64,000 bases of DNA from a virus. Below are positions 1-64,000 of the stretch, in pieces. The DNA is taken from positions 90,157 to 154,156 of IMG/VR virus record IMGVR_UViG_3300044816_000098. One strand, 5' to 3'. How positions within the stretch are numbered: position 1 is the first letter of the stretch; each line of letters starts with the position of its first letter. Under the pieces are notes generated by a model. The model was not told the DNA's origin, searched no databases, and was given only the letters and a program-made list of their open reading frames with translations. Both the position numbers and the translations under genes were made by a program.

Positions 1-1
1 T

Positions 2-337
2 GGTCTGTACCTTTCGGCATCCACCAGCGTTGACATGAACACCATGGCGCCGAACACCACCCCGGCGGCGGATGGCTCCACCCCGATCAACGGACCCGGC
101 CGCCCCGGACCCCTGGACGGCCAGCAGGACGCCGCCACTGCGGGAGGACCGGCTCCGTACAACGGCGCCGAGCCCTTCGGTACGCCGGTGGTCCCCACGG
201 CCGGACAGACACCGCCCAGCCCGGCGGACGCACTGATCGGCGGTGGTGGCATGTCGACCACTCAGCAGGTCCAGGCATTCCGCAGGATCGTCCAGGCGAA
301 TCTTCTCGCCGAGCGCAAGCAGGGGAGTGAGATTTAA
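2..337 (+). CDS. hypothetical protein, 3' part of a gene entering the window
   Basis: The frame is open from the first bases of the window to the stop at 337, so this is probably the C-terminal part of a gene that begins upstream. An internal ATG at 35 would give 100 residues but has no clear ribosome binding site. The visible protein is rich in Pro, Gly and Ala and ends in a short helical segment (MSTTQQVQAFRRIVQANLLA). It ends 2 bases before the next start, so the two are probably co-transcribed upstream of the portal genes. I do not recognise a family. Confidence 0.5.
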   Translation, partial: GLYLSASTSVDMNTMAPNTTPAADGSTPINGPGRPGPLDGQQDAATAGGPAPYNGAEPFGTPVVPTAGQTPPSPADALIGGGGMSTTQQVQAFRRIVQANLLAERKQGSEI

Positions 338-339
338 AA

Positions 340-1626
340 ATGACGGATCTGTGGACCGAGGCATCTCGGGACCTGGAGAGCGAGGGGCGTCAGCACGCCC
401 TGGAGATGGCCAAGCATGCGTCCAGCGGCATCTGGGGGTTCCTCGCGCAGGCGCAGAGCCCGGTGGAGTACGCGGACCGGCTCGACCTCGCTCAGAACCA
501 GATCGCGGCGGTGGCGTCTTCGACCGGCGCCCCGCTGGAGGACATCCTCGCCGTCTTCGAGCAGCGGTTCGCCCTGCTCCACGAGGCCGACAAGAACCCC
601 TTCGGTGACGATGACTCCGACAAGGACGACTCGGACGACGACGGGGACGGCAACGACGACGATGACGGCGCCAATGCCGACAAGGGTGACGAGACGGACT
701 CGGGTGGTGACACCGACGATTCCGATGACTCGGACACCAACGACGACGACGACGACGACTCGGATGACGACGGGGATGACGACTCCGACGACAAGGGCGA
801 CAAGGGCGACAAGGACCAGGACGACCCTGGCGTGAGCGACGACGGAAGTGACGGCTCCGCGCCGTTCCCGCCGTTCAAGAGTTCGGCCCGGTACGCGAAC
901 CTCCTGAGCCGCATCGAGTCCGGCGAGAACCCCATGAGCTGGGGTGGGAGCGCCCCTTTCGTCAGCAGCCCTAGCCGCAAGACAGCGGCCGGGGCGATCG
1001 ACGACACCGTGTCCGACTCCAACGTCCCTCAGGACACCGGAATGGACGAGGGGCCCTCTGCGGGCATGGGAATGCCTGCTGCACTGCCGGAGACCACCAA
1101 GCCCCGCCAGCTCCCTGCCGGGGGCACGGAGGGGCTGGACACCGGCGGGGGAGAGCCTTTGGATCCCGCGCTCAACGGCGGGGACATCGGTGCGGGTGCG
1201 GACAGCCCTCCGGACACCCAGCGGGAAGCGGCTCTGTCGCTGATCGTCAAGGAGGTCCAGCGGTACAACCCGGGCCTGTCCAACCAGCAATGCGCCAAGG
1301 TCGCCTTCCAGGTGATGTCCCGTTACCTGAGTAAGCAGGCCGAGGACCTCTCCCCGCTGCTGTACGGCGACCGGGGCGCGGTGCCGGACGGACCGGTCAC
1401 CGACGCGGTCAAGAAGTGGCAGCCGCCGGACCCGAAGGTTCCCGGCGCCCCCAAGGGCGGCGGTACGGGCACGGAAGCGCCTGGTGGTGGCGGAGGGATG
1501 CCGGGAGGCCCCAAGGCCCTCATGGGCGGCGGTGAGGCCGCCGGTGCCGCTGGCGCGGGAGAAGCGGCCGGTGCCGCCACGATGGGCGCCGAGGTCGCAG
1601 AACTCGCACCCCTGCTGCTGCTGTAG
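340..1626 (+). CDS. Asp-rich low-complexity protein, probably virion-associated
   Basis: A 428-residue protein of unknown function. Residues about 88-165 are almost entirely Asp with Gly, Ser, Asn, Lys and Thr. A globular-looking segment follows around 290-345 (SLIVKEVQRYNPGLSNQQCA onward), then a Gly/Ala/Pro-rich C-terminus. The start ATG at 340 follows a purine-rich GGGGAGTGAG and an AT-rich TTTAAAAA that is unusual for this genome. The acidic tract could bind cations or a basic partner, but that is a guess. Its place just upstream of the portal cluster suggests a head-assembly role. Confidence 0.75.
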   Translation: MTDLWTEASRDLESEGRQHALEMAKHASSGIWGFLAQAQSPVEYADRLDLAQNQIAAVASSTGAPLEDILAVFEQRFALLHEADKNPFGDDDSDKDDSDDDGDGNDDDDGANADKGDETDSGGDTDDSDDSDTNDDDDDDSDDDGDDDSDDKGDKGDKDQDDPGVSDDGSDGSAPFPPFKSSARYANLLSRIESGENPMSWGGSAPFVSSPSRKTAAGAIDDTVSDSNVPQDTGMDEGPSAGMGMPAALPETTKPRQLPAGGTEGLDTGGGEPLDPALNGGDIGAGADSPPDTQREAALSLIVKEVQRYNPGLSNQQCAKVAFQVMSRYLSKQAEDLSPLLYGDRGAVPDGPVTDAVKKWQPPDPKVPGAPKGGGTGTEAPGGGGGMPGGPKALMGGGEAAGAAGAGEAAGAATMGAEVAELAPLLLL

Positions 1627-1633
1627 GAGAAGC

Positions 1634-2119
1634 ATGATCCAGGACGGCTGCCGGGTGACGTATACCGGCCTCGGGGAGCACCCGCTCGCCTTTGACGACC
1701 AGGGAACGGTCCTGGTCGTCTCCGGCACCGCCGCTCACGTCCAGTGGCGGACGGGTGCTCTCAAGGGCGGGGTATCCCTTGTGGATACCAGGGATCTCGA
1801 TCCCGTCTCCGGCAGCCGTCCACAGGCTGTGGAAAACGCTCTGGACGACTCTCTGGACATCGCGGGACTGGGTACCTTCACCGCCCGCCAGATCTACGAC
1901 GAGGGTGGCTCCGAGGCCCTGCTTAACGCCATGGTGGAGTCCGGCCACCTGTCGTCCTTCGGCAGCATCGCCGAGGAGGCCCTGACGCTCGTCGAAGGGC
2001 GTATCAGGGCCTCTGCGGACTTCCATGCCGTGACCAGCCATCTGGACGAGACCGAAGCCGATGAGCTGGTGCGTATGGCATCAGCCGCGCTGATCCGGGA
2101 CGCCTTCAGCCCGGACTGA
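1634..2119 (+). CDS. hypothetical protein (161 aa)
   Basis: The start ATG at 1634 was chosen over a longer reading frame because it lies 6 bases after GGAGAAG and just past the preceding stop. The N-terminal half (residues about 1-50) looks like a small beta-rich barrel: GCRVTYTGLGEHPLAFDDQG, then alternating Val-rich strands. The C-terminal half is helical and acidic. No catalytic motif is visible. The TGA stop is part of the first copy of the bipartite element (TGATGTCC). Function unknown. Confidence 0.75.
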   Translation: MIQDGCRVTYTGLGEHPLAFDDQGTVLVVSGTAAHVQWRTGALKGGVSLVDTRDLDPVSGSRPQAVENALDDSLDIAGLGTFTARQIYDEGGSEALLNAMVESGHLSSFGSIAEEALTLVEGRIRASADFHAVTSHLDETEADELVRMASAALIRDAFSPD

Positions 2120-2156
2120 TGTCCACCCCTTCACATCTCCCCGGAAGAGGTGGAGG
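2117..2156 (+). promoter_or_regulatory. bipartite late-element copy 1
   Basis: TGATGTCC at 2117-2124, 20 bases, then AAGAGGTGGAGG at 2145-2156. The 5' box uses the stop codon of the preceding gene. The GTG start of the giant His-rich gene is only 10 bases past AAGAGGTG, so the 3' box overlaps its ribosome binding site. Confidence 0.6.
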
Positions 2157-2162
2157 TGGGTC

Positions 2163-5100
2163 GTGGCCAACAGGACATGCGAACGGTGCGGGGGAAAGGC
2201 ATCCCCGTGGATCCCGCGCAAGCGGAGCACCCAGGGGCAGATGCTCTGTGACGGGTGCACCCAGGTCGTGGCCCGGGAGCGTGTGTCCGCGAGGACCGCG
2301 AGCACGGATCCGGTGGAGGACCGCCAGCCCGCCGGGAGTGCTACCTCGGACTTCGGCTGGGACAACGACCTCGGGCCGGAGGGTGTCCATCCCCTCATGG
2401 CCCCGCTGCCGAACTCCATGTGGGAGCGCTTCTCCAAGAAGCAGGAGCTGCGCGGCAAGCCCCTGGTGCCCATGGCGAGCCAGATCAAGATCAACCAGAA
2501 GATGCGCGGCGAGAGCGGGGGTAAGACCGCCGCGCTCAAGACGGCGGACAAGGACCTCTCTCACAACGCGCATACGGTGACCCCGGGCAAGGTGATGACC
2601 AAGCACCTTGAGGAACACCACGATCTGCCTTACGCAGAGGCGTATGTCCATGGTTACGGCGCGAGCAAGCACCTGGAGCTGCACAACTCCGGCGCCGATC
2701 ACACCCATGACCCCTCTGGCGCCGTGGTGCCCAATGCTCCTCATGCACACACGAAGATGTCCGAGAAGGAGTTGGACTCCCACCTCACGGAGCACCACGG
2801 TCTGCCCGCCGCCTCGGTGAAGACGCTGAAGAATTTCCTGAACCCGGGACAGACCATGCATGGCCTGCATGCCGGGTACCACGAGGACCCCAATTCACCT
2901 GCTGCCCCCACGATCTCTCACAAGCACTCTGGAGAGGACTTCAGCAGCTCTCCTGAGGTCAACGGGAAGAAGCAGTCTCCTCACCCCGGCTCGATGACGT
3001 CCGGCGGTCTGAAGGCCCACCTGCTGGCCGACCACGACATGCCCGGCGACCACATCGCCAACGCGATCGACGCCACCGCCAAGGGCGCGATGCCGATCGA
3101 GACCATGAAGGCCCTGCACGACAAGGCGCACTCCCAGGGCATTGGGGTCGACAGTCACGAGCACGCCGAGGGGTGGGACCACCAGAGCTTCGTTCACCAG
3201 GACCCGCACGGGGTGGACGAGCACCTCGGACACCTCAAGCACGCCCACGGCATCGGGGACGAGGAGCTGGCCCAGAAGGCCGAGGCGTCCGGCGGGGACC
3301 CGGAGCTGCACCACCAGAAGCTGAAGGAACTCCACTACGACCTGCACGACCATGACGCCGGGTCGTACATCAAGCACGGGGCCCCGAACCACACGCACAG
3401 CGGGCACTCGGATGTGGGCCAGGCTTTCCTCGGAAGCAAGGGTGGGGATAGCGAGTACGAAAGTGGGGCGCATCTTCAGCATTCGCATGGACTGTTGGTG
3501 AAGGACCTCACCGATATCACCAAGTCGGAGCCCGACTACATCTCCCCGCAGCAGGCGTACGAGACGGCCCACGCGGCCCTCCACGCCAAGATGGGGGAGA
3601 ACGTCGATCACCAGCACGTGCCGACGATCAAGGAGGGGGTGAAGACCCCCGAGAAGATCGCCAAGGAGAAGATGGTCCAGCACTTCAAGGACCATCACCC
3701 TGAGGTATCCGACCCCGACCACATGTCGGTGGGCAGTCATGCTTCTCTCCATGACCCAGAGGCGTGGGGCTACAAGGGCCACCCCGGTCACGAGCACGAG
3801 AACGGGTGGGCAGGGAAAGTCGTCAAGGCCCTTCCCACGGAGAAGTCAGGGAAGCCCCTCACGCACGCTCACGCGTCGGACATGAGCCACAAGCAGCTCA
3901 AGGGCCACTTGATCATCGCCCACAACAACACGGGCGACGATCTGCACCTGAAGTCGCACAGTGAGCTGTTGCAGCAGCACGCCACCGAGCACGCGACCGG
4001 CGCCGCCACGAACCCCTGGAACGAGGGAGAGAAGCTCCCCGCGCACAACCACGGGATCTCGCAGAGCGGCCACGACGCCTTCGGGCGCAAGCTCTACGGT
4101 GGCGACGAGCCGGAGCCGAACGCCAAGATCCACCCGGCGGTCGAGGACGAATCCGGCGCGCTGGCGCACATCATTCAGCACCACCCCAACATCTCGGCAG
4201 AGACCTACGACACGTACAAGGGCGGGGACAACCCGCAGAAGTCGATGCAGAACTTCCACGCGAAGCTGCATGCAGGGAACACGGGACTCCCTGCGGCCCC
4301 TGACGGGCACGAGCACGCCGAGAAGCAGGGTCCTTCGACGCACATCCCCATCGGCTCCCACCTGGTCTCCCACCACGGGATGTCGCAGGAGCAGGTGGCC
4401 TCGATGTCGCCTGCGGAGTTCAAGGCCCACCACGAAGAGCTGCACACCCGACATGAAGAGGCGGACCTCGGACACGGCCACATCACGCCGGGCGGCAAGG
4501 TCCGGGGACCCATCGACTCCGCAATCAACCCGCACCACGCGAAGATGCGGGAGAACCCCGACCACCCTGCGGTCACCGAGTGGTACCACGGCACGAGCAA
4601 CGACTTCGAGGGTCCGCCGAAGAACGCCACCGAGCTGATGGAAGACCATTCTCAGTGGGGCAACTACGGCGGCGGTGACTGGAACAACCACGCCGGAACC
4701 CACTGGTCCTCGCTCCACGACATGGCGAGGAACTTCGGCAGCGGGGACAACCGGGTCGTCCACGCCAAGCTCCACATGAAGAACCCGATCACCTACAACT
4801 CGCTGAACCACATGTCCCACGACGCGTATGACCGTCTCCACGCGTCCGGCGACATGCAGGACGGCGGGGAGTTCCTGGGCAAGCACGACGACGACAACGG
4901 CTACAACGAGTGCTGCTCAAAGCCCCTGCTCCACTACGCCAAGGGCGGCCACCGCTCGGACGGCAAGTACGGCATGGAGCGGTACCGGGACTCCCTGCGG
5001 GCCTCCGGCCACGACGGGATCCTGGTCCGGAACCAGGCGGACGACCCCTCTGGCCACTGGAACGCCATCCCGTTGCACGCGGACCAGGTGGAGATCACCC

Positions 5101-6767
5101 ATGGGTCCTGCCATTTCGAGCACGGTGATGAGCGGGACAACGACGTAGCCGAGTTCAACGCCAACAAGAAGAAGCTCACGGAGGGCTGGGAGCACCCCAA
5201 GCACTTCGACTCGATGGCCTACACCAAGGGCAAGCCGCTTCCGGACGTTGACGACGTCACCGCCGCGCACGAGCGCAAGAAGCAGGCGCCGGAACCCACC
5301 CACATTCGGGAGGGCCGAGGAGAGCGCCGGGGTGACGCGAACCCTAATCTCAACGGCCGCGACCTCGGTGGTGGGGGTGGTGACGATGATGACGACTCCG
5401 ACGAGGACGAAGAGCACTTCTGCTCGCACTGCGACGAGTACGGCGACCACACCTCTGACAACTGCGACAACAAGTGGTGCAAGGTCTGCGACACCCACAC
5501 CTCCCACACGGCGGAGGAGGAGCACCCGTACTGCGATCACTGCGACGACTACGCCGACCACGACTCCGATGACCACGAGGACGAGTGGGGAGAGCACCCC
5601 GACAAGATGAAGAACGAGGGCTACTGCCCTCATTGCGAGGAGTCGACCAAGCAGAACTACGGCGAGGACAAGTGCACCTCCTGCAACGAGAAGCTGCCCG
5701 ACTGGGGCCACATGGCTTCGCACGGCACGCCGATCAAGAAGGGGCAGTACAACAAGTCCGGCCACTCCGCCATAAGCGGGACGAAGGTCGACGCCCTTGA
5801 CGAGGACGAGGACCCCGAGGAGAACTCTCTCGGTTACGGGTCCGGTCTTGCCGCGCACCTCTACCACCACCACGGTGCGGAGGTCGGGGGCAAGGAGTTC
5901 GACAAGGACGACGACTGGGACGAGGACGCCCTCGAAGCCCACCACGCCCACCTGCACCTCGATCCGGCATGGGCGAAGGACGCGGGTTTCAAGACGGGCA
6001 CCCACAGCCACAAGCAGAAGTTCGGGGAGTTCAAGAGCCACGAGTCGATGACTCCGCACGAGATCCACGCGCACATGATGCTGGGTCACGCAGGAGATCC
6101 CTCTACGCCGGGCTATGCCCCGATGGGGGACATCTTCAAGATGAGCCCCGACGAGGCAGTGAAGGAGCACCAGAAGCTCCACGCGACAGACGACGCCGTT
6201 CCGTGGGGGCAGAAGGACGAAGACGACAACATCAAGGCGAAGGTGGACCACCACCACCAGGTGCCTGATAAGCAGCCGTCGAACGCTCCTGCGGGCCATT
6301 CGCCGACCGGGGACGAACTGATCAGCCACCTGAACGAGAAGCACCTCAAGGTGCCGGTATCGCTCAAGTCCGCCCTGAAGAAGCACCCCGAGACGGCCGA
6401 TGCCCTGCACCAGCAGATGCACGACTGCAAGGGTCCCGCCGCGAGTGAGCTGGGCAGCAAGTACCACACGCACACGGCCAGCGAGGCGGAGGAGAACGCC
6501 GACAAGGGCGCCTTCCTCCAGCACCTCCAGGAGCACCACGGCTTCGGGGCCACGCACCACATGAACGAGCAGCTCCAGGGGATGACCTCCAAGGAGCTGG
6601 CCGCCCATCACGTCCAGGAGCACAACTCGATGTTCCCGATGGGTAACGACCCCGACCACAGCCACGCCAACAACGACCCGCACAGCGAGAAGTGGACCCA
6701 GCACGAGGCCCACAAGACATCGGCCCGGCTCTCCCTGGTCGACTACTTCCAGGAGGCGGCGGTATGA
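2163..6767 (+). CDS. giant His-rich repeat protein with embedded ADP-ribosyltransferase-like domain and zinc ribbons
   Basis: A 1534-residue protein starting at GTG after AGGTGGAGGTGGG. Seen in order: an N-terminal CxxC pair of zinc-ribbon type (CERCGG, CDGC, residues 6-37); many diverged copies of a His-rich unit with the pattern L-x2-H-L-x3-H-G ... L-x3-H-x3-H (about 120-790); an ART-like domain (about 805-985) beginning WYHGTSNDF with His809-Gly-Thr, continuing through HWSSLHDMARNF and ending GHDGILVRN; a Cys/His cluster (about 1087-1175, at least six CxxC pairs); and more His units (1210-1510). The ART call rests on the HGT opening, the A-x2-F segment and the DGI strand typical of phage polyvalent ARTs; activity is not shown. 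The next gene overlaps by 4 bases. The His units probably bind metal. It may be a packaged effector or a structural scaffold. Confidence 0.7.
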   Translation: MANRTCERCGGKASPWIPRKRSTQGQMLCDGCTQVVARERVSARTASTDPVEDRQPAGSATSDFGWDNDLGPEGVHPLMAPLPNSMWERFSKKQELRGKPLVPMASQIKINQKMRGESGGKTAALKTADKDLSHNAHTVTPGKVMTKHLEEHHDLPYAEAYVHGYGASKHLELHNSGADHTHDPSGAVVPNAPHAHTKMSEKELDSHLTEHHGLPAASVKTLKNFLNPGQTMHGLHAGYHEDPNSPAAPTISHKHSGEDFSSSPEVNGKKQSPHPGSMTSGGLKAHLLADHDMPGDHIANAIDATAKGAMPIETMKALHDKAHSQGIGVDSHEHAEGWDHQSFVHQDPHGVDEHLGHLKHAHGIGDEELAQKAEASGGDPELHHQKLKELHYDLHDHDAGSYIKHGAPNHTHSGHSDVGQAFLGSKGGDSEYESGAHLQHSHGLLVKDLTDITKSEPDYISPQQAYETAHAALHAKMGENVDHQHVPTIKEGVKTPEKIAKEKMVQHFKDHHPEVSDPDHMSVGSHASLHDPEAWGYKGHPGHEHENGWAGKVVKALPTEKSGKPLTHAHASDMSHKQLKGHLIIAHNNTGDDLHLKSHSELLQQHATEHATGAATNPWNEGEKLPAHNHGISQSGHDAFGRKLYGGDEPEPNAKIHPAVEDESGALAHIIQHHPNISAETYDTYKGGDNPQKSMQNFHAKLHAGNTGLPAAPDGHEHAEKQGPSTHIPIGSHLVSHHGMSQEQVASMSPAEFKAHHEELHTRHEEADLGHGHITPGGKVRGPIDSAINPHHAKMRENPDHPAVTEWYHGTSNDFEGPPKNATELMEDHSQWGNYGGGDWNNHAGTHWSSLHDMARNFGSGDNRVVHAKLHMKNPITYNSLNHMSHDAYDRLHASGDMQDGGEFLGKHDDDNGYNECCSKPLLHYAKGGHRSDGKYGMERYRDSLRASGHDGILVRNQADDPSGHWNAIPLHADQVEITHGSCHFEHGDERDNDVAEFNANKKKLTEGWEHPKHFDSMAYTKGKPLPDVDDVTAAHERKKQAPEPTHIREGRGERRGDANPNLNGRDLGGGGGDDDDDSDEDEEHFCSHCDEYGDHTSDNCDNKWCKVCDTHTSHTAEEEHPYCDHCDDYADHDSDDHEDEWGEHPDKMKNEGYCPHCEESTKQNYGEDKCTSCNEKLPDWGHMASHGTPIKKGQYNKSGHSAISGTKVDALDEDEDPEENSLGYGSGLAAHLYHHHGAEVGGKEFDKDDDWDEDALEAHHAHLHLDPAWAKDAGFKTGTHSHKQKFGEFKSHESMTPHEIHAHMMLGHAGDPSTPGYAPMGDIFKMSPDEAVKEHQKLHATDDAVPWGQKDEDDNIKAKVDHHHQVPDKQPSNAPAGHSPTGDELISHLNEKHLKVPVSLKSALKKHPETADALHQQMHDCKGPAASELGSKYHTHTASEAEENADKGAFLQHLQEHHGFGATHHMNEQLQGMTSKELAAHHVQEHNSMFPMGNDPDHSHANNDPHSEKWTQHEAHKTSARLSLVDYFQEAAV

Positions 6768-7507
6768 CCGGTCAGGTCGCCCTGATCAATCCCGGCGTGA
6801 TGGGACAGGCGTTCAAGGCGTGCCCAGGGCACTACCGGGAGTACCTGTCCCACCTCGGCAGCGACGTGAGTCCTGGCACGGTCACCTATGTCCAGGGGGC
6901 GTGCGCGGGCTGCAAGGCCAACGGCACCCACCCGCTGGCCGGGGACCAGTGGCCTTCGGTAGGAGACAAGATGAACGCCAGGGTCGGCTCGATCGGCAAG
7001 GAGGCCCACGACTCCGGAGACGGCGCCACGGTCTTCCACTGCCCCTTCTGCGGCTCCGGGCAGGTCATCGCCCGGTCGGACCGCACGATCGAGTGCGAGT
7101 ACTGCCACACCTGCTTCACCGTCCAGGTCCAGCCGGTCTTCCCGTCCTTCCCGCAGACCATCGACGGCCAGCCGATGCAGGTGCCCGGCATGCCCGGCCA
7201 GATCGGTGGTCCTCCGGCGGCTCCTGGCGCCCCTCCCATGGATCCAATGGCCGATGCCGGGGGAATGGACCCCGCAGCGGCTGGGGGCTTCCCTCCGGGC
7301 CAGGAGGACCCCGAGGAGGGTGCCGCGCCGGAGGAGGACGACGAAGCCGGGGGAGACGCTCCTCCGTGGGTCAAGTCTTCATTCCGGACCGCCACCGGCG
7401 CGCTCCTGACGGGGGACACCTACCTCAAGCACCTGGCGATCAAGTTCGCCGGGGAGAACAAGGACTCCGTGATCGAGCGGGTCCGTACGGAAGGGACGAG
7501 CCGATGA
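6764..7507 (+). CDS. zinc-ribbon protein (247 aa)
   Basis: The ATG overlaps the previous stop (ATGA), with AGGAGG upstream. The N-terminal half holds CAGC (residues about 47-50) and a stronger zinc ribbon, CPFCGSG with ECEYCHTC about 20 residues later. A Pro/Gly/Met-rich linker follows, then a charged tail ending SVIERVRTEGTSR. Translational coupling to both neighbours suggests it works with them in head assembly. No enzyme motif is visible and the function is unknown. Confidence 0.75.
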   Translation: MTGQVALINPGVMGQAFKACPGHYREYLSHLGSDVSPGTVTYVQGACAGCKANGTHPLAGDQWPSVGDKMNARVGSIGKEAHDSGDGATVFHCPFCGSGQVIARSDRTIECEYCHTCFTVQVQPVFPSFPQTIDGQPMQVPGMPGQIGGPPAAPGAPPMDPMADAGGMDPAAAGGFPPGQEDPEEGAAPEEDDEAGGDAPPWVKSSFRTATGALLTGDTYLKHLAIKFAGENKDSVIERVRTEGTSR

Positions 7508-7713
7508 CCGAGAGCGAACAGCGTGAGCTGTACGTCGTGATCGACTACAAGGACCCCGAAGGTCAGGACCACGCCCGGGGGAGCAAGGTGAAGGTCAGCA
7601 CCGAGGACTCCCTCGCCAACGAGCTGCTGTACCGGGGAGTCCTGTCCCTCAACCCCGTACGTCGCCAGGCGGGCGAGAACTCCGAGCGCGTAACGGGGGA
7701 CAAGAAGAAGTGA
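7504..7713 (+). CDS. small hypothetical protein (69 aa)
   Basis: Starts at an ATG overlapping the preceding TGA. It is a short, charged protein with a probable beta-strand opening (ELYVVIDYKD) and a basic C-terminus ending GDKKK. It is coupled by overlap to the genes on both sides, which supports it being real. No family recognised. Confidence 0.65.
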   Translation: MTESEQRELYVVIDYKDPEGQDHARGSKVKVSTEDSLANELLYRGVLSLNPVRRQAGENSERVTGDKKK

Positions 7714-8042
7714 TCCCCGGGGAGGTCATCGGTCTGATCGGGGAGACTCCCTCGATCGTTCTGCCGGGACTGCCGACAGATCAGCACGAATGCCAGGGGG
7801 CGAAGTTCCACTCCCCTCGTCCGATGATCGTCCAGTCGTTCGAAATAGCCCGGTCGGAAGACCAGGATGAGATCGTTTACCTCTGCGGCACCTGCACGGA
7901 CAACGTCAAGGTGCTGCTGGCGTTGCTGAGGGCGCGCGGTGGCGATGTCCCCTGGACCGTCAAGCGCTGCTTCGGCAACCTCGTTCGCGGTGTCGCCGAA
8001 CAGGTGTACACCCACCCTGTGGAGGAGAGCCACCATGCCTGA
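7710..8042 (+). CDS. hypothetical protein with a CxxC motif (110 aa)
   Basis: GTG start overlapping the previous TGA, continuing the chain of 4-base overlaps. It contains HECQG (around residue 26) and VYLCGTCTDN (around 57-66), which together could form a zinc site, followed by a helical segment. It overlaps the portal start by 8 bases. A small zinc-binding partner of the portal operon is a reasonable reading, but the function is unknown. Confidence 0.65.
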   Translation: MIPGEVIGLIGETPSIVLPGLPTDQHECQGAKFHSPRPMIVQSFEIARSEDQDEIVYLCGTCTDNVKVLLALLRARGGDVPWTVKRCFGNLVRGVAEQVYTHPVEESHHA

Positions 8043-10149
8043 GGACCCGACCCCGGACGCCTACCAGCAGGCCGCCTTCAAGCGGCTGGGGGCCACTGTG
8101 AGCCGGGGTCGGTCCTCCTCCTCGGAGGGCAAGACCGACGGGACCCCGGAGTCGCAGGAGATGCGGCGGAACCGACGGGTGGCTATGAACAAGACCGGCT
8201 CTGCCGCCACCCCGTCGACCGCCTTCGCCACCGGGCGCCCCCGGGACCCGTTGTTCTACTGGAAGCAGAACAACCTCCCGTACGAGACCGACGACGAGTC
8301 GCAGCTCAAGCAGCTCCGGATGTACTGCCGCCTGCTCTACCAGACGCACCCGGTGGTGGCCTCGTGCATCGACATCTACACGAAGTACCCCCTGCTGGGC
8401 ATGGAGCTGCGGTGCAAGGACGAACAGATCGTCAGCTTCTACGAGGACCTGTTCTTCAACGAGGGCGGGCTCAACTACGACGAGTTCCTCCTGGACGTCG
8501 GCCGCGAGTACTGGACCGTCGGCGAGGCGTGGCCCTTCGCGACCTTCAACGAGTCTCTGGGCATCTGGGACGACGAAGAGCTGCTGAACCCCGATGACGT
8601 CCTGGTGCAGCGCTCCGCGTTCCTCAAGGAGCCGCGCTTCCTGATCCGGCTCCCCGAGACCCTGCGGACCATCATCACCAAGCGCTCCCCCGCGTGGGAG
8701 TACGAGAAGCTGATGAAGGTCTACCCGGAGCTGGCCCGGTACGCCGGGGCCGACGACATGATGCCGGTCTCGAACATCCTGCTGCGGCAGATGAAGTACA
8801 AGGCCGACACCTTCGCCAAGCGCGGCATCCCGATCCTCATGCGCGCCATGCGCGCGATCATGCAGGAGGAGATGCTCAACGCCGCTCAGGACGCCGTGGC
8901 GGACCGTCTCTACACCCCGCTGGTCCTGGTCAAGTTGGGCGCCTCCGCGACCGACCTGGGCACCCAGGTGCCCTGGATTCCGACCCCGGACGACCTCGAA
9001 GACTTCATGGAGTCGCTGGACGCGGCCCTGGCCGCCGACTTCCGCGCGCTGGTGCACAACTTCGCCGTGACCATGGAGCCGGTCTTCGGCCGCGAGAACA
9101 TGCCCGACATGAGCGCGGACTTCGAGCGCCTGGAGGACCGGATCCTCCTGGCCTTCGGGCTCAGCAAGACCATGCTCTCCGGCGCCTCCTCCGGCGAGAC
9201 CTACGCGGCCGACGCGATGAACCGCGACCTGGTCACCCAGCTCCTGACGACCTACCAGGACATGATCAAGCGCCACTTCCACCAGCGGGCCCTGGTCGTC
9301 GCCGAGGCCCAGGAGCACTACGACTACGACGAGCGCAACGGCAAGCGCTACGTGAAGATGGAAGAAGTCCTCGAAATCGACGAGGAGACCGGCGAAGAGC
9401 GCATCGTGGAACAACCGATGCTGCTGGTCCCCGAGCTGACGATGCAGACCATGAACCTCTCGGACGAGTCCGCCGAGAGGGAGTTCCTGGAGGCCCTGCG
9501 CGCCGCCGGGGTGCCGATCTCCATGAAGACCCGCCTGATGTCCTCCGGCATCGACCTGGACGACGAGATCGAGCGCACCCAGGACGAGCAGGTCCAGCTT
9601 GCCGTGGCGGAGCAGGAGACCCGGAAGAAGATCTACCAGGCCCTGAAAGACAAGGGACTCCCGCTCCCCGACGACCTGAAGACCGACTTCCAGCCGATGG
9701 CAGAGCAGATGCAGCCCCCGGCCAACCCGATGATGGGGATGCCGATGCGCACCCCGATGCTGGGCACCGACGAGCTGGCCATGACCCCGAACCTCGCCCC
9801 GACCCAGATGGACCTGGCCGGGGACATGCCGTCCGGCGGGGTGCCTATGCCCGGTATGGACGCTCAGCCGGTGGACCCCTTCGCCGCTCCGGAGGAAGAA
9901 GGCACCCGGCCGGAGGAGAGCGACGAGCAGCGGGCCGGAATGCCCAAGCCCGCCAAGCTCTTCCGCCAGTCCGAGCGCACTCGCAAGCTCGCCCGCGAGA
10001 ACTTCGTTCCCGTGACCCTCGATCCCGACATCCCGGTGGGCGAACAGCCTCCGATGGGCAAGTTCGCTCAGCCGAAGGTCGTGGGCGTCCGGCGCCACAT
10101 CGAGGTCGATCCCGCGACCTTCTTCGACCCCGAACTCCAGGAGGCGTAA
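8035..10149 (+). CDS. portal protein
   Basis: A 704-residue protein, the expected size for a large-phage portal, which forms the dodecameric ring for DNA packaging and tail attachment. The ATG at 8035 follows GGAGGAG. Portal-like features are the segment THPVVASCIDIYTKYPLLG, the WTVGEAWPFATFNE beta region, the long helical stem (RGIPILMRAMRAIMQEEMLN), the LAFGLSKTMLSG segment, and an acidic C-terminal helix followed by a Met/Pro-rich tail. The terminase large subunit is not in the window and probably lies just upstream. The next gene starts at the last base of this stop codon, so the two are coupled. Confidence 0.88.
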   Translation: MPEDPTPDAYQQAAFKRLGATVSRGRSSSSEGKTDGTPESQEMRRNRRVAMNKTGSAATPSTAFATGRPRDPLFYWKQNNLPYETDDESQLKQLRMYCRLLYQTHPVVASCIDIYTKYPLLGMELRCKDEQIVSFYEDLFFNEGGLNYDEFLLDVGREYWTVGEAWPFATFNESLGIWDDEELLNPDDVLVQRSAFLKEPRFLIRLPETLRTIITKRSPAWEYEKLMKVYPELARYAGADDMMPVSNILLRQMKYKADTFAKRGIPILMRAMRAIMQEEMLNAAQDAVADRLYTPLVLVKLGASATDLGTQVPWIPTPDDLEDFMESLDAALAADFRALVHNFAVTMEPVFGRENMPDMSADFERLEDRILLAFGLSKTMLSGASSGETYAADAMNRDLVTQLLTTYQDMIKRHFHQRALVVAEAQEHYDYDERNGKRYVKMEEVLEIDEETGEERIVEQPMLLVPELTMQTMNLSDESAEREFLEALRAAGVPISMKTRLMSSGIDLDDEIERTQDEQVQLAVAEQETRKKIYQALKDKGLPLPDDLKTDFQPMAEQMQPPANPMMGMPMRTPMLGTDELAMTPNLAPTQMDLAGDMPSGGVPMPGMDAQPVDPFAAPEEEGTRPEESDEQRAGMPKPAKLFRQSERTRKLARENFVPVTLDPDIPVGEQPPMGKFAQPKVVGVRRHIEVDPATFFDPELQEA

Positions 10150-12095
10150 TGCCCCGGCACTTGACGACCACCGACGCCACCACCTTCGTCCCCACCACGG
10201 ACAAGGGGGCCGTGAACGGGGTCGCCCAGCTCGACGGCACGGGGAAGGTCCCTACGGCCCAGCTCCCGGCCTCCGTCTCCACGGGCGTCTCCTCGGTCAA
10301 CGGCTTCTTCGGGAACGTCGTGCTGGTGGCGAGCGACGTCTCTGCGGATCCTGTCGGGGCTGCGGCCTCGGCCCAGACGGCCGCCGCGACCAACGCCGGG
10401 TCCCAGATCGCCACGCACGCGGCTGCCGTGGACCCCCACGCGGACCGGGCGTACACCGTGACCCAGATCGGGGTGCACGCGGCTGCTGCCGACCCCCATG
10501 GCGACCGGGCCAACACGACCTCGCAGATCTCCACGCACTCCGCTGCGGCGGATCCCCATGGGGACCGCGCCAACACCACGACCCAGATCGCCACACACTC
10601 GGGTGCGGCCGACCCGCACGGTGACCGTGCCTACGCCGTGACGAACGCGACTTCCCAGATCGCGACCCACTCCGCTGCTGTGGACCCCCACGGGGACCGT
10701 GCGTACGCGGACGGCGCGAGCGTTCCCCAGGCGGTCGTCACCGTTGACCAGCTCCTGGCCAACAACCCCTTCTACGTCGCCCACCGGGGCTCCGGAGGAG
10801 AGTACCCAGAGCACACGATGATGGCGTACAGCTCCTCCGTGGGCCTGGGCGCGCAGGCGATCGAGGTGTCCGTCAACTGCACCGTGGACGGCGTGCTGTT
10901 CTGCATGCACGACACCACGCTCGACCGGATGACCAACGGCACCTGGACCGGCTCCAACGCCACCTGGACGTGGGCTGCGCTCAACCAGAGGGCCAAGGTG
11001 GTCGGCACGCCCCTGCTGGGTCCGGCCTGGGCTGACCAGCCCATTCCGACCCTGCGCGAGGTGCTCGACCGCTTCCTCGGCAAGGTCGTCATCTTCTTGG
11101 AGGCCAAGGGCAACAGCGCGGTGACGCCGCTGGAGAACATGCTCCTGACCTACCCCGGCGCCACCAAGTCGGTCGTGTGGAAGGCGTACTACCTGGCGAA
11201 CACCCTGACCTGGGCGAAGTCCCACGGGTTCAAGGTGTGGGCCTACGCCGACGCGGCCACCACCTCGGCCGCATTGGATGCCATCGAGGCGAACGTGGAC
11301 TACTGGGGGATGCCGATCGAGGCGTCCGACGCCCAGATCACTGCCGTGGTGACCCGCACCATCGTCAAGCCGGTCATGTGCTGGGAGGTCCACCGCCGGA
11401 GCGACGTGACCCGGCTCGCGGCCCTCGGGGTCAAGGGGATGATGTGCGCGCAGTACCTGTACGTCACCCGCTCCACTGCGCTGGCCCTGACGGATGACTT
11501 CTCCACCCAGGTGAAGTCTCCGGGCAACTTCGGGCCACTCCACCTGGACCCCTTGGCGGCCATGAAGTGGGACACCGGCGCCGGGGCCAACGTGGTCTAC
11601 CTGAACAAGATCGGCGGGGCGTCCATGACGCTCGGTCGGTTCGGCCCCGTGGTGCCCGGCACCAACGGATACAAGATCACCTTCGGCATGATGTACCCGG
11701 TGCTGCCGACGTCGACCCTGCATTCGGGGTTTTACTTCGGCAAGGCGTCCGACGACATGTACACCTTCTCGTCGACCTCGAACGTTACGAGCGGCTACCA
11801 CTCCGCATTCCGGGGCAATGGGGACATGCAGCTCTATACCCATACCGCCGGGGTGGCGACCGGCACCCAGCTCAACACCGTCTCCACCGCGACCCCCATC
11901 GCGGGCACCTGGATGACCTTCGAGATCGAGGTCAACCCGACCCAGGTCATCCTGCGCAGGACCGACGGCACCCCCGTCACGCTCACCACGGCGACCACCA
12001 CCTTCCGGGGTGGCTACTTCGGCTTCCACAACGGATCGCTGACCGACATCACCTCGTGCCCCCGGTTCAGGAACATCACCGTCGTGTCGCTGTAG
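10149..12095 (+). CDS. fibre protein with glycerophosphodiester phosphodiesterase (GDPD) domain
   Basis: 648 residues in three parts. Residues 1-80 include SSVNGFFGNVVLVASDV, the short fibre motif also seen in the 30517 gene. Residues about 80-195 hold five or so repeats built on H-A/S-A-A-x-DPHGDRAY, typical of phage fibre shafts. Residues about 207-430 are a GDPD barrel: VAHRGSGGEYPEHT with His212-Arg213, CMHDTTLDRMTNG with His254-Asp, and FLEAKG with Glu318, matching the catalytic set. The C-terminal 215 residues look like a concanavalin-type beta sandwich. By family knowledge GDPDs cleave glycerophosphodiesters, and teichoic acid of the host wall is a plausible substrate (inference). Its position right after the portal, away from the tail fibres, is unusual and suggests a head or neck fibre. 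Confidence 0.85.
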   Translation: MPRHLTTTDATTFVPTTDKGAVNGVAQLDGTGKVPTAQLPASVSTGVSSVNGFFGNVVLVASDVSADPVGAAASAQTAAATNAGSQIATHAAAVDPHADRAYTVTQIGVHAAAADPHGDRANTTSQISTHSAAADPHGDRANTTTQIATHSGAADPHGDRAYAVTNATSQIATHSAAVDPHGDRAYADGASVPQAVVTVDQLLANNPFYVAHRGSGGEYPEHTMMAYSSSVGLGAQAIEVSVNCTVDGVLFCMHDTTLDRMTNGTWTGSNATWTWAALNQRAKVVGTPLLGPAWADQPIPTLREVLDRFLGKVVIFLEAKGNSAVTPLENMLLTYPGATKSVVWKAYYLANTLTWAKSHGFKVWAYADAATTSAALDAIEANVDYWGMPIEASDAQITAVVTRTIVKPVMCWEVHRRSDVTRLAALGVKGMMCAQYLYVTRSTALALTDDFSTQVKSPGNFGPLHLDPLAAMKWDTGAGANVVYLNKIGGASMTLGRFGPVVPGTNGYKITFGMMYPVLPTSTLHSGFYFGKASDDMYTFSSTSNVTSGYHSAFRGNGDMQLYTHTAGVATGTQLNTVSTATPIAGTWMTFEIEVNPTQVILRRTDGTPVTLTTATTTFRGGYFGFHNGSLTDITSCPRFRNITVVSL

Positions 12096-12100
12096 CTCTC

Positions 12101-12140
12101 TGCTGTCACCCCTTCCGCCAGGACGAGGAAGGGGTGGAAG
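12101..12140 (+). promoter_or_regulatory. bipartite late-element copy 2
   Basis: TGCTGTCA (12101-12108), 20 bases, AAGGGGTGGAAG (12129-12140). In RNA, CACCCCTTCC from the spacer could pair with GGAAGGGGTG of the 3' box. The next start is 21 bases downstream. Confidence 0.6.
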
Positions 12141-12157
12141 CAGTAGGAGGAGGACAC

Positions 12158-15100
12158 ATGGGGCTGGGACGCCGCGAGAGCAGTCACGACACGGCTCTCT
12201 CCCGCAAGCAGGGTGTTGGGGACTACCCGACCACGTTCATGCCGGGCCAGCGGGTGATGACGGTGGACGGCATCCCCGGGATCATCGACGGGATCGACTA
12301 CTCGCCCCAGATGGGGGAGCAGTACGAAGTCACCCTGGAGAACGGCGCCGGGCACGGTAACTACGCCCCTTCCCAGCTCTCCCCGATGGCCGGGCACATC
12401 GCGTCGGGCGCGCACCTGGCGAGCGACGACTACCCGGAGCTGACGGAGATCCTCCGGGAGCGGCCGGACATTGCTCTGCCGACCCACGTGGGTTCGCTCC
12501 AGACCACGGCTGCGACCCGGGCGGACTTCCAGTTCGAGCACGAGGACACGGGCATCGGTGGGGTGAAGTTCGGTCCCAAGCAGCACCTGCGCGCGATCCA
12601 CCCGGAGACGGGAGAGCAGGCCGGGAAGCTGACGTACTTCGCGCCCAAGCGCAAGGGGTCCCCGGTGACAATGGACAGCCTGACCACGAGCCACCCTGGC
12701 GCGGGGTCCGCGCTGATGGACGAGATGGAGTCCCGACACCCGGGAAGCCGGGTCGTACACGACCAGCCCATGAGCAAGGGCAAGCCGCACTACGACCACC
12801 CGGATTACGGCAAGCCGACGGACTGGGAGTCTCGCTTCCCGAGCCTGCCGGATCAGGTCCATCGGGGCATGAGCGTGCGTCTGGAGGGGTCGGACGCCCG
12901 CGCGGTGACGAGCGGGAACGGATCGGCAGCCGAGCACGGGGAACTCCTGAAGCAGCACCTGCAATCCACGGGCCCTCTGGGCATGCACTGGTCCACCAGC
13001 GAGGACATCCCCCGGAACTTCGCGCACCGCAATATCCGCGACCCCCGGCAGGACGTGCCGGTGATCGTGCACGCCGACCGGCCGGAGGCCAAGGACATCG
13101 AGACCCGGCCGCAGGTCCTGAAGGACCGAGGCGTCTGGTCGCACGACTACGAGCACGGTGATGCCGAGGTCCCGGTACGCAAGGGCCGGAAGCTCAATCT
13201 GCGGGGAATCTCCTGGAAGCCGGACGCCCCGCATCCGGAGGCCGACGCCGACGGATGGGTGCACCACACCTTCGAGGGCACTCAGCACAAGGCGTCCCTG
13301 ATCGTGGTGGGTGGCGACGACGACGGCGACTACCGGATGCAGCACAAGGCGCCCACTCCTGGCGAGGGGAACAACCACCTCGGCGAGATGGGCTATGCGG
13401 GGGAGCACGTCCCGATCTACCGGTCTGCCCCGCACGGGGTCCACACCATCAGCCCTGGTGACTGGGTCTCCACCAACGCGGACTACGCCCACCAGCACGG
13501 TATGCACGGCACCAACTCGGAGAAGGACTGGCCCGTCCTGACCGCCCACGTCCCGGCAGAGCATGTGTGGACCGACCACAACGACGAGAACGAGCAGGGG
13601 TACCACGGCCCCCCGATCCACGAGGCAGACTTCCACCACCCCGAGCTGGGCGAGGTCTCTCACAGTGACGCCCACGCGGCACAGGACGAGCACCGGGAAA
13701 TGGGCATCCACCTGCTCTCGGAGAAGCCCGCCCCGGAGACCCACACCGGCGCGGCGGTGCAGTTGAGCCCCGAGGACCACGCGTTCGTCCACGACTCCTC
13801 GAAGCCGATCCACGAGCGGGCGCAGAGGGTCTATCAGGCCACTCGGGACAACAGCAACCACCTGTACAACGACGATCACGAAGATGCCCAGAGCGCGGCA
13901 GACGACGCCGATGTGGACGCGTACGACCTGAACGAAGACCACGGCAAGGATCCCCAGTCGCTCACCCACGTGGTTCTGCACGGGCACGAGGGCAATGGCG
14001 GCCTGCACCACGGGATCTCGTGGGGCGGAGCCGATGAAGCGGGTGCGCCGTTGTACCCCAAGGAGTACACGCACCATCACCTGGTGGACGGTAGTCACAT
14101 GAAGACGGCCGGGGCCTTCAACGGTATGGACGGTGGGTTCGAGGACGTCTCCGACGAGGACCCCAACGAGGACATCGTCACCCACGGGTCTTTCGACCCG
14201 TACGACCTGCTCACCGTGGCAGCGGTCGACCCGGTCTTCCGCTTCCACATCACCGCGTCCTGGGCTGACGTCCAGCGCAAGGCCAAGCGCATCCGCTCCG
14301 AGGGCAAGGTGCGGATCACCCTCGCCTCGGACGGTCTGGTGATCGGTGAGGTCCAGGGCGACCACCACGTCTACGAGACCGGGGTGCAGCGCTTCCCCGG
14401 CTCCAAGCACTCGGTGGCCACCTACACCTGCGGCTGCAAGTGGGGCGCGTACCACTGGGGCGCGAACGACGACTTCTCGCGGTTCGCGGGCAGGATGTGC
14501 AGTCACGCTCTCGCGCTCCAGTACGAGGCGTCCAGCCGGGGCATGTTCGGCCGGGACGTCAAGGAGGACGGCTCCAAGCCGGACTGGGTCCCGAAGAAGA
14601 TCGTCCTGCGCTACGACATCGACGAGGGCGACAACGTCATGGCGAGGTCCTCCTCCCTGGAGGTCACGCCCCTGATCGCTCTGGCCCACTGGGCCGAGGC
14701 TCAAGGAGACGATCAGGATGAGTTTCACCTCGCCCTGGTCTGCGCCGGGCTGAACGTCACAGCCGCCGTGAGTTCTCCGTGGGGCGAGCCGTCGGCTCCC
14801 CGGCCGAACTACACGCCGGGCCCGACCAAGCCCCGGGATCCCTCGGAGAACCCCGCGTCGGCAGGATGGGCCTCGCAGGGCGACCCGGACAACTGGGGGT
14901 CCATCGAGGGCAACCAGCTCGGGGACCGGATCGCGGCACTGGAAGACGATGCGTTCCTCTTCGAGGGATCCATCCCCGAGGAGGTGGCTCAGTCCGATGA
15001 TCCCCAGGCGTCCGTACCGGGTCTTCATCAGAACGACGCCGACCCGATCTCTGCTTCTGCGGCCCAGGAGGGCCCGCCGCGACCCTCTGGCCCCAAGGGT

Positions 15101-15556
15101 GGTCCGGGCGGCGATATGCCTCCTGGACACCCCGGTATGCCGGAGCACGATGAGCTGAAGAACGGCACCGAGGCGACCCTCCACATGGAGCCGGAGGGGG
15201 CGCTGCCGTTCACCGACGGCGATGGGCCGGACCTGTCCGACGACGAGTCCCTCACCCCGCCCCACACCGCGTCCGTTGAGGACACCGTGGCGGCCTTCCA
15301 GGCCACCGCCGGATACCTGATGGCCGGTGGCCCTTCCACGGCCCCCACGGGCGACCTGGGGGACATCGCGGCGGCGGCCAAGGCCCACCTGGCCAAGACG
15401 GCCGTGAAGGACTACAGCTCCGCTGAACAGGCTGCGATCATCAACGAGGGTTCGAACGGTGTCCGTGCCGCGAATCTGGACCGGCTCGACATCGCAGACA
15501 CGCACTACGCGCTCATCGACTCGGGAGAAGAGGACGAAGGATCATGGCTGAACTGA
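12158..15556 (+). CDS. multidomain protein with two ADP-ribosyltransferase-like modules and a SWIM zinc finger
   Basis: 1132 residues; the ATG at 12158 follows AGGAGGAGG. First module: VHRGMSVRL (Arg236), HWSTSEDI (Ser279-Thr-Ser) and GDAEVPVRKG (Glu337), the R-STS-E order of arginine-type ARTs. Second module: VPIYRSAPHG (Arg422), PGDWVSTNADYAHQHG (Ser438) and DENEQGY (Glu477/Glu479), a pattern common in phage ART-fold proteins. A SWIM finger follows, CxC-x20-CxH, at Cys758, Cys760, Cys781 and His783. The C-terminal third is Pro/Asp-rich and ends in short helices. Activity is not proven; the family predicts NAD-dependent modification of host or phage proteins. It sits among head genes, so virion packaging is plausible. 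It overlaps the next gene by 13 bases. Confidence 0.7.
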   Translation: MGLGRRESSHDTALSRKQGVGDYPTTFMPGQRVMTVDGIPGIIDGIDYSPQMGEQYEVTLENGAGHGNYAPSQLSPMAGHIASGAHLASDDYPELTEILRERPDIALPTHVGSLQTTAATRADFQFEHEDTGIGGVKFGPKQHLRAIHPETGEQAGKLTYFAPKRKGSPVTMDSLTTSHPGAGSALMDEMESRHPGSRVVHDQPMSKGKPHYDHPDYGKPTDWESRFPSLPDQVHRGMSVRLEGSDARAVTSGNGSAAEHGELLKQHLQSTGPLGMHWSTSEDIPRNFAHRNIRDPRQDVPVIVHADRPEAKDIETRPQVLKDRGVWSHDYEHGDAEVPVRKGRKLNLRGISWKPDAPHPEADADGWVHHTFEGTQHKASLIVVGGDDDGDYRMQHKAPTPGEGNNHLGEMGYAGEHVPIYRSAPHGVHTISPGDWVSTNADYAHQHGMHGTNSEKDWPVLTAHVPAEHVWTDHNDENEQGYHGPPIHEADFHHPELGEVSHSDAHAAQDEHREMGIHLLSEKPAPETHTGAAVQLSPEDHAFVHDSSKPIHERAQRVYQATRDNSNHLYNDDHEDAQSAADDADVDAYDLNEDHGKDPQSLTHVVLHGHEGNGGLHHGISWGGADEAGAPLYPKEYTHHHLVDGSHMKTAGAFNGMDGGFEDVSDEDPNEDIVTHGSFDPYDLLTVAAVDPVFRFHITASWADVQRKAKRIRSEGKVRITLASDGLVIGEVQGDHHVYETGVQRFPGSKHSVATYTCGCKWGAYHWGANDDFSRFAGRMCSHALALQYEASSRGMFGRDVKEDGSKPDWVPKKIVLRYDIDEGDNVMARSSSLEVTPLIALAHWAEAQGDDQDEFHLALVCAGLNVTAAVSSPWGEPSAPRPNYTPGPTKPRDPSENPASAGWASQGDPDNWGSIEGNQLGDRIAALEDDAFLFEGSIPEEVAQSDDPQASVPGLHQNDADPISASAAQEGPPRPSGPKGGPGGDMPPGHPGMPEHDELKNGTEATLHMEPEGALPFTDGDGPDLSDDESLTPPHTASVEDTVAAFQATAGYLMAGGPSTAPTGDLGDIAAAAKAHLAKTAVKDYSSAEQAAIINEGSNGVRAANLDRLDIADTHYALIDSGEEDEGSWLN

Positions 15557-15981
15557 CGAAGGAACTCGCAGAGGGCGAGACCGAGGAAGAACTCAACGGC
15601 GGCCTGATGCGTCCCCCGCTGGCCGGTACCGAGCTGTTCGGCGGGGACCACAAGTCCCTGGAGGTCACCCGGGAGGTCGGCCTGATCCAGCTCCTGGACG
15701 AGATCGAGGAGCGGTTGGGGGACCGGGACAAGTTCCACGTCGCGATGGAGACGAAGGACCACCAGGCGCCGGTCTCGGACACGAACCCGATGACCATCCA
15801 CATCCACCCGTCCGAGGTGGACATGCGCACCGTACGGGGCGTCGTGGAGTCCCACGTCGTGGACCCGGACTACGGCAAGACCGACGAGGACAAGAAGCTG
15901 GAGTCGCTCAAGGCCCGCCTGGCCAAGGGTGACCTGTCGCTGAAGGACCTCAACGTCATCCTCAGGTCCGTCATCGCCTAG
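15544..15981 (+). CDS. hypothetical protein (145 aa)
   Basis: The ATG lies inside the end of the preceding gene, after GACGAAGGATC. The protein is acidic, with a helical N-terminus and a strand-rich middle (NPMTIHIHPSEVDMRTVRGV). Its C-terminus (LAKGDLSLKDLNVILRSVIA) resembles a short helical hairpin. It is probably co-transcribed with the ART-like gene. No family recognised. Confidence 0.7.
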   Translation: MAELTKELAEGETEEELNGGLMRPPLAGTELFGGDHKSLEVTREVGLIQLLDEIEERLGDRDKFHVAMETKDHQAPVSDTNPMTIHIHPSEVDMRTVRGVVESHVVDPDYGKTDEDKKLESLKARLAKGDLSLKDLNVILRSVIA

Positions 15982-15988
15982 GTATTGC

Positions 15989-16008
15989 ACTACAAGGATC
16001 CTTGTAGT
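15989..16008. promoter_or_regulatory. 20-bp perfect palindrome inside a probable promoter (operator candidate)
   Basis: ACTACAAGGATCCTTGTAGT is a perfect 20-bp palindrome. It begins within a -35-like TTGCAC (15985-15990) and is followed, 17 bp after that hexamer, by a -10-like TAGCTT. The core 18 bp recurs exactly at 63246-63263. A terminator is unlikely because there is no loop or U-tract. This looks like a dimeric repressor or activator site controlling the 16.05-17.5 kb genes. Confidence 0.6.
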
Positions 16009-16052
16009 AGCTTCGGAAGTGACAGAAGTTCCGGACTCCCTAGGAGATCACC

Positions 16053-16298
16053 ATGGCGTACTTCCTGGACCAGGGCTTGGCCGACCTGACCGCGAACGAG
16101 CAGGGGAAGAAGAAGGGGCGCTCCGGCTACAACACCGGTGCCTCCTTCGGCACGGCCACGGCCGCGAGCCCCACCGCCAAGAAGACGAACCGGTACGCGG
16201 CGGACTGCACCGCGTGCGGTAACCGTGTGGCCGAGGGCAAGGGCATTCTGGACAAGAAGAACGGCGCTTGGGTGACCACTCATTCGAGCTGCCCCTGA
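16053..16298 (+). CDS. small zinc-ribbon-like protein (81 aa)
   Basis: ATG after AGGAGATCACC, 45 bases downstream of the palindrome, so it is probably the first gene of that unit. The N-terminal half is basic and low-complexity (KKKGRSG, TAKKTNRYAA). The C-terminal half has DCTACGNR with a distant HSSCP, which could form a zinc site. It may bind DNA or a protein partner; the function is unknown. Confidence 0.7.
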   Translation: MAYFLDQGLADLTANEQGKKKGRSGYNTGASFGTATAASPTAKKTNRYAADCTACGNRVAEGKGILDKKNGAWVTTHSSCP

Positions 16299-16315
16299 TC
16301 CTCATGGAGGCCCCC

Positions 16316-16558
16316 GTGTCGTCAAACATCGACAACAGACTCTCCCGCCGCAGGCCGCACACGCACCCTGCGGGGGAGGAGATGTCCATCCCTGAGCTGA
16401 GGAACCACCTGGTCAAGTACCACGGGTGGTCCATCGGCCAGATACTCCAGCGCGGAGACGTGGATGGCGGGGGCTACATGAAGCAGTTCCACGAGAACGA
16501 GCACGCCACCTCGCACCTGGATCCTCGGGGGTACAGCGCGACCGCCGAGGACTCCTAA
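16316..16558 (+). CDS. single His-repeat-unit protein (80 aa)
   Basis: GTG at 16316 is preferred because GGAGG lies 6 bases upstream; an ATG at 16304 is the alternative. Residues about 25-65 follow the same L-x2-HL-x3-HG ... F/L-H-x3-H pattern as the repeat units of the giant 2163 gene (ELRNHLVKYHGWSIGQIL, then MKQFHENEHATSHLDP). It looks like one free-standing copy of that module. The stop overlaps the next ATG. Confidence 0.65.
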   Translation: MSSNIDNRLSRRRPHTHPAGEEMSIPELRNHLVKYHGWSIGQILQRGDVDGGGYMKQFHENEHATSHLDPRGYSATAEDS

Positions 16559-16758
16559 TGCCCACCTGGGTCATCACTCCACTGCCGGACGGCAGGTACG
16601 AGCTGAAGGTGCGAGGGCGCCCGGCCAGGACGGTAGAGGACGAGGACGAAGCCTGGCGCTACATCCGAGGCCAGATGGAGCCTGAGGACCGCGTGCAGAT
16701 GACGGAGAAGGACGGATATCGCGTCCCCATCACCCGCAAGGTCCGCAGGGCGAAGTAA
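16558..16758 (+). CDS. small hypothetical protein (66 aa)
   Basis: Starts at an ATG overlapping the previous TAA. It is a short basic protein with a probable beta-hairpin opening (MPTWVITPLPDGRYELKVRG), a helix (EDEAWRYIRGQM) and a basic tail. The fold could be a small double-psi or DUF1508-like sheet, but I cannot assign it. It belongs to the palindrome-controlled cluster. Confidence 0.65.
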   Translation: MPTWVITPLPDGRYELKVRGRPARTVEDEDEAWRYIRGQMEPEDRVQMTEKDGYRVPITRKVRRAK

Positions 16759-16807
16759 CAAGGATCTTCCGAGTACCAGACTCCCGCCAGAGGACAAGGA
16801 CTTTAAA

Positions 16808-17539
16808 ATGCAGATTCAGTACATGAAAGCCGGTGTTGTTTACGCACACCGCACGCGAAGCGACGGAGAGTACACGCCGGTCATCCTGCTGGACACCCAG
16901 TTGCGGCAGATGAGACGGCCTACTTCCTATACCGATCCCGTGTTCCGTCTCGCGCCGCCCAAGACGAAACCCTCGCTGAAGTCCTCGCGGACCTACGGCG
17001 ACCGGAACTTCGTCCCGACGGGCTACGTGGCGATGTCGATCGGCCGGTACGGGGCGCACGTCGGGCCGATCGACGACATCGCGCCGGAGCAGTACACGGA
17101 CTCGGACTGGCGGATGGAGGAACTGTGCCGGTTCATTCCCCTGCTCCCCACGCTGGTGGAGGACTTCACCCGTGATCCCGCCGCGATGTCGGATCTGGGG
17201 AAGCTGGTCGAACTCTCCGTCGTCCTGCCCCGGAACATCGCGGGGACCTGGGGAAACATCATCGGTCTCTACAACAAGAGGGTCGCCGAGACCGAGGCCA
17301 AGAACGAGGGCACCCAGGCTCAGGCCACCGAGACCAACGCGACGATCAAGGCTCTGGTCGGCAAGGTCCGGGAGATCATCGCCGACCATCCGCACAGCGT
17401 CTCGTCCCAGTCCGTCAAGGTGAAGGACTCCTTCAACAAGGAGTTCCCGAACTGGATCGAGCACCGTGGGTCCATCACGTTCGAACCTGATGCGCTCCTG
17501 GCCTTGCTGACCTCCCTGGGTGTAGAGGTACACTCGTAG
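16808..17539 (+). CDS. hypothetical protein (243 aa)
   Basis: ATG directly after AGGACTTTAAA, one of the rare TTTAAA sites in the window. The first 60 residues are strand-rich (YMKAGVVYAHRTRSDGEYTP). The rest is helical, with a likely coiled segment (KRVAETEAKNEGTQAQ) and a C-terminal helix. It ends before a strong terminator at 17583, closing the unit that starts at the palindrome. No family recognised; a regulatory or morphogenesis helper are both possible. Confidence 0.7.
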   Translation: MQIQYMKAGVVYAHRTRSDGEYTPVILLDTQLRQMRRPTSYTDPVFRLAPPKTKPSLKSSRTYGDRNFVPTGYVAMSIGRYGAHVGPIDDIAPEQYTDSDWRMEELCRFIPLLPTLVEDFTRDPAAMSDLGKLVELSVVLPRNIAGTWGNIIGLYNKRVAETEAKNEGTQAQATETNATIKALVGKVREIIADHPHSVSSQSVKVKDSFNKEFPNWIEHRGSITFEPDALLALLTSLGVEVHS

Positions 17540-17582
17540 CGGACTTGGTGATCTCTGGCAGGACACCGCCAACGGAACGAAA

Positions 17583-17617
17583 CGAAACCCCTGGAGCCAC
17601 TGGCCCCAGGGGTTTCG
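17583..17617 (+). terminator. rho-independent terminator
   Basis: CGAAACCCCTGG pairs perfectly with CCAGGGGTTTCG across an 11-base loop. It ends the 16-17.5 kb unit and directly precedes a bipartite element. Confidence 0.8.
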
Positions 17618-17657
17618 TGCTGTCTCAGGAGCCCCTAGCCCATTGAAGGGATGAGGA
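17618..17657 (+). promoter_or_regulatory. bipartite late-element copy 3
   Basis: TGCTGTCT (17618-17625), 20 bases, AAGGGATGAGGA (17646-17657). It starts at the base after the terminator stem. The 89-base leader to the lysis gene holds two hairpins, TTGGAG/CTCCAA (17675-17692) and GTGGT/ACCAC (17705-17720). Confidence 0.55.
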
Positions 17658-17746
17658 GCAATCGCATCAATCGGTTGGAGGAAGTACTCCAATGCCTGCT
17701 CAGAGTGGTTCTCCGACCACGCCTGACGTCCACTTAGGAGGGTTTC

Positions 17747-18118
17747 ATGCCTGATCCGACCCTCCCGAAAGAGGACTTCAACAGGTATGTGGATCGGCAC
17801 GATCACCAGCACGCTGAGCTGGACGGGCGTCTTGCACGGGACATGGTCCCCATGTCCATGTACATCGCCGATCAGCGATCCCAAGAACGGCGTCTGACCA
17901 CGCTGGAACACAGCATCTCGGATGGGGTGGCCCGGCATGATCGGGACATAGCCCTGAAGGCGGACACTGCCGACGTCGCGCTGATCGACCGACGGATCGT
18001 CGCGATCGAGCAGCGTCCGGCCAACATGCGCAACTACCTGATCGCGTTGGCCGGACTGGCATTGACCCTGCTGGGCATCGTCGTCAGCGCGTACTTCTCT
18101 TCGAGAGGCTCAAGCTGA
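17747..18118 (+). CDS. membrane protein with coiled-coil and C-terminal TM segment, lysis-cassette
   Basis: ATG after AGGAGGGTTTC. Residues 1-95 are charged and helical (heptad-like QERRLTTLEHSISDGVARH). Residues about 97-117 (YLIALAGLALTLLGIVVSAY) form one transmembrane helix close to the C-terminus. It is the first gene of a unit that includes the endolysin and holin, so a holin, antiholin or lysis-timing role is likely. A tail-anchored topology with the coil in the cytoplasm is the simplest reading. Confidence 0.65.
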   Translation: MPDPTLPKEDFNRYVDRHDHQHAELDGRLARDMVPMSMYIADQRSQERRLTTLEHSISDGVARHDRDIALKADTADVALIDRRIVAIEQRPANMRNYLIALAGLALTLLGIVVSAYFSSRGSS

Positions 18119-18119
18119 C

Positions 18120-18947
18120 ATGAGGACGTGGCTGATCAAGCATCAGGTGGCGGCACTGCGGGTGTCGTTCGCCGCCGTGTTCGTACTGATGGTTCTGGCG
18201 GGTATGTACGTTTCTCGCCAGATCTCCGTCTTGTCCAGTCGCACCAACCAGCAGGGTGAGGTGATCGTCCAGCTCTCTAGGAGCCTCGATACCTCGCGCA
18301 ACCAGCTCACGGACCATGGGATCAAGCCCAAGGAGCCTCCGGCCAACCAGATCGTCCAGGGGGTTCAGGGTGCGCAGGGATCCCAGGGCCAGCCCGGCCA
18401 GAACGGTCTTCCCGGCGCTCCAGGCGTCCCGGGTACGAGCGCCACCGGTAAGCCGGGGGCAACGGGCCCCAGCGGTCCGCCAGGCCCCTCGGGAGCATCG
18501 GGTAAGCCCGGAGTGGCCACGACCGGCGCTCCGGGCGTCCAGGGGGCTCCTGGAGTCGCGGGCAAGGATGGGGCGAACGGGGTCGACGGCAAGGATGGCG
18601 CCAAGGGCGCGGACGGTCAGAACGGAGCCCCGGGGCAGGCGGGCAAGGACGGAACCGACGGCAAAAACGGTTCTCCTCCCGCCGGTTGGACCTGGAAGGA
18701 TGCTGCCGGGCAGAACTACACCTGCAACCCGGACGACCCCTTCGACGTGGACCATCCCCACTACACCTGTGCGGCTGATGCCCCGGCGCCCAGCCCGAGC
18801 GATACGACTTCTCCTCCCGCAACGGCAATGGCTCGGAAGACCTCATATGTCATACCGGCAGGGGATAATGGGCATAAGGACGGCGAGGGAACACCATTTC
18901 TCGCCGGTGCGTTCTTCGCTGTAGTCCCTGAGCGGAAGTACGTGTAG
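18120..18947 (+). CDS. membrane-anchored collagen-like protein
   Basis: 275 residues: an N-terminal signal-anchor helix (about 12-32, LRVSFAAVFVLMVLAGMY), a short coiled linker, about 35 Gly-X-Y triplets (81-184; for example GAPGVQGAPGVAGKDG), then a Cys-containing region (NYTCNPDDPF, HYTCAADAP) and a Pro/Ser-rich tail. Collagen-like repeats form trimeric rods in phage fibres. Here the rod is tethered to the membrane and lies between lysis genes, so it could span the cell envelope in the manner of a spanin or stabilise a lysis complex (inference). It starts 2 bases after the previous stop. Confidence 0.75.
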   Translation: MRTWLIKHQVAALRVSFAAVFVLMVLAGMYVSRQISVLSSRTNQQGEVIVQLSRSLDTSRNQLTDHGIKPKEPPANQIVQGVQGAQGSQGQPGQNGLPGAPGVPGTSATGKPGATGPSGPPGPSGASGKPGVATTGAPGVQGAPGVAGKDGANGVDGKDGAKGADGQNGAPGQAGKDGTDGKNGSPPAGWTWKDAAGQNYTCNPDDPFDVDHPHYTCAADAPAPSPSDTTSPPATAMARKTSYVIPAGDNGHKDGEGTPFLAGAFFAVVPERKYV

Positions 18948-18966
18948 CGGCAAGTAGGAGGTCACC

Positions 18967-19248
18967 ATGACCCCTCAACCCACCCACCAGTCCCAGAACA
19001 ATGTCCTGGTGTTCATGGTCGTAGCACTCTTCATGCTCACCATCGCTCTCACTGCTGTCTTCTACTTCAGCAGCAAAGATCGACTGGACACCATTCGGCA
19101 GAACCAGCAGAACGGCCAGCAGAGCAGCTCGGTTCAGCGTCAGGACCTGACCAAGATCACCTGCTCCATGTGGCACACGATGATCACCTCGCCGAACGCA
19201 CACCCGTCCGACGAGACCCGCAAGCAGATGGTGGCCCTCTGCGGCTGA
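18967..19248 (+). CDS. single-TM membrane protein, lysis-cassette
   Basis: ATG after GTAGGAGGTCACC. Residues about 12-36 (NNVLVFMVVALFMLTIALTA and on) are a transmembrane helix, followed by a Gln/Ser-rich stalk and a small C-terminal domain with two Cys (ITCSMWH and the final LCG). With the Cys pair outside, it could form a disulfide-closed external domain. It may be a holin partner or envelope protein; no family assigned. Confidence 0.65.
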   Translation: MTPQPTHQSQNNVLVFMVVALFMLTIALTAVFYFSSKDRLDTIRQNQQNGQQSSSVQRQDLTKITCSMWHTMITSPNAHPSDETRKQMVALCG

Positions 19249-19252
19249 CCGC

Positions 19253-19292
19253 TCCTGTCCGGACGTATGTACGGCCCCCGAAGGGGTGGAGA
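19253..19292 (+). promoter_or_regulatory. bipartite late-element copy 4
   Basis: TCCTGTCC (19253-19260), 20 bases, AAGGGGTGGAGA (19281-19292). It begins 4 bases after the preceding stop. A hairpin GACCGT/ACGGTC (19291-19307) overlaps the last two bases of the 3' box, in the leader of the endolysin. Confidence 0.6.
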
Positions 19293-19333
19293 CCGTTTCG
19301 TACGGTCCGGTCGCTACCCCGAGGAGTCGCTCC

Positions 19334-20221
19334 ATGCCCGATCTGTGGATGCCCGGCGCACAGAATGTCGACGTCGGGGACCACGCCCTGACCGACACGC
19401 AGTACTCCGCGAAGGCGATTGCCCACATCACGTGGGATAAGAACGCCTCCGCCAACGCCCCGCAGGACCTGGTGTCCTTCGCCACCCTCACCGACTACTT
19501 CGGCCGGAACCCCGACGGCAAGGCCGTGGCTCCGCACATCCTCTGGGACCCGTTCCACGGGACCTTCGCGCAGTTCTACCCGGCCAACAGCCGCTCGAAG
19601 TCCGTGGCGGACAAGGCCGGTGGCACCAGGACCAACCGCGCGGGCAAGGTGGTCATCCAGGTCGAGTCGCTCTTCTTCCCGTACTGCCGGGTCGACGGCC
19701 ACACCTACGCGCGTCTGGCCGACACTCCCTGCAAGGGCTGGGACAAGCTCAACGCCTGGATCCGCTCCTGGGGTGTGGCCGATACCTGGCCCATGGGCCA
19801 CCCGGTCAACTTCAACTCCAACCGCGACGAGGGCATCTGGGAGACGCACGGCGGTTGGTACGCCCACGCCCAGGTCCCCGAGAATGATCACCAGGACCCC
19901 GGCTCCTGGCCGAACTTCATCTCGGCTCCCGCCAGCGGGGGTGGCACTCCCGCTCCGGTCTACCAGCCCTTCCCGGGCACCGCGACGTTCGTCGATGGGC
20001 ACAGGTCCCCGATCATCGAGGCGATGCACAACCGCCTGGTGGCTGTGGGCTGTGGCCACTACACGAGCAACCTGAAGAAGGACGTCTGGGGCTCCGGCGA
20101 CAAGAACTCGTACGCGGCGTGGCAGCGCTCCACGGCCGGTGGCGGTTACACCGGCTCGGCTGCCGACGGCATACCCGGCCCCGCTTCGTGGGGTCGGCTC
20201 CACGTCCCGAAGGTGGTCTGA
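19334..20221 (+). CDS. endolysin, N-acetylmuramoyl-L-alanine amidase type
   Basis: The ATG at 19334 was chosen for GAGGAG 8 bases upstream and because the longer frame adds an unconserved-looking leader. 295 residues. The catalytic part (about 20-200) has an amidase/PGRP-like layout: AIAHITWD with His31, then HGGWYAHAQVPENDHQDPG, where a His and the DHQDPG motif are typical zinc ligands and catalytic surroundings. A flexible Gly/Pro linker precedes a C-terminal peptidoglycan-binding domain (about 220-293) ending YAAWQRSTAGGGYTG and ADGIPGPASWGRLHVP, the form usual in Streptomyces phages. It cleaves the host wall at lysis; the holin gene follows at once. Confidence 0.85.
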   Translation: MPDLWMPGAQNVDVGDHALTDTQYSAKAIAHITWDKNASANAPQDLVSFATLTDYFGRNPDGKAVAPHILWDPFHGTFAQFYPANSRSKSVADKAGGTRTNRAGKVVIQVESLFFPYCRVDGHTYARLADTPCKGWDKLNAWIRSWGVADTWPMGHPVNFNSNRDEGIWETHGGWYAHAQVPENDHQDPGSWPNFISAPASGGGTPAPVYQPFPGTATFVDGHRSPIIEAMHNRLVAVGCGHYTSNLKKDVWGSGDKNSYAAWQRSTAGGGYTGSAADGIPGPASWGRLHVPKVV

Positions 20222-20222
20222 C

Positions 20223-20534
20223 ATGCCCGATAGCCAGAACGTCGTCCTCAGTCTGGTCCGCACCTGGGTCCCGATCGTGGTCGGCTCCGTCGTCTCGTGG
20301 CTCGCCGGGCTCGGCCTGGACGTCAACACGGACGCCAAGGGCGCCATGACGGTCCTGATGACCGCGATCCTGATCGGCCTGTACTACACGGTCGTGCGCC
20401 TGCTGGAGAAGCAGTTCCCCTGGATCGGGATCCTGCTGGGGGCTCCGACCCAGCCGGTGTACTCCGCGCCGGTGACGACCTCCAACGGGGGAACGGCCGC
20501 CCCGATGTACCCGCCGGACCCTCCGGTCCTCTAA
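20223..20534 (+). CDS. holin
   Basis: 103 residues, starting one base after the endolysin stop. Two transmembrane helices, about 13-31 (WVPIVVGSVVSWLAGLGL) and 42-60 (MTVLMTAILIGLYYTVVRLL), are joined by a short Asp/Lys loop, with a Pro-rich tail. Size, topology and position next to the amidase fit a two-TM actinophage holin that permeabilises the membrane for endolysin release. A strong terminator follows. Confidence 0.8.
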   Translation: MPDSQNVVLSLVRTWVPIVVGSVVSWLAGLGLDVNTDAKGAMTVLMTAILIGLYYTVVRLLEKQFPWIGILLGAPTQPVYSAPVTTSNGGTAAPMYPPDPPVL

Positions 20535-20547
20535 GGTCGGCCCTTCG

Positions 20548-20588
20548 AGAAGCCCCGTCTGTACCCGCCCGGCACAGACGGGGCTTCT
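20548..20588 (+). terminator. rho-independent terminator after the lysis cassette
   Basis: AGAAGCCCCGTCTGT pairs with ACAGACGGGGCTTCT across 11 bases, a 15-bp perfect stem. It separates lysis from capsid genes. Confidence 0.85.
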
Positions 20589-20628
20589 TGCTGTCCTCCC
20601 GGCCGGTAGGGCCCAGAAGAGGTGGAGG
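20589..20628 (+). promoter_or_regulatory. bipartite late-element copy 5
   Basis: TGCTGTCC (20589-20596), 20 bases, AAGAGGTGGAGG (20617-20628), an exact match to the consensus. It starts at the base after the terminator stem. The protease ATG is 11 bases past AAGAGGTG, so the 3' box doubles as its ribosome binding region. Confidence 0.65.
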
Positions 20629-20635
20629 TGCGCCG

Positions 20636-22363
20636 ATGCTGAAGTACGCCAGCACGCAGGTCATGTCGAAGGTTCTCGCCCCGGTGGGCGTGAGCCGCCG
20701 TGAGCTGCGTCGGTTCGCGCACCGGCACCAGTTCCAGTACGAGGTGCGGCCGGGGTTCCTGTACGTCCGCTCGCGGGCGATCTCCAGTCGGTGCAACGAC
20801 AACTTCGACGAGTTCCCCGCCGAGGAGCTGGAGAAGGCGTATGCCTCCTTCAAGGGCAAGCCGGTCTTCGTCAATCACGTGAACAACAACCACCACCGCG
20901 CTCGCGGCGTGATCATCGACGCCGCGCTCCACAAGGACTCGAACCGCGACGGCAGTCGAGACTGGTGGATCGAGGTCCTTCAGGAAATCGACGCGGTCCG
21001 CTTTCCCCGGCTGGCGAAGGAAATCCTGGCGGGCAATATCGCCCGGACCTCCATGGGCTGCGATGTGTCCCATTCCATTTGCAGCGCGTGCGGGAACAAG
21101 GCCACCACTCCGGCCGAATACTGCGCGCACATTCCGGCCTCCAAGGGAATGAAGCTCTACCGGACGACTGCCTCCGGGCAGAAGGTCGGCGACATCATCC
21201 GGGAGACCTGCTTCGGGCTGAAGTTCTTCGAGAACTCGCTCCTGGTGGAACCCCCGGCGGACCCCACGGCGCATTTCACTGGTGTCGACGCCTCCGGCCT
21301 GGACAAGGCTGCGGCCCTCTCCCAGAAGGAAAGGGCCACCCCTGCCATGCCGAGCCATACCTTGCCGGACCATGCCGCGCCACGCCTAGCCGAGACCAGC
21401 CACGCGGTGAACCAGCAGCGTACCGCATCGGTTGACGCTGTCTCCAAACTGGCCTACGGCGAGACGAAGGCTCCGGAGGACGTCGACACCCTCCGCGAGG
21501 ACTCGTGCCCCGTCTGCGGCGACCGCGACACCTATGACGGCGCGACCTGTGCGGTCTGTGCATATGTTTCGCCGCCGAAAATCTTCCAGGACCCGGATCT
21601 CGAACTCGCCCGCCAGATGGACCTGAGGAAAGACATCTCGGAGTTCAACGGTCAGCCGGGCCAGCCCGTCGATCCGAACGCCCTGGATGCACAGGGCAAT
21701 CCCATCCCCGGCGCCTCTCCCGAAGAGCAGGTCCCCGGTTCGCTCCCCGGTGAGGTTCAGGCCGAGGTGCAGACCGCTGACGGCTCCGAGGGTCAGATGC
21801 CGGGTCAGGACGGCCAGATGGCCCCGCAGCCGGGGGAACCGATTGACCCGGCCATGCTCGGACCTGACGGTCAGCCTCTTCAGCAGGGCCAGCAGATGAT
21901 CGGCCCTGACGGGATGCCTCTTCCCCAGCAAGGGCAGCAGCCCATGCTGGGTCCGGACGGTATGCCCATCGGACCCCAGCCGCTTCCTGCGGATGCGATG
22001 TCCGGTGACGGCCAGCCGTTCAACCCTGGCCCGAACGAGCCCCAGGGACCCGGTGGTCCGGAACAGCCTCTCGGACCCGAGGACCTGGACAGCGACGGTC
22101 AGGTGCCCAACCCGGAAGCCGGACAGGGTGTACCGGGCACTCCCGAGGACGGTGTCCCCGACCTCATGTGCCCCGCCTGCGGATTCACCGCCGACGCCAC
22201 TCAGCCCGTCTCCGTCGACATGGACACGGCCAACCTCCCGGACGCGGGAGTGGCCACCCAGGACGGAGTAGCGGCCGGGGATGTCTGCCCGAACTGCGGC
22301 ACGGGACTGTTGCTCAGCCCGGCTGAGGTCCAGGGCGAAGCCTCCGTTCCCGTCACCGTGTAG
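20636..22363 (+). CDS. capsid maturation (prohead) protease with zinc ribbons and long Gln/Pro/Gly tail
   Basis: 575 residues. The N-terminal 170 residues resemble prohead serine proteases: FLYVRSRAISSRCNDNFDEF, then KPVFVNHVNNNHHRARG (His81 candidate) and NIARTSMGCDV (Ser139 candidate). Three Cys pairs follow (CSACGNKAT with EYCAH; SCPVCGDRD with CAVC; MCPACGF with VCPNCG), separated by a Gln/Pro/Gly/Met-rich stretch (about 340-510) that could act as an internal scaffold. Residues about 234-254 are encoded by a degenerate pentanucleotide tract. Its order before the decoration and capsid genes supports the call. The protease would cut scaffold and other head proteins during maturation. Confidence 0.75.
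   Translation: MLKYASTQVMSKVLAPVGVSRRELRRFAHRHQFQYEVRPGFLYVRSRAISSRCNDNFDEFPAEELEKAYASFKGKPVFVNHVNNNHHRARGVIIDAALHKDSNRDGSRDWWIEVLQEIDAVRFPRLAKEILAGNIARTSMGCDVSHSICSACGNKATTPAEYCAHIPASKGMKLYRTTASGQKVGDIIRETCFGLKFFENSLLVEPPADPTAHFTGVDASGLDKAAALSQKERATPAMPSHTLPDHAAPRLAETSHAVNQQRTASVDAVSKLAYGETKAPEDVDTLREDSCPVCGDRDTYDGATCAVCAYVSPPKIFQDPDLELARQMDLRKDISEFNGQPGQPVDPNALDAQGNPIPGASPEEQVPGSLPGEVQAEVQTADGSEGQMPGQDGQMAPQPGEPIDPAMLGPDGQPLQQGQQMIGPDGMPLPQQGQQPMLGPDGMPIGPQPLPADAMSGDGQPFNPGPNEPQGPGGPEQPLGPEDLDSDGQVPNPEAGQGVPGTPEDGVPDLMCPACGFTADATQPVSVDMDTANLPDAGVATQDGVAAGDVCPNCGTGLLLSPAEVQGEASVPVTV
21313..21396 (+). repeat. hairpin plus degenerate pentanucleotide tract inside the protease gene
   Basis: GGCCCT/AGGGCC hairpin (21313-21337), then a run of 5-base units of the form CCNTG/CCGNG/CCTAG to about 21396. 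The same arrangement makes up the noncoding array at 60.87-61.25 kb. It stays in frame and encodes a Pro/His/Ala-rich linker. Confidence 0.6.
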
Positions 22364-22373
22364 GAGAGAAGCG

Positions 22374-22634
22374 ATGCCGATGCCCCCTGAAGAAGAGATG
22401 CAGAACGCACCGGTCATGGTGGATTTCACTCTCCGCCTGCACGGCCAGATGGTCCGTTGTCAGGGATACATCCCCCTGGCGGAGTGGACTGCTCTCGGGA
22501 ATCACGAGGCCCAGTTCGAAGAGTTGAGACTCTCGATGGCGAAGTCGATGGGCGCGGTCCTCGATCAGGTGGAGCGGAGCAAGATGCTCCAGGACACCGA
22601 ATCCTGTCCCGATCCGGCTCAGACCCCCGAATAG
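22374..22634 (+). CDS. hypothetical protein (86 aa)
   Basis: ATG at 22374 after TAGGAGAGAAGCG. A small acidic protein with a strand (VMVDFTLRLHGQMVRCQGYI) and a long helix (AQFEELRLSMAKSMGAVLDQ). It lies between the protease and the scaffold candidate and is probably a head-assembly accessory protein; no family recognised. Confidence 0.65.
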   Translation: MPMPPEEEMQNAPVMVDFTLRLHGQMVRCQGYIPLAEWTALGNHEAQFEELRLSMAKSMGAVLDQVERSKMLQDTESCPDPAQTPE

Positions 22635-22685
22635 TTGAAGACCATCGCTCCCGGCCTGCCGCGAGCCCCAGAAGGAGTACCCAGT

Positions 22686-23582
22686 ATGGGAAACCGACCG
22701 CTCATGCAGGCTGTTGCGAACCAGCAGCGCACCCTCCAGTCCCTCGCGGCACGTAACGCGGTCCTGGAGCACGAGAACGCCGTACTCGGCCTCCAGCTCG
22801 CCTTCGTGGCCCGCATGGCGGGCGTCTCCAAGGAGATCGCGGCCATCCGCACGCAGGCAGACATCGACAACCCGGCTCAGCCGGTCGAGAACCCCGCGAG
22901 CGAAGCCCCGGCGGAGACCACCCAGGAGGCGATGACTCCTGAGGCGTACGACGACCCGAACGCCATCGGCCAGACCCCGGGCGCGACCCAGGGTGTCCCC
23001 GCCGCCGCGACCGGTACCCCGATGGACCCGGGAGTCACTCTCCCGACCTCGCCGTACAACCAGCTCATGGACGTCTCCGCTCCGGTGGCCGGTACCGAGA
23101 CCCACGTCCCGGACGAGCAGACCCGGATCGAGACCGATGTCCGTGTCGGCGACCCCATGAACCCCGAGACCGCGTACCCGCTGAACCCGGCCTTCGGGCC
23201 GACCCAGCAGCGCGGTACCACCCCGCCCAGCTCGGGTGAGATGAGCCAGACCGGTTCCCGCAACCGGACCATGGCCTCCATCCGCCTGGCCCGGCTCCAG
23301 ATCGCGGCCGGTATCGCGGTGGGCGACGACCTCGCCATCGCGGCCGGTATCGAGTCCAACGCCGCGCTGACCGACGAGTCCATCCGGACTCAGATCGAGA
23401 CGCTCGCGCAGGTCTCCCGGGTCGCTTCCCGCCAGCCCCGCCCGAACAACCTGGTACCTCGTGCGGCTGCGGGCAACGTCCGCCGTACCACCCCGTCGCT
23501 GGTGACTCAGCCCGCTCCGATCACCTCGGTGGCCGGTTCCGTGGGCGCAGTTGATGTCGACGCGGAGAGCCTGTTCGACTAG
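22686..23582 (+). CDS. scaffold or internal head protein candidate (298 aa)
   Basis: ATG at 22686 chosen for AAGGAG 8 bases upstream. The N-terminus is a likely coiled coil (ANQQRTLQSLAARNAVLEHE and on, about 10-60). The middle is Pro/Thr-rich and disordered, and the C-terminal third has a helical domain (ASIRLARLQIAAGIAVGDDL). Helical, disordered composition and its position just before the decoration and capsid genes suggest a scaffold cleaved by the upstream protease (inference). A terminator follows. Confidence 0.6.
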   Translation: MGNRPLMQAVANQQRTLQSLAARNAVLEHENAVLGLQLAFVARMAGVSKEIAAIRTQADIDNPAQPVENPASEAPAETTQEAMTPEAYDDPNAIGQTPGATQGVPAAATGTPMDPGVTLPTSPYNQLMDVSAPVAGTETHVPDEQTRIETDVRVGDPMNPETAYPLNPAFGPTQQRGTTPPSSGEMSQTGSRNRTMASIRLARLQIAAGIAVGDDLAIAAGIESNAALTDESIRTQIETLAQVSRVASRQPRPNNLVPRAAAGNVRRTTPSLVTQPAPITSVAGSVGAVDVDAESLFD

Positions 23583-23599
23583 TACAGTCGACCGAAGAC

Positions 23600-23633
23600 A
23601 GCCCCGGACCTGGGAGTGGTGCAGGCCGGGGCT
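23600..23633 (+). terminator. rho-independent terminator
   Basis: AGCCCCGG pairs with CCGGGGCT, extended by CCT/AGG after a one-base bulge, followed by TCTTCGTTTT. It ends the protease/scaffold unit. Confidence 0.75.
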
Positions 23634-23651
23634 TCTTCGTTTTCCGGGCGA

Positions 23652-23692
23652 TGCTGTCCAACTGACCTTGAGGCCCGGATAAGAGGTGAGGG
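23652..23692 (+). promoter_or_regulatory. bipartite late-element copy 6 (21-base spacer)
   Basis: TGCTGTCC (23652-23659), 21 bases, AAGAGGTGAGGG (23681-23692). It is the only copy whose spacer is one base longer. It lies upstream of the decoration and major capsid genes. Confidence 0.6.
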
Positions 23693-23698
23693 AACCCG

Positions 23699-23745
23699 TC
23701 TCGCGTCGGACACGAGCAGACGGCCTAAATGTCCGATACGCGAGA
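23699..23745 (+). promoter_or_regulatory. 5' leader stem-loop of the major capsid operon
   Basis: TCTCGCG-TCGGAC pairs with GTCCGA-TA-CGCGAGA (13 bp with a two-base bulge, 19-base loop). It ends a few bases before AAGGAGG of the decoration gene. It could stabilise the mRNA or keep the binding site open. Confidence 0.55.
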
Positions 23746-23761
23746 TTGAAGGAGGGAAAGT

Positions 23762-24271
23762 ATGCTTCGCACTCGTATGGCGACCAGCTACATCAAGCGG
23801 ACGATCCGTCCGCTGTATGGCTGGACACAGTCCACGCCGAAGTCGTGCTTCCTGGACCCCGCCTGGGACCGGTCGGTGAACATCTGGCCCGGCATGGTCT
23901 TCATGAAGACCGCTGGCGAGAACGTCACCCTGCTCAACGGAACCGGTGTTCCGTACGGCCTGGGCGCCCTGTACGTCGGTGGCGACGGGATCGACGAGCC
24001 TCTCGACTCCGGCATCAACACCTTCGCCACCTGGGTCCTGGACCCGGACGCGGAGTTCGAGATCCTCGCCCCCGCCTTCGACACCACCCTCACCTGGGCT
24101 GAGGTCGGCGACGGCACCGAGACCCTGATCTACGGTCAGACCACCGGTGCGAGCCGAGGCAAGCTGGTTGTGGCCGGTACCTCCGGTGCCTCCGCCCAGC
24201 CGGTCGCGCGTCTCCTGAAGGTCAACTCGCCGACGAAGATCACCATCGGTGGCCTTCGGCAGAAGTACTAG
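23762..24271 (+). CDS. capsid decoration protein candidate
   Basis: 169 residues; ATG after AAGGAGGGAAAGT, a strong ribosome binding site. It is almost all beta-strand and Gly/Thr/Asp-rich (GVPYGLGALYVGGDGIDEPL, TWVLDPDAEFEILAPAFD), as in small capsid-stabilising proteins. It sits directly before the major capsid gene with a 12-base gap, the usual place for a decoration protein. Expression probably matches the capsid protein. Confidence 0.65.
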   Translation: MLRTRMATSYIKRTIRPLYGWTQSTPKSCFLDPAWDRSVNIWPGMVFMKTAGENVTLLNGTGVPYGLGALYVGGDGIDEPLDSGINTFATWVLDPDAEFEILAPAFDTTLTWAEVGDGTETLIYGQTTGASRGKLVVAGTSGASAQPVARLLKVNSPTKITIGGLRQKY

Positions 24272-24283
24272 GAGAGCCGACCA

Positions 24284-25270
24284 ATGACGCAGACCCTCGC
24301 GACAACCTCCGGCCTCCGTGGCCGCGTTGCCAAGAAGTCCGACGACTACGTGTCGTCCATCGTCGCCCGTCGGGAGAGCGCTCAGCCGCTCACCCACGAG
24401 GCGAAGGTGCAGAAGATGGCGCTCATCCTCTCCGACGAGACCAGCGGCATCCGCCGTCTGGGTGTCGGCATGGTGGGTCCCATCCAGCTCAAGCTGCGCT
24501 ACCAGGGCATCACCCGTAACGTCCTCGTCGAGGACCCGGTGACCCCGGGTACCCCCGTCGAATATGACGTCTGGGACGACTTGGGCCAGGCGTACATCAT
24601 GTCCGGCACTGAGGGCGAAGTCCGTGTGACTCCGTTCGAGGGCAAGCGTGTTCCGGTGCGGTTCTTCCGCATCGCCTCTCGTCCGGCCATCCGTAAGGAG
24701 GACCTGTTCTACCTCCGCATCAACGCGGTGGAGCAGGCCCAGGACGAGACCAAGCAGGCCATCCTCAAGCAGGAGGACAGCCGCCTGCTGGTCCTGCTCC
24801 AGGCCGGTCTGACGGACTACGCCACCCGCCCGGACCACACGGTCACCCCGAACCACAACATCACCGAGGCGTCGGGCTACCTGACGCCGGGGTCGCTGTA
24901 CAGCGCGGTCGCCATGACCGACATGCACGAACTCCAGTCTGCGCGGATCCTGATCAACCCGTTCGACTTCCGTGACATGTACCGCTGGGACATCAATCAG
25001 ACCGGCTGGGCATTCAAGGACAGGATCGTCGCGGGCGAGACGATCACCTCGTTCGGCGAGTTCCAGATCCAGCGGTCGATCATCGTCCCGCAGGGCAAGA
25101 TCTTCCTCACCCCTGAGCCGAACTTCCTCGGCGTCTTCCCCGTGCTCTACTCGCTCGATGTCGAGGAGAACCACATGGTCGAGGCGTTCTGGAAGGGCTG
25201 GGTATTCGACGAGATGGTGTCCATGGCCATCCTGAACCCGCGCGGCATCGCCACCATCACCAAGGCGTAA
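24284..25270 (+). CDS. major capsid protein (HK97 fold expected)
   Basis: 328 residues; ATG after AGGAGAGCCGACC. The N-terminus is helical and basic (SGLRGRVAKKSDDYVSSIVA). The middle has a long helix (RINAVEQAQDETKQAILKQE) and strand regions. The C-terminal half includes ARILINPFDFRDMYRWDINQ and QRSIIVPQGKIFLTPEPNFL, like the P-domain and A-domain endings of myovirus capsid proteins. It follows protease, scaffold and decoration genes in the standard head order and is followed by a strong terminator. The call rests on order and fold-like features, not on an alignment. Confidence 0.82.
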   Translation: MTQTLATTSGLRGRVAKKSDDYVSSIVARRESAQPLTHEAKVQKMALILSDETSGIRRLGVGMVGPIQLKLRYQGITRNVLVEDPVTPGTPVEYDVWDDLGQAYIMSGTEGEVRVTPFEGKRVPVRFFRIASRPAIRKEDLFYLRINAVEQAQDETKQAILKQEDSRLLVLLQAGLTDYATRPDHTVTPNHNITEASGYLTPGSLYSAVAMTDMHELQSARILINPFDFRDMYRWDINQTGWAFKDRIVAGETITSFGEFQIQRSIIVPQGKIFLTPEPNFLGVFPVLYSLDVEENHMVEAFWKGWVFDEMVSMAILNPRGIATITKA

Positions 25271-25303
25271 GTTTCCGGTCTTCGGCCGGGAAGCAGGGAA
25301 AGC

Positions 25304-25335
25304 GAAGGGCCCCTCTCTCACCAGAGGGGCCCTTC
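25304..25335. terminator. bidirectional terminator between the capsid gene and the minus-strand regulator
   Basis: GAAGGGCCCCTCT pairs with AGAGGGGCCCTTC (13 bp, 6-base loop). It is placed to stop the capsid operon on the plus strand and the HTH gene on the minus strand. Confidence 0.8.
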
Positions 25336-25341
25336 GTCATT

Positions 25342-25563
25342 TCAGGTCCCGTTATCCCGTCTTTCCTCGTACGCCTTCACCTGGTCGCCCGTCCATATGG
25401 GCCCGCAGGCGAGTTCCTTGGGTGGGGTCAGGTTTTTCCGGGCAAGCTTCGCGGCACCCTGCCGGGTAATTCCCCAGCGAGCGGCCAGTTCGCCAACGCC
25501 GTACAGATCCAGCTCGTGTGCCTCCATGCTGATCAGTGGACCATCACCCCTTGACGCCGTCAA
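25342..25563 (-). CDS. small HTH DNA-binding protein, the only minus-strand gene
   Basis: 73 residues if started at the TTG at 25563; an internal ATG giving a 61-residue form (from MEAHELDLYG) is equally possible, and neither has a strong ribosome binding site. The core LYGVGELAARWGITRQGAAK is a helix-turn-helix of the MerR/excisionase winged-helix type, and GPIWTGDQVKAYEERR fits the wing and last helix. Two inverted repeats (TTGAC-N3-GTCAA type) sit at and upstream of its start, so it probably represses its own and the divergent promoter. It is inserted between plus-strand head genes with its own terminator, as a moron would be. Confidence 0.7.
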   Translation of the reverse strand: MTASRGDGPLISMEAHELDLYGVGELAARWGITRQGAAKLARKNLTPPKELACGPIWTGDQVKAYEERRDNGT

Positions 25564-25587
25564 CCGGAACGGGTTGACATCGTCAAC
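25551..25587. promoter_or_regulatory. paired inverted-repeat operators in the divergent control region
   Basis: TTGACGCCGTCAA (25551-25563) and GTTGACATCGTCAAC (25573-25587) share the form TTGAC-N3-GTCAA, with centres 23 bp apart, about two helical turns. The second also contains a consensus -35 TTGACA (25574-25579) reading rightward, with a weak -10 CAGAGT 17 bp on. Binding there would block both directions. Confidence 0.6.
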
Positions 25588-25603
25588 GCCACCTGTCAGA
25601 GTC

Positions 25604-25768
25604 TGGTCAGGCGGATGAGCGAGATTCGGGTTTCTGTTCCCCTACGGAGATGTCCGGACTGCGCTCGCTCATCCGCCCGTTCAACCGAGATTCGCTGTTG
25701 GGTCGAACCTGGCCCGGAGGGACAGCATCTTGAAGGAAGCCCCCAGGGACCCTGACCCTGGGGGCTTC
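25604..25768 (+). ncRNA. possible short untranslated transcript
   Basis: No reading frame with a ribosome binding site is visible between the rightward promoter-like TTGACA-N17-CAGAGT and the terminator at 25736-25768. The segment contains a perfect 14-bp inverted repeat, GGCGGATGAGCGAG (25610-25623) with CTCGCTCATCCGCC (25664-25677), and a direct repeat CGAGATTCG (25620, 25686). It could be a small RNA or a recombination or binding site. Confidence 0.3.
25736..25768 (+). terminator. rho-independent terminator
   Basis: GAAGCCCCCAGGG pairs perfectly with CCCTGGGGGCTTC across a 7-base loop. No coding region lies between it and the divergent regulator, so it must end a noncoding transcript or read-through. 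Confidence 0.8.
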
Positions 25769-25769
25769 G

Positions 25770-25809
25770 TCCTGTTGGAGTGCCGATGACCCCTCGGAAG
25801 AGGTGGTAG
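25770..25809 (+). promoter_or_regulatory. bipartite late-element copy 7
   Basis: TCCTGTTG (25770-25777, the weakest 5' box), 20 bases, AAGAGGTGGTAG (25798-25809). It lies directly after the terminator and 28 bases before the next gene. Confidence 0.5.
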
Positions 25810-25833
25810 AGCATTCCAGCGAAGGAGCATGTC

Positions 25834-26373
25834 ATGCCTGTCGACGGCACGGTGGTAGCGAAGAACCTCATGGATGGCGTCACCATCCTGAGTTCTGACG
25901 TCAAGGGGACGGTGGCAGTCGAGTTCGGGGCGATGAACGACCCGAACGGCGACGACATCCAGTACATCCCCACGGAGATCCTGAACTCGCCCGCCTTCAA
26001 GCGCGCCCTCGCGCGCGGGGTGCTGGGCCTGATCGAGGACGACTCCGACCCCGACGTCCTGGAAGCGCTCGGCAAGCAGGTCGCCGCGTTCCAGAAGCGC
26101 CAGCGCGGTGCCGAGGACCAGGTCACGGCCACCATCGACCGCCAGGTCTCCAACGACCAGATCTCCATGTTCTGCGTCGGTCCCGACTCCCGGGGAACGG
26201 GTACGTGTGGGGAAGGCGTACCGGTCAAGGAGTCCCTCAAGGACTCTGCCCCTCCGCTGTGCGGTCGCCACCGGGGTCTTGCCCCGCAGTACGTTCCGGA
26301 GCACCGGACCGAGGGCGAGAGCACTCGGGTGATCTGGAATCGCGTCACGATGACCGCGCGCGTGAGCGCGTAA
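25834..26373 (+). CDS. hypothetical head-region protein with four-Cys cluster (179 aa)
   Basis: ATG after AAGGAGCATGTC. The N-terminal 100 residues mix strands and helices (AFKRALARGVLGLIEDDSDP). The C-terminal part has Cys at MFCVG, TGTCGEG and PPLCGRH, spaced like a zinc or disulfide cluster. It is the first gene of the unit after the major capsid block and probably a head-completion or surface protein. No family recognised. Confidence 0.65.
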   Translation: MPVDGTVVAKNLMDGVTILSSDVKGTVAVEFGAMNDPNGDDIQYIPTEILNSPAFKRALARGVLGLIEDDSDPDVLEALGKQVAAFQKRQRGAEDQVTATIDRQVSNDQISMFCVGPDSRGTGTCGEGVPVKESLKDSAPPLCGRHRGLAPQYVPEHRTEGESTRVIWNRVTMTARVSA

Positions 26374-26392
26374 CTCACAAGGAGATCTGAGC

Positions 26393-27025
26393 ATGAGCGA
26401 GCAGAACGAGACGGCGGACGAGAAGGCCCCTCAGGCAGCTCCCCAGCCGTACCGGGAGTCCGAGGACCACGTCCCGGACCCGACCGCCGTCAACGGCACC
26501 CTGGAGACCTCCGACACCGGCGGCGGCCACCACTCCTCCCTGCGGGGCGTGAGCCGCATCTTCGGCAGTGCCGAGGAGTTCCTCGCCCGTGTGGAGAGCG
26601 CCGCCCAGGACAAGGTGGCGGAGCTGGTGGACGACATCAAGGACATGGTCCACCGCGAGGAGGCCGCTGGCGGCCCCCAGCAGACCACCGAGCAGGACGG
26701 CCACCCCGTCCATGAGGGCGAGATCGTCCAGGGTGACGCCACCGGGCACCCCCAGCCGAACGCTGGCGAGGGCGCGGCTGTGGCGTCGGAGAACACCCCG
26801 GCCGACCAGCGTCAGGCGGGTACCGCCGACACCAGCACCGAGGACGTTGTGGACCAGTCGGCGCCCGTCGCCGGTCCGGGTCCGCAGGTCGACGACCAGA
26901 GCACCAAGGCCAAGGTCGCCGACAGCAAGGCGGCCGACAGCAAGGCGGAGCAGGACGCCGCGACGGGCAGCAAGGCCCCGGCCAAGAAGGCTGCTGCCCC
27001 GAAGACCGGTTCCGCCAAGAAGTAG
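26393..27025 (+). CDS. low-complexity protein with Lys/Ala-rich C-terminus (210 aa)
   Basis: ATG after AAGGAGATCTGAGC. It is mostly disordered: acidic Gln/Glu/Asp/Pro sequence with one helical segment (SAEEFLARVESAAQDKVAEL, about 60-85), then a histone-tail-like Lys/Ala C-terminus (KAPAKKAAAPKTGSAKK). The basic end could contact DNA or an acidic virion protein. It is probably a head-associated protein; the function is unknown. Confidence 0.65.
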   Translation: MSEQNETADEKAPQAAPQPYRESEDHVPDPTAVNGTLETSDTGGGHHSSLRGVSRIFGSAEEFLARVESAAQDKVAELVDDIKDMVHREEAAGGPQQTTEQDGHPVHEGEIVQGDATGHPQPNAGEGAAVASENTPADQRQAGTADTSTEDVVDQSAPVAGPGPQVDDQSTKAKVADSKAADSKAEQDAATGSKAPAKKAAAPKTGSAKK

Positions 27026-27052
27026 TCCGAGAGACCCAGAGGAGCAGCACTG

Positions 27053-28444
27053 ATGACCACACCCGTTGACACCGAGGGTGTCTCCGGCAACGCCGGGGCT
27101 GCCCCTCTGGGTACCGGCCGTTTCGCCAGCAACGTCGACACCGCCACTCCCGGCGGGGTCGGTGGTGGAGACACCGGGCTGGCGCCGGACCCGAACACCG
27201 CGATGTCCGGTACCCCCGACACCTCCGGCGCGGGCCAGGGCCAGAGTGCGACTTTCACGCCGGTCAGTACCCTGCTCTCCGGCACCTTGGACACCCAGTC
27301 CATGGGCTGGCCGCTGACTGCGGGTGTCTCCCAGGCGTACCGCGCCCCGAACACCACGATTGGCACCATCAACGGCGCCACCGGCGCGCTGGACACCACC
27401 CGCACCGACACGCCCATCTCGGACGGCTCCACCCGGCCCGACCTGATGAGCACCTACACCGGCACCATGGACAGCAACTACATCGGCGCCCCTGCGGTCC
27501 TGCCGGTCTCCTCGCTGGTCCCCGTCGCCCCGGCCGGTACCCCCACGGTCTCCAACGCGATTGCGGCCCGCTCGGTGCGGGTCACCTGGGCCACCGTGGC
27601 CGACCCGCATGCCACCGCTCCGGTCCAGGGGTACGTCATCCTGGGCTCCACCGGCGGCACGACCTACGCGCCCCGCAACGCGACCTCGGTCATCGTCCAG
27701 AACCTGGTCCCCGGACAGTCGTACAAGTTCCAGGTCGCGGCCCAGAACATCAACGGTCTGGGCCCGTACGGGACCGTCTCCGCCGCCGTCATCCCGTACA
27801 ACCCGGACGAGGCCGACGCGAACGACCCGAACGCCGGTCTGGAGCCCGCGAACACCCAGAACCCCATCTACGGTCCGGACGGCACCATCAAGGCCGGTAC
27901 AGGGCTTGCTGGGCGTCCTGGAGCCCCCACCTCGGTCGTGCTCTCGGGTACCACCACTCCGGGTGTCGTCAACGTTGTCTGGGTCGCTCCGACCGGTGTG
28001 GGCATCGTCCTGCGCTACACGGTGACCCTGTCCTCGGGCCAGACCAAGACGATCGCGGCGGGAACCCTCACCGCGCAGTTCACCGGCGTCGCCAGCGCGA
28101 CGGCCATCACGGGCACCGTCACGGCCGTGGGTGCGGTCACCAGCACCACTTCGGCGGCCTCTGCGGCCTTCGGTAAGCCGACGGCGCCTGCGGCCCCCAC
28201 GCTCACCAGTCCGACCGCCGGGACGATCCACTGCGTGTGGACTGCCCCGTCCTCGGGTGCGCCGCTGAACTACATCATCACCCTCGCGGGTGGCGACACC
28301 ACGACCCACACGGTGGCGGGCAACCTGCTCACCTACGACTTCACCAGCATCACCACCGGCCACGTCGACACTGCCACGGTCGGGGCCCAGGGCTCCGTCT
28401 CCACCACCACCTCGGTCGCCTCCTCTGCGGTGACCGTCTCCTAA
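27053..28444 (+). CDS. virion surface protein with three fibronectin type III-like domains
   Basis: 463 residues; ATG after AGGAGCAGCACTG. A Gly/Thr/Pro-rich N-terminal 150 residues precede an FN3 domain (about 160-250: SVRVTWATVADP ... LVPGQSYKFQVAAQNINGLG). Two further FN3-like repeats follow (about 285-370 and 372-463, each opening with GAPTSV or APAAPT and an internal W). Such Ig/FN3 arrays decorate phage capsids or tails and bind carbohydrate weakly. Its place in the head region suggests a Hoc-like head ornament (inference). A terminator follows. Confidence 0.75.
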   Translation: MTTPVDTEGVSGNAGAAPLGTGRFASNVDTATPGGVGGGDTGLAPDPNTAMSGTPDTSGAGQGQSATFTPVSTLLSGTLDTQSMGWPLTAGVSQAYRAPNTTIGTINGATGALDTTRTDTPISDGSTRPDLMSTYTGTMDSNYIGAPAVLPVSSLVPVAPAGTPTVSNAIAARSVRVTWATVADPHATAPVQGYVILGSTGGTTYAPRNATSVIVQNLVPGQSYKFQVAAQNINGLGPYGTVSAAVIPYNPDEADANDPNAGLEPANTQNPIYGPDGTIKAGTGLAGRPGAPTSVVLSGTTTPGVVNVVWVAPTGVGIVLRYTVTLSSGQTKTIAAGTLTAQFTGVASATAITGTVTAVGAVTSTTSAASAAFGKPTAPAAPTLTSPTAGTIHCVWTAPSSGAPLNYIITLAGGDTTTHTVAGNLLTYDFTSITTGHVDTATVGAQGSVSTTTSVASSAVTVS

Positions 28445-28462
28445 CACTCCCTCTCCTGACGG

Positions 28463-28493
28463 GGCCTCCGTACGCGCGACCGGTACGGAGGCC
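28463..28493 (+). terminator. rho-independent terminator
   Basis: GGCCTCCGTAC pairs perfectly with GTACGGAGGCC across 9 bases. It ends the FN3-protein unit. Confidence 0.8.
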
Positions 28494-28529
28494 CTCGTCC
28501 TGTAATCGTTGGTAGTACCTAAGTGATGT

Positions 28530-28569
28530 TGCTGTCTGAGCCCCCGCCTCCCCGGTGAAGAGGTGAGGC
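28530..28569 (+). promoter_or_regulatory. bipartite late-element copy 8
   Basis: TGCTGTCT (28530-28537), 20 bases, AAGAGGTGAGGC (28558-28569). It follows the terminator by 36 bases and lies 23 bases before the next start. Confidence 0.6.
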
Positions 28570-28592
28570 CGTAACCAAGGATCGGGAGCCCG

Positions 28593-29261
28593 ATGTCCAC
28601 AACCAGTCAGCACGTGGGATACAAGATCCCGGACGGGTCCGACCCCTTCCTTCGGACCGACTTCGTCTCCAATCTGAACCTCTCCGACAGCTTCCCCGGG
28701 GACTGGATCTGCACGTCGACCACCCGGCCCACCTGGGGCGCCTCCCAGGCCGGGATGAAGATCACCGAGTCGGACACCCGCCGCACCATGCTGTGGAACG
28801 GCACCACCTGGCGAGAGATGCTCACCGGTCCCGCGATGTGGTGGGGCTCCCTGCGGCCCGGCGTGATGATCGGCCGGGGAACGACCGTCTCCTACGTGGT
28901 CGGCACCTTCACCGTGAACCGGCCGGGCACCCTGTTCGTGATGTCCACGACCGAACTGGGTCTGCCGGGCAACGGCTTCTCCCAGGGCAACGTGGTCTCC
29001 ATGGTGGACGGCAGCCTGGCGAACTGGGACGGCGCCGCCTTCGGTGAGTTCTTCGCCCAGGACAACCGCACCGCGCCCTCCACCGCCGGGCAGAACGCCT
29101 TCTCGGACACGTTCGCGTCGATCGGTGTCCGCACCGTGAGCGCGGGAACCCACTCCGTCGGCATCCGGGTCAGCATTCTGACCCAGCCCTCGATCAACAA
29201 CCTGGTGCGTGTCACGTCCATCCGCTCGATGGCCATGTTCGTCAACGGCACCGACCGCTAA
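28593..29261 (+). CDS. minor virion protein candidate (222 aa)
   Basis: ATG after GGGAGCCCG. The sequence is rich in Thr, Ser, Gly and aromatic residues and predicted all-beta. It includes TMLWNGTTWREMLTGPAMWW and a C-terminal jelly-roll-like pattern (GTHSVGIRVSILTQPSINNL), as in small fibre-tip or head-surface proteins. It sits upstream of neck proteins in the same unit. No family assigned. Confidence 0.6.
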   Translation: MSTTSQHVGYKIPDGSDPFLRTDFVSNLNLSDSFPGDWICTSTTRPTWGASQAGMKITESDTRRTMLWNGTTWREMLTGPAMWWGSLRPGVMIGRGTTVSYVVGTFTVNRPGTLFVMSTTELGLPGNGFSQGNVVSMVDGSLANWDGAAFGEFFAQDNRTAPSTAGQNAFSDTFASIGVRTVSAGTHSVGIRVSILTQPSINNLVRVTSIRSMAMFVNGTDR

Positions 29262-29270
29262 GGGGCATCC

Positions 29271-30134
29271 ATGCTGTGGGAGGACCGTCAGTACGTCTCG
29301 CAGTGGTCTGCGGAGATCATCGGCCTGCACCTGATCCAGAACGGCGTGCCGATCGACGCCGGGGGCGCGGTGTCGGTCTCCATGATCTCGGAGAACACCG
29401 GCGCCTCGATCTTCTCCCGGGCAGCAACCCATAACGCTGTTGGCGACTACTCGGTCACTCTGAGCAGCGTGGAGTCCGGCACTCCGGGTCAGTACACCGT
29501 GACCTGGAACTACCAGATCGCCTCGGTCGCCCAGTACTTCGAGACCGGCATCGAGATCGGTCCGGCCACCCCGGCCTACGACGGTCTGTCCCCGGACATG
29601 AAGAACATCGTGGAACAGGTGTGGATCCGCCTCGCCGACACGATCGACTCTCCCGGTGGCGGCCCGAACCTGACGACCTACATCCAGAGCAAGTTCGGCC
29701 GGGGCCGCATCGCCCAGTTGCTCAAGATCGGCGTTGGACGGCTCAACACGGTGGCCCAACCCCACGGCACCTTCACTCTGGACGGGGTGGGAGGGGCAAC
29801 CTTCCCCATCGCCCAGTGGGGGTCCCTGCTGGAGTCGGTGACGTGGATCGAGACGCTCAAGCACCTGATCCGTTCGTACACCGAGCAGCCGGACTTCGTG
29901 GGCGGCGGCAACATCTCCCGGCTCGACCGGACGAAGTACTCCAAGGCATGGCGAGACGTCATGGTCGACGAAGAGGCCATCGTCCGGGGCCAGCTCGATG
30001 TCTTCAAGATCGCCCAGATGGGTCTGGGCCGCCCTGCGGTCCTGATCTCCGGCGGCGTCTACGGACGGTACGGACCTACCCGCATGGCGGGCTCCGTCGC
30101 CGCCCGGCCGCGTTACTACACGCGGATGTACTGA
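29271..30134 (+). CDS. neck or head-tail connector candidate (287 aa)
   Basis: Starts 9 bases after the previous stop. An N-terminal beta domain (about 1-95, LIQNGVPIDAGGAVSVSMIS) is followed by a mostly helical half (SPDMKNIVEQVWIRLADTID; WIETLKHLIRSYTEQPDFVG) with a glycine-rich C-terminus. Two-domain architecture and position between capsid and tail genes suggest a connector or adaptor. The next gene starts in the last base of this stop. Confidence 0.55.
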   Translation: MLWEDRQYVSQWSAEIIGLHLIQNGVPIDAGGAVSVSMISENTGASIFSRAATHNAVGDYSVTLSSVESGTPGQYTVTWNYQIASVAQYFETGIEIGPATPAYDGLSPDMKNIVEQVWIRLADTIDSPGGGPNLTTYIQSKFGRGRIAQLLKIGVGRLNTVAQPHGTFTLDGVGGATFPIAQWGSLLESVTWIETLKHLIRSYTEQPDFVGGGNISRLDRTKYSKAWRDVMVDEEAIVRGQLDVFKIAQMGLGRPAVLISGGVYGRYGPTRMAGSVAARPRYYTRMY

Positions 30135-30412
30135 TGAAGGCCCTTCACTCCCCAGAGGTGATGGCGAAGTTCAACCTCGCCATGACCGTGCTCTGGTCCC
30201 TGCTCCTGATCCCTACCGTGATCTGGTGGAAGGACTCCCTGCTCTGGGTCCTGATCATGAGCGCCTACGCGAACATCGTCGGGCACTGGTCCGCGTACCA
30301 GGGTTCACGCGCAGGAGTGGAAGCGGAGCGAAACGGAGACACCGATTCAAAGGACGCTGTTAGGGTCAGTCCGCCGAGAGGGGCCAACCCGCCCCCGTCG
30401 TTGCAACCCTGA
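30134..30412 (+). CDS. small two-TM membrane protein (92 aa)
   Basis: ATG overlapping the previous TGA. Residues about 13-32 (NLAMTVLWSLLLIPTVIWWK) and 35-53 (LLWVLIMSAYANIVGHW) form two membrane helices, followed by a polar tail. A membrane protein among neck genes is unexpected; it could be a second holin, a superinfection-exclusion protein or a host-membrane modifier. Nothing in the sequence decides between these. Confidence 0.65.
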   Translation: MKALHSPEVMAKFNLAMTVLWSLLLIPTVIWWKDSLLWVLIMSAYANIVGHWSAYQGSRAGVEAERNGDTDSKDAVRVSPPRGANPPPSLQP

Positions 30413-30421
30413 TCGGCCGTT

Positions 30422-30454
30422 CGAAGGCCCTCGCTTCCCTGCCGAGGGCCTTCG
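30422..30454 (+). terminator. rho-independent terminator
   Basis: CGAAGGCCCTCG pairs with CGAGGGCCTTCG across 9 bases. It ends the 28.6-30.4 kb unit. Confidence 0.8.
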
Positions 30455-30464
30455 GCATGTCCGG

Positions 30465-30504
30465 ACCTGTCCACCACCCTCGCAGCGCGCTGAAGGAGTG
30501 AGGA
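30465..30504 (+). promoter_or_regulatory. bipartite late-element copy 9
   Basis: ACCTGTCC (30465-30472), 20 bases, AAGGAGTGAGGA (30493-30504). It follows the terminator by 10 bases and ends 12 bases before the next GTG start. Confidence 0.55.
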
Positions 30505-30516
30505 CAGGAGGTCTTC

Positions 30517-31365
30517 GTGGGATACACCGTGGTCATCAAAGATGGGCTGAAGGACATCGCCCTCCCCAGTGGGGCACTAGTGCAGGGTGGCCAGACGGCC
30601 ATTCTCACGGATGATCAGTACCTGATGCTCAGTTCCACCGCTTCGGCGGCACTCTTCTTCTCCGTGGTTCACACCGGCGGAGGGGGCGGAGGAGCCGTCT
30701 CCTCGGTCAACACGCTCACCGGTGACGTAGTCCTCACGGCGGCCCTGGTAGGGGCGTACAGCAGCTCTCAGGGCAGCACGCTGGCCGACCGGACCAGCAA
30801 CGTGGAAACGGTCGCCACCGGCCTCAACACCCTGGTGACGGACGCCGAGGTCCGGGTGGGAGGGGCGGAGACGCGCCTGACCGCACTGGAGCACATCCGG
30901 CCCATCACGGCCTTCACCCGGCTCAAGTCCGAGATCGTGGCTCTGCCGAACACCGGTGGGTGGGCAGTCGTCGCCACCTCCGGCGCCGTACCACTGTCCT
31001 GCCAGGTCACCGCCGCCATCGGAGACCGCATCCTCGCGGATGCGACCTTCATGCGGACCGGTACCGGGGACTACTTGGACCTGGCGATCCTGACCAGCGC
31101 GGGGGCGATCTCCGAGTACGCGGGATCCGGTACCGGCACTCCGCTGGACGAGGGCTCCCCGGCCTACTATCCGAGCGCCGGGGGCTTCCCGGGCGCCACG
31201 GGGACGACCATGTTCACGGTCCAGTCCGGACAGGTGAACGGATCGGGCAAGGTCGAGATCGCGCTGGTCTACAAGGGTTCGGGCAGCGGTTCGGAGTCGG
31301 TGTACGCGAGTGCGACGTACCCCTTCTTCCTGATGCTGACGAACATCGGCCCCCAGCCTGCGTAG
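30517..31365 (+). CDS. fibre-like virion protein (282 aa)
   Basis: GTG start after GGACAGGAGGTCTTC. Residues 1-50 form a small beta domain (YTVVIKDGLKDIALPSG). GGGGGG is followed by AVSSVNTLTGDVVLTAALVG, a motif common in phage fibres and also present in the GDPD fibre at 10149. A helical stalk comes next (TRLTALEHIR), then a beta-rich knob (about 150-282). It is probably a head or neck fibre. The stop is followed closely by a degenerate copy of the palindrome. Confidence 0.65.
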   Translation: MGYTVVIKDGLKDIALPSGALVQGGQTAILTDDQYLMLSSTASAALFFSVVHTGGGGGGAVSSVNTLTGDVVLTAALVGAYSSSQGSTLADRTSNVETVATGLNTLVTDAEVRVGGAETRLTALEHIRPITAFTRLKSEIVALPNTGGWAVVATSGAVPLSCQVTAAIGDRILADATFMRTGTGDYLDLAILTSAGAISEYAGSGTGTPLDEGSPAYYPSAGGFPGATGTTMFTVQSGQVNGSGKVEIALVYKGSGSGSESVYASATYPFFLMLTNIGPQPA

Positions 31366-31373
31366 TTCTGCAA

Positions 31374-31391
31374 CTACGAGGATCATCGTAC
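31374..31391. promoter_or_regulatory. diverged copy of the palindromic operator
   Basis: CTACGAGGATCATCGTAC matches the 18-bp palindrome of 15991 and 63246 at 14 of 18 positions and keeps partial dyad symmetry around GATC. It lies 24 bases before the next start. Function uncertain. Confidence 0.35.
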
Positions 31392-31415
31392 GAAATGACA
31401 CCGACGGGAGATGAC

Positions 31416-32120
31416 ATGCCGTACTCCACAGCACAGCCGTCCAGTGGGTACATCCCCTCCCGTCGGCAGCCCTACTACGTCCGGCAGCCGCAGCGCTGGG
31501 CGGTGGACCAGGAGCGCCAGCGCCACTCGCAGGCGCTCTACACGCTCGGTGAGTGGACGATGTTCTGCCTGATGTGGCACATCCAGGACTTCGAGAACGG
31601 GCTCGTGGGCAAATGCCCGGCCTGCGCGACGAGCCGAATCGCCACCGCCTACAAGCAACCCGAGCGCAACAAGTGCCTGACCTGCTTTGGAACCACCTTC
31701 AACGGGGGTTTCAAGGCGCTGATCATCCGTCCGGCCATCTTCAGCGACACCGACGAGGGCCAGCAGTACCAGGCGCGCGGTGTGGTCGAGTCGGACGACC
31801 TGGACATGGAGTCGACCCCGGACTTCCGCGTGCGCTCCGGCGACTACTGCTTCCGCTCCACCGGGGACCGGTTCTTCCTGCGGGTCCCGCAGCGAGTGAC
31901 CCTCCGCACCGGCTTCGCGACCCCGTACCAGCGAGCCATGGCCGTGGGCTACAACCACGCGCACGCCTCGCTGGAGGACCACAGCACGGTCTCGTACCTG
32001 ATCCCGCCCAAGGCGGACGACCTGATCGAGATCCTCAACGTCACCTCCAACGAGCCGATCGACTGGAGCGCGTACGAGATCATCCGGGCCCCGCTCATCC
32101 CTGTCGACGACCTGGCATAG
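31416..32120 (+). CDS. neck protein candidate with zinc ribbon (234 aa)
   Basis: ATG at 31416 chosen for GGGAG 7 bases upstream; an in-frame ATG at 31395 lacks one. A zinc ribbon is clear: KCPACATSRI and KCLTCFGTTF about 20 residues apart (about 66-90). The rest is strand-rich and suggests a small barrel (YCFRSTGDRFFLRVPQRVTL), ending with a helix-strand. A head-closure or connector role is likely by position. Confidence 0.6.
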   Translation: MPYSTAQPSSGYIPSRRQPYYVRQPQRWAVDQERQRHSQALYTLGEWTMFCLMWHIQDFENGLVGKCPACATSRIATAYKQPERNKCLTCFGTTFNGGFKALIIRPAIFSDTDEGQQYQARGVVESDDLDMESTPDFRVRSGDYCFRSTGDRFFLRVPQRVTLRTGFATPYQRAMAVGYNHAHASLEDHSTVSYLIPPKADDLIEILNVTSNEPIDWSAYEIIRAPLIPVDDLA

Positions 32121-32134
32121 AGGAATTTAAAATC

Positions 32135-32797
32135 ATGAGTCTGTTGTGGGTGAGGGCCGGGCTCTCGAAGTGGTACCAGGCCAGGCAGGGCGCGGACATG
32201 CCCGCGATGACTCGTCACCGGGACCAGATCGCCCAGGCCCACGGGGTCCCGGGCTTCAAGGCGGCCATCGCCCTGCGGCCGGTCTACAACGCCCTGAGCA
32301 AGTCTCCCGTCGGCCATATGAGCCCGACGGACGCGGGGTTCGCCTCCGGCCCCAAGTTGGACGCTGACCGCAACCTGGAGATGCCGTGGAGCGATGACCA
32401 CCCGCTGAACGAGAACAAGAACTGGGACCACATCCCGGCGGAGAAGGTCAACATCTCCCGGGGGATCCACGCCACTCAGGAGGGCGTGAACGCCAGCACG
32501 GTGGCCCACAACCTCTTCCACCCGGGGAAGCTGCCGCCCATCTCCTGGCCCGGCCACGAGCAGACCTCGGAGATCGGCCACCCCGACGTGGACCCGGACA
32601 GCCACGACCGGGCCCTCCGGGAGGAGCACTACGGCGCGGACGAGTCCAGCAAGGTCCCCCGGTTCTACCGGGACAAGACCGGCAAGACCTACGTGGCCGA
32701 CGGACACCACCAGGTCTCGGCCGCCCTACTGCTGAAGAAGCCCCACATCGAGGGTCGCGTCTGGGACGAGAACAACCCTCCTGAAGGAGTCCGATGA
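32135..32797 (+). CDS. ParB/sulfiredoxin-like domain protein
   Basis: ATG at 32135 following AGGAATTTAAAATC. 220 residues. The C-terminal third carries TYVADGHHQVSAALLLKKP (Asp189-Gly-His-His), the signature loop of the ParB/Srx fold, followed by HIEGRVWDENN. That fold includes nucleases and nucleotide-binding enzymes. The first residues MSLLW are repeated at the start of the next gene. It overlaps that gene by 4 bases, so the two are made together. Its role in the virion region is unknown; an injected or packaged enzyme is possible. Confidence 0.7.
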   Translation: MSLLWVRAGLSKWYQARQGADMPAMTRHRDQIAQAHGVPGFKAAIALRPVYNALSKSPVGHMSPTDAGFASGPKLDADRNLEMPWSDDHPLNENKNWDHIPAEKVNISRGIHATQEGVNASTVAHNLFHPGKLPPISWPGHEQTSEIGHPDVDPDSHDRALREEHYGADESSKVPRFYRDKTGKTYVADGHHQVSAALLLKKPHIEGRVWDENNPPEGVR

Positions 32798-33525
32798 GCC
32801 TGCTGTGGCGCACCGCGCTGATCCGTACCGCCACCTGGGCTCCGGCTGACTCCGAGGAGAACATCCACCCGAGGGCGCTGGAGGGGGACAAGTCCACGCA
32901 TGAGCTGAACGGCAAGCACATCAGCGAGTTGGCCCATTCGATCGACACCCACGGGTACAGCCGCGAACGACACGGCCAGCTCGGGGTGAACGTCACCGAC
33001 AACGGCGAGAACCTCTACACGCACTCGCGCGGGACCGAAGCCCACCCGGACCACCCGAATGACCACCACGAACACCTGTTGCGCGCGCTCAAGGAGGCCG
33101 GGCACGGTGAGGTGGCGGTGCACATCCACGACCAGCGCTCCGACGAGGGTGGCGACCCGGCCCCGAAGTACTTCCACGGCACCACGGTGGAGGACCTGGA
33201 GCATGTCCACCCGAACCACGGGACCTCGGGGAACTTCGGCAACAACGGCATGATCCACGAGCCGGGCTATGCCTATGCCACCAGTCGCAGCAGCGCGGAG
33301 CACTACGCCGACATGGCGGCCATGACCCACGGCGGCAAGCCGCACGTCTACGAGGTCGAGCCCCGGGGGCCGGTGGAGAAGGACCCGAAGTACACCGCCA
33401 ACGGCGTCAACCGGGGAAACATGGAGGACGACGTGCGCTCGAAGCACGGCTTCTCCGTGCTCGGCGAAGAGGACCTCGGTCACGACGACGATGACGAGGA
33501 TGAAGACGAGCACGGGAGCTGGTGA
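32794..33525 (+). CDS. Arr-like ADP-ribosyltransferase with ParB-like N-terminal part
   Basis: 243 residues; ATG overlapping the previous TGA. Residues about 30-115 (HISELAHSIDTHGY and later VAVHIHDQRSDEG) look like a diverged ParB-type domain. Residues about 125-235 match the pattern of rifampin ADP-ribosyltransferase (Arr): YFHGTTVEDL (His128), YAYATSRSSAEHYADMAA (Tyr161), VYEVEPRGPVEKDP (Asp197), then DDVRSKHGFSVLGEE. The His-Tyr-Asp spacing (33 and 36 residues) is close to Arr. An acidic tail ends the protein. Rifampin as substrate is not implied, because many Arr-fold proteins act on other targets. MSLLW at the N-terminus is shared with the neighbour. Confidence 0.75.
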   Translation: MSLLWRTALIRTATWAPADSEENIHPRALEGDKSTHELNGKHISELAHSIDTHGYSRERHGQLGVNVTDNGENLYTHSRGTEAHPDHPNDHHEHLLRALKEAGHGEVAVHIHDQRSDEGGDPAPKYFHGTTVEDLEHVHPNHGTSGNFGNNGMIHEPGYAYATSRSSAEHYADMAAMTHGGKPHVYEVEPRGPVEKDPKYTANGVNRGNMEDDVRSKHGFSVLGEEDLGHDDDDEDEDEHGSW

Positions 33526-33528
33526 GAC

Positions 33529-34239
33529 ATGCTCCTCGAAACGGCCGAGATCAGGCTCTGTGAGACCCCTGACCGCATCATCATGGTGGTCCCGGGGCTC
33601 TCCGGCTCCAGGGCCCGCAGCATCGCTCAGGCGGCCGTACGTGAGTGCCGCCGCAAGATGCCGAAGATGTCCGGCGCCAGCGCGGCCCGGCTCCAGCCGA
33701 TCTACGGCAAGGGCTACTTCGGAATTTGGTGGGCCGACAGCTACGTCTGGTTCCAGGACCACGGCATCCGGCCCTTCACCATGCGGAGCCTGGCGGGGAA
33801 GACCATCCCTATGTGGATCGACGACCCCACCGGCAAGGAGCGGTCGAAGAACCCCAAGGCGAAGGTCCGCACCACCATGAGCGGCAAGGTCCAGGTGCTG
33901 ATCTTCCGCAAGGCCGCCAACCTCGGCCAGCGAATCACCAAGTACGGCAAGGACCGCCAGGGCAACCGCGTCATCGTCTCCGACCGGCCCGCGAGCTATC
34001 CCGGAGCCCCCGGCCGGATCAGCGTGCGGGAGTCCGCCTCCCCGAACACCCGCCTCGGCAAGAAGGGCGGGCAGATTGCGCCAGGCAATGGCGGGGTGCG
34101 GTGGCGCCACCCCGGAACCGCCCCGCGATTGTTCCTCAATAACGCGATGACGCTCGCGGCCCAGTGGAACGGCATCCTGCCGGTCCGTGTCTATCTCGCC
34201 GACGGCCGGTGGAAGAGCAACCTGAAGGGCCCTAGCTGA
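33529..34239 (+). CDS. tail completion or neck protein candidate (236 aa)
   Basis: Starts 3 bases after the Arr-like stop. It is a basic protein with an N-terminal strand-helix unit (IIMVVPGLSGSRARSIAQAA), an aromatic segment (GYFGIWWADSYVWFQDHGIR) and a C-terminal beta part. Order before the tail-terminator and sheath genes fits a neck or gp10-like completion protein. Its stop overlaps the next ATG. Confidence 0.55.
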   Translation: MLLETAEIRLCETPDRIIMVVPGLSGSRARSIAQAAVRECRRKMPKMSGASAARLQPIYGKGYFGIWWADSYVWFQDHGIRPFTMRSLAGKTIPMWIDDPTGKERSKNPKAKVRTTMSGKVQVLIFRKAANLGQRITKYGKDRQGNRVIVSDRPASYPGAPGRISVRESASPNTRLGKKGGQIAPGNGGVRWRHPGTAPRLFLNNAMTLAAQWNGILPVRVYLADGRWKSNLKGPS

Positions 34240-34883
34240 TGTACATCGCGCCCCTGAAGACCGTCCTGGTCGAGGCCCTGAAGGCCACCTTCGACATGAG
34301 CTACCCCGAGCCGGACTTCCGCAACGTCCACATCGACATCGAATACCCGATCGACCCGCAGGAGTACCCGTCGGTCTGGGTCGACTACGACGACACCCAG
34401 GACCTGGTCCGTGCGGGCATCTGCCACCTGGAGTACGTCGATCCGGTCACCGACACCGCGCGGGCGGCCTTCACCCGCTGGCGCTTCACCGGGTACATCT
34501 CGATCACCGTGGTGGCCATGACGTCCCTGGAACGGGACCGCCTCTTCGACGAGATCGTCCGGGTCGTGGCCTTCGGCAACGAGGACGTGGTGATCGGCCG
34601 CTTCAAGAGGTACATCGAGGCGAACGACCTGATCGCCGCGAACATGAACACGGACAAGGTCCAGCCCCGGGGAGCCGCCGCCGCCCCCGGGACCCCGTGG
34701 TCCACCGACGAGCTGATGTACGAGCGGACCCTGAACCTGGAGATCATCGGGGAGTTCATCCCCAACGCCACCACCGGGACCCTGATCCCGCTCTCCAAGA
34801 TCCTCCTCATTCCGATCGAGGACGTCACCGGAGACCTCGGCGACCCGCCCTTGCGCAATCAGGAATTGGGCACCTGGCACTGA
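34239..34883 (+). CDS. tail terminator candidate (214 aa)
   Basis: ATG overlapping the previous TGA. An alpha/beta protein with a long first helix (LKTVLVEALKATFDMSYPEP), strand VDYDDTQDLV and a helix after RDRLFDEIVRVVAFGN, similar in layout to tail-terminator rings of myoviruses. It directly precedes the sheath gene, the standard place for a terminator. Family alignment was not possible here. Confidence 0.6.
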   Translation: MYIAPLKTVLVEALKATFDMSYPEPDFRNVHIDIEYPIDPQEYPSVWVDYDDTQDLVRAGICHLEYVDPVTDTARAAFTRWRFTGYISITVVAMTSLERDRLFDEIVRVVAFGNEDVVIGRFKRYIEANDLIAANMNTDKVQPRGAAAAPGTPWSTDELMYERTLNLEIIGEFIPNATTGTLIPLSKILLIPIEDVTGDLGDPPLRNQELGTWH

Positions 34884-34887
34884 GTTC

Positions 34888-34927
34888 TCCTGTCCATCCC
34901 CTCGGTTCACCCCGGAAGAGGTGACAG
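34888..34927 (+). promoter_or_regulatory. bipartite late-element copy 10
   Basis: TCCTGTCC (34888-34895), 20 bases, AAGAGGTGACAG (34916-34927). CCCCTCGG (34898-34905) can pair with CCGAGGGG (34942-34949), and CCCGG with CCGGG inside it, which would place the 3' box in the loop of a long hairpin just before the sheath start. Confidence 0.6.
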
Positions 34928-34958
34928 AGACATCCGGGCGCCCGAGGGGTGGAGAACC

Positions 34959-36527
34959 TTGCCTGACTTCACGAGCTACGTACCACCGGGCGTCTACGTC
35001 TCGGATACATCCCAGCCGGTGGTCACGCCGACCAACATCACCACGAACATCGTCACGGTCGTGGGGCCCGCACAGGGCTACCAGACGGCCTCTGACGTGG
35101 TCCAGGTGTACTGGAACTCGAACACCGCGCTGACTCACCGAGGCATCTTCACCACGGCCGTCACGGGCCCTCCGGCCATCGGCGCCCCCGTGGTGAAGAA
35201 CGCGGCCGGGGTCGTCCTGGTCTACTCGGTCGACTACACCTGGGTGATCGACACCTCTGGCGGCGGCGGTGCGGCGAACGCCGTGACCTACATCCACCGG
35301 CTCGGCACGGTCAGCGTCCCCTCGGACCCCTCCCCGGGTGGTCTGATCGACGGCTCCTACGTGACGGTCACGTACAACTACGCGGACCCGAGCTACTACC
35401 AGCCGCGACTCTTCAACGACCCGAGCCAGATCTCCCAGAGCTACGGCGCGGCGGTCACCAGCACGGTGCCCGTCAATCCGAACGCCTCCCAGGTGATCTG
35501 CCCGCTCACCCTCGCCGCCCAGATGGCCATGGCCAACGGGGCGTCCAGCGTGCTGTGCCTGGCGACCAACCCTGCGGACGGCACCCAGAAGTCCCAGTTC
35601 CTGGCCGCGTACGCCAAGATCGCGGCGAACTACCAGGCCATGCTGATCGTCCCGCTCTTCGTGGACGGCATGGCCCAGGGCGACACCACCGCCGCCGACG
35701 CGCACACTCCGACGGCGGTCCTCGCGCTGATCCAGGACATCCAGGCCCACTGCAACACCTCGGCCGCCGACGGCTACGGCCGGATGGCGTTCGTGGGAGT
35801 CGCGACCAACTACGACTCGGCGACCAAGCCGTACGACGTCCTGGCCGGAAACATCAGCTCCAAGCGCATCGTGCTGGCGTACCCCTCACAGCTCAACTTC
35901 TACAACGCGCAGCTCAGTCAGACCACGGTCGTCTCCGGCTACTACCTGGCCGCCGCGATGGCGGGCGCCCTGGCCGGGGAGAACGCGAACCAGGGTCTTA
36001 CCAAGAAGAGCCTGATCGGGTTCAACGGCTTCCCCGCCACCGTCGCCCAGCAGCAGACGATGACCTTCAAGAACTCGCTGAGCAAGGCCGGGGTCTGTGT
36101 CGCGGAGATCTCCCGCAACGGCACCCTGGAGGTCCGCCACGGCGTGACCACGCTCATGACCGCGCTCACCAGCCGCGAGATCAACATCGTGCGCTCCGGC
36201 GACGTGCTCTTCGAGCTGGTCCAGACCGGCATGGACGCGGCTGCCCTGATCGGCCAGCCCATCGACGCGGACACCACGACCAAGGTCAAGGGCGCTCTGT
36301 CCGGGATCCTGGAACAGGCCGTCAACAACCGGGTCATCCAGGCGTACGGGAACCTCGCGGTCCGTCAGCAGGCCCTCCCCGGCGGCGACCCGTCGATCAT
36401 CGAGTGCCAGTTCGCCTACGCCCCGTCGATCCCGCTCAACTACATCACCGTGACCTTCGCGATCGACCTGACGTCGGGCGCGTTCTCCACGGACGCCACT
36501 TCCGGCACCGACTCCGCCGCCGCCTGA
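34959..36527 (+). CDS. contractile tail sheath protein
   Basis: 522 residues; TTG start after GGGTGGAGAACC. The N-terminus (MPDFTSYVPPGVYVSDTSQP) is the typical opening of sheath proteins (Y-x-P-P-G-V-Y-V). The middle has alpha/beta segments (MAMANGASSVLCLATNPADG; YGRMAFVGVATNYDSATKPY), and the C-terminal third carries the conserved core (TLEVRHGVTTLMTALTSREI; then IDADTTTKVKGALSGILEQA). It assembles around the tube and contracts on injection. The tube gene follows 18 bases later. Confidence 0.92.
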   Translation: MPDFTSYVPPGVYVSDTSQPVVTPTNITTNIVTVVGPAQGYQTASDVVQVYWNSNTALTHRGIFTTAVTGPPAIGAPVVKNAAGVVLVYSVDYTWVIDTSGGGGAANAVTYIHRLGTVSVPSDPSPGGLIDGSYVTVTYNYADPSYYQPRLFNDPSQISQSYGAAVTSTVPVNPNASQVICPLTLAAQMAMANGASSVLCLATNPADGTQKSQFLAAYAKIAANYQAMLIVPLFVDGMAQGDTTAADAHTPTAVLALIQDIQAHCNTSAADGYGRMAFVGVATNYDSATKPYDVLAGNISSKRIVLAYPSQLNFYNAQLSQTTVVSGYYLAAAMAGALAGENANQGLTKKSLIGFNGFPATVAQQQTMTFKNSLSKAGVCVAEISRNGTLEVRHGVTTLMTALTSREINIVRSGDVLFELVQTGMDAAALIGQPIDADTTTKVKGALSGILEQAVNNRVIQAYGNLAVRQQALPGGDPSIIECQFAYAPSIPLNYITVTFAIDLTSGAFSTDATSGTDSAAA

Positions 36528-36545
36528 TCCAGGGAGGATTTTTAA

Positions 36546-37049
36546 ATGCCTCAGACCAAGGTGAGGGTCGTTGGCTCTGGCTACACGACCTTCTTCTACC
36601 GGGGGAAGGCCATCGCCTTCTGCGAGGGGGTGGAGGACAGCGGTCAGCGCGCCTTCTCCGACCTCGGCCAGCCGTACCAGTTCATTCACCCCATCGGGGC
36701 CTCCCACCCGGTGGAGATCGCCACCTCGCGCGTTCTCCAGGGCGGCACGCTGATGCTGACCATCCGCGAACTGTGGAACACCTGGGTGTGGGAGCAGCTC
36801 GCGGGCCTGGCGGGCAGTCACAACATCGTCGACATCTTCAGGGTGCTCGCCGCCGACCCGAACTACGTCACCTGCCAGACGGTCATCAAGCCTCCCGGGA
36901 CCGAGAGCCGTCCCTCCCAGTGGCGAGGGAAGAACTACCAGAACTGCACCGTGGTGGACATCAACGACGGTGACACCATCACCGTCGGCTCCCTCGCGGT
37001 GACCAAGGGCATCACGATTGCCTACACCCACACCACCGCGTTGAACTGA
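36546..37049 (+). CDS. tail tube protein
   Basis: 167 residues; ATG in TTTTTAAATG after AGGGAGGA. A compact beta-rich protein (KVRVVGSGYTTFFYRGKAIA; ATSRVLQGGTLMLTIRELWN) of tube-protein size, located between the sheath and chaperone genes as in other myoviruses. Its rings form the inner DNA channel of the tail. Confidence 0.82.
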   Translation: MPQTKVRVVGSGYTTFFYRGKAIAFCEGVEDSGQRAFSDLGQPYQFIHPIGASHPVEIATSRVLQGGTLMLTIRELWNTWVWEQLAGLAGSHNIVDIFRVLAADPNYVTCQTVIKPPGTESRPSQWRGKNYQNCTVVDINDGDTITVGSLAVTKGITIAYTHTTALN

Positions 37050-37057
37050 GAGAACAG

Positions 37058-37594
37058 ATGAGCAGCGGCGCCACGTCCTACGACCCGACCGCTTTGGGTC
37101 CGCAGGAGGAGCAGGACACTCCCGGCACCCTCCGGGACGATGACGGCAACCTGCTGCCCTCCTTCGACCCCAAGTACGCGGACCCCTTCACCGGGCTGCT
37201 GTACCTGGGGGCACTGGCGGACGAGTTCTCCTGGCTCGGTCACGACTTTAAAATCCGCACCCTGCGGGATGGCGAGTTGCTGGCGATCTCCCAGATCATC
37301 AAGCCGTACCAGGACACGATGGGTCTCGACCGGGCCTACGCCAACGCGGTCGTCGGCATGTGCCTGATGTCCCTGGACGGCGAGGAACTGCCGATCCCCA
37401 TCGGGGAGACCAAGCGCATCAACGAGTGGGGCCACCTGCGCTTCGAGTACATCCGGGACAACTGGTACTCCTCCACGGTCGACCAGGTGTTCAACCGGTA
37501 CCTCCAGCTCGATGACCTGGTCAAAAAGGTGGTCGAGGCGATGGGAAAAGCATCAGCCCCCGAGGCGCAGATCCCTTCGTCGAACGGCATCTGA
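37058..37594 (+). CDS. tail assembly chaperone, short form
   Basis: 178 residues; starts 8 bases after the tube gene. Acidic, with helical C-terminal half (VDQVFNRYLQLDDLVKKVVE). It is followed in the -1 frame by an open frame without its own good start, and both precede the tape-measure gene, which is the G/G-T arrangement. The short form ends at 37594 when no frameshift occurs. Confidence 0.8.
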   Translation: MSSGATSYDPTALGPQEEQDTPGTLRDDDGNLLPSFDPKYADPFTGLLYLGALADEFSWLGHDFKIRTLRDGELLAISQIIKPYQDTMGLDRAYANAVVGMCLMSLDGEELPIPIGETKRINEWGHLRFEYIRDNWYSSTVDQVFNRYLQLDDLVKKVVEAMGKASAPEAQIPSSNGI

Positions 37595-38058
37595 GGAACG
37601 CTCGGGACCGGGGGCTCCTGCGGGGGGACAACCTTTCCCAGGTGGCGGTCCTCGCCGTGGAGTTCCTGCGCTTCCTGGACGGTCTCGGGACCCAGGCGGA
37701 CGACATCCGCAACGCGGAGCGGCACCGGGAGATCGTCGACTCGATCGTGCGGGGCTCGCTGGTCAGCACCGACCGGTACGACGAGAAGCGCGTCTTCAAG
37801 GAGTACTTCCCGCCCCAGGAGTCCACTCAGGGTGGCCTCAAGGGGTCGGACGCGGAGACGGACTTCGACTACGAGGACGTCACGTGGGAGGCCCCTTCCG
37901 AGGACGAGCTGGCCATCCTTCAGCGGATGCTCGAAGACCCCTCCGTGACTCTGTCCGGAGAGTCCTTCGGACCGCCGGAGGAGTTCGAGGTCTTCTCGGA
38001 GATCCCGGACGGCGCCCCGGTGATGGAGTCGATCGAGAACAACAGGGAGTGGGTGTGA
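37058..38058 (+). CDS. tail assembly chaperone, -1 frameshift fusion
   Basis: Read in the zero frame to the AAA codon at 37547-37549, then slipped back one base and continued in the -1 frame to 38058, giving about 333 residues. The -1 frame is open from the slip site with no stop, and the downstream part (VLAVEFLRFLDGLGTQADDI and on) is acidic and helical. A GTG at 37642 could start it separately but has no ribosome binding site. The fusion is predicted to bind the tape measure during tail assembly. The tape measure ATG follows its stop by one base. Confidence 0.8.
37543..37549 (+). other. programmed -1 frameshift slippery heptamer
   Basis: GGGAAAA, read in the zero frame as G GGA AAA, is a canonical X-XXY-YYZ slippery site, close to the GGGAAAG of lambda. 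The shift joins the two chaperone frames exactly. Confidence 0.8.
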
Positions 38059-38059
38059 G

Positions 38060-40591
38060 ATGGCGATCAACCCTGACGACGGCGTAGACGGCAACCTAGA
38101 CATCGGCCGTCTCTTCCAGCTCTTCATCCGGGGCCAGGAGAACACCAACCGGGTCCTGGCGGACCTGAACCAGACCGCACAGCGCCAGCTCCACATGGCC
38201 CAGCAGTTCAACGTCCGGCCGGGGCAGAACCAGCAGGCGGCCAACGCCCGGCAGACCATGGCTGGGGGAGGACCCGGCGCCGGTCCGAACGCCGGACAGA
38301 CCACGGTCTACACGATCACCAGCATGGGCGGCGGAGCCCCCTCGGGGCCGCCTCCCGGCCACAACCCGACCGCTGGCCAGACGAGCACTGGTGGAGCCCC
38401 TCCGGCCGCTCCTGCACCCCCTGCGGGCCCTCCTGCGGGTAACCCCGGCAACTGGCTCGGCAACCAGGTCCGGCAGGGGTCGACCTTTCCCACGACATCC
38501 GCCACGGCGGGCTACACCCTGAGCACGCTGCGGAACGACACCATCAACCAGCTCGGCCGCTCCCTCAACAACTCCTTCTGGCAGGGCTGGTCCCGCACCA
38601 ACGGCAACGGTGGGGGTGGCGGAGGAGGCAATGGAGGAGGGGGTTCCGGCGGTGGAGGAGGCGGCGGCGGCTACAACGGCCAGCAGCCTCCCGCACGTCC
38701 TCCGGGCGGTGCCGGTCGCGCGATCCCTCCGCAGGGCCCTGGCGGGGGCTTCTGGCCGGGCGGATACACCCCGGCCTCGCCGTACGGTCCCTATGGCCCG
38801 TACGGACCGTACGGAGCCTCCGGCGGTAGTGGCGGTAGTGGCGGCGGGGGAGGATCGCCCACCAACCCCTCGTCGGTCGACGACGGTCACATGTACGGGA
38901 TGAGTTCCGGCGTCGGCAAGTGGATGCGCAAGTGGATCCCCGGCGTCGACATGGCCGACAAGGTCGGCGGCGAGATCCGGTCCCAGCGGAACAAGAACGA
39001 GTACTACCAAAACATCGAGGGCGGCGCGAACTTCGACGCCTTCGCGGAGCGCGGGCACGAGGAGGCATACGCCTTCTCGACCAACGGCGTGTTCTCCTCC
39101 GGGGAGGCCCGGCAGGCGTTCAAGGGCGTCACCCGCCTGGGCTACAACGGGAAGGTCGGCCAGGAGTTCAGCCAGCAGGGCGGACGCCAGGCCGCGCTGA
39201 ACTTCGCGTACCACGGCAAGACCTCGTACGGCGCGTCCGTCAACGAGTCCCTCCAGCAGCTCGAAGTGGCCTCGAAGAACTCCACGATCAACCTCCGGGA
39301 GTTCCAGCAGGCCCTGAAGGACATCAGCGACACGGCGGGGGAGGCCGGGGTCAACGCGCAGATGGCCCGTGGGCAGCTCACCTCGCTCATGCAGAGCGCC
39401 ATGGGTGCCGGGTACGGCGCCGGTTCGGTGTCGACGGCCTCGAACATCCAGCAGGGTCAGACCTCGCTGGGCCGGAGCTACCAGAACATCGACCTGTCCG
39501 GCCAGATGAGCCAGAAGTTCACCTACATGGCCGCCTCGAACTCGGGGATGACCTACAACCAGTACGTCGCCCAGCAGTCAAAGAGCCCGATCGGTGCCGC
39601 ACAGGGCCGTGCCGGGCAGAACCTCCAGGCCCTGAGTCAGATCTTCTCCGCCGCAGAGACGAAGTGGATCAAGGACAAGGCTCAGTCCATGGGCGGCAAG
39701 CTCGACCCGAACTCGGCACTGACGATCGTGCCGGACTTCGAGCAGGCGTTCCCGGACCACAACGTCCAGGTCATCACCCAGCAGCTCGCGGCCTTCGGCA
39801 TCGTGCAGTCCTCCGACCCCACCACGGCACTCGGGTACGCCTTCAACCTGATCGCGGGCAACAACGGTGACCTGGCCAGTGCGGAGAGGAACACCGCAGC
39901 GACCCAGACCATGACGGCGGACGCGGCCAAGGGCCAGGAGGGCACCAACAGCGACCTGATCAAGGGCTTCTCGACCGGCAAGCACGAGCAGACCGTGGCC
40001 AACGCGGCGGCCGGTGTCGCGGTGGAGACCCTGACCTTCGGGATGGCCGGTGGGGACATCGGCAAGAAGAGCGACAACGGCGCCCTGAAGGCGTACAAGG
40101 ACCAGGTCAGCGGCACCAACACGCGTAACCCGGTCATCGAGTCCCTGCTCCAGAAGGTCGGCGACCCGGACAAGGCCAAGGTCACCGTCCACACCAAGGA
40201 CGGTCAGCGGGTCATGTCCCTCGCGGATGCCATCCGCAGTCACCCCACCGAGCTGAGCAGCGGTCAGGTCCAGTTCGTCGAAGGCGGCGACAAGGACCGG
40301 TCCGTCGGGGACATCGTCGGACAGGGCCATACGAACTCCTCCGCCAACTGGACGGACGAGGCGTCCAAGGAGGATAAGCAGGGCCAATCCCTGGCCGACT
40401 GGCAGAAGGAGAACGGCACCTCTGACCTGTTCGGCAACGGCAACCAGACCGGTTCGAACGGTAAGGTGATCGTCGATCTCTCCGATGCGGCCAAGCAGCT
40501 CCTGAAGGTCTCCTCGGCCACCGGGATCGCCGGTGCGAACGGAGAGGGTGCCCCGCCCGTCAACTCGTACTCGTGGAACGCGAACAGGTAG
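38060..40591 (+). CDS. tape measure protein
   Basis: 843 residues. Helical N-terminus (LDIGRLFQLFIRGQENTNRV), a long Pro/Gly/Gln-rich section (about 70-275) with an extreme Gly run and PYGPYGPYGPYG-type repeats, then an Ala/Ser/Gln-rich helical region to the end. No strong transmembrane helix is visible. The position right after the frameshifted chaperones defines it. At about 0.15 nm per residue the length implies a tail near 125 nm (estimate). The Gly-rich segment is unlike most tape measures. Confidence 0.82.
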   Translation: MAINPDDGVDGNLDIGRLFQLFIRGQENTNRVLADLNQTAQRQLHMAQQFNVRPGQNQQAANARQTMAGGGPGAGPNAGQTTVYTITSMGGGAPSGPPPGHNPTAGQTSTGGAPPAAPAPPAGPPAGNPGNWLGNQVRQGSTFPTTSATAGYTLSTLRNDTINQLGRSLNNSFWQGWSRTNGNGGGGGGGNGGGGSGGGGGGGGYNGQQPPARPPGGAGRAIPPQGPGGGFWPGGYTPASPYGPYGPYGPYGASGGSGGSGGGGGSPTNPSSVDDGHMYGMSSGVGKWMRKWIPGVDMADKVGGEIRSQRNKNEYYQNIEGGANFDAFAERGHEEAYAFSTNGVFSSGEARQAFKGVTRLGYNGKVGQEFSQQGGRQAALNFAYHGKTSYGASVNESLQQLEVASKNSTINLREFQQALKDISDTAGEAGVNAQMARGQLTSLMQSAMGAGYGAGSVSTASNIQQGQTSLGRSYQNIDLSGQMSQKFTYMAASNSGMTYNQYVAQQSKSPIGAAQGRAGQNLQALSQIFSAAETKWIKDKAQSMGGKLDPNSALTIVPDFEQAFPDHNVQVITQQLAAFGIVQSSDPTTALGYAFNLIAGNNGDLASAERNTAATQTMTADAAKGQEGTNSDLIKGFSTGKHEQTVANAAAGVAVETLTFGMAGGDIGKKSDNGALKAYKDQVSGTNTRNPVIESLLQKVGDPDKAKVTVHTKDGQRVMSLADAIRSHPTELSSGQVQFVEGGDKDRSVGDIVGQGHTNSSANWTDEASKEDKQGQSLADWQKENGTSDLFGNGNQTGSNGKVIVDLSDAAKQLLKVSSATGIAGANGEGAPPVNSYSWNANR

Positions 40592-40596
40592 GGCTT

Positions 40597-41304
40597 ATGG
40601 GACTCGCATCGCTGGGTTTCGCCACCGGCCCCTCCATGACGTTTCGGATCGACCCGACGTCCCTGGACTACAAGGTCGACGTCTTCACGCACGTGGACGA
40701 GACCGTGGGCGGCCGGGTCGTCCAGATCACCGGCAACGCGATCTCGGACATCTCCATGACCGGCTCGATCGGGGAGAACCACAACCTGGGCAAGGCGCCC
40801 CGGGGCGAAGCGGAACACCCCGGCGTCTCCTGGAAGCTCGCGGAGCAGTTCTTCAGCAAGATCCAGTCGATGATGCTGCACCAGTCGGCGGACACCACGG
40901 TGATCGGCAGCAAGTCCGTGCTCCGCCCGGCCACCTTCGTCTACTCGCCGCTGGGACTGCGCTTCCCCTGCTACATCAAGTCCATCACCGACCTCGATGG
41001 GGACGGTCAGGCCGGGGTGGTCCACAAGGTGGCACGGGCGAATTACCGCTACTCGCTGAACCTCTTCCCCGTCCTGGACGGAACCACCGGTCTCCAACTT
41101 GCGGGACAGAATGCGAATGGCGTGCTGGACCGCGCCAGGGCCGCTGCGGTGGACGCGTATATCGGACGTATATCCCAGGGCATCGGATGGCGATTCACCG
41201 CGTACAACGGCGGATCCACTCCCGGCGCTCCGTGGGAATCCGACTTCGCCAAGAAGAACTCGGACGCGGTCCCGAATTCGACCCTGAAGAATCGGAAGGA
41301 GTGA
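40597..41304 (+). CDS. baseplate or distal tail protein candidate (235 aa)
   Basis: ATG at 40597 after AGGTAGGG; a GTG at 40573 inside the tape measure end is an alternative. It is an alpha/beta protein with LDYKVDVFTHVDETVGGRVV and a later strand region (YRYSLNLFPVLDGTTGLQLA). A LysM-like or hub-adaptor role is common for the gene after the tape measure in myoviruses. No alignment was available. Confidence 0.55.
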   Translation: MGLASLGFATGPSMTFRIDPTSLDYKVDVFTHVDETVGGRVVQITGNAISDISMTGSIGENHNLGKAPRGEAEHPGVSWKLAEQFFSKIQSMMLHQSADTTVIGSKSVLRPATFVYSPLGLRFPCYIKSITDLDGDGQAGVVHKVARANYRYSLNLFPVLDGTTGLQLAGQNANGVLDRARAAAVDAYIGRISQGIGWRFTAYNGGSTPGAPWESDFAKKNSDAVPNSTLKNRKE

Positions 41305-41306
41305 CT

Positions 41307-41552
41307 ATGCCGGATCCAGTTCACTGGGGTGCCGACGTACCCATCTCCATGCCGGAGCCGCTCGCGGAGTCCAACCCCGGGGTCGTCTCCATGGACGGGT
41401 TCACCTTCACCTTCAACGGCCTCTTCCACGACCTGTCCCAGGAGGACTGGGCCGTGCGCTCTGTGCCGTCCTTCGCCCCGCTCTCCCCGGCCATGCCGAA
41501 GACCTCCTACGACACCGGGCTGGACGGTCCGAAGGGGAGCGAGGACGCATGA
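41307..41552 (+). CDS. small tail protein candidate (81 aa)
   Basis: ATG 2 bases after the preceding stop. A short acidic protein with a strand segment (GVVSMDGFTFTFNGLFHDLS) and a Pro-rich end. It overlaps the next start by 4 bases, showing it is part of the hub operon. Function unknown. Confidence 0.6.
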   Translation: MPDPVHWGADVPISMPEPLAESNPGVVSMDGFTFTFNGLFHDLSQEDWAVRSVPSFAPLSPAMPKTSYDTGLDGPKGSEDA

Positions 41553-42241
41553 GCCGTCAGGGACTGAACGGGAACCTCTCGTACGTGGTGTCTGGCCGCC
41601 GGTACGAGTACCTCGTGCGTGTGGGGCAGCTCGACCACGGCTCGCGCATGGTGGCCGACGAGGCGACCTCGCGTACGCGGCGGGCCTACTACCCGCACCG
41701 GCTCTCCGCCGCCCCGTTCACCCTGACGATCGTCCTCAAGGGCTACAACGAGCGCGTCCTGTTCTCGAACTTCCTCAACGACTACGTCTCGCGCGCACTG
41801 AACCCTGCTTTGGCGGGGAGCTTCCCCCAAATGACCGTCATGGTCCCAGTGCGCAACTTCTTGCGCACCGGGGTGCCGATGACCGGCATCGAGTGGGGGA
41901 CGAAGGTCGGCGCCATCGTGTGGCAGCCGAAGGTGAAATTCGAGACGACGTATGACAAGAGCATCGGCGACGCGACCAACCCCGGGCGGTCGCAGTTCGT
42001 CCTGAGCCCCAGCGCGACCAACCGCGCACCGGAGCTGAAGTACTTCTACCCCTCGGGGGTGCAGCTCTCCGGAGACCAGGTCCCGCCCTCCGGCGACTAC
42101 ACCAAGCAGGTCGGACCGCAGGACATCGCCGACATCATCAGCGGCGGTACCCCTGGAGGATCTAATGCCGGGGACAACGGCTGGGGAGGCATTCCGTACG
42201 CTCCGGGCCAGCCCGGGGTCAAGAGCCCGTTCTTCCAATGA
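41549..42241 (+). CDS. baseplate hub-associated protein candidate (230 aa)
   Basis: ATG overlapping the previous TGA. Residues 1-160 are beta-rich (YEYLVRVGQLDHGSRMVADE; FTLTIVLKGYNERVLFSNFL; TVMVPVRNFLRTGVPMTGIE). The C-terminus is Gly/Pro-rich and ends QPGVKSPFFQ. Position between tape measure and the hub-lysin suggests a distal tail or hub ring component. Confidence 0.55.
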   Translation: MSRQGLNGNLSYVVSGRRYEYLVRVGQLDHGSRMVADEATSRTRRAYYPHRLSAAPFTLTIVLKGYNERVLFSNFLNDYVSRALNPALAGSFPQMTVMVPVRNFLRTGVPMTGIEWGTKVGAIVWQPKVKFETTYDKSIGDATNPGRSQFVLSPSATNRAPELKYFYPSGVQLSGDQVPPSGDYTKQVGPQDIADIISGGTPGGSNAGDNGWGGIPYAPGQPGVKSPFFQ

Positions 42242-42250
42242 GGAGTACTC

Positions 42251-44857
42251 GTGGGTAGCTTCATCTACACCCCGCAGATCCGGGTGCTCGTCGAGGCAGG
42301 CGGCAACTACTACCGCAAGGACACCTCGCCGCGTACGTACGACGTGTCTGCCGACCTGGTGTCCGGCACGATGAACCGCAGGGTGGACGGGGTCTCGGAC
42401 TTCAACTTCACCCTGCTCAATCCCCGGCGTAAGTACGACCAGATCTTCACCCCGAACGACCGCATCACGGTCCTGATGAAGCGGGTCGAATGGGTCCGCG
42501 TCTTCACGGGCTACCTGAACAAGGTGCCCCTGATGACCGCCTGGCCGCGCAACGTCTCCCTGACGGCCTCCTGCTCCCTCAAGCGGCTCCAGTACTGGTA
42601 CTGGGACCCGGAGTCGGCCTACACCCAGCAGATGATCATGAACGCCCTGAGCGCTGCGCGGGGGAGTGGTGTCAACACCGACGGTGGAATGACCAACGTC
42701 GTCCTGTCGGTGCTGAACAACGTCGTGGGGTGGCCGAACTCCAAGGTCCACATCGCCAAGATCCCGGACGACTGGTTCGCCGTTGCGCAGAAGATCGCCG
42801 CTGCGGTGGAGAAGGGTGCACTGGAATCCGATGCTCTGGCGAAGCAGTTCTTCCAGAGCCTGGGCAGTTCCGGTGTGATCGGGGGCACACAGGGAGACTC
42901 CACCGCCGGGACGGGGAACGTTGGCGGAACCCTCGGCACTGCGCAGATCGGGGAGTTCGGCACCGTCGCACTGCGCAATGCCGAGAAGATCTTTGCGCAG
43001 GGCTCGTCCATGAGCGCAACGACCTCGGACCAGATCGTCGCGCTCATGACCGCCATGCAGGAGACCCACCTCGGAGAGGACCCCCGGACCAACATCCCCA
43101 ACGAGTACGACGCGGTGGGGGTCTTCCAGCAGCGGTACAAGCTCTCCGAGTGGGGCGGCTCGCTCCAGAGCTGCCTGGACGTCCAGCAGTCGGCGAAGCG
43201 GTTCTTCGAGCACCTGTTCAAGATGATTCCGAGCCGCGCCACGATGGCCAAGGGACAGCAGGCCAACACCGTCCAGCGCGCCGGTGCGGATCAGACGGTC
43301 AACTTCCAGAAGTGGGAGGGGGCCGCCACCACCCTGGTCAACAAGATCCAGGGCAAGACCGCCAGCACCACGGCGGACACCGCCAACACGGGTAAGGCGC
43401 CGGGCTCGACCACCTCGGTGGGCAACGCGACGAATCTCCAGATGATCCAGGGCGCCAAGGACTTCGTAGCGAGCTACCCGAGCATTCCGTACACCCAGAA
43501 GTACGGCGGCACCCAGATGGCCGTCCTGGCGGCGACCCCTCCGCCGGGGCTCGACTGTTCCTCGTTCGTCCAGGCCGTGGTCCTGCGGGTCCTGGGCGGC
43601 CTCTACGACTTCCAGCACGCCCGCGTGGTCTCCGAGCAGCGCACCGTCTGTCGGATCATCGACGTGGCCACCGCGCTGAAGACCCCCGGTGCACTGTTGT
43701 TCAACGGCAACGAACACGTCGAGATGTCCATCGGGGACGGCAAGCACTCGGTGGGGGCCCACCACACCGGGACCGTGGCCTCCGTGCAGGGCACGTCGGC
43801 CTCGTACTGGACCGACGGCGGCCTGATCCCGAGGGTCAGCTACGGCCCCCTGGGGACCGGAGACGGCACGGCGACCGGCGGGACCACCGATGGCACCGGA
43901 GCGACCGGAGCGGCCACCAAGCGGGTCTACAACGATGCCTACAGCTCCATGCCGGGCTACAACCCGAACGACCCCTTCGACCGGCTTTTCGGGGACACCG
44001 TCTGGCAGCCCCTGGTGTCCCAGGAGACCAGCGAGGCGTATGCCCTCTCGCAGTCCCTGACCGGCATCAAGTCCCTGCTCAACGATCAGCCCCTCCTGCC
44101 GTACCTGAAGAACCTCTTCTCGGCCACGATGCGCTCGTTCTCCTCGGCCCCCAACGGCGACCTGATCGCCTGGTTCCCGGACTACTACGGCCTGTGGGGC
44201 ACGGCGGCGAAGATGGTCGTCCAGCCGATCGAGGTCAAGGACTTCTCGGTGGACTGGGACGACTCGTACTTCGTGACCCATCAGTTCACTGCCACCACTC
44301 CCTCCGGTGGCGCCGGGCAGAACGGCCTGGACCTGTCCACCGGCCAGGTCTCCCCGCTGGTCTCCTCGGTGACCGACCCCCTGGTGATCGCGCAGAACCT
44401 CGCCTACACGCGCGGCATCGCCTCGATCGACATTCCGGCCATGATGTACGCGATGTTCAAGGTCAGCGCGACCGATGCCCAGGCGAAGTCCTTTGCTGCG
44501 TGGATCTATAAGCGATTCGGTGCCCGACCGGACTTCCAGCAACTCCCGAACCTCGTCGGCCCCAGCGCTGAATTCTTCGCCTCGATCTACTTCTTCATGC
44601 GCCAGTGGGCCTACCAATACAACGCCGATATCCCGCTGACCTTCATGCCGGAGCTGTATCCCGGAATGCTCATCCAGATCCCGGCATTCTCTTTCCAGGG
44701 CTATGTGAACTCAGTTACCCATTCCTTCCAGTTCGGCAAGGACGGATACTTCAGTACTCAGGTCAACATCTCTGCCCCGGCCCGGCTGAGCGAGTCGGGC
44801 AATGCCGCCGACGTGCTGATCGGTCTGCCGAGTGCGGGCGACTTCAAGGGAGCGTGA
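42251..44857 (+). CDS. baseplate hub with transglycosylase-like and NlpC/P60 hydrolase domains
   Basis: 868 residues; GTG after AGGAGTACTC. Residues 1-120 are hub-like beta (IRVLVEAGGNYYRKDTS). Residues about 235-310 resemble an actinophage lytic transglycosylase: MTAMQETHLGEDPRT (Glu271 candidate) and DAVGVFQQRYKLSEWG. Residues about 410-525 are an NlpC/P60 peptidase: GLDCSSFVQ (Cys436), NEHVEMSIGDG (His489) and AHH (504-505). The C-terminal 300 residues return to a hub fold (FMPELYPGMLIQIPAFSFQG). It would open the thick actinobacterial wall during injection. The next gene starts 2 bases after the stop. Confidence 0.82.
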   Translation: MGSFIYTPQIRVLVEAGGNYYRKDTSPRTYDVSADLVSGTMNRRVDGVSDFNFTLLNPRRKYDQIFTPNDRITVLMKRVEWVRVFTGYLNKVPLMTAWPRNVSLTASCSLKRLQYWYWDPESAYTQQMIMNALSAARGSGVNTDGGMTNVVLSVLNNVVGWPNSKVHIAKIPDDWFAVAQKIAAAVEKGALESDALAKQFFQSLGSSGVIGGTQGDSTAGTGNVGGTLGTAQIGEFGTVALRNAEKIFAQGSSMSATTSDQIVALMTAMQETHLGEDPRTNIPNEYDAVGVFQQRYKLSEWGGSLQSCLDVQQSAKRFFEHLFKMIPSRATMAKGQQANTVQRAGADQTVNFQKWEGAATTLVNKIQGKTASTTADTANTGKAPGSTTSVGNATNLQMIQGAKDFVASYPSIPYTQKYGGTQMAVLAATPPPGLDCSSFVQAVVLRVLGGLYDFQHARVVSEQRTVCRIIDVATALKTPGALLFNGNEHVEMSIGDGKHSVGAHHTGTVASVQGTSASYWTDGGLIPRVSYGPLGTGDGTATGGTTDGTGATGAATKRVYNDAYSSMPGYNPNDPFDRLFGDTVWQPLVSQETSEAYALSQSLTGIKSLLNDQPLLPYLKNLFSATMRSFSSAPNGDLIAWFPDYYGLWGTAAKMVVQPIEVKDFSVDWDDSYFVTHQFTATTPSGGAGQNGLDLSTGQVSPLVSSVTDPLVIAQNLAYTRGIASIDIPAMMYAMFKVSATDAQAKSFAAWIYKRFGARPDFQQLPNLVGPSAEFFASIYFFMRQWAYQYNADIPLTFMPELYPGMLIQIPAFSFQGYVNSVTHSFQFGKDGYFSTQVNISAPARLSESGNAADVLIGLPSAGDFKGA

Positions 44858-44859
44858 CC

Positions 44860-45669
44860 ATGCGTCAGTCGGTGTTGGGCGAGCGAGTGGCCGGGGGCTC
44901 CTCCGGAGTGGGGTTCGGCTTCCGGATCGTCAAGATCATGGAAGTAGATGCGAGCACAAATATTTGCATCGCTAACGATGTCACGACCAACGAGAGCTTC
45001 CAGCTCGGTCTGAACAAGCGCGGGGACAGCGCGGTGTGGCCCCAGGTCGACGACGGGTGGCTGATCAACCGCCAGATGGGCCACTGGGCCCTGGCGAGCA
45101 AGATCACCGCCACCTCGCCACCGTCCTTCATCGGTAGCTGGAACCTGATGGACAACGACCTGCTCCGGTTGGTGAGCCTGCTCAACGAGAACGGGCTCAT
45201 CAAGGACGACACCACCGCGTCGACCCCGTTCACGGTCACCGGCTCCCGCGCCACGATGAACCCTGCCCTGGGGGTCATCATCGACATGCTGGTGGCCAAG
45301 GGGCTCCTTCAGGACAGCACCACGCCCGCGACGCTCCCGGTGGACGTCTGGCAGATCCCCACCCTCAACTCCCCGTGGGCGAACTTCAACGCGGTCACCT
45401 ACGAGTCGGCCCGCTACCGGATCCGCACGGACGGAGACGTCGAGATCGGGGGACTGGTCAAGACCACGGCTTCCGTCACCGGCACCGTCGTACTGTTCAC
45501 CCTGCCCTCCGCGTACTGGCCGCCCGTGATCATGGTGAACGCCTCCCTCAGTTCCGGGAACACGATCCGGCAACTGGAGGTCGCCGCCAACGGTGACGTC
45601 CGGTTCACCGGCGTGGCAGCAGGCACCGTCAGCTACGCCTCGATCCGTTACCGGTTCCCCCTCTCGTGA
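44860..45669 (+). CDS. baseplate spike-like protein with OB-type N-terminus (269 aa)
   Basis: ATG 2 bases past the hub gene. The first 80 residues (VGFGFRIVKIMEVDASTNIC; WPQVDDGWLINRQMGHWALA) look like a gp5/gpV-type OB barrel. A helical linker follows, then a C-terminal beta knob (SARYRIRTDGDVEIGGLVKT). This suggests the central spike or a short baseplate fibre. The stop codon is part of the next bipartite element (TGATGTCC). Confidence 0.6.
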   Translation: MRQSVLGERVAGGSSGVGFGFRIVKIMEVDASTNICIANDVTTNESFQLGLNKRGDSAVWPQVDDGWLINRQMGHWALASKITATSPPSFIGSWNLMDNDLLRLVSLLNENGLIKDDTTASTPFTVTGSRATMNPALGVIIDMLVAKGLLQDSTTPATLPVDVWQIPTLNSPWANFNAVTYESARYRIRTDGDVEIGGLVKTTASVTGTVVLFTLPSAYWPPVIMVNASLSSGNTIRQLEVAANGDVRFTGVAAGTVSYASIRYRFPLS

Positions 45670-45706
45670 TGTCCGGCCTCCTTCGTCGCCTCTGAAGAGG
45701 TGAGGA
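45667..45706 (+). promoter_or_regulatory. bipartite late-element copy 11
   Basis: TGATGTCC (45667-45674), 20 bases, AAGAGGTGAGGA (45695-45706). The 5' box uses the preceding stop codon, as in copy 1. The next GTG start is 5 bases past AAGAGGTG, so a promoter here would give a nearly leaderless mRNA. Confidence 0.6.
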
Positions 45707-45707
45707 G

Positions 45708-46142
45708 GTGGCGGTGAAGACACTCGCGCTGTCCGGCGGGGACCTGGTCCTGGGATCCGGCGGTTTGCAGATGATCACGGGCGCGGCCAAGATCCGTCAG
45801 GATGTGGCCCTCTCGCTGGTGGAGGAGTACGGCACCGACCCGTACCACGCGGAATGGGGATCCGTGCTGCCCCAGTACGTCGGCCGGGCGATCGAGGATG
45901 ACACCCCCCTCCTGGTCCAGGCCGAGGTGAACCGGGTTCTCCAGCAGTACATGGCGCTCCAGCAGGCCATGCTGAACTCGTCGGCCATCAACAACCGGAC
46001 TACTACCCTGACCACGTCGGACATCGTCCGGAGCGTGGACAAGATCGACGTCTCGATCCTCTTCGACACGGTGAAGGTGCTCATCACCCTCACCACCATG
46101 GCCGGGCAAACGCTGAGCATCAGCAGGACGGTGACGAGCTAG
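45708..46142 (+). CDS. baseplate wedge protein, gp25-like
   Basis: 144 residues; GTG start after GAGGAG. It opens LALSGGDLVLGSGGLQMITG, then AKIRQDVALSLVEEYGTDPY and AEWGSVLPQYVG, the layout of gp25/W-type wedge proteins, ending with a beta strand pair. The next gene, baseplate J-like, starts at its last stop base, the standard wedge pair order. Confidence 0.8.
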   Translation: MAVKTLALSGGDLVLGSGGLQMITGAAKIRQDVALSLVEEYGTDPYHAEWGSVLPQYVGRAIEDDTPLLVQAEVNRVLQQYMALQQAMLNSSAINNRTTTLTTSDIVRSVDKIDVSILFDTVKVLITLTTMAGQTLSISRTVTS

Positions 46143-47971
46143 TGGCGACCACCCAGGCGGATATCGCCTCTCAGATGAAGGCCGCCCTGCTGGCCTCGAT
46201 CCCGGAGATGGACACCTCCGTCGGGACCCCGGCGGCCAAGATCCTGGACGCGGTGGCCGCCTCGATCGCCTCGGCGTACGTGGACAACCATCTGCTGACC
46301 TACACCTACGACATCGACAGCAAGACCGATGCCGACCTGGACGCGTTCTGCCAGCTCTTCGGCATCGCCCGGCTCCCGGCCAAGCGCGCCTCGGGAACGG
46401 TCACCTTCACCCGCGACGTCAGCGGCATCGGCTCGATCGTGTACATCCCGATCAACTGCCAGATCACCTCCACCTCGGAGGACCCGCAGGTGATCCAGAC
46501 GGTCACCGGCGCCGTGATGAACATCGGGGTCCTATCGGTCACCGTGCCTGTCCTGGCGGTCTCCGCCGGGCCCGGCGGCAACGTGGGCGCCAACCTGGTG
46601 AACAACCTCACCTCGCCGGTCTCCGGGGTCTCTGCGGTCACCAACCTGTCCGCCCTCAGCGGGGGCATGGACCAGGAGACGGACACCGCGCTGCGGGCCC
46701 GCTGGAAGGCCACCGTCTTCCGCAACCTGGCCGGTACCGAGTCGATGTACCTGGGCATCGCCCTGGACGACCCGGACTGCTTCGCGGCGAACGTCGTCAC
46801 CGCCACCAAGCAGGTCCGCGAGCAGATCCAGATCGCCAGTGGTGCGGCGACCAGCACGGTGAACGACGCGAAGTACGTCTTCGGCACCCCGGTGGCCCTG
46901 GGGACCGACATCGACAACGGCGTGGTCTTCATCGGCAACCACGACTACACGTTCAACCCCACGGTGCCGCCGACCATCACCGTGAACAACGCGCTGGCCA
47001 TCCCGGACGGCACCATCGCCGACCTGATGTACCAGTACACGCCGGTCATGTGCCGGGCAGACCCGTCCACCGGGATCATCAACCGCATCGACCTGTGGTG
47101 CGGCGGTACCCGGGCGGTCTCCGCCCAGCAATCGGTGGTCTTCAAGAACTCCAAGGTCTTCGCCGGATCGGGCACCTACAACCGGGTCAACTACGTCCGG
47201 CCGGACGGCACCAACCCGACGCTGACCAACATCTTCATTCCGCTGGCCTTCGGACCGATCATCACGGTCTCCTCCACGGTCACGATCGCGTCGACCACCT
47301 ACGGCCTGGCCACGGCGGCCAACCCCCTGGGCACGGTCACAGGAGGCATCACCTACGCCTATCAGATCGTCCACGAGAACACCGCGACCGGCTGGACCCC
47401 TCAGTCGCTGTTCGGGCTGGAGTGGGACGCCGCGCATGCTCCGGCGAACAACAGCGTCTTCACCATGGGCGCTGACGGGGCTTACGCCTACAACCAGGTG
47501 CCCACCTCGATCCAGCAGGCCATCGACTCCTGGCGGCTGGCCGGGACCGACGCCCGTGCCCATCAGGCCCAGATCGTGCGCCTGAAGTTCTCGCTGGCCG
47601 TGATGTACGACCGGACCGCCTACCCGGCACAGGTCAATCAGGCCATGGACGCGGCTCTGGCGGCCTGGCTCGGCTCCCTGGGCATCAACTCCGTGGTGCA
47701 GGTCTCGGACGTCCTCCAGGTGCTGCACAACGTCCCCGGGGTGGACAACGTCCGCTTCCTGAATGGAGCCGACTTCGTGGGCTTCACCGTGGGTACCGCG
47801 AACAGCTTCACCGTGGGCATTCAGCAGATCAGTTCGGCCGGGACCACGATCACCTCGTACGTGGACTCCACCGGCCGCCCGAAGGACATCCTCTTCACCG
47901 ACGCGCAGGCGCCGCAGTTCGGTTCGTCCGTTTACACCCAGAAAGCACAGAATAGTTTTGGCTCGTACTGA
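46142..47971 (+). CDS. baseplate wedge protein, J-like (gp6/gp47 family)
   Basis: 609 residues; GTG overlapping the stop of the gp25-like gene. It has the family opening (EMDTSVGTPAAKILDAVAAS), then DADLDAFCQLFGIARLPAKR and the conserved SGTVTFTRD, AGPGGNVGANLVNNL and GGMDQETDTALRARW segments. It forms the baseplate wedge ring and links hub to fibres. The identity is among the clearest in the window. Confidence 0.9.
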   Translation: MATTQADIASQMKAALLASIPEMDTSVGTPAAKILDAVAASIASAYVDNHLLTYTYDIDSKTDADLDAFCQLFGIARLPAKRASGTVTFTRDVSGIGSIVYIPINCQITSTSEDPQVIQTVTGAVMNIGVLSVTVPVLAVSAGPGGNVGANLVNNLTSPVSGVSAVTNLSALSGGMDQETDTALRARWKATVFRNLAGTESMYLGIALDDPDCFAANVVTATKQVREQIQIASGAATSTVNDAKYVFGTPVALGTDIDNGVVFIGNHDYTFNPTVPPTITVNNALAIPDGTIADLMYQYTPVMCRADPSTGIINRIDLWCGGTRAVSAQQSVVFKNSKVFAGSGTYNRVNYVRPDGTNPTLTNIFIPLAFGPIITVSSTVTIASTTYGLATAANPLGTVTGGITYAYQIVHENTATGWTPQSLFGLEWDAAHAPANNSVFTMGADGAYAYNQVPTSIQQAIDSWRLAGTDARAHQAQIVRLKFSLAVMYDRTAYPAQVNQAMDAALAAWLGSLGINSVVQVSDVLQVLHNVPGVDNVRFLNGADFVGFTVGTANSFTVGIQQISSAGTTITSYVDSTGRPKDILFTDAQAPQFGSSVYTQKAQNSFGSY

Positions 47972-47987
47972 TGGAGGTGGGTAACCG

Positions 47988-49331
47988 ATGACTACGCCTA
48001 TTTTCAACCAAAGTGTCAGCTTCTTCGACACCTCCACGGCCGACCCGAAGGGGATCCTGCCGCTCCAGGCCGACCCCGCCGGGGCCCAGGTCTCCGGTGT
48101 CGAGCGCGCCACCAACATGCTCATCCCGGACGCCCCCACGTCCCAGCAGCTCAAGAACTTCCCCGAAGAGCTGTATGACCTCCGTGACTCCACCACGCTG
48201 GTCCGGCTCATGAAGGTGCTGCTGGGGGATGCGGGCGCGGGACAGCTCCGCAAGCGCACCATGGTGACCCGCCTGGAGGGGTACCTCGCCGGGGCGAACT
48301 TCTTCGACCTGGACCGGTTCTACGGGGCGATCTTCGGGGCCCTGCGGAACCCCGCCGAGTCCCTGGACATCAACCCCATGGACGACGTGGCCACGCCGGA
48401 CGAGTGGGACGCTCTACTCTCCGCCGATGCCTCGTTCCGCGAGCGCATCTCCAACCTCGCCACGGCCATCAACATGGGTGGCACCATCCCGGGCCTCAAG
48501 AGGGCCGCTGAGGCCATCTGCCAGGCCGAGGTGGACATCTACGAGTCCTGGCAGCTCATGGACGCGTACTCGTCCTTCCTGAACGCCACGCCGAACACCT
48601 GGACCCAGGTGGAGGTGGCCCACCCGACGTGGAGCGCCTTCGACTCCACCGACACCTGGAACGCGGTGGAGGGGACCACCACGGTCGGCCGGACCGGGAC
48701 TCTGAGCCGGTCTGAGATCGTCGTCCGGCCGAAGAAGGAGTACGCGGCCAACCCGGACTCGCCCTACACGTTCCCGCTGGACGAGAACGCCTTGGTGCGG
48801 GTGCTCCAGCACCTGCGTCCGGCCGGGACGATTGTCACCATCGACCCCACCATGGGCAACCCCCACCGAGTCGCCCCGATCTCCGGGCTCCAGGCCGACA
48901 GCGAGTACTGGGAGGTCGTCCCGAAGGTCACCCCGAGCACTTCGCTCAACGACATCACGTCGATCTACCCCCTGTCGGTCAACCAGGCCACCAGCGGAGT
49001 GCATGTGGGGGACCAGCGGATCCTGGCCCGGCCGCCGTGGTCCACCTCGATGGGTCGCGGCTGGAGCTACAACACAATGGTCGCCGGGGCCAAGAGCTAC
49101 AGCTACCAGGCCCCCGACCCGACCGATGTACTGGACCCCCAGACCAGCACGCCTTCGGTGGCCACCGACGACCAGACGATCGTCTACCGGGACGGGACCT
49201 CGGTTCGGTACGCAGCCACCAAGGGCGTCATGAGCGCGCAGAGGGTGCTGTCCGGTCTCGCCGTCGCTGACGGGGTCCTGGTCGCCCACCCGTACACCGC
49301 CGACCGGAAGGCCGTCCTGTCCCATGACTAG
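47988..49331 (+). CDS. baseplate protein, P2 gpI-like candidate (447 aa)
   Basis: ATG after GGAGGTGGGTAACCG. The N-terminal half is helical (QQLKNFPEELYDLRDSTTLV; then ASFRERISNLATAINMGGTI with LKRAAEAICQAEVDIYESW), as in tail proteins that follow gpJ in P2-like baseplates. The C-terminal half is beta-rich and binds or joins fibres by inference. It overlaps the next gene by 8 bases. Confidence 0.65.
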   Translation: MTTPIFNQSVSFFDTSTADPKGILPLQADPAGAQVSGVERATNMLIPDAPTSQQLKNFPEELYDLRDSTTLVRLMKVLLGDAGAGQLRKRTMVTRLEGYLAGANFFDLDRFYGAIFGALRNPAESLDINPMDDVATPDEWDALLSADASFRERISNLATAINMGGTIPGLKRAAEAICQAEVDIYESWQLMDAYSSFLNATPNTWTQVEVAHPTWSAFDSTDTWNAVEGTTTVGRTGTLSRSEIVVRPKKEYAANPDSPYTFPLDENALVRVLQHLRPAGTIVTIDPTMGNPHRVAPISGLQADSEYWEVVPKVTPSTSLNDITSIYPLSVNQATSGVHVGDQRILARPPWSTSMGRGWSYNTMVAGAKSYSYQAPDPTDVLDPQTSTPSVATDDQTIVYRDGTSVRYAATKGVMSAQRVLSGLAVADGVLVAHPYTADRKAVLSHD

Positions 49332-52300
49332 TGCTCCCGTGATCCCGGGCAGCCTGGGTGTGCCCACCCTGTCCAAGCTGTACGTGGACGGCATCCCCCT
49401 GGACGCCCTGAACACGGCGGTGTCCGCCAACCAGACCTTCGTGGCGGCCCAGCACGAGTTGACCGACCAGGCGTTCTTCTCCACCCCGATGCGACCCAAC
49501 GGCGATTCGACCCGCGACGTCTTCGAGGTGTCCCTGTCGATCCCGCAGGCGGTCAACCGGGTGCAGTTCGCCCTGGCGCACTTCCCCCAGCGCTCCTGGC
49601 TCCAGTACTTCGACCAGGCCACGATGACCTGGATCACCTTCACCCAGACCAACAACCTGACGACCACGATGGTGATCGAGGACTCGATCCCTCAGGTCAT
49701 CTCCTCCGGGGTGAACGACAACAGCCACCTGCACCCGCAACACTTCGGCGCCAGTCACTGGACCCCGTACGACTTTAAAATCCGTCCCGTCATCGCCTCG
49801 CGGTTCCGCGTCGTCATGTCCCGGCCGGTCTCGGAGAACATCCCGCTGACCAACTTCGGGAACCCCGTCGACTACTCGCTCGGGGTCCGGGACTTCAACA
49901 TCGGCTACCTGGTGGCCAGCCGGGACGACCTGCCCAACTCCACCCGCTCCAGCGACACCCTGACCGAGCGGGAGGCGATCGGGACGAGCATGGACCTCCT
50001 CGGCTCCTCGGTCGAGTACGTGGTGCGGGAGAACCGGGCCTCGGACCTGCTCACCACGACTGGCGCTCTGTGGAAGTCCGGCCCGCAACCCATCGCCGAC
50101 TCGGTGGTGTGCCTGTACGTGGACGCCCGGGACTCCCAGGGTGCCGCGCAGGTGGTGGACCGGTTCTACCTGGACCCGCTCCACACCGGGTGCACGGCGA
50201 ACATCTACTACAGCCCCGACATCCCGGACCCGGCGGTCTTCTCCGCTGCCGAGGTGCCGTTGAGCTTCCCCCTCACCCGGCCGGTCGGCGCGACCATCCC
50301 GCAGCCGCTGCCCGAAGGGATCCTCTTCCCCACCACGCCCTCGTTCCTGGACCTGGACAATCGGGCGGTGCAGTTCAACCCGACCAAGCCCTTCCAGTTC
50401 CACGGTATGTTCCAGCCGCAGTTCCCCGCCTCGTCGACCACCCCGGCGGTGTTCTACGACGATGGCGTCCTGGCGATGTCCTGGGGGCCGGACCCGACCG
50501 GGGCTGCCGGAGGGGTCTTCCGAGCCACCCTGGGCTCCATGGCGGCCACCTGGGCGGGCCTGACCTTCGACTTCAACGCCCGGCTGGTCTTCACCATCAC
50601 CTTCGACGGCAACCTCCTGGTGATGGAGTCTCCCCACGGCCGGGTCGAGTCCATGAGCGGGGAGATCACCCCCGGCACCCAGCTCCCGGACACCCTGCGC
50701 ATCGGAGGGTCCCAGACGGCCACCCCAGAGACCTCGGTCCCGGGCAGCGTCCGCGTGCTCTCCCTCATGATCAAGCAGGGCAACCCCGACGACGACGCGG
50801 CCAAGGCCCTGTACTGGTCCAACCCGTCCGCGTACGTCATGACCCCGCAGTTCCACACCGAGGGTCCGCACACCACGGACAACGCGATCCTGCGGTACGA
50901 CCCGAGCCAGCAGACCCCGGGCCAGTCCTCGATCAACCCGTACGGCTTCCTGGGTGGCCCCGGCGTCGTCTACGAGAACATCCGCTGGACCCCAATCGCC
51001 CGGGACTACGTCCTGAAGAAGGGGTTCTTCAACTTCGACCCGACCAAGGCGAGGTTCTTCAAGTTCGAGTTCTCGAACCTGTCGGCGGAGCCCTTCGAGT
51101 CGGACCACCCCGTCGTGCTCACCACCAAGGTCTTCTCAGGTCTGAGGGAGGCGACCACCTCTCCGGGCCGGGCCACCGCCCAGAGTTCCAACAACGGCGG
51201 CTCCGGCATGTCGGTGAACACCTCGATCTCCTCGATCAACCGCTTCGAGGACCAGAACCGGCTGACCGCATCGGGTTCCGCCGCCGTGACCCCGACGAGC
51301 CTGACGACCTACTTGCCCACTGAGGCGCTGCGGGTGATGGACCTCCAGGGTGCTGCCCGGATGGAGGGTCTCGCGCCGTACTGGAACTTCTCGAAGTTCC
51401 AGTCGGGCAGCATGATGGACCGCTTCGAGCAGTCCGAGCGGCACTACTACGAGAACGTCTCGGTGATCCACACCAAGCGGGTCGCCTACTTCGTGGGCCT
51501 GCGCGGGATCCGGATGTACCGGATCAACCGCCAGCTCGCCGACGACCAGGACCAGTACACCGAGCTGTTCCTGGACGCCCAGGACCTGCTGTATAACCCC
51601 ACGATCAACTCCTGGGCCCTGGGGGACGGGCAGATCAGCACCACCTCCACCCTGGCAGCCCCGGTCACCCTGACCAGCAAGCCGTACGCCTCCTTCCGGG
51701 CGATCCAGGCGGTCCAGTTCGCCAGCACTCAGTCCCCGGCCAAGCAGCTCCTGATCGACCCGGACTTCGACGACGTCTCCCTTCAGTACTGGCAGCCCAT
51801 CGGGGATGCCGAGACCGTCCCGGACCCGTTCTTCAACACCGACGTCGGCTCGCTGGTGCGGGTCACGCGCGGGGGCAACCCGGTCACCTGGTCGTCGATG
51901 GAGACCTCCTTCGCGACCTGGAACCTGCTGGAGGATTCGGACCCGAACCCGTACCTGCCCACCTGGGACACGATCGAGGGCAGCACCTCCCCGACGGCCA
52001 CCGGAGGGATCCAGTCCTTCCAGTCCATCCAGCCGTCCTCGATCGGCAAGCTCTACGCGGCGGCCCGGGTCATCGCCCCGGCCACGCTGAACGCTCCGCT
52101 GGTCCTGCGGCTGGTCAACGGCGACGGCACGATCCTGGCCGAGAAGCCGATGAACGTGCTCGCGAACCAGATCACCGAGTGGTTCGTCGAGTACGACATC
52201 GGGACCAGCTCGACCCCGGCGGGAACCCACTCGTGGGACTTCCTGGAGACGGGCAACACCTGGACCACGATGGAGGCCCTGGGCACCTGGAACGACGTGG

Positions 52301-52902
52301 CGAACATCGTGGCCCAGATCGAGGTCCACGACGTCCAGGTGAGCCTGTCGCAGGACTTCGCCACGGCGGACGTCTTCTACGTCGACAACATCTCGATCTT
52401 CAACGACGCGATCCTGTGGGAGTTCAGCCGCGACAGCGGTCAGACCTGGTGGCCCGCATGGGACATCCGCAACGACCCGCACGGCGCCTTCGTCTTCCCG
52501 GACGGCGACCAGTCGGTACCCGGCGGCGGCAGTCAGTTCGTGTGGAGGGTCACCGGCGCCGCGTCGGACTTGAGCGTGTCCGCACTCCAGGTCCGCTTCT
52601 GGTTCGACTCGCTGATGATGGGCATCCCGTTCAACCGCACGCTCCAGCACGGCGGCCCGAACCTCACGCCGCTGGATCAGTACCCCGATGTGACCGACGA
52701 CCCGATGTTCAAGGCATGGCACGGCGCCATCCCTCAGGACTGGTGGTACATCTACCGCCAGTGGGTCCGCCTGCACGCCGCGACCCCGAGCATCACCCAG
52801 CGCGCCTTCCTGCCGGACACCCTGCCGGTCGGCGTGGACGAGGGATCTCCGGCGGCTCCGTCCTACAGCGTCATGCCCACCTCTCTCGTCCGCCGCATCT
52901 AA
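49324..52902 (+). CDS. large peripheral baseplate protein with beta-sandwich domains (1192 aa)
   Basis: Starts inside the end of the previous gene. Successive beta-rich domains: about 60-250 (FEVSLSIPQAVNRVQFALAH), a concanavalin/LamG-like sandwich around 330-500 (FHGMFQPQFPASSTTPAVFY; FTITFDGNLLVMESPHGRVE), a long middle, two CBM-like segments around 820-1040 (WSSMETSFATWNLLEDSDPN), and a C-terminal domain with Trp-rich DWWYIYRQWVRLHA. It is probably a receptor-side baseplate component that holds the fibres encoded next. No catalytic motif seen. Confidence 0.65.
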   Translation: MTSAPVIPGSLGVPTLSKLYVDGIPLDALNTAVSANQTFVAAQHELTDQAFFSTPMRPNGDSTRDVFEVSLSIPQAVNRVQFALAHFPQRSWLQYFDQATMTWITFTQTNNLTTTMVIEDSIPQVISSGVNDNSHLHPQHFGASHWTPYDFKIRPVIASRFRVVMSRPVSENIPLTNFGNPVDYSLGVRDFNIGYLVASRDDLPNSTRSSDTLTEREAIGTSMDLLGSSVEYVVRENRASDLLTTTGALWKSGPQPIADSVVCLYVDARDSQGAAQVVDRFYLDPLHTGCTANIYYSPDIPDPAVFSAAEVPLSFPLTRPVGATIPQPLPEGILFPTTPSFLDLDNRAVQFNPTKPFQFHGMFQPQFPASSTTPAVFYDDGVLAMSWGPDPTGAAGGVFRATLGSMAATWAGLTFDFNARLVFTITFDGNLLVMESPHGRVESMSGEITPGTQLPDTLRIGGSQTATPETSVPGSVRVLSLMIKQGNPDDDAAKALYWSNPSAYVMTPQFHTEGPHTTDNAILRYDPSQQTPGQSSINPYGFLGGPGVVYENIRWTPIARDYVLKKGFFNFDPTKARFFKFEFSNLSAEPFESDHPVVLTTKVFSGLREATTSPGRATAQSSNNGGSGMSVNTSISSINRFEDQNRLTASGSAAVTPTSLTTYLPTEALRVMDLQGAARMEGLAPYWNFSKFQSGSMMDRFEQSERHYYENVSVIHTKRVAYFVGLRGIRMYRINRQLADDQDQYTELFLDAQDLLYNPTINSWALGDGQISTTSTLAAPVTLTSKPYASFRAIQAVQFASTQSPAKQLLIDPDFDDVSLQYWQPIGDAETVPDPFFNTDVGSLVRVTRGGNPVTWSSMETSFATWNLLEDSDPNPYLPTWDTIEGSTSPTATGGIQSFQSIQPSSIGKLYAAARVIAPATLNAPLVLRLVNGDGTILAEKPMNVLANQITEWFVEYDIGTSSTPAGTHSWDFLETGNTWTTMEALGTWNDVANIVAQIEVHDVQVSLSQDFATADVFYVDNISIFNDAILWEFSRDSGQTWWPAWDIRNDPHGAFVFPDGDQSVPGGGSQFVWRVTGAASDLSVSALQVRFWFDSLMMGIPFNRTLQHGGPNLTPLDQYPDVTDDPMFKAWHGAIPQDWWYIYRQWVRLHAATPSITQRAFLPDTLPVGVDEGSPAAPSYSVMPTSLVRRI

Positions 52903-52911
52903 GGAGTCCCT

Positions 52912-53685
52912 GTGCGCGCTCACTTCACGCGACCGGTCACCGACCAGCAGGGCAACTTGCTGCCGAACGTTCAGGTCTCGATCTACGACCCCGGCACCAC
53001 GGACCCGATCTCGGACACGATCTACTCCACCGACGTCGGCACGAACGTGCTGAGCAACCCCTACGTCAGTAACACCGGGATCATCGACATCTACTTCGAC
53101 GTGCCCCGCCGGGTGCGGATCGGGCTCATCCAGGGGACCCTGCCGGTCCAGTACTACGAGGACGTGGATGTCCTTGCGGCCGGGGCGGACTCCGCGCACA
53201 TCGGCGCCGGGGCCAACTCCCTGGTCATCGGTCACCTTGCCGTGGCGCCCGGGGACAGTGCCACGGCCCTGGGCCCGGGATCCTCCGCCGGAGGCGCTCA
53301 GGGGACCGCTGTGGGCAGCGCGGCCAACGCTCTGGGCAGTCAGTCCGTCGCGGTGGGTGCCGCCGCTGTGCAGGACACCGGGAGCATCGGCATCGGCGAC
53401 GGGGCGGCGGCCGGGGGACCGAACAACATCGCCATCGGCGCGGACGCCACCACGGGGATGGATCAGACCATCGCCATCGGCCACGCGGCGGTGGCGAACT
53501 TCAACCACTCCACGGCCATCGGCGCCGGGGCGACCAACACCGGCCCGAATCAGATCGTGCTCGGCACCGGTGACGACTACGTCGAACTTCCGCCCGGGTC
53601 CGCGCTGGCCCTGACGTCCCCCATCGGCAACCGCTTCAAGATCACGGTCGACGACGACGGAAGCCTGACCACCACGCCCGCGTAG
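52912..53685 (+). CDS. tail fibre A, YadA-like head repeats (257 aa)
   Basis: GTG start after AAGGAGTCCCT. The N-terminal 85 residues (HFTRPVTDQQGNLLPNVQVS and on) form an attachment domain shared with the next two genes. Residues about 95-230 are YadA-type repeats of about 14 residues (AIGADAT, AIGHAAV, AIGAGAT), which build trimeric left-handed beta rolls in adhesins and fibres. It ends soon after a short knob and is the smallest of the three paralogues. Confidence 0.8.
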   Translation: MRAHFTRPVTDQQGNLLPNVQVSIYDPGTTDPISDTIYSTDVGTNVLSNPYVSNTGIIDIYFDVPRRVRIGLIQGTLPVQYYEDVDVLAAGADSAHIGAGANSLVIGHLAVAPGDSATALGPGSSAGGAQGTAVGSAANALGSQSVAVGAAAVQDTGSIGIGDGAAAGGPNNIAIGADATTGMDQTIAIGHAAVANFNHSTAIGAGATNTGPNQIVLGTGDDYVELPPGSALALTSPIGNRFKITVDDDGSLTTTPA

Positions 53686-53725
53686 CGCTGTCACAGCTCC
53701 CGCGAGGACTGTGAAGAGGTGAGGA
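53686..53725 (+). promoter_or_regulatory. bipartite late-element copy 12
   Basis: CGCTGTCA (53686-53693), 20 bases, AAGAGGTGAGGA (53714-53725). It starts at the base after the fibre A stop. TCACAG/CTGTGA can pair across the spacer. This is the last copy found. Confidence 0.6.
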
Positions 53726-53740
53726 CCAAGGAGGACCGAC

Positions 53741-56545
53741 GTGGCACGAGCCCATCTGTTCCGACCGATCACCGATCGTGAAGGCAACCTGCTCTACAAC
53801 GCGACTGTGACCGTTCGTGAGACCAACTACGCGGTGGCCATCGGGCAGCCGCTGTACGCGTCCGCCACGGGGAGCACGGTGCTCGACAACCCCTTCGTGG
53901 CCCCGAACGGGGTGATCGACTTCTGGTTGGACACAGCTCAGCGGGTGTCGATCCTCGTCGAGGCCGAGGGGGAGCAGGCGATCCTGGCCTACCTCGATGC
54001 CTTCCCGGCGCCGGAAGAGGTCGTCTCCTCCACCGCGCCGCTGAAGGTCACCAACGTCCCGACCACCTCGGGTCAGGTCCTGCTCTCCACCGCCACGGCA
54101 GGTGTCGTGCAGTGGGGAGACCCACCCGTCGGTACCGGCCTGACCCCGGTGGTCGTGGCGTCCTCGCAGAGCTTCAACACCGGCGCGGACCCGATCGGCT
54201 GGACCTTCACCGGGTCCAACAGCACCCACTCGTACGACCCGCTGATCCTGCCGCCCGGCACGAACTACCTCTACGCGCTGCACGGCCAGACCACGGCGGC
54301 CAGCGGGGTCCTGACGGTCACCGGACCTACCTTCACCCTCCTGGAGGCCGGGAGCCTGTCCCTGTGGGTCAAGAGCACCGTCCAAACCGGGGACACCTTC
54401 CAGGTCAAGGTCACCAACACCGTGCCGACCACCACGGTGCTGGGGACGATCTCGGAGACCCGGGACTGGGGCTTCTACTCGTACCCGCTGGCGGCGGGCA
54501 CATATACCCCCAAGTTCGTCTACACCGGCACCACACCCTTCACCGGTACGTCACATGACGTCTGGATGACCGGCTACGTGGCCCGCTACGGGGGCAACGT
54601 GCCCTCGCACACCCACGCGGGCGCCGGAGCCTCCTCCGTGGCCCTGGGGACCTCCTCGGTGGCCTCTGCGGCCTTCTCCACCGCCGTGGGCGCGACCGCC
54701 TCTTCGACGGGCAGCAACGCCACCGCCTACGGCTACGGGGCGTCCGCGTCCGGCAACAGCTCGCTGGCCGTCGGCACCGGCGCCATCGCCAACGCGGACT
54801 ACGCCATGGCCGTAGGCGCGGGTGCGGCGGGATCGGGAGCGGCCACCGCCTGGACTGCCGTGGGGTACAACGCCTCGGCGACCGGCCTGGAGTCCGTGGC
54901 GATCGGCAAGAGCGCTCAGGCCACGGCCGACTATGCCACCGCCGTGGGGTCCTCCGCCCAGGTGAACTCCGCCTCGGGTGTGGCCATCGGGCAGAACGCC
55001 CAGGCCCTGGCGGCCTCGGGTGTGGCCCTGGGCGCCGGTGCGGTGGTGGGCGCGACCCACATCAACTCGGTCGCCCTGGGCGCCGGAGCGACCTCCACCG
55101 GCTCGAACCAGATCGTTCTGGGCAACGCGGGCGGGATGACGATCATCCCGGGCTCGTTGCAGAACTACGGCCTGGTCTCGCTGGGGACCCAGGGGTCCCG
55201 AGTCGGCTTCTACGGCTCCACCGGCAACGTCCAGCAGACGGTCAACGGCTCCGACGACGGCAACGTCACCCTGCGGACCCTGACCACGGCCCTGGCCAAC
55301 ATGGGGCTGATCGTCAACAACTCGATCCAGCAACCGGCGCAGTTCCGCAACCCGGTCGGGATCATCGACTACTTCTACCACCAGGATCCGGCGGACGGCA
55401 CGCTGGGCAACGCGGACTTCGACTACCGGCCGTACACCTACGCGCCGCTGGCCTTCTCCTCGAACACCCCGTACCCGGCCGGACCCCAGTGGTCGGTGGG
55501 TACGGACCACAACGCGTACAAGGGCCTGGCCACGGGCCTGGGCGCCATGAAGAACATGTACACGCCGAAGCAGACGTCCGTCTTCGTCACGACCTTCACC
55601 GGCACCGGCAACAAGGTCTGCATCGCCGTGCGGCACACCGGCCAGACGGACAGTTCGGCGGCGGCCGGGTACCTGATCATCGACCAGGCCGCGAACACCA
55701 TCGCCTTCGCGACCAAGGCCGCCGGAGCCCTGTCGAATGTCTACACCGTGGCGGGCGGCAACTCGGTCTCGCTGGCCACCTTGCCGTACACCCTCTTCGA
55801 CGGCCTGGCCCACGGCCACATGATCACGGTGTCCGGCAACTACGTGATGTACGCGGACAGCTTCCAGACGCCCTTCTTCACCCCGGTCTTCTTCTACGAC
55901 CCGGCCCTGAACGCCACGGGCACGTATGTGGGGATCGACGTCAACGCCACCACGACGAAGTTCAACTACCTCGCCTTCCTGCCGCCGCACAGCTTCGACA
56001 ACTTCCGGGTCACCGGCGCTCTGTCGAACGCCCCGACGAGCGAGCCGTGGTGGCCGGTGAACTCCGGTGCGGGTGCAGCGAGCACGGTCTCCGTGGCGGG
56101 CAATCTCCAGATCACCGGGGCCTCCGGCGGATACTCGCTCAACTACATCCTGACGACCAACAACTCGGACCTGAAGGCCGTTCGCACGAAGTGGGGCGCC
56201 GGTACCCCGACCACCGCCATGGGCATGATCCTTTGCTACGTGGACCCCAACAACTACTACTTCTGCAACAACAGTCAGGTCCTGCGGGTGCTGGCCGGGG
56301 TCACCACCACACTGGCCACCTACTCCAGCAACATGGTGGCCACAGACCTGATGCTGGTCACCCATACGGCCGTAGGAGGCATTCAGGTCTCCCGCAACGG
56401 CGTGGTGGTGGCGACCACCTCCGACACTTCTCCAGCCATGCTCGCGAGCAATCGGTTCGGTCTGGGTGTGCGCGGCGTCGGTGTCGCGAACTTCGCGTAC
56501 TTCTGGGTGGCGGACAACTACAACGCCGGGGTGATCTACAAGTGA
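53741..56545 (+). CDS. tail fibre B, YadA-like repeats plus sandwich domains (934 aa)
   Basis: GTG after AAGGAGGACCGAC. It has the same N-terminal attachment domain (RAHLFRPITDREGNLLYNAT), then a beta domain (about 130-280), YadA-type repeats (about 290-455: AVGATASSTGSNATAYGYGA; AIGQNAQALAASGVALGAGA), a trimer-neck-like segment ending ANMGLI, and a C-terminal concanavalin-type region (about 520-934). It probably recognises a cell-surface glycan. It overlaps fibre C by 4 bases. Confidence 0.8.
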   Translation: MARAHLFRPITDREGNLLYNATVTVRETNYAVAIGQPLYASATGSTVLDNPFVAPNGVIDFWLDTAQRVSILVEAEGEQAILAYLDAFPAPEEVVSSTAPLKVTNVPTTSGQVLLSTATAGVVQWGDPPVGTGLTPVVVASSQSFNTGADPIGWTFTGSNSTHSYDPLILPPGTNYLYALHGQTTAASGVLTVTGPTFTLLEAGSLSLWVKSTVQTGDTFQVKVTNTVPTTTVLGTISETRDWGFYSYPLAAGTYTPKFVYTGTTPFTGTSHDVWMTGYVARYGGNVPSHTHAGAGASSVALGTSSVASAAFSTAVGATASSTGSNATAYGYGASASGNSSLAVGTGAIANADYAMAVGAGAAGSGAATAWTAVGYNASATGLESVAIGKSAQATADYATAVGSSAQVNSASGVAIGQNAQALAASGVALGAGAVVGATHINSVALGAGATSTGSNQIVLGNAGGMTIIPGSLQNYGLVSLGTQGSRVGFYGSTGNVQQTVNGSDDGNVTLRTLTTALANMGLIVNNSIQQPAQFRNPVGIIDYFYHQDPADGTLGNADFDYRPYTYAPLAFSSNTPYPAGPQWSVGTDHNAYKGLATGLGAMKNMYTPKQTSVFVTTFTGTGNKVCIAVRHTGQTDSSAAAGYLIIDQAANTIAFATKAAGALSNVYTVAGGNSVSLATLPYTLFDGLAHGHMITVSGNYVMYADSFQTPFFTPVFFYDPALNATGTYVGIDVNATTTKFNYLAFLPPHSFDNFRVTGALSNAPTSEPWWPVNSGAGAASTVSVAGNLQITGASGGYSLNYILTTNNSDLKAVRTKWGAGTPTTAMGMILCYVDPNNYYFCNNSQVLRVLAGVTTTLATYSSNMVATDLMLVTHTAVGGIQVSRNGVVVATTSDTSPAMLASNRFGLGVRGVGVANFAYFWVADNYNAGVIYK

Positions 56546-58935
56546 CGGCACGCTGCCACCTGCATCTTCCGATCACCAACTCCGCCGGGGTGGTGTTTCC
56601 CTACGCCACGCTGGAGTTCTTCGACTTCACCACCGGCGCCCCGAGCACCGAGCCGATCTTCGTCCAGGCCCTCGGCGGCAACGCGGTCTCCACGCCGCTG
56701 TTCTGCGACCCGGCGGTCATCGACGTCTGGACGGACAACCCGGTCCGGTTCAAGATCGTGGCCACAGTGCAGGGCAACGTCCGGATCCAGCTCGATGGCG
56801 TCGACATGCTCCCCGAGCCGACGTCGATGATGCAGGCCCCGGCCCACATGCGGGTCACCGAGCCCCCGAACACCGCGCTGAACACCGAGGTGCTGATGTC
56901 CTCGCTGCCCGGGGAGGCCGCCTTCCGTGTCGCCAACCCGCTGGCCACGCACCAGCATGAAGGTGACTCAGTAGGTTCGGTGGTCCTCACCGGCGAGGAC
57001 GCGACCGACTTCAACCCGTATCAGTCGTGGCTCGGCTACCACGCGGGGGAGAACGTCTCGGCATACTCGCCCGCTTCCTCGGCACTGGGTCCGCACGCGG
57101 ACGTCCAGGGCGCCAACGCGACCATCGTGGGCATCGGCCAGATCATCACGCAGACGTCCAGTGGCCTGGCCGGGGACATGGCCACCGTGCTCTCCAGCGA
57201 GGACGGGACGGCTGCCCAGGGGTCCACCACCATCGGCGCAGCCAACATCACCGCCCAGGGCCGCAACGTCACCGTGGTGGGCTCCCTGAACGGGACCTCC
57301 TCGCCCGGTTCGACTCCTGACGGCACGGTCGTGGTGGGCCAGGGCAGCGTCCTGGGGGCCGCTGGAGCGGTGAAGATCGGGCCGAACCATCCGGCCTCCA
57401 CGGCGGGCGCGAACAACGTCTCGATCGGCAACGCCAACGTCGCCCAGAGCAACGGTCTGCCGTGGGCCGGGGCCCAGAACCCGATGGCCATGGGGACCAA
57501 CACCACGCTGGCCGGAGACCCCTCCACGGCGCTCTCCTCGGACGACTGGTTCGGTGGAGTGGGTCCGCTGGCCCTGGGGGTCAACAGCACCGCCTTCAGC
57601 CCCTCCCTGGGCACCCTGTCCGGCGCCGCCGCTACCCAGATGCTGCTGGCCGTGGCCGGGGACGTGGTGGTCAATGGACAGAGGACCTACCTGGGGACCA
57701 CCACCACGCTGGGCTTCTACGGGACGGTCGGCATCGTCCGGCCGAAGATCCCGTACGACGCGGGAGACGTGGTCAACACCCAGGTCACCTCGCTGTGCCA
57801 GGCCCTGGCCAAGATCGGGCTGATCTACACCAACGACGTACCGGTGCTGTCCGAGTCCGGGACCCACACGGACGGCGCCGCGCTGGAGTTCGCCGAGACC
57901 GGCCAGGCGTTGCAGTGGAAGCTTCCCGTGGCCTCTCCGGCCTACCGGGCAACCAATCCCTTCACGATCGCCTCCAACAAGGTGGTGCTGAACGCGGCCA
58001 ACGGCCCGTTCCCGACCCGGGGCGTGAGCGCGCTCTACTCCGGGAGCCTGCCGGACGTGAGCGTGAAGGGCCGGTTCACCTACAACCCGACCGGCACGAA
58101 CCTGTGCACGAATGGCGAGTTCGGGACGGACACCTCCGGCTGGGCCGGGTACGACTCCGGCGCCACGATTGCCAGGGACACCACGAAGGCGAAATACGGA
58201 CTCGCCTCTCTGAAGATCACCCCCGGTGGATCGAATGTCGCGGTACGAGCGGCATTCACCCTGAACGGCCAGACGACTGGTGCACAATTCAACTTCTCGG
58301 CCTACGTGATGCCGACGAGCAGTCGGAATGTGCGGATCAGTATCGACGGGTTCACCGCTGGGAACGTCTTTTCGAGCACCATCGGATCAACCAACATCGT
58401 TCTGACTCCGAACGTATGGACCCGCATTTCGGTATCCGGCACTGTGCTGGCCGGGGCCCCCAACCTCCGCTTCGTCGTGGGCTATCAGGACGCCACCAAC
58501 GTGCCCGTGGGGGAGACCCTGAACGTGGACGCGGCCCAGATCGTCTCCGGGGTCACCCTGATGCCGTACGTGGACGCGGGCGGGTACCACCCGGACGATC
58601 TCCACACCGGACTGATGTTCCGGACCTACAACGCGCAGTCCGTGGTGCTGGGTCTGACGCAGGCCGTGGTGACCGGATATGTGGTCGGACGCACCTCCGT
58701 GTATTCGATGACGGACAACACGATCGGCTCAACTGTGGCGACCTTGAGCGCACAGCCTGCGACGGGGGATCTGTTGCAGGCAGACTGCAATGGGACGAGC
58801 GTGACGATCCGCAAGAACGGAACTTCGGTAGCTACTTTCACGGACAGCACCCTGAACACCCGTGTGAAGCACGGATTCAAGGTCTGCCCGAGCACTTCTG
58901 CCTACGCATTCCAGGTCTACCCCTTCGGGTTCTAG
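56542..58935 (+). CDS. tail fibre C, YadA-like repeats plus carbohydrate-binding-like domain (797 aa)
   Basis: GTG overlapping the fibre B stop. It has the N-terminal attachment domain (TARCHLHLPITNSAGVVFPY), YadA-like segments (about 160-380: ALGPHADVQGANATIVGIGQ), the same FYG ... LAKIGLI neck as fibre B, and a C-terminal CBM4/9-like sandwich (LCTNGEFGTDTSGWAGYDSG through VGETLNVDAAQIVSG). It is followed by a different, AT-rich promoter region, marking the end of the structural module. Confidence 0.8.
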   Translation: MTARCHLHLPITNSAGVVFPYATLEFFDFTTGAPSTEPIFVQALGGNAVSTPLFCDPAVIDVWTDNPVRFKIVATVQGNVRIQLDGVDMLPEPTSMMQAPAHMRVTEPPNTALNTEVLMSSLPGEAAFRVANPLATHQHEGDSVGSVVLTGEDATDFNPYQSWLGYHAGENVSAYSPASSALGPHADVQGANATIVGIGQIITQTSSGLAGDMATVLSSEDGTAAQGSTTIGAANITAQGRNVTVVGSLNGTSSPGSTPDGTVVVGQGSVLGAAGAVKIGPNHPASTAGANNVSIGNANVAQSNGLPWAGAQNPMAMGTNTTLAGDPSTALSSDDWFGGVGPLALGVNSTAFSPSLGTLSGAAATQMLLAVAGDVVVNGQRTYLGTTTTLGFYGTVGIVRPKIPYDAGDVVNTQVTSLCQALAKIGLIYTNDVPVLSESGTHTDGAALEFAETGQALQWKLPVASPAYRATNPFTIASNKVVLNAANGPFPTRGVSALYSGSLPDVSVKGRFTYNPTGTNLCTNGEFGTDTSGWAGYDSGATIARDTTKAKYGLASLKITPGGSNVAVRAAFTLNGQTTGAQFNFSAYVMPTSSRNVRISIDGFTAGNVFSSTIGSTNIVLTPNVWTRISVSGTVLAGAPNLRFVVGYQDATNVPVGETLNVDAAQIVSGVTLMPYVDAGGYHPDDLHTGLMFRTYNAQSVVLGLTQAVVTGYVVGRTSVYSMTDNTIGSTVATLSAQPATGDLLQADCNGTSVTIRKNGTSVATFTDSTLNTRVKHGFKVCPSTSAYAFQVYPFGF

Positions 58936-58937
58936 AT

Positions 58938-58993
58938 CGCGTAGACGACACATCGTTCCTCTGGCTAATATTCTCTTAGCAACAATTCCTGGA
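58938..58993 (+). promoter_or_regulatory. probable sigma70-type promoter upstream of the helicase unit
   Basis: This is an AT-rich patch with a good -10, TAATAT (58966-58971), and a weak -35 around 58943-58948. It differs clearly from the bipartite elements used in the structural genes and may serve earlier expression of the downstream genes. Confidence 0.45.
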
Positions 58994-59010
58994 GAACCCC
59001 GGAGGACGCC

Positions 59011-59301
59011 GTGAGTAGCGTCGATGTTCTGGCCGCGCAGATGGTCATGCGTGCTCGCCAGGTCGAACGCGCCCTGCACGACCCCGGTCCGTGGATGGTG
59101 CGCGCAGACGGACAGGACTACCCGACCCGCAAGGTCATCGGTGAGGACCACGTCACTTTCTTCTCGCTCGTCGACCTTCCGTGGCCCGGCGTCGCGGAAC
59201 TGGTCTGCAACGACGACACGATCTCCGTGTGCCACCTGGACGATTCCGGTTGGATCCAGGTCGCCTGGGAGTTCCTCGTCGAAGAGCCGGTATCCGCATG
59301 A
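59011..59301 (+). CDS. hypothetical protein (96 aa)
   Basis: GTG after CGGAGGACGCC. A small acidic protein with a helix (VDVLAAQMVMRARQVERALH) and a beta sheet (VTFFSLVDLPWPGVAELVCN; ISVCHLDDSGWIQVAWEF). It overlaps the helicase gene by 4 bases and is probably its partner or an accessory. No family recognised. Confidence 0.7.
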   Translation: MSSVDVLAAQMVMRARQVERALHDPGPWMVRADGQDYPTRKVIGEDHVTFFSLVDLPWPGVAELVCNDDTISVCHLDDSGWIQVAWEFLVEEPVSA

Positions 59302-60869
59302 CCGCACCCACGATCGAGAAGCCCCCTCCCGCCGGATGGCCGGAGGGGGCGCTCTACTACAGCCCGAAGGGTTTGTACGGGTTCCAGGCCGACGACATCG
59401 CCCGAGCCCTCGTCCTGCGCGCTGAGGGCCGTCCGCATGCCCTGTTCTCCTGGGGCACCGGTCTGGGGAAGTCGCACGGCCTGATGGCCACCAGCGCCTT
59501 CACGATCGAGGACCAAGCGGCAGACGTCGTGTTGCTGATCTGTGAGAAGGTCAAGCTCCAGGAATGGCTGGCGGACTTCCAGCAGTTCACCCGGTTCGAT
59601 ACCCGGATTCACCACGGTCCGAGCAGGAAGGGCAAGCTCGCCAAGCTCGGGTTCCCGCAGGTCCTGATCAGCACGTATGAGACCTTTGCTACCGATCTGG
59701 CCGTCTTTGAGGCGAATAAGAACGACCGAGGCAAGCATGCCGTCCACGGATGGCTCATGGGAGAGTTGATCAATTCCGGCCTCAAGCCGATGGTCATCTT
59801 CGACGAGTCGGACAAGCTCTCGAACCGTAAGAGTCGTCTGTACAAGTCGTGGGATCACGTTCTGCGTAACTTGCGTAAGAAGTACCCGAAAATGCCGGTT
59901 TACATGGCTTCTGCGACCCCGATCCGCCGAGACCTGGAGGGGGCGTACAACCAGCTCCGGTTGATGGCCCCGGGCAGCATGCCGCTGGTCGGCGAGTTCG
60001 AGAAGTACTTCTTGCGCGGTCGGGACATCTATGGCCGTCCCCAGTACTTCGACCACCGGATCCCCGAGTTCGTGGCCATGGCCGCACCGCTCCTGCTGAC
60101 CAAAAGCAAAGAGGACAAGGACGTCGTCGACCAGTTCCCGAAGCTCACCGAGGAGAGCTTGTGGGTCGACATGGAAGGCGCTCAGAAGGAGCTGTACGAC
60201 TTCGTCGCGGATCTGGACGTACCTGGCCAACTGACCGCCCTGCGGCAGATCTGCGCCCACCCGGCGGCACTCATCCACTCGGCTCTGTATGGGGAGAGCA
60301 AGCTCGCCAAGACGCTCTACGCCGAACTGGGTCCGGACTACCTGCGGTCGATCCCCTCCGCGAAGACCGAGCGACTCGTGGACTATGTCCGGCCGATCGT
60401 GCTCAACGAGCGAGCCAAGGTGGTCACCTTCTCCTTCTACGGCCCGAGCGTGTTGCCCCTGCTCAAGGCCACGCTGGAGGCCAAGGGGGTTCAGGTCTGG
60501 GTCCACGACGAGGACCACGGTATCCAGGCGTTCCGTACCTCGAAAGAGCCCGGCGTCCTGCTGTGCTCCGATGCGGCCAGCCGAGGGATCAACCTTCCCG
60601 AGGCCGAACACCTGATCGAGTACGACATAGCGGGCACCTACGGGACCCGGACCCAGCGGATCAACCGGGCCAGCCGGATCGGTCAGGGCGGGCCCACGCT
60701 GACGGTCCGGACCATGCTGATCCGCAAGTCAGTCGAGGTCAGCCTGTTGTACGGGATGCTGCGGGGTCACGCGCAGTCGGACGCCCTGCTGGGGGTCGGG
60801 GTCACAGGGGACGAGTTCCTCACTGCCGCCATGCGCCGCCGGATCCTGACCGAGGGCATGCACGACTGA
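59298..60869 (+). CDS. SNF2/DEAD-like superfamily 2 helicase
   Basis: 523 residues; ATG overlapping the previous stop. RecA-like domain 1: FQADDIARAL (Q-type region), GTGLGKS (53-59, Walker A), DESD (169-172, motif II) and SATPIRRD (205 on, motif III). Domain 2: VVTFSFYGPSVLPLL, VLLCSDAASRGINLPEA and QRINRASRIGQ (453 on, motif VI), the last being SNF2-like. It is an ATP-driven DNA translocase, probably in replication, recombination or DNA remodelling. A terminator hairpin overlaps its stop codon. Confidence 0.85.
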   Translation: MTAPTIEKPPPAGWPEGALYYSPKGLYGFQADDIARALVLRAEGRPHALFSWGTGLGKSHGLMATSAFTIEDQAADVVLLICEKVKLQEWLADFQQFTRFDTRIHHGPSRKGKLAKLGFPQVLISTYETFATDLAVFEANKNDRGKHAVHGWLMGELINSGLKPMVIFDESDKLSNRKSRLYKSWDHVLRNLRKKYPKMPVYMASATPIRRDLEGAYNQLRLMAPGSMPLVGEFEKYFLRGRDIYGRPQYFDHRIPEFVAMAAPLLLTKSKEDKDVVDQFPKLTEESLWVDMEGAQKELYDFVADLDVPGQLTALRQICAHPAALIHSALYGESKLAKTLYAELGPDYLRSIPSAKTERLVDYVRPIVLNERAKVVTFSFYGPSVLPLLKATLEAKGVQVWVHDEDHGIQAFRTSKEPGVLLCSDAASRGINLPEAEHLIEYDIAGTYGTRTQRINRASRIGQGGPTLTVRTMLIRKSVEVSLLYGMLRGHAQSDALLGVGVTGDEFLTAAMRRRILTEGMHD

Positions 60870-60893
60870 GGGGCCCTCCGAAGAGGGCCCCTC
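60868..60893 (+). terminator. terminator hairpin after the SNF2-like helicase
   Basis: GAGGGGCCCTC, CGAA tetraloop, GAGGGCCCCTC: an 11-bp perfect stem that includes part of the stop codon. It is also the first hairpin of the repeat array that follows. Confidence 0.75.
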
Positions 60894-61260
60894 CCATGCC
60901 TCGCCTTACCCCGCCAGGTCCCGCCGTACCTCGCCCAGCCTGGTCTCGCCTAGCCTCGCCTTGAACGCCCCCACTAGCGCCGTGAAGCCCTGATGGGGAA
61001 CCCTGCCTCGCCTAACCAGACCCCGCCTTGCCCAACCACGCCAGGCCCAGAACGTCCCCTCCAGGACTTTAAAATCCCGGAGGGGTACCTTGCCCTGCCG
61101 TACCTGGCCCTGCCACGTCCTGCCGTGCCAAACCGCGCCATGAACGCCCCCGCACGGGTATTGAGCCCCGTGTGGAGTACCTCGCCTCGCCATGCCGAAC
61201 CTCGCCCGGCCAGGACTTGCCTTGCCGTGCAGAACAGGACCCTACGCGAGAACTTGCACT
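60868..61260 (+). repeat. array of about 90-bp modules: stem-loop plus degenerate pentanucleotide tract
   Basis: After each stem-loop comes a run of 5-base units such as CCTCG, CCTTA, CCCCG, CCAGG, CCGTA, CCTAG. Module landmarks GAACG(C/T)CCCC recur at 60963, 61050 and 61142, with a decayed GAACAGGACC at 61232, so spacing is 87-92 bp. The stem-loops differ in sequence; the one at 61055-61087 pairs CCCCTCC with GGAGGGG around a TTTAAAAT loop. No coding frame with a ribosome binding site fits. Confidence 0.6.
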
Positions 61261-61405
61261 CCTGCAATGCCGGGAGTAACGTTCTCCTCGTTCGGAAGTT
61301 CACCCGCAAGGGGGAGCCCAAGAGCGTGCGCCCGTAAGGCCAGGGATCGTTAGGCCGGAGGGAAGTCCCGGACCCCTGTCCGGGTTCGACAGCCAGGGGT
61401 GAGTC

Positions 61406-61524
61406 ACGATGTTGGCAGAGTGGCCGAATGCACCGGTGGAGGACGGCGATACGTCCAGGACCGGAGATCCGTGAGGGGTATCGCCCCCTCCTGGTTCCGT
61501 GGAGTTCGAATCCCACACGTCGTA
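61406..61524 (+). tRNA. tRNA-like element, aberrant class II
   Basis: A 7-bp acceptor (ACGATGT with ACGTCGT, one G-U), a 3-bp D-stem around GAGTGGCCGAA, a T-arm with TTCGAAT and stem GTGG(A)G/CCCAC (one bulged A), and a variable-arm hairpin GAGGGG/CCCCTC are present. The anticodon stem would be CCGGT/ACCGG, but its loop is 22 bases with an internal GGACG/CGTCC stem, so no anticodon can be read. Length is 119 against about 90 for class II. It may be a decayed or interrupted tRNA-Leu/Ser, or a tRNA mimic. Confidence 0.35.
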
Positions 61525-61950
61525 CAAGGGGTGCACGGCCCAAGCAGATCCCTTACGTGCGCTCCCCACCAGCGGATGTCGGAGGACTAACTATCCCTCC
61601 GGCTCCGGCCTCAGGTCTGGTCCTACCTGTGCTGGGCAACGGGACCACCCCTCATCGCCCGGCGGGCTTTACTCCTTTCACCGCCGGGTGGCCCTGGACC
61701 CGCGTGCTGGCTAGATTCGGCGGGTTTATGCACCAGGTTCCCTCTCCTGGGGGCCGGAACGAGGTGGGGGCAGACGGGCGACGTGCACACATCTACTTCG
61801 CGGTAGGTGGTCGTCTGTTCGACCAGCGGCGTACTCCGTGCCGTGCCCCGACTACGGAGGAGGGGGAGGCATTCAGCCGGGCCTTTTTGGGTGGGCCAGG
61901 AAGGATGACCGGCAACGAGGTAGCTCGCCTCGTTGCCGCAGATGAGCGAC

Positions 61951-61995
61951 GAAGGCCCTTCCCGGTGACAGACGGGGGAGGGCCTTCCGTCTGTC
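61951..61995 (+). terminator. terminator-like hairpin with a competing alternative stem
   Basis: GAAGGCCCTTCCC (61951-61963) pairs with GGGGAGGGCCTTC (61975-61987) over 13 bp with one wobble. GACAGAC (61967-61973) pairs with GTCTGTC (61989-61995), and the two stems cannot form together. This is the layout of an attenuator, though no leader peptide or ligand site is evident. Confidence 0.5.
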
Positions 61996-62190
61996 CAGAG
62001 GTGTTCACGACGGCATCAGTGGGGATCTCCAGCCCTGGCCCCACCAGCCCTTATAGGACCTTCAGGAACCTCACCAACACCAGCCCCTCCTGGCCGTAGT
62101 TGAGGAGGTACTTAGGTAGGGGACGTAGTTAGAACTCCCCGTGAAAACGTGCAGGTCAGTGGCCTGCTACGGCGATCCCGGGAGGAGGGG

Positions 62191-62247
62191 TGCTATGATC
62201 TGCCCCGAGCAACGACAAAGGCCCCCACCTCGGTGAGGGCCGGTCGT
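62191..62247 (+). promoter_or_regulatory. extended -10 promoter and leader stem-loop
   Basis: TGCTATGAT (62191-62199) is a good extended -10 without a clear -35. Thirteen bases on, ACGAC, GGCCC and CACC pair with GGTG, GGGCC and GTCGT (62212-62247), a long imperfect hairpin with a CTCG tip. It could regulate the gene at 62380. Confidence 0.45.
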
Positions 62248-62379
62248 CCGGAAGGTGCGTCAACACCAGACCGGATGCTCACTCCCTAGTGACTCACGCA
62301 ATCCCGGGAGCAAGCCCTGTATCACGCAACCGTACCAGGCGCACTCCGTCTGGTCATCTCGATCTCCGCCGACCGTTCC

Positions 62380-63222
62380 GTGTCGACGTCCTCTCTCCGC
62401 ATGGTGCACGGGATGATCCCTGCCGTGGAGGAGAAGCTCGCCCTCCACGACGAGGCGTACATCCCGCAGGCCACCGTTGCCGAGTGCACGGGTCTGGCGG
62501 CCAGCAAGGTGCTCAGCCGGTACTACCCCAAGCAGGCTCAGGAGCTGGGCATCGTCCTGCTCTCCCACCGGGGGAAGTTCGGGATGGTCGCCACCAAGGA
62601 CGGCAACTGGCGGGGGGAGTCCTCCCGCTGGATCCTGGACCTGGACAACTACACGCCCCGGGACATCCCCGTCATGGACCTGGAGACCGCCCCGTACTGG
62701 GGTGACCTGGACTACGAGGCCATCGCCGCCGCCATGAAGCCGACGGACGTCACCTGGGCCAAGGAGCCCGAGGCGTACCGGCTGACCATGGCCCTGCTCC
62801 ACCACGTGGGTCTGGCCAAGGTGAAGGTGACCCCCTACCAGGCGGCCGAGATCTTGGGGAAGTCTCGGGTGACCGGCTGGAGGACCCTGCGCAAGATGAG
62901 CGAGATGGGCCTGTACAAGGACGGCTGGGTGGACGCCTCGATCCTCTTCAGGGACGCGACCCTGGCCTACGACCACCCCGAGCTGACGGCCCGTACGAAG
63001 GCCCACCAGGCCCGCCGGTGGACCGTGTTCACCCGGGAGGGCTGGGAGGTGCGGGACGCGGCCCGGCAGTGGCGGGAGATGCTGCCCCGGATCAGCGCTG
63101 TCTCCCCGGTGTCCGAGGTGTTCGCCCGCTACGTGGGGCACCGGCATCTGGAGGCCACGGTCCGGTACGTGCAGGATGTGTTCTCCCAGCCGAATGCGAC
63201 CGGCCAGCCCGCCAGGATTTAA
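62380..63222 (+). CDS. DNA-binding-like protein (280 aa)
   Basis: GTG at 62380 gives 280 residues; ATGs at 62401 and 62413 are alternatives, and none has a good ribosome binding site. An N-terminal helical region (AVEEKLALHDEAYIPQATVA) includes a possible HTH (ATVAECTGLAASKVLSRYYP). A second, clearer HTH lies at about 150-180 (TPYQAAEILGKSRVTGWRTL). A C-terminal helical part ends at TTTAAAA. It precedes a helicase gene, so a replication initiator, primosomal or regulatory role is plausible. Family unknown. Confidence 0.65.
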   Translation: MSTSSLRMVHGMIPAVEEKLALHDEAYIPQATVAECTGLAASKVLSRYYPKQAQELGIVLLSHRGKFGMVATKDGNWRGESSRWILDLDNYTPRDIPVMDLETAPYWGDLDYEAIAAAMKPTDVTWAKEPEAYRLTMALLHHVGLAKVKVTPYQAAEILGKSRVTGWRTLRKMSEMGLYKDGWVDASILFRDATLAYDHPELTARTKAHQARRWTVFTREGWEVRDAARQWREMLPRISAVSPVSEVFARYVGHRHLEATVRYVQDVFSQPNATGQPARI

Positions 63223-63245
63223 AAATCGTCATAGGGGCTTGCGTA

Positions 63246-63263
63246 CTACAAGGATCCTTGTAG
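63246..63263. promoter_or_regulatory. 18-bp palindrome inside a probable promoter (second exact copy)
   Basis: CTACAAGGATCCTTGTAG, identical to the core at 15990-16007. Flanks fit a promoter: TTGCGT (63239-63244), 16 bases, TAGACT (63261-63266). It lies 38 bases upstream of the helicase ATG. Confidence 0.6.
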
Positions 63264-63301
63264 ACTGGGCCATGCCAGAGACCGAGTGCCCAGGAGGCTC
63301 C

Positions 63302-64000
63302 ATGACGATCACCGCGACTGACCCCACCACCAGCACGCCGGACATGCCCGGCTGCTTCGCTGACGTCGAGGTCAACTTCGCTCGGTACCTGCCCGGGTAC
63401 GAGGCGCGTCCGCAGCAGCAGGCGCTGGCCCTGGCCATCGAGAACGCCATCCGGGACCGGAAGCACCTGTTCGCCCAGGCGGGCTGCGGTACCGGCAAGT
63501 CCCTCGGCGGAGTCACCCCGATGATCCTCGCGGCCATCAAGGACGGGAAGCGTGCGGTGGTCGCCACCGCGACTAAGGCCCTCCAGGAGCAGTACGCGGG
63601 GAAGGACATCCCCTTCATCCAGGCCAACTCCGGTGTCCCCTTCAAGTGGGCCCTGCTCAAGGGCCGCTCGAACTACGTCTGCCGGGCCAAGCTCGTGAGC
63701 GACGAGGCCGAGCGTCTGGTGGCGACCCCCATGATCAAGGCGGAGCTGGAGGAGAACCCGGAGCACTCCGGGGACTTCGAGCACTTCGCGATCTCCGTCG
63801 ACCCGATGGAGTTGGGTCGTCTGTCCACTGGGGCTAACGAGTGCCCCGGCAAATCGGAATGCCCCTTCGGCGAGATTTGCTTCGCGGAGAAGGCCAAGGA
63901 GGCGGCCCGGGAGGCCGACCTGGTGATCACCAACACCGCGATGCTCATGACGGACCGGGTGATCCTGTCCAAGACCGCCCACCGCGAGAGCGGCCCGGTG
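63302..64000 (+). CDS. DinG/XPD-like Fe-S helicase, 5' part (runs off the window)
   Basis: ATG after AGGAGGCTCC; 233 residues are visible and the frame is open to the end. Walker A AGCGTGKS (residues 60-67) follows a Q-motif-like RPQQQALA. Four Cys (127, 181, 187, 193) are placed as in the Fe-S domain of XPD/DinG helicases: NYVCRAKL, then ECPGKSECPFGEICFAEKAK. ADLVITNTAMLM matches the segment after the cluster. By family it is a 5'-3' DNA helicase using ATP. The DEAH box and second domain lie beyond the window. Confidence 0.85.
   Translation, partial: MTITATDPTTSTPDMPGCFADVEVNFARYLPGYEARPQQQALALAIENAIRDRKHLFAQAGCGTGKSLGGVTPMILAAIKDGKRAVVATATKALQEQYAGKDIPFIQANSGVPFKWALLKGRSNYVCRAKLVSDEAERLVATPMIKAELEENPEHSGDFEHFAISVDPMELGRLSTGANECPGKSECPFGEICFAEKAKEAAREADLVITNTAMLMTDRVILSKTAHRESGPV

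What the first reader, a model, noticed from the sequence alone, without database searches (positions are those of the whole stretch)
60868..61260. Tandem modules of stem-loop plus degenerate pentanucleotide repeats
Four to five modules, 87-92 bp apart, each combine a different hairpin with a run of 5-base units based on CC-N-N-G. The GAACG(C/T)CCCC landmark repeats at 60963, 61050 and 61142. Hairpin sequences vary while architecture is kept, which suggests selection on structure. It could be an array of small RNAs, a block to transcription or replication, a recombination hotspot or a packaging signal.
Basis: seen in the sequence. Interest (0 to 1): 0.66.

Follow-up and report, generated by a model that had tools for sequence, protein, structure and literature searches.

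The report
Phage VIPR guide-RNA array, away from vipr
The repeats are a bank of four small guide RNAs of VIPR, a recently described RNA-guided system with which phages switch off competitors' DNA; here, unusually, the bank lies about 94,000 bases from the protein gene it should work with, and another guide RNA appears to be tucked inside a capsid-maturation gene.

Summary
On the minus strand the unit is GGY-NN, repeated about 10-14 times and closed by a hairpin; four such modules fill 60868-61241. This is the architecture of vrRNAs, the guide RNAs of VIPR systems (preprint PMC13142463, 2026): Vipr, a Cas7-like RAMP protein, uses the NN pairs as a gapped guide to DNA. The same 154-kb virus record carries one vipr gene, a vap gene and about eight more vrRNAs 94 kb away. 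Its Vipr family matches the solved SUSP1 Vipr (PDB 36pp, E 1.8e-45) and folds like Csm3/Cas7. Of 120 viral contigs fetched only by the repeat pattern, 91 encode Vipr; of 36 control contigs, none. The hairpins are vrRNA 3' tails and covary strongly. Not in the preprint's main text: an array far from vipr, on the other strand, with its own predicted promoter, and a further vrRNA-like unit antisense inside the prohead-protease gene (21311-21401). No DNA target was found; self-targets are absent. A new member of a very recently described system.

The parts
61262..61267 (-). predicted -35 (TTGCAG) of a promoter reading into the array
   Evidence: sequence; 17-nt spacer; prediction only
61239..61244 (-). 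predicted -10 (TAGGGT) of the array promoter; start expected near 61232
   Evidence: sequence; prediction only
61254..61282 (+). copy of the phage's repeated promoter/operator element (TTGCAC-17-TAACGT over a palindrome), divergent to the array
   Evidence: 40 hits in genome, 0 in two shuffled genomes
61177..61241 (-). vrRNA A1, GGY/NN repeat tract (5' units degenerate)
61142..61181 (-). vrRNA A1 tail hairpin
61085..61139 (-). vrRNA A2, 11-unit GGY/NN tract
61050..61089 (-). vrRNA A2 tail hairpin
60998..61047 (-). vrRNA A3, 10-unit GGY/NN tract
60963..61002 (-). vrRNA A3 tail hairpin, identical over 40 nt to a tail beside vipr (G000:56906-56945)
60886..60960 (-). vrRNA A4, about 14-unit GGY/NN tract
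60868..60895 (-). vrRNA A4 tail: perfect 11-bp hairpin, also at the helicase stop codon; may serve as terminator
21337..21401 (-). vrRNA-like unit C, 12-13 GGY/NN units, antisense inside the prohead-protease gene (ORF 20297-22363 +)
21311..21341 (-). tail hairpin of unit C

Best explanation
The feature is an array of four vrRNAs of a type II-like VIPR system, transcribed on the minus strand from about 61232 down to about 60868. Each vrRNA is a GGY/NN repeat tract with a 3' hairpin tail. Vipr, encoded once in the genome at G000:56264-56848 outside the window, would assemble on the repeats, holding each GGY and presenting the NN pairs. The RNP would then bind double-stranded DNA through NN-x-NN-x pairing and repress it, most likely in a competing phage, prophage or satellite. 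The array supplies guides in trans. Shown here: repeat code, covarying tails, one vipr and one vap gene in the genome, RAMP fold, family membership, no self-target. Inferred: transcription from the predicted promoter, processing into single vrRNAs, use in trans, targets. The DNA-binding rule itself is the preprint's experimental result for SUSP1, not tested here.
For: GGY/NN register far above shuffles. 91 of 120 contigs selected only by the repeat pattern encode the Vipr family, against 0 of 36 control contigs; G-rich strand equals vipr sense strand in 82 of 84. Vipr profile finds PDB 36pp SUSP1 Vipr, E 1.8e-45; model pLDDT 97 matches Csm3/Cas7. G000 Vap belongs to the SUSP1 Vap family, E 2e-21. 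Tails of the window and of the vipr locus form one covarying family with one identical pair whose repeat tracts share 24/30 GGY but 11/20 NN positions. No self-target by the 1-nt skip rule. VIPR as described in PMC13142463.
Against: No RNA data. No target found. The array is about 94 kb from vipr and on the other strand, whereas 22 of 25 array-bearing records have arrays on one strand only. Promoter is a prediction. Paralogous tails in one genome are not independent events.
Confidence: 0.9

Rival explanations
1. A displaced or decaying VIPR array: a duplicate of the vipr-locus array that landed beside the helicase gene and is no longer expressed or used.
For: One tail is identical to a tail beside vipr; the 5' units of A1 are degenerate; it is far from vipr.
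Against: GGY register is kept in all four modules while NN differs; tails still pair well; a promoter-like sequence lies just upstream.
Confidence: 0.07
2. Transcription-control region of the helicase gene: C-rich Rho-loading stretch with terminator hairpins.
For: It lies just downstream of a + strand gene, the + strand is C-rich with regularly spaced CC, and the first hairpin sits at the stop codon.
Against: At the vipr locus the C-rich strand is antisense to the genes, as in 82 of 84 contigs; no U tracts after the hairpins; the strict 5-nt register and the tie to a RAMP protein are not explained.
Confidence: 0.02
3. DNA-level element: packaging, recombination or replication site made of protein-binding pentamers and extrudable hairpins.
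For: Repeats plus hairpins near one end of the record.
Against: Arrays occur at several places per genome and across unrelated phages beside vipr; the SUSP1 counterpart is expressed as RNA and co-purifies with Vipr (PMC13142463).
Confidence: 0.01

Closest known systems
VIPR type II, Escherichia phage SUSP1 clade (PMC13142463; PDB 36pp)
   Same: Vipr and Vap of the same families, GGY/NN repeat tracts, 3' structured tails, arrays beside vipr and vap.
   Different: Tails here are simple 40-nt hairpins, not the SUSP1 pseudoknot tail; repeats are GGC-rich; part of the arrays is remote from vipr, and one unit lies inside a coding gene.
Direct repeats DR_4 of Escherichia phage wV8 (Felix O1-like)
   Same: They flank wV8 gp95 (Vipr homologue) and gp94 (Vap homologue) and lie among GGTNN tracts.
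   Different: GGT-rich and annotated only as direct repeats.
CRISPR arrays with class 1 RAMP (Cas7/Csm3) effectors
   Same: RAMP protein fold and RNA arrays with variable guide positions and structured, conserved parts.
   Different: No conserved long repeat with unique spacers, no cas gene set seen at the locus; guide information lies in NN dinucleotides of a 5-nt repeat.

Membership tests
VIPR system | Vipr, a RAMP-fold protein, encoded in the genome | tested here: met
   G000:56264-56848; profile hit to PDB 36pp SUSP1 Vipr E 1.8e-45; family model matches Csm3/Cas7; 35% identity to SUSP1 Vipr
VIPR system | vrRNA: 9-16 tandem YNNGG (GGY/NN) repeats with conserved GGY and variable NN | tested here: met
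   four tracts of about 10-14 units in the window, eight beside vipr; GGY kept, NN differs in the identical-tail pair
VIPR system | structured 3' tail after the repeats | tested here: met
   40-nt hairpin tails with covariation
VIPR system | vap accessory gene beside vipr | tested here: met
   G000:57303-57881, SUSP1 Vap family profile E 2e-21
VIPR system | vrRNA arrays in the intergenic regions flanking vipr | tested here: not met
   met for the arrays at 56.8-58.1 kb, not for the array of this finding, about 94 kb from the only vipr; the preprint describes the flanking position as typical, not as obligatory, so this marks a variant arrangement
VIPR system | vrRNAs are expressed and bound by Vipr | not testable with these tools
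   needs RNA sequencing and pull-down
VIPR system | NN dinucleotides match foreign DNA with one skipped base | tested here: inconclusive
   no self-target; no supported foreign target in exact scans
known Rfam RNA family | match above the gathering score | tested here: not met

The most novel reading that the evidence does not exclude
Phages with VIPR can keep guide RNAs away from the vipr locus: an independent array with its own promoter near the other end of the genome, and a guide RNA written antisense into a tolerant linker of an essential structural gene, where it must satisfy both the protein reading frame and the GGY/NN code. Guides would then be dispersed, separately regulated cargo rather than part of one cassette.
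Probability: 0.55. Interest if true: 0.72.

Novelty: new member of a known kind. Interest (0 to 1): 0.6.

Why it matters
VIPR was described only in 2026 and is proposed to represent the lineage from which CRISPR RAMPs arose. This case places a type II-like system with about thirteen guides in a 154-kb phage related, by its prohead protease, to large actinobacterial phages; it shows guides far from the effector gene and one overlapping a structural gene, and it gives a natural pair (identical tail, different NNs) that separates scaffold from programmable part. In practice it means that vrRNAs should be sought over whole phage genomes, coding regions included.

Tried and rejected
Terminator or Rho site, recombination or packaging site: orientation relative to genes differs between loci and none explains the tie to a RAMP protein. 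Known RNA family: no Rfam match. Similar DNA in named phages: none for the array or for the last 24 kb. Relatives of the SNF2 helicase in viral contigs: none. Target search: guides decoded by the 1-nt skip rule; own genome at the level of shuffled guides; six exact scans of viral contigs and one of genome contigs gave few or no matches, none with convincing support over the full guide. Guide B2 decodes to a P-loop-like [KN][KN][KN]GGAG[KN]T and guide C in reverse to L[IM][DE][IM][FL]G[IM]ATY: suggestive, but no hit supports it. The run at 62026-62095 scores 33, below the shuffle maximum of 40, and is not counted. Relatives of a virus record cannot be drawn.

Full report
What is there. The window is bases 90157-154156 of a 154,156-bp virus record (G000). 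At 60868-61241, just past the stop codon of an SNF2-type helicase gene on the + strand, the minus strand reads as GGY-NN pentamers in strict register: four tracts of about 10-14 units, each followed by a hairpin. The best run scores 61, against at most 40 in 2000 shuffles; at fixed stringency five shuffled genomes gave 2, 0, 0, 0 and 0 regions against six in the real one.

Where else. The same genome has array regions at 56.8-57.3 and 57.9-58.1 kb on the + strand, with about eight repeat tracts, and one tract inside a coding gene at window 21337-21401. Looking at what lies beside these arrays, without a prior idea of the answer, gave one protein family: 84 of 120 loci encode a homologue of the 194-aa protein at G000:56264-56848, and in 82 of the 84 the G-rich strand of the array is the sense strand of that gene. 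Seven of the other 36 contigs encode it too when the whole contig is searched, making 91 of 120. In 36 viral contigs fetched by unrelated patterns there was none, and in the annotated phage collection 129 of 50,697 records have it (a single-query search, so not of equal sensitivity).

What the protein is. PHROGs lists it as phrog_4652 of unknown function and Pfam has no match. A 41-member profile finds one significant relative in the PDB, 36pp 'SUSP1 Vipr protein', E 1.8e-45. An AlphaFold model of a family member (L059, pLDDT 97) matches Csm3 and other Cas7-family RAMP subunits (Foldseek E about 5e-6, probability 1.00; that library ends in April 2026). The conserved C-terminal GxGDxRPxxGRF looks like a RAMP glycine-rich loop; that reading is from general knowledge.

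The known system. A full-text search led to PMC13142463 (bioRxiv, April/June 2026), which describes VIPR: Vipr, an accessory gene vap, and vrRNAs of 9-16 YNNGG repeats with a 3' tail. By its experiments with SUSP1 the NNs pair with double-stranded DNA with one skipped base between them, binding represses transcription, and natural targets are mostly competing phages and satellites. G000 has the defining parts: Vipr (35% identical to SUSP1 Vipr), a Vap of the SUSP1 family at G000:57303-57881 (profile E 2e-21), GGY/NN tracts and tails. I call it type II-like from these two protein families, not from a tree of my own.

Tails. Seven 40-nt tails, three from the window and four from the vipr locus, share their ends but differ in the stem. 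93% of cells pair against at most 56% with slid partners, 8 of 15 pairs change on both sides, and shuffles almost never reach this. They are paralogues from one genome, so the counts are not independent events. One window tail is identical over 40 nt to a tail beside vipr, yet the repeat tracts before them differ: 24 of 30 GGY positions are identical but 11 of 20 NN positions, part of the latter from the last units next to the tail. This is what a fixed scaffold with a programmable guide predicts.

What is unusual. First, the array is about 94 kb from the only vipr gene (about 60 kb the other way if the genome circularises) and on the opposite strand. Of 25 array-bearing records of 42-159 kb, 22 have all arrays on one strand; the exceptions are G000, G037 (four forward hits, gone at higher stringency) and G046, which also has a tract about 15 kb from its vipr. 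Second, it has its own likely promoter, TTGCAG-17-TAGGGT, reading into A1; it overlaps a + strand copy of an element repeated in this genome (TTGTAC-17-TANNNT around a palindrome like TACTCCTGCAATTGCAGGAGTA; 40 hits against 0 in two shuffled genomes). Third, the tract at 21337-21401 with its hairpin at 21311-21341 lies antisense inside the gene for a prohead protease (relatives: Rhodococcus phage E3 gp77, Gordonia phage Stormageddon gp13), in a linker that E3 and Phrappuccino lack; its score of 58 exceeds the maximum of 35 in 2000 codon shuffles of the gene. The preprint's main text does not mention distal arrays or vrRNAs inside genes (and reading); its supplement could not be read.

How it most likely works. 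The array is transcribed leftwards into four vrRNAs; Vipr made from the other locus binds them; each RNP looks for its NN-x-NN site in other DNA and silences it. Shown: code, tails, proteins, fold, no self-target above shuffled guides. Inferred: transcription, processing, use in trans, target identity. Exact scans for parts of guides A1, A2, A3, A4, B2 and C gave no supported target; since the host is unknown and collection scans allow no mismatch, this is weak evidence either way.

Verdict. It is a new member of VIPR with an arrangement (remote array, in-gene guide) for which I found one partial parallel among the contigs examined.

Noticed in passing
L133 4120-4420 (Mycobacterium phage LittleE), L138 2880-3140 (Gordonia phage MakoManhole), L137 2860-2920 (prophiBWHA-1), L015 about 3766-3841: In these VIPR loci the tails after the GGY/NN tracts look like tRNA minihelices: an acceptor-like stem joined to a T-arm with TTCGANT loop. 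This would suit processing by tRNA enzymes. Rfam does not call them; TTCGANTC follows tracts in 4 of 127 loci.
   Followed up: partly
window 61254-61282 and 15985; many copies at G000 30-80 kb: A repeated promoter/operator element, TTGTACTCCTGCAATNCNNGTAGTA, with an inner palindrome; 40 hits, mostly + strand, none in shuffled genomes.
   Followed up: partly
window 61414-61530: A tRNA-like stretch (GGCAGAGTGGCCGAATG ... GTTCGAATCCC) with a long variable region that ARAGORN does not call; perhaps a decayed class II tRNA.
   Followed up: no
window 62026-62095: A weak GGNNN run on the minus strand, score 33, within shuffle range.
   Followed up: partly
L132 2430-4420 (Escherichia phage wV8): The annotated direct repeats DR_4 of this Felix O1-like phage lie in the vrRNA arrays around its vipr and vap homologues, gp95 and gp94.
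   Followed up: yes
G046 (IMGVR_UViG_3300046723_000197) 14148-14195 and 27931-30245: A very dense VIPR locus with arrays on both strands around vipr and one tract about 15 kb away.
   Followed up: partly
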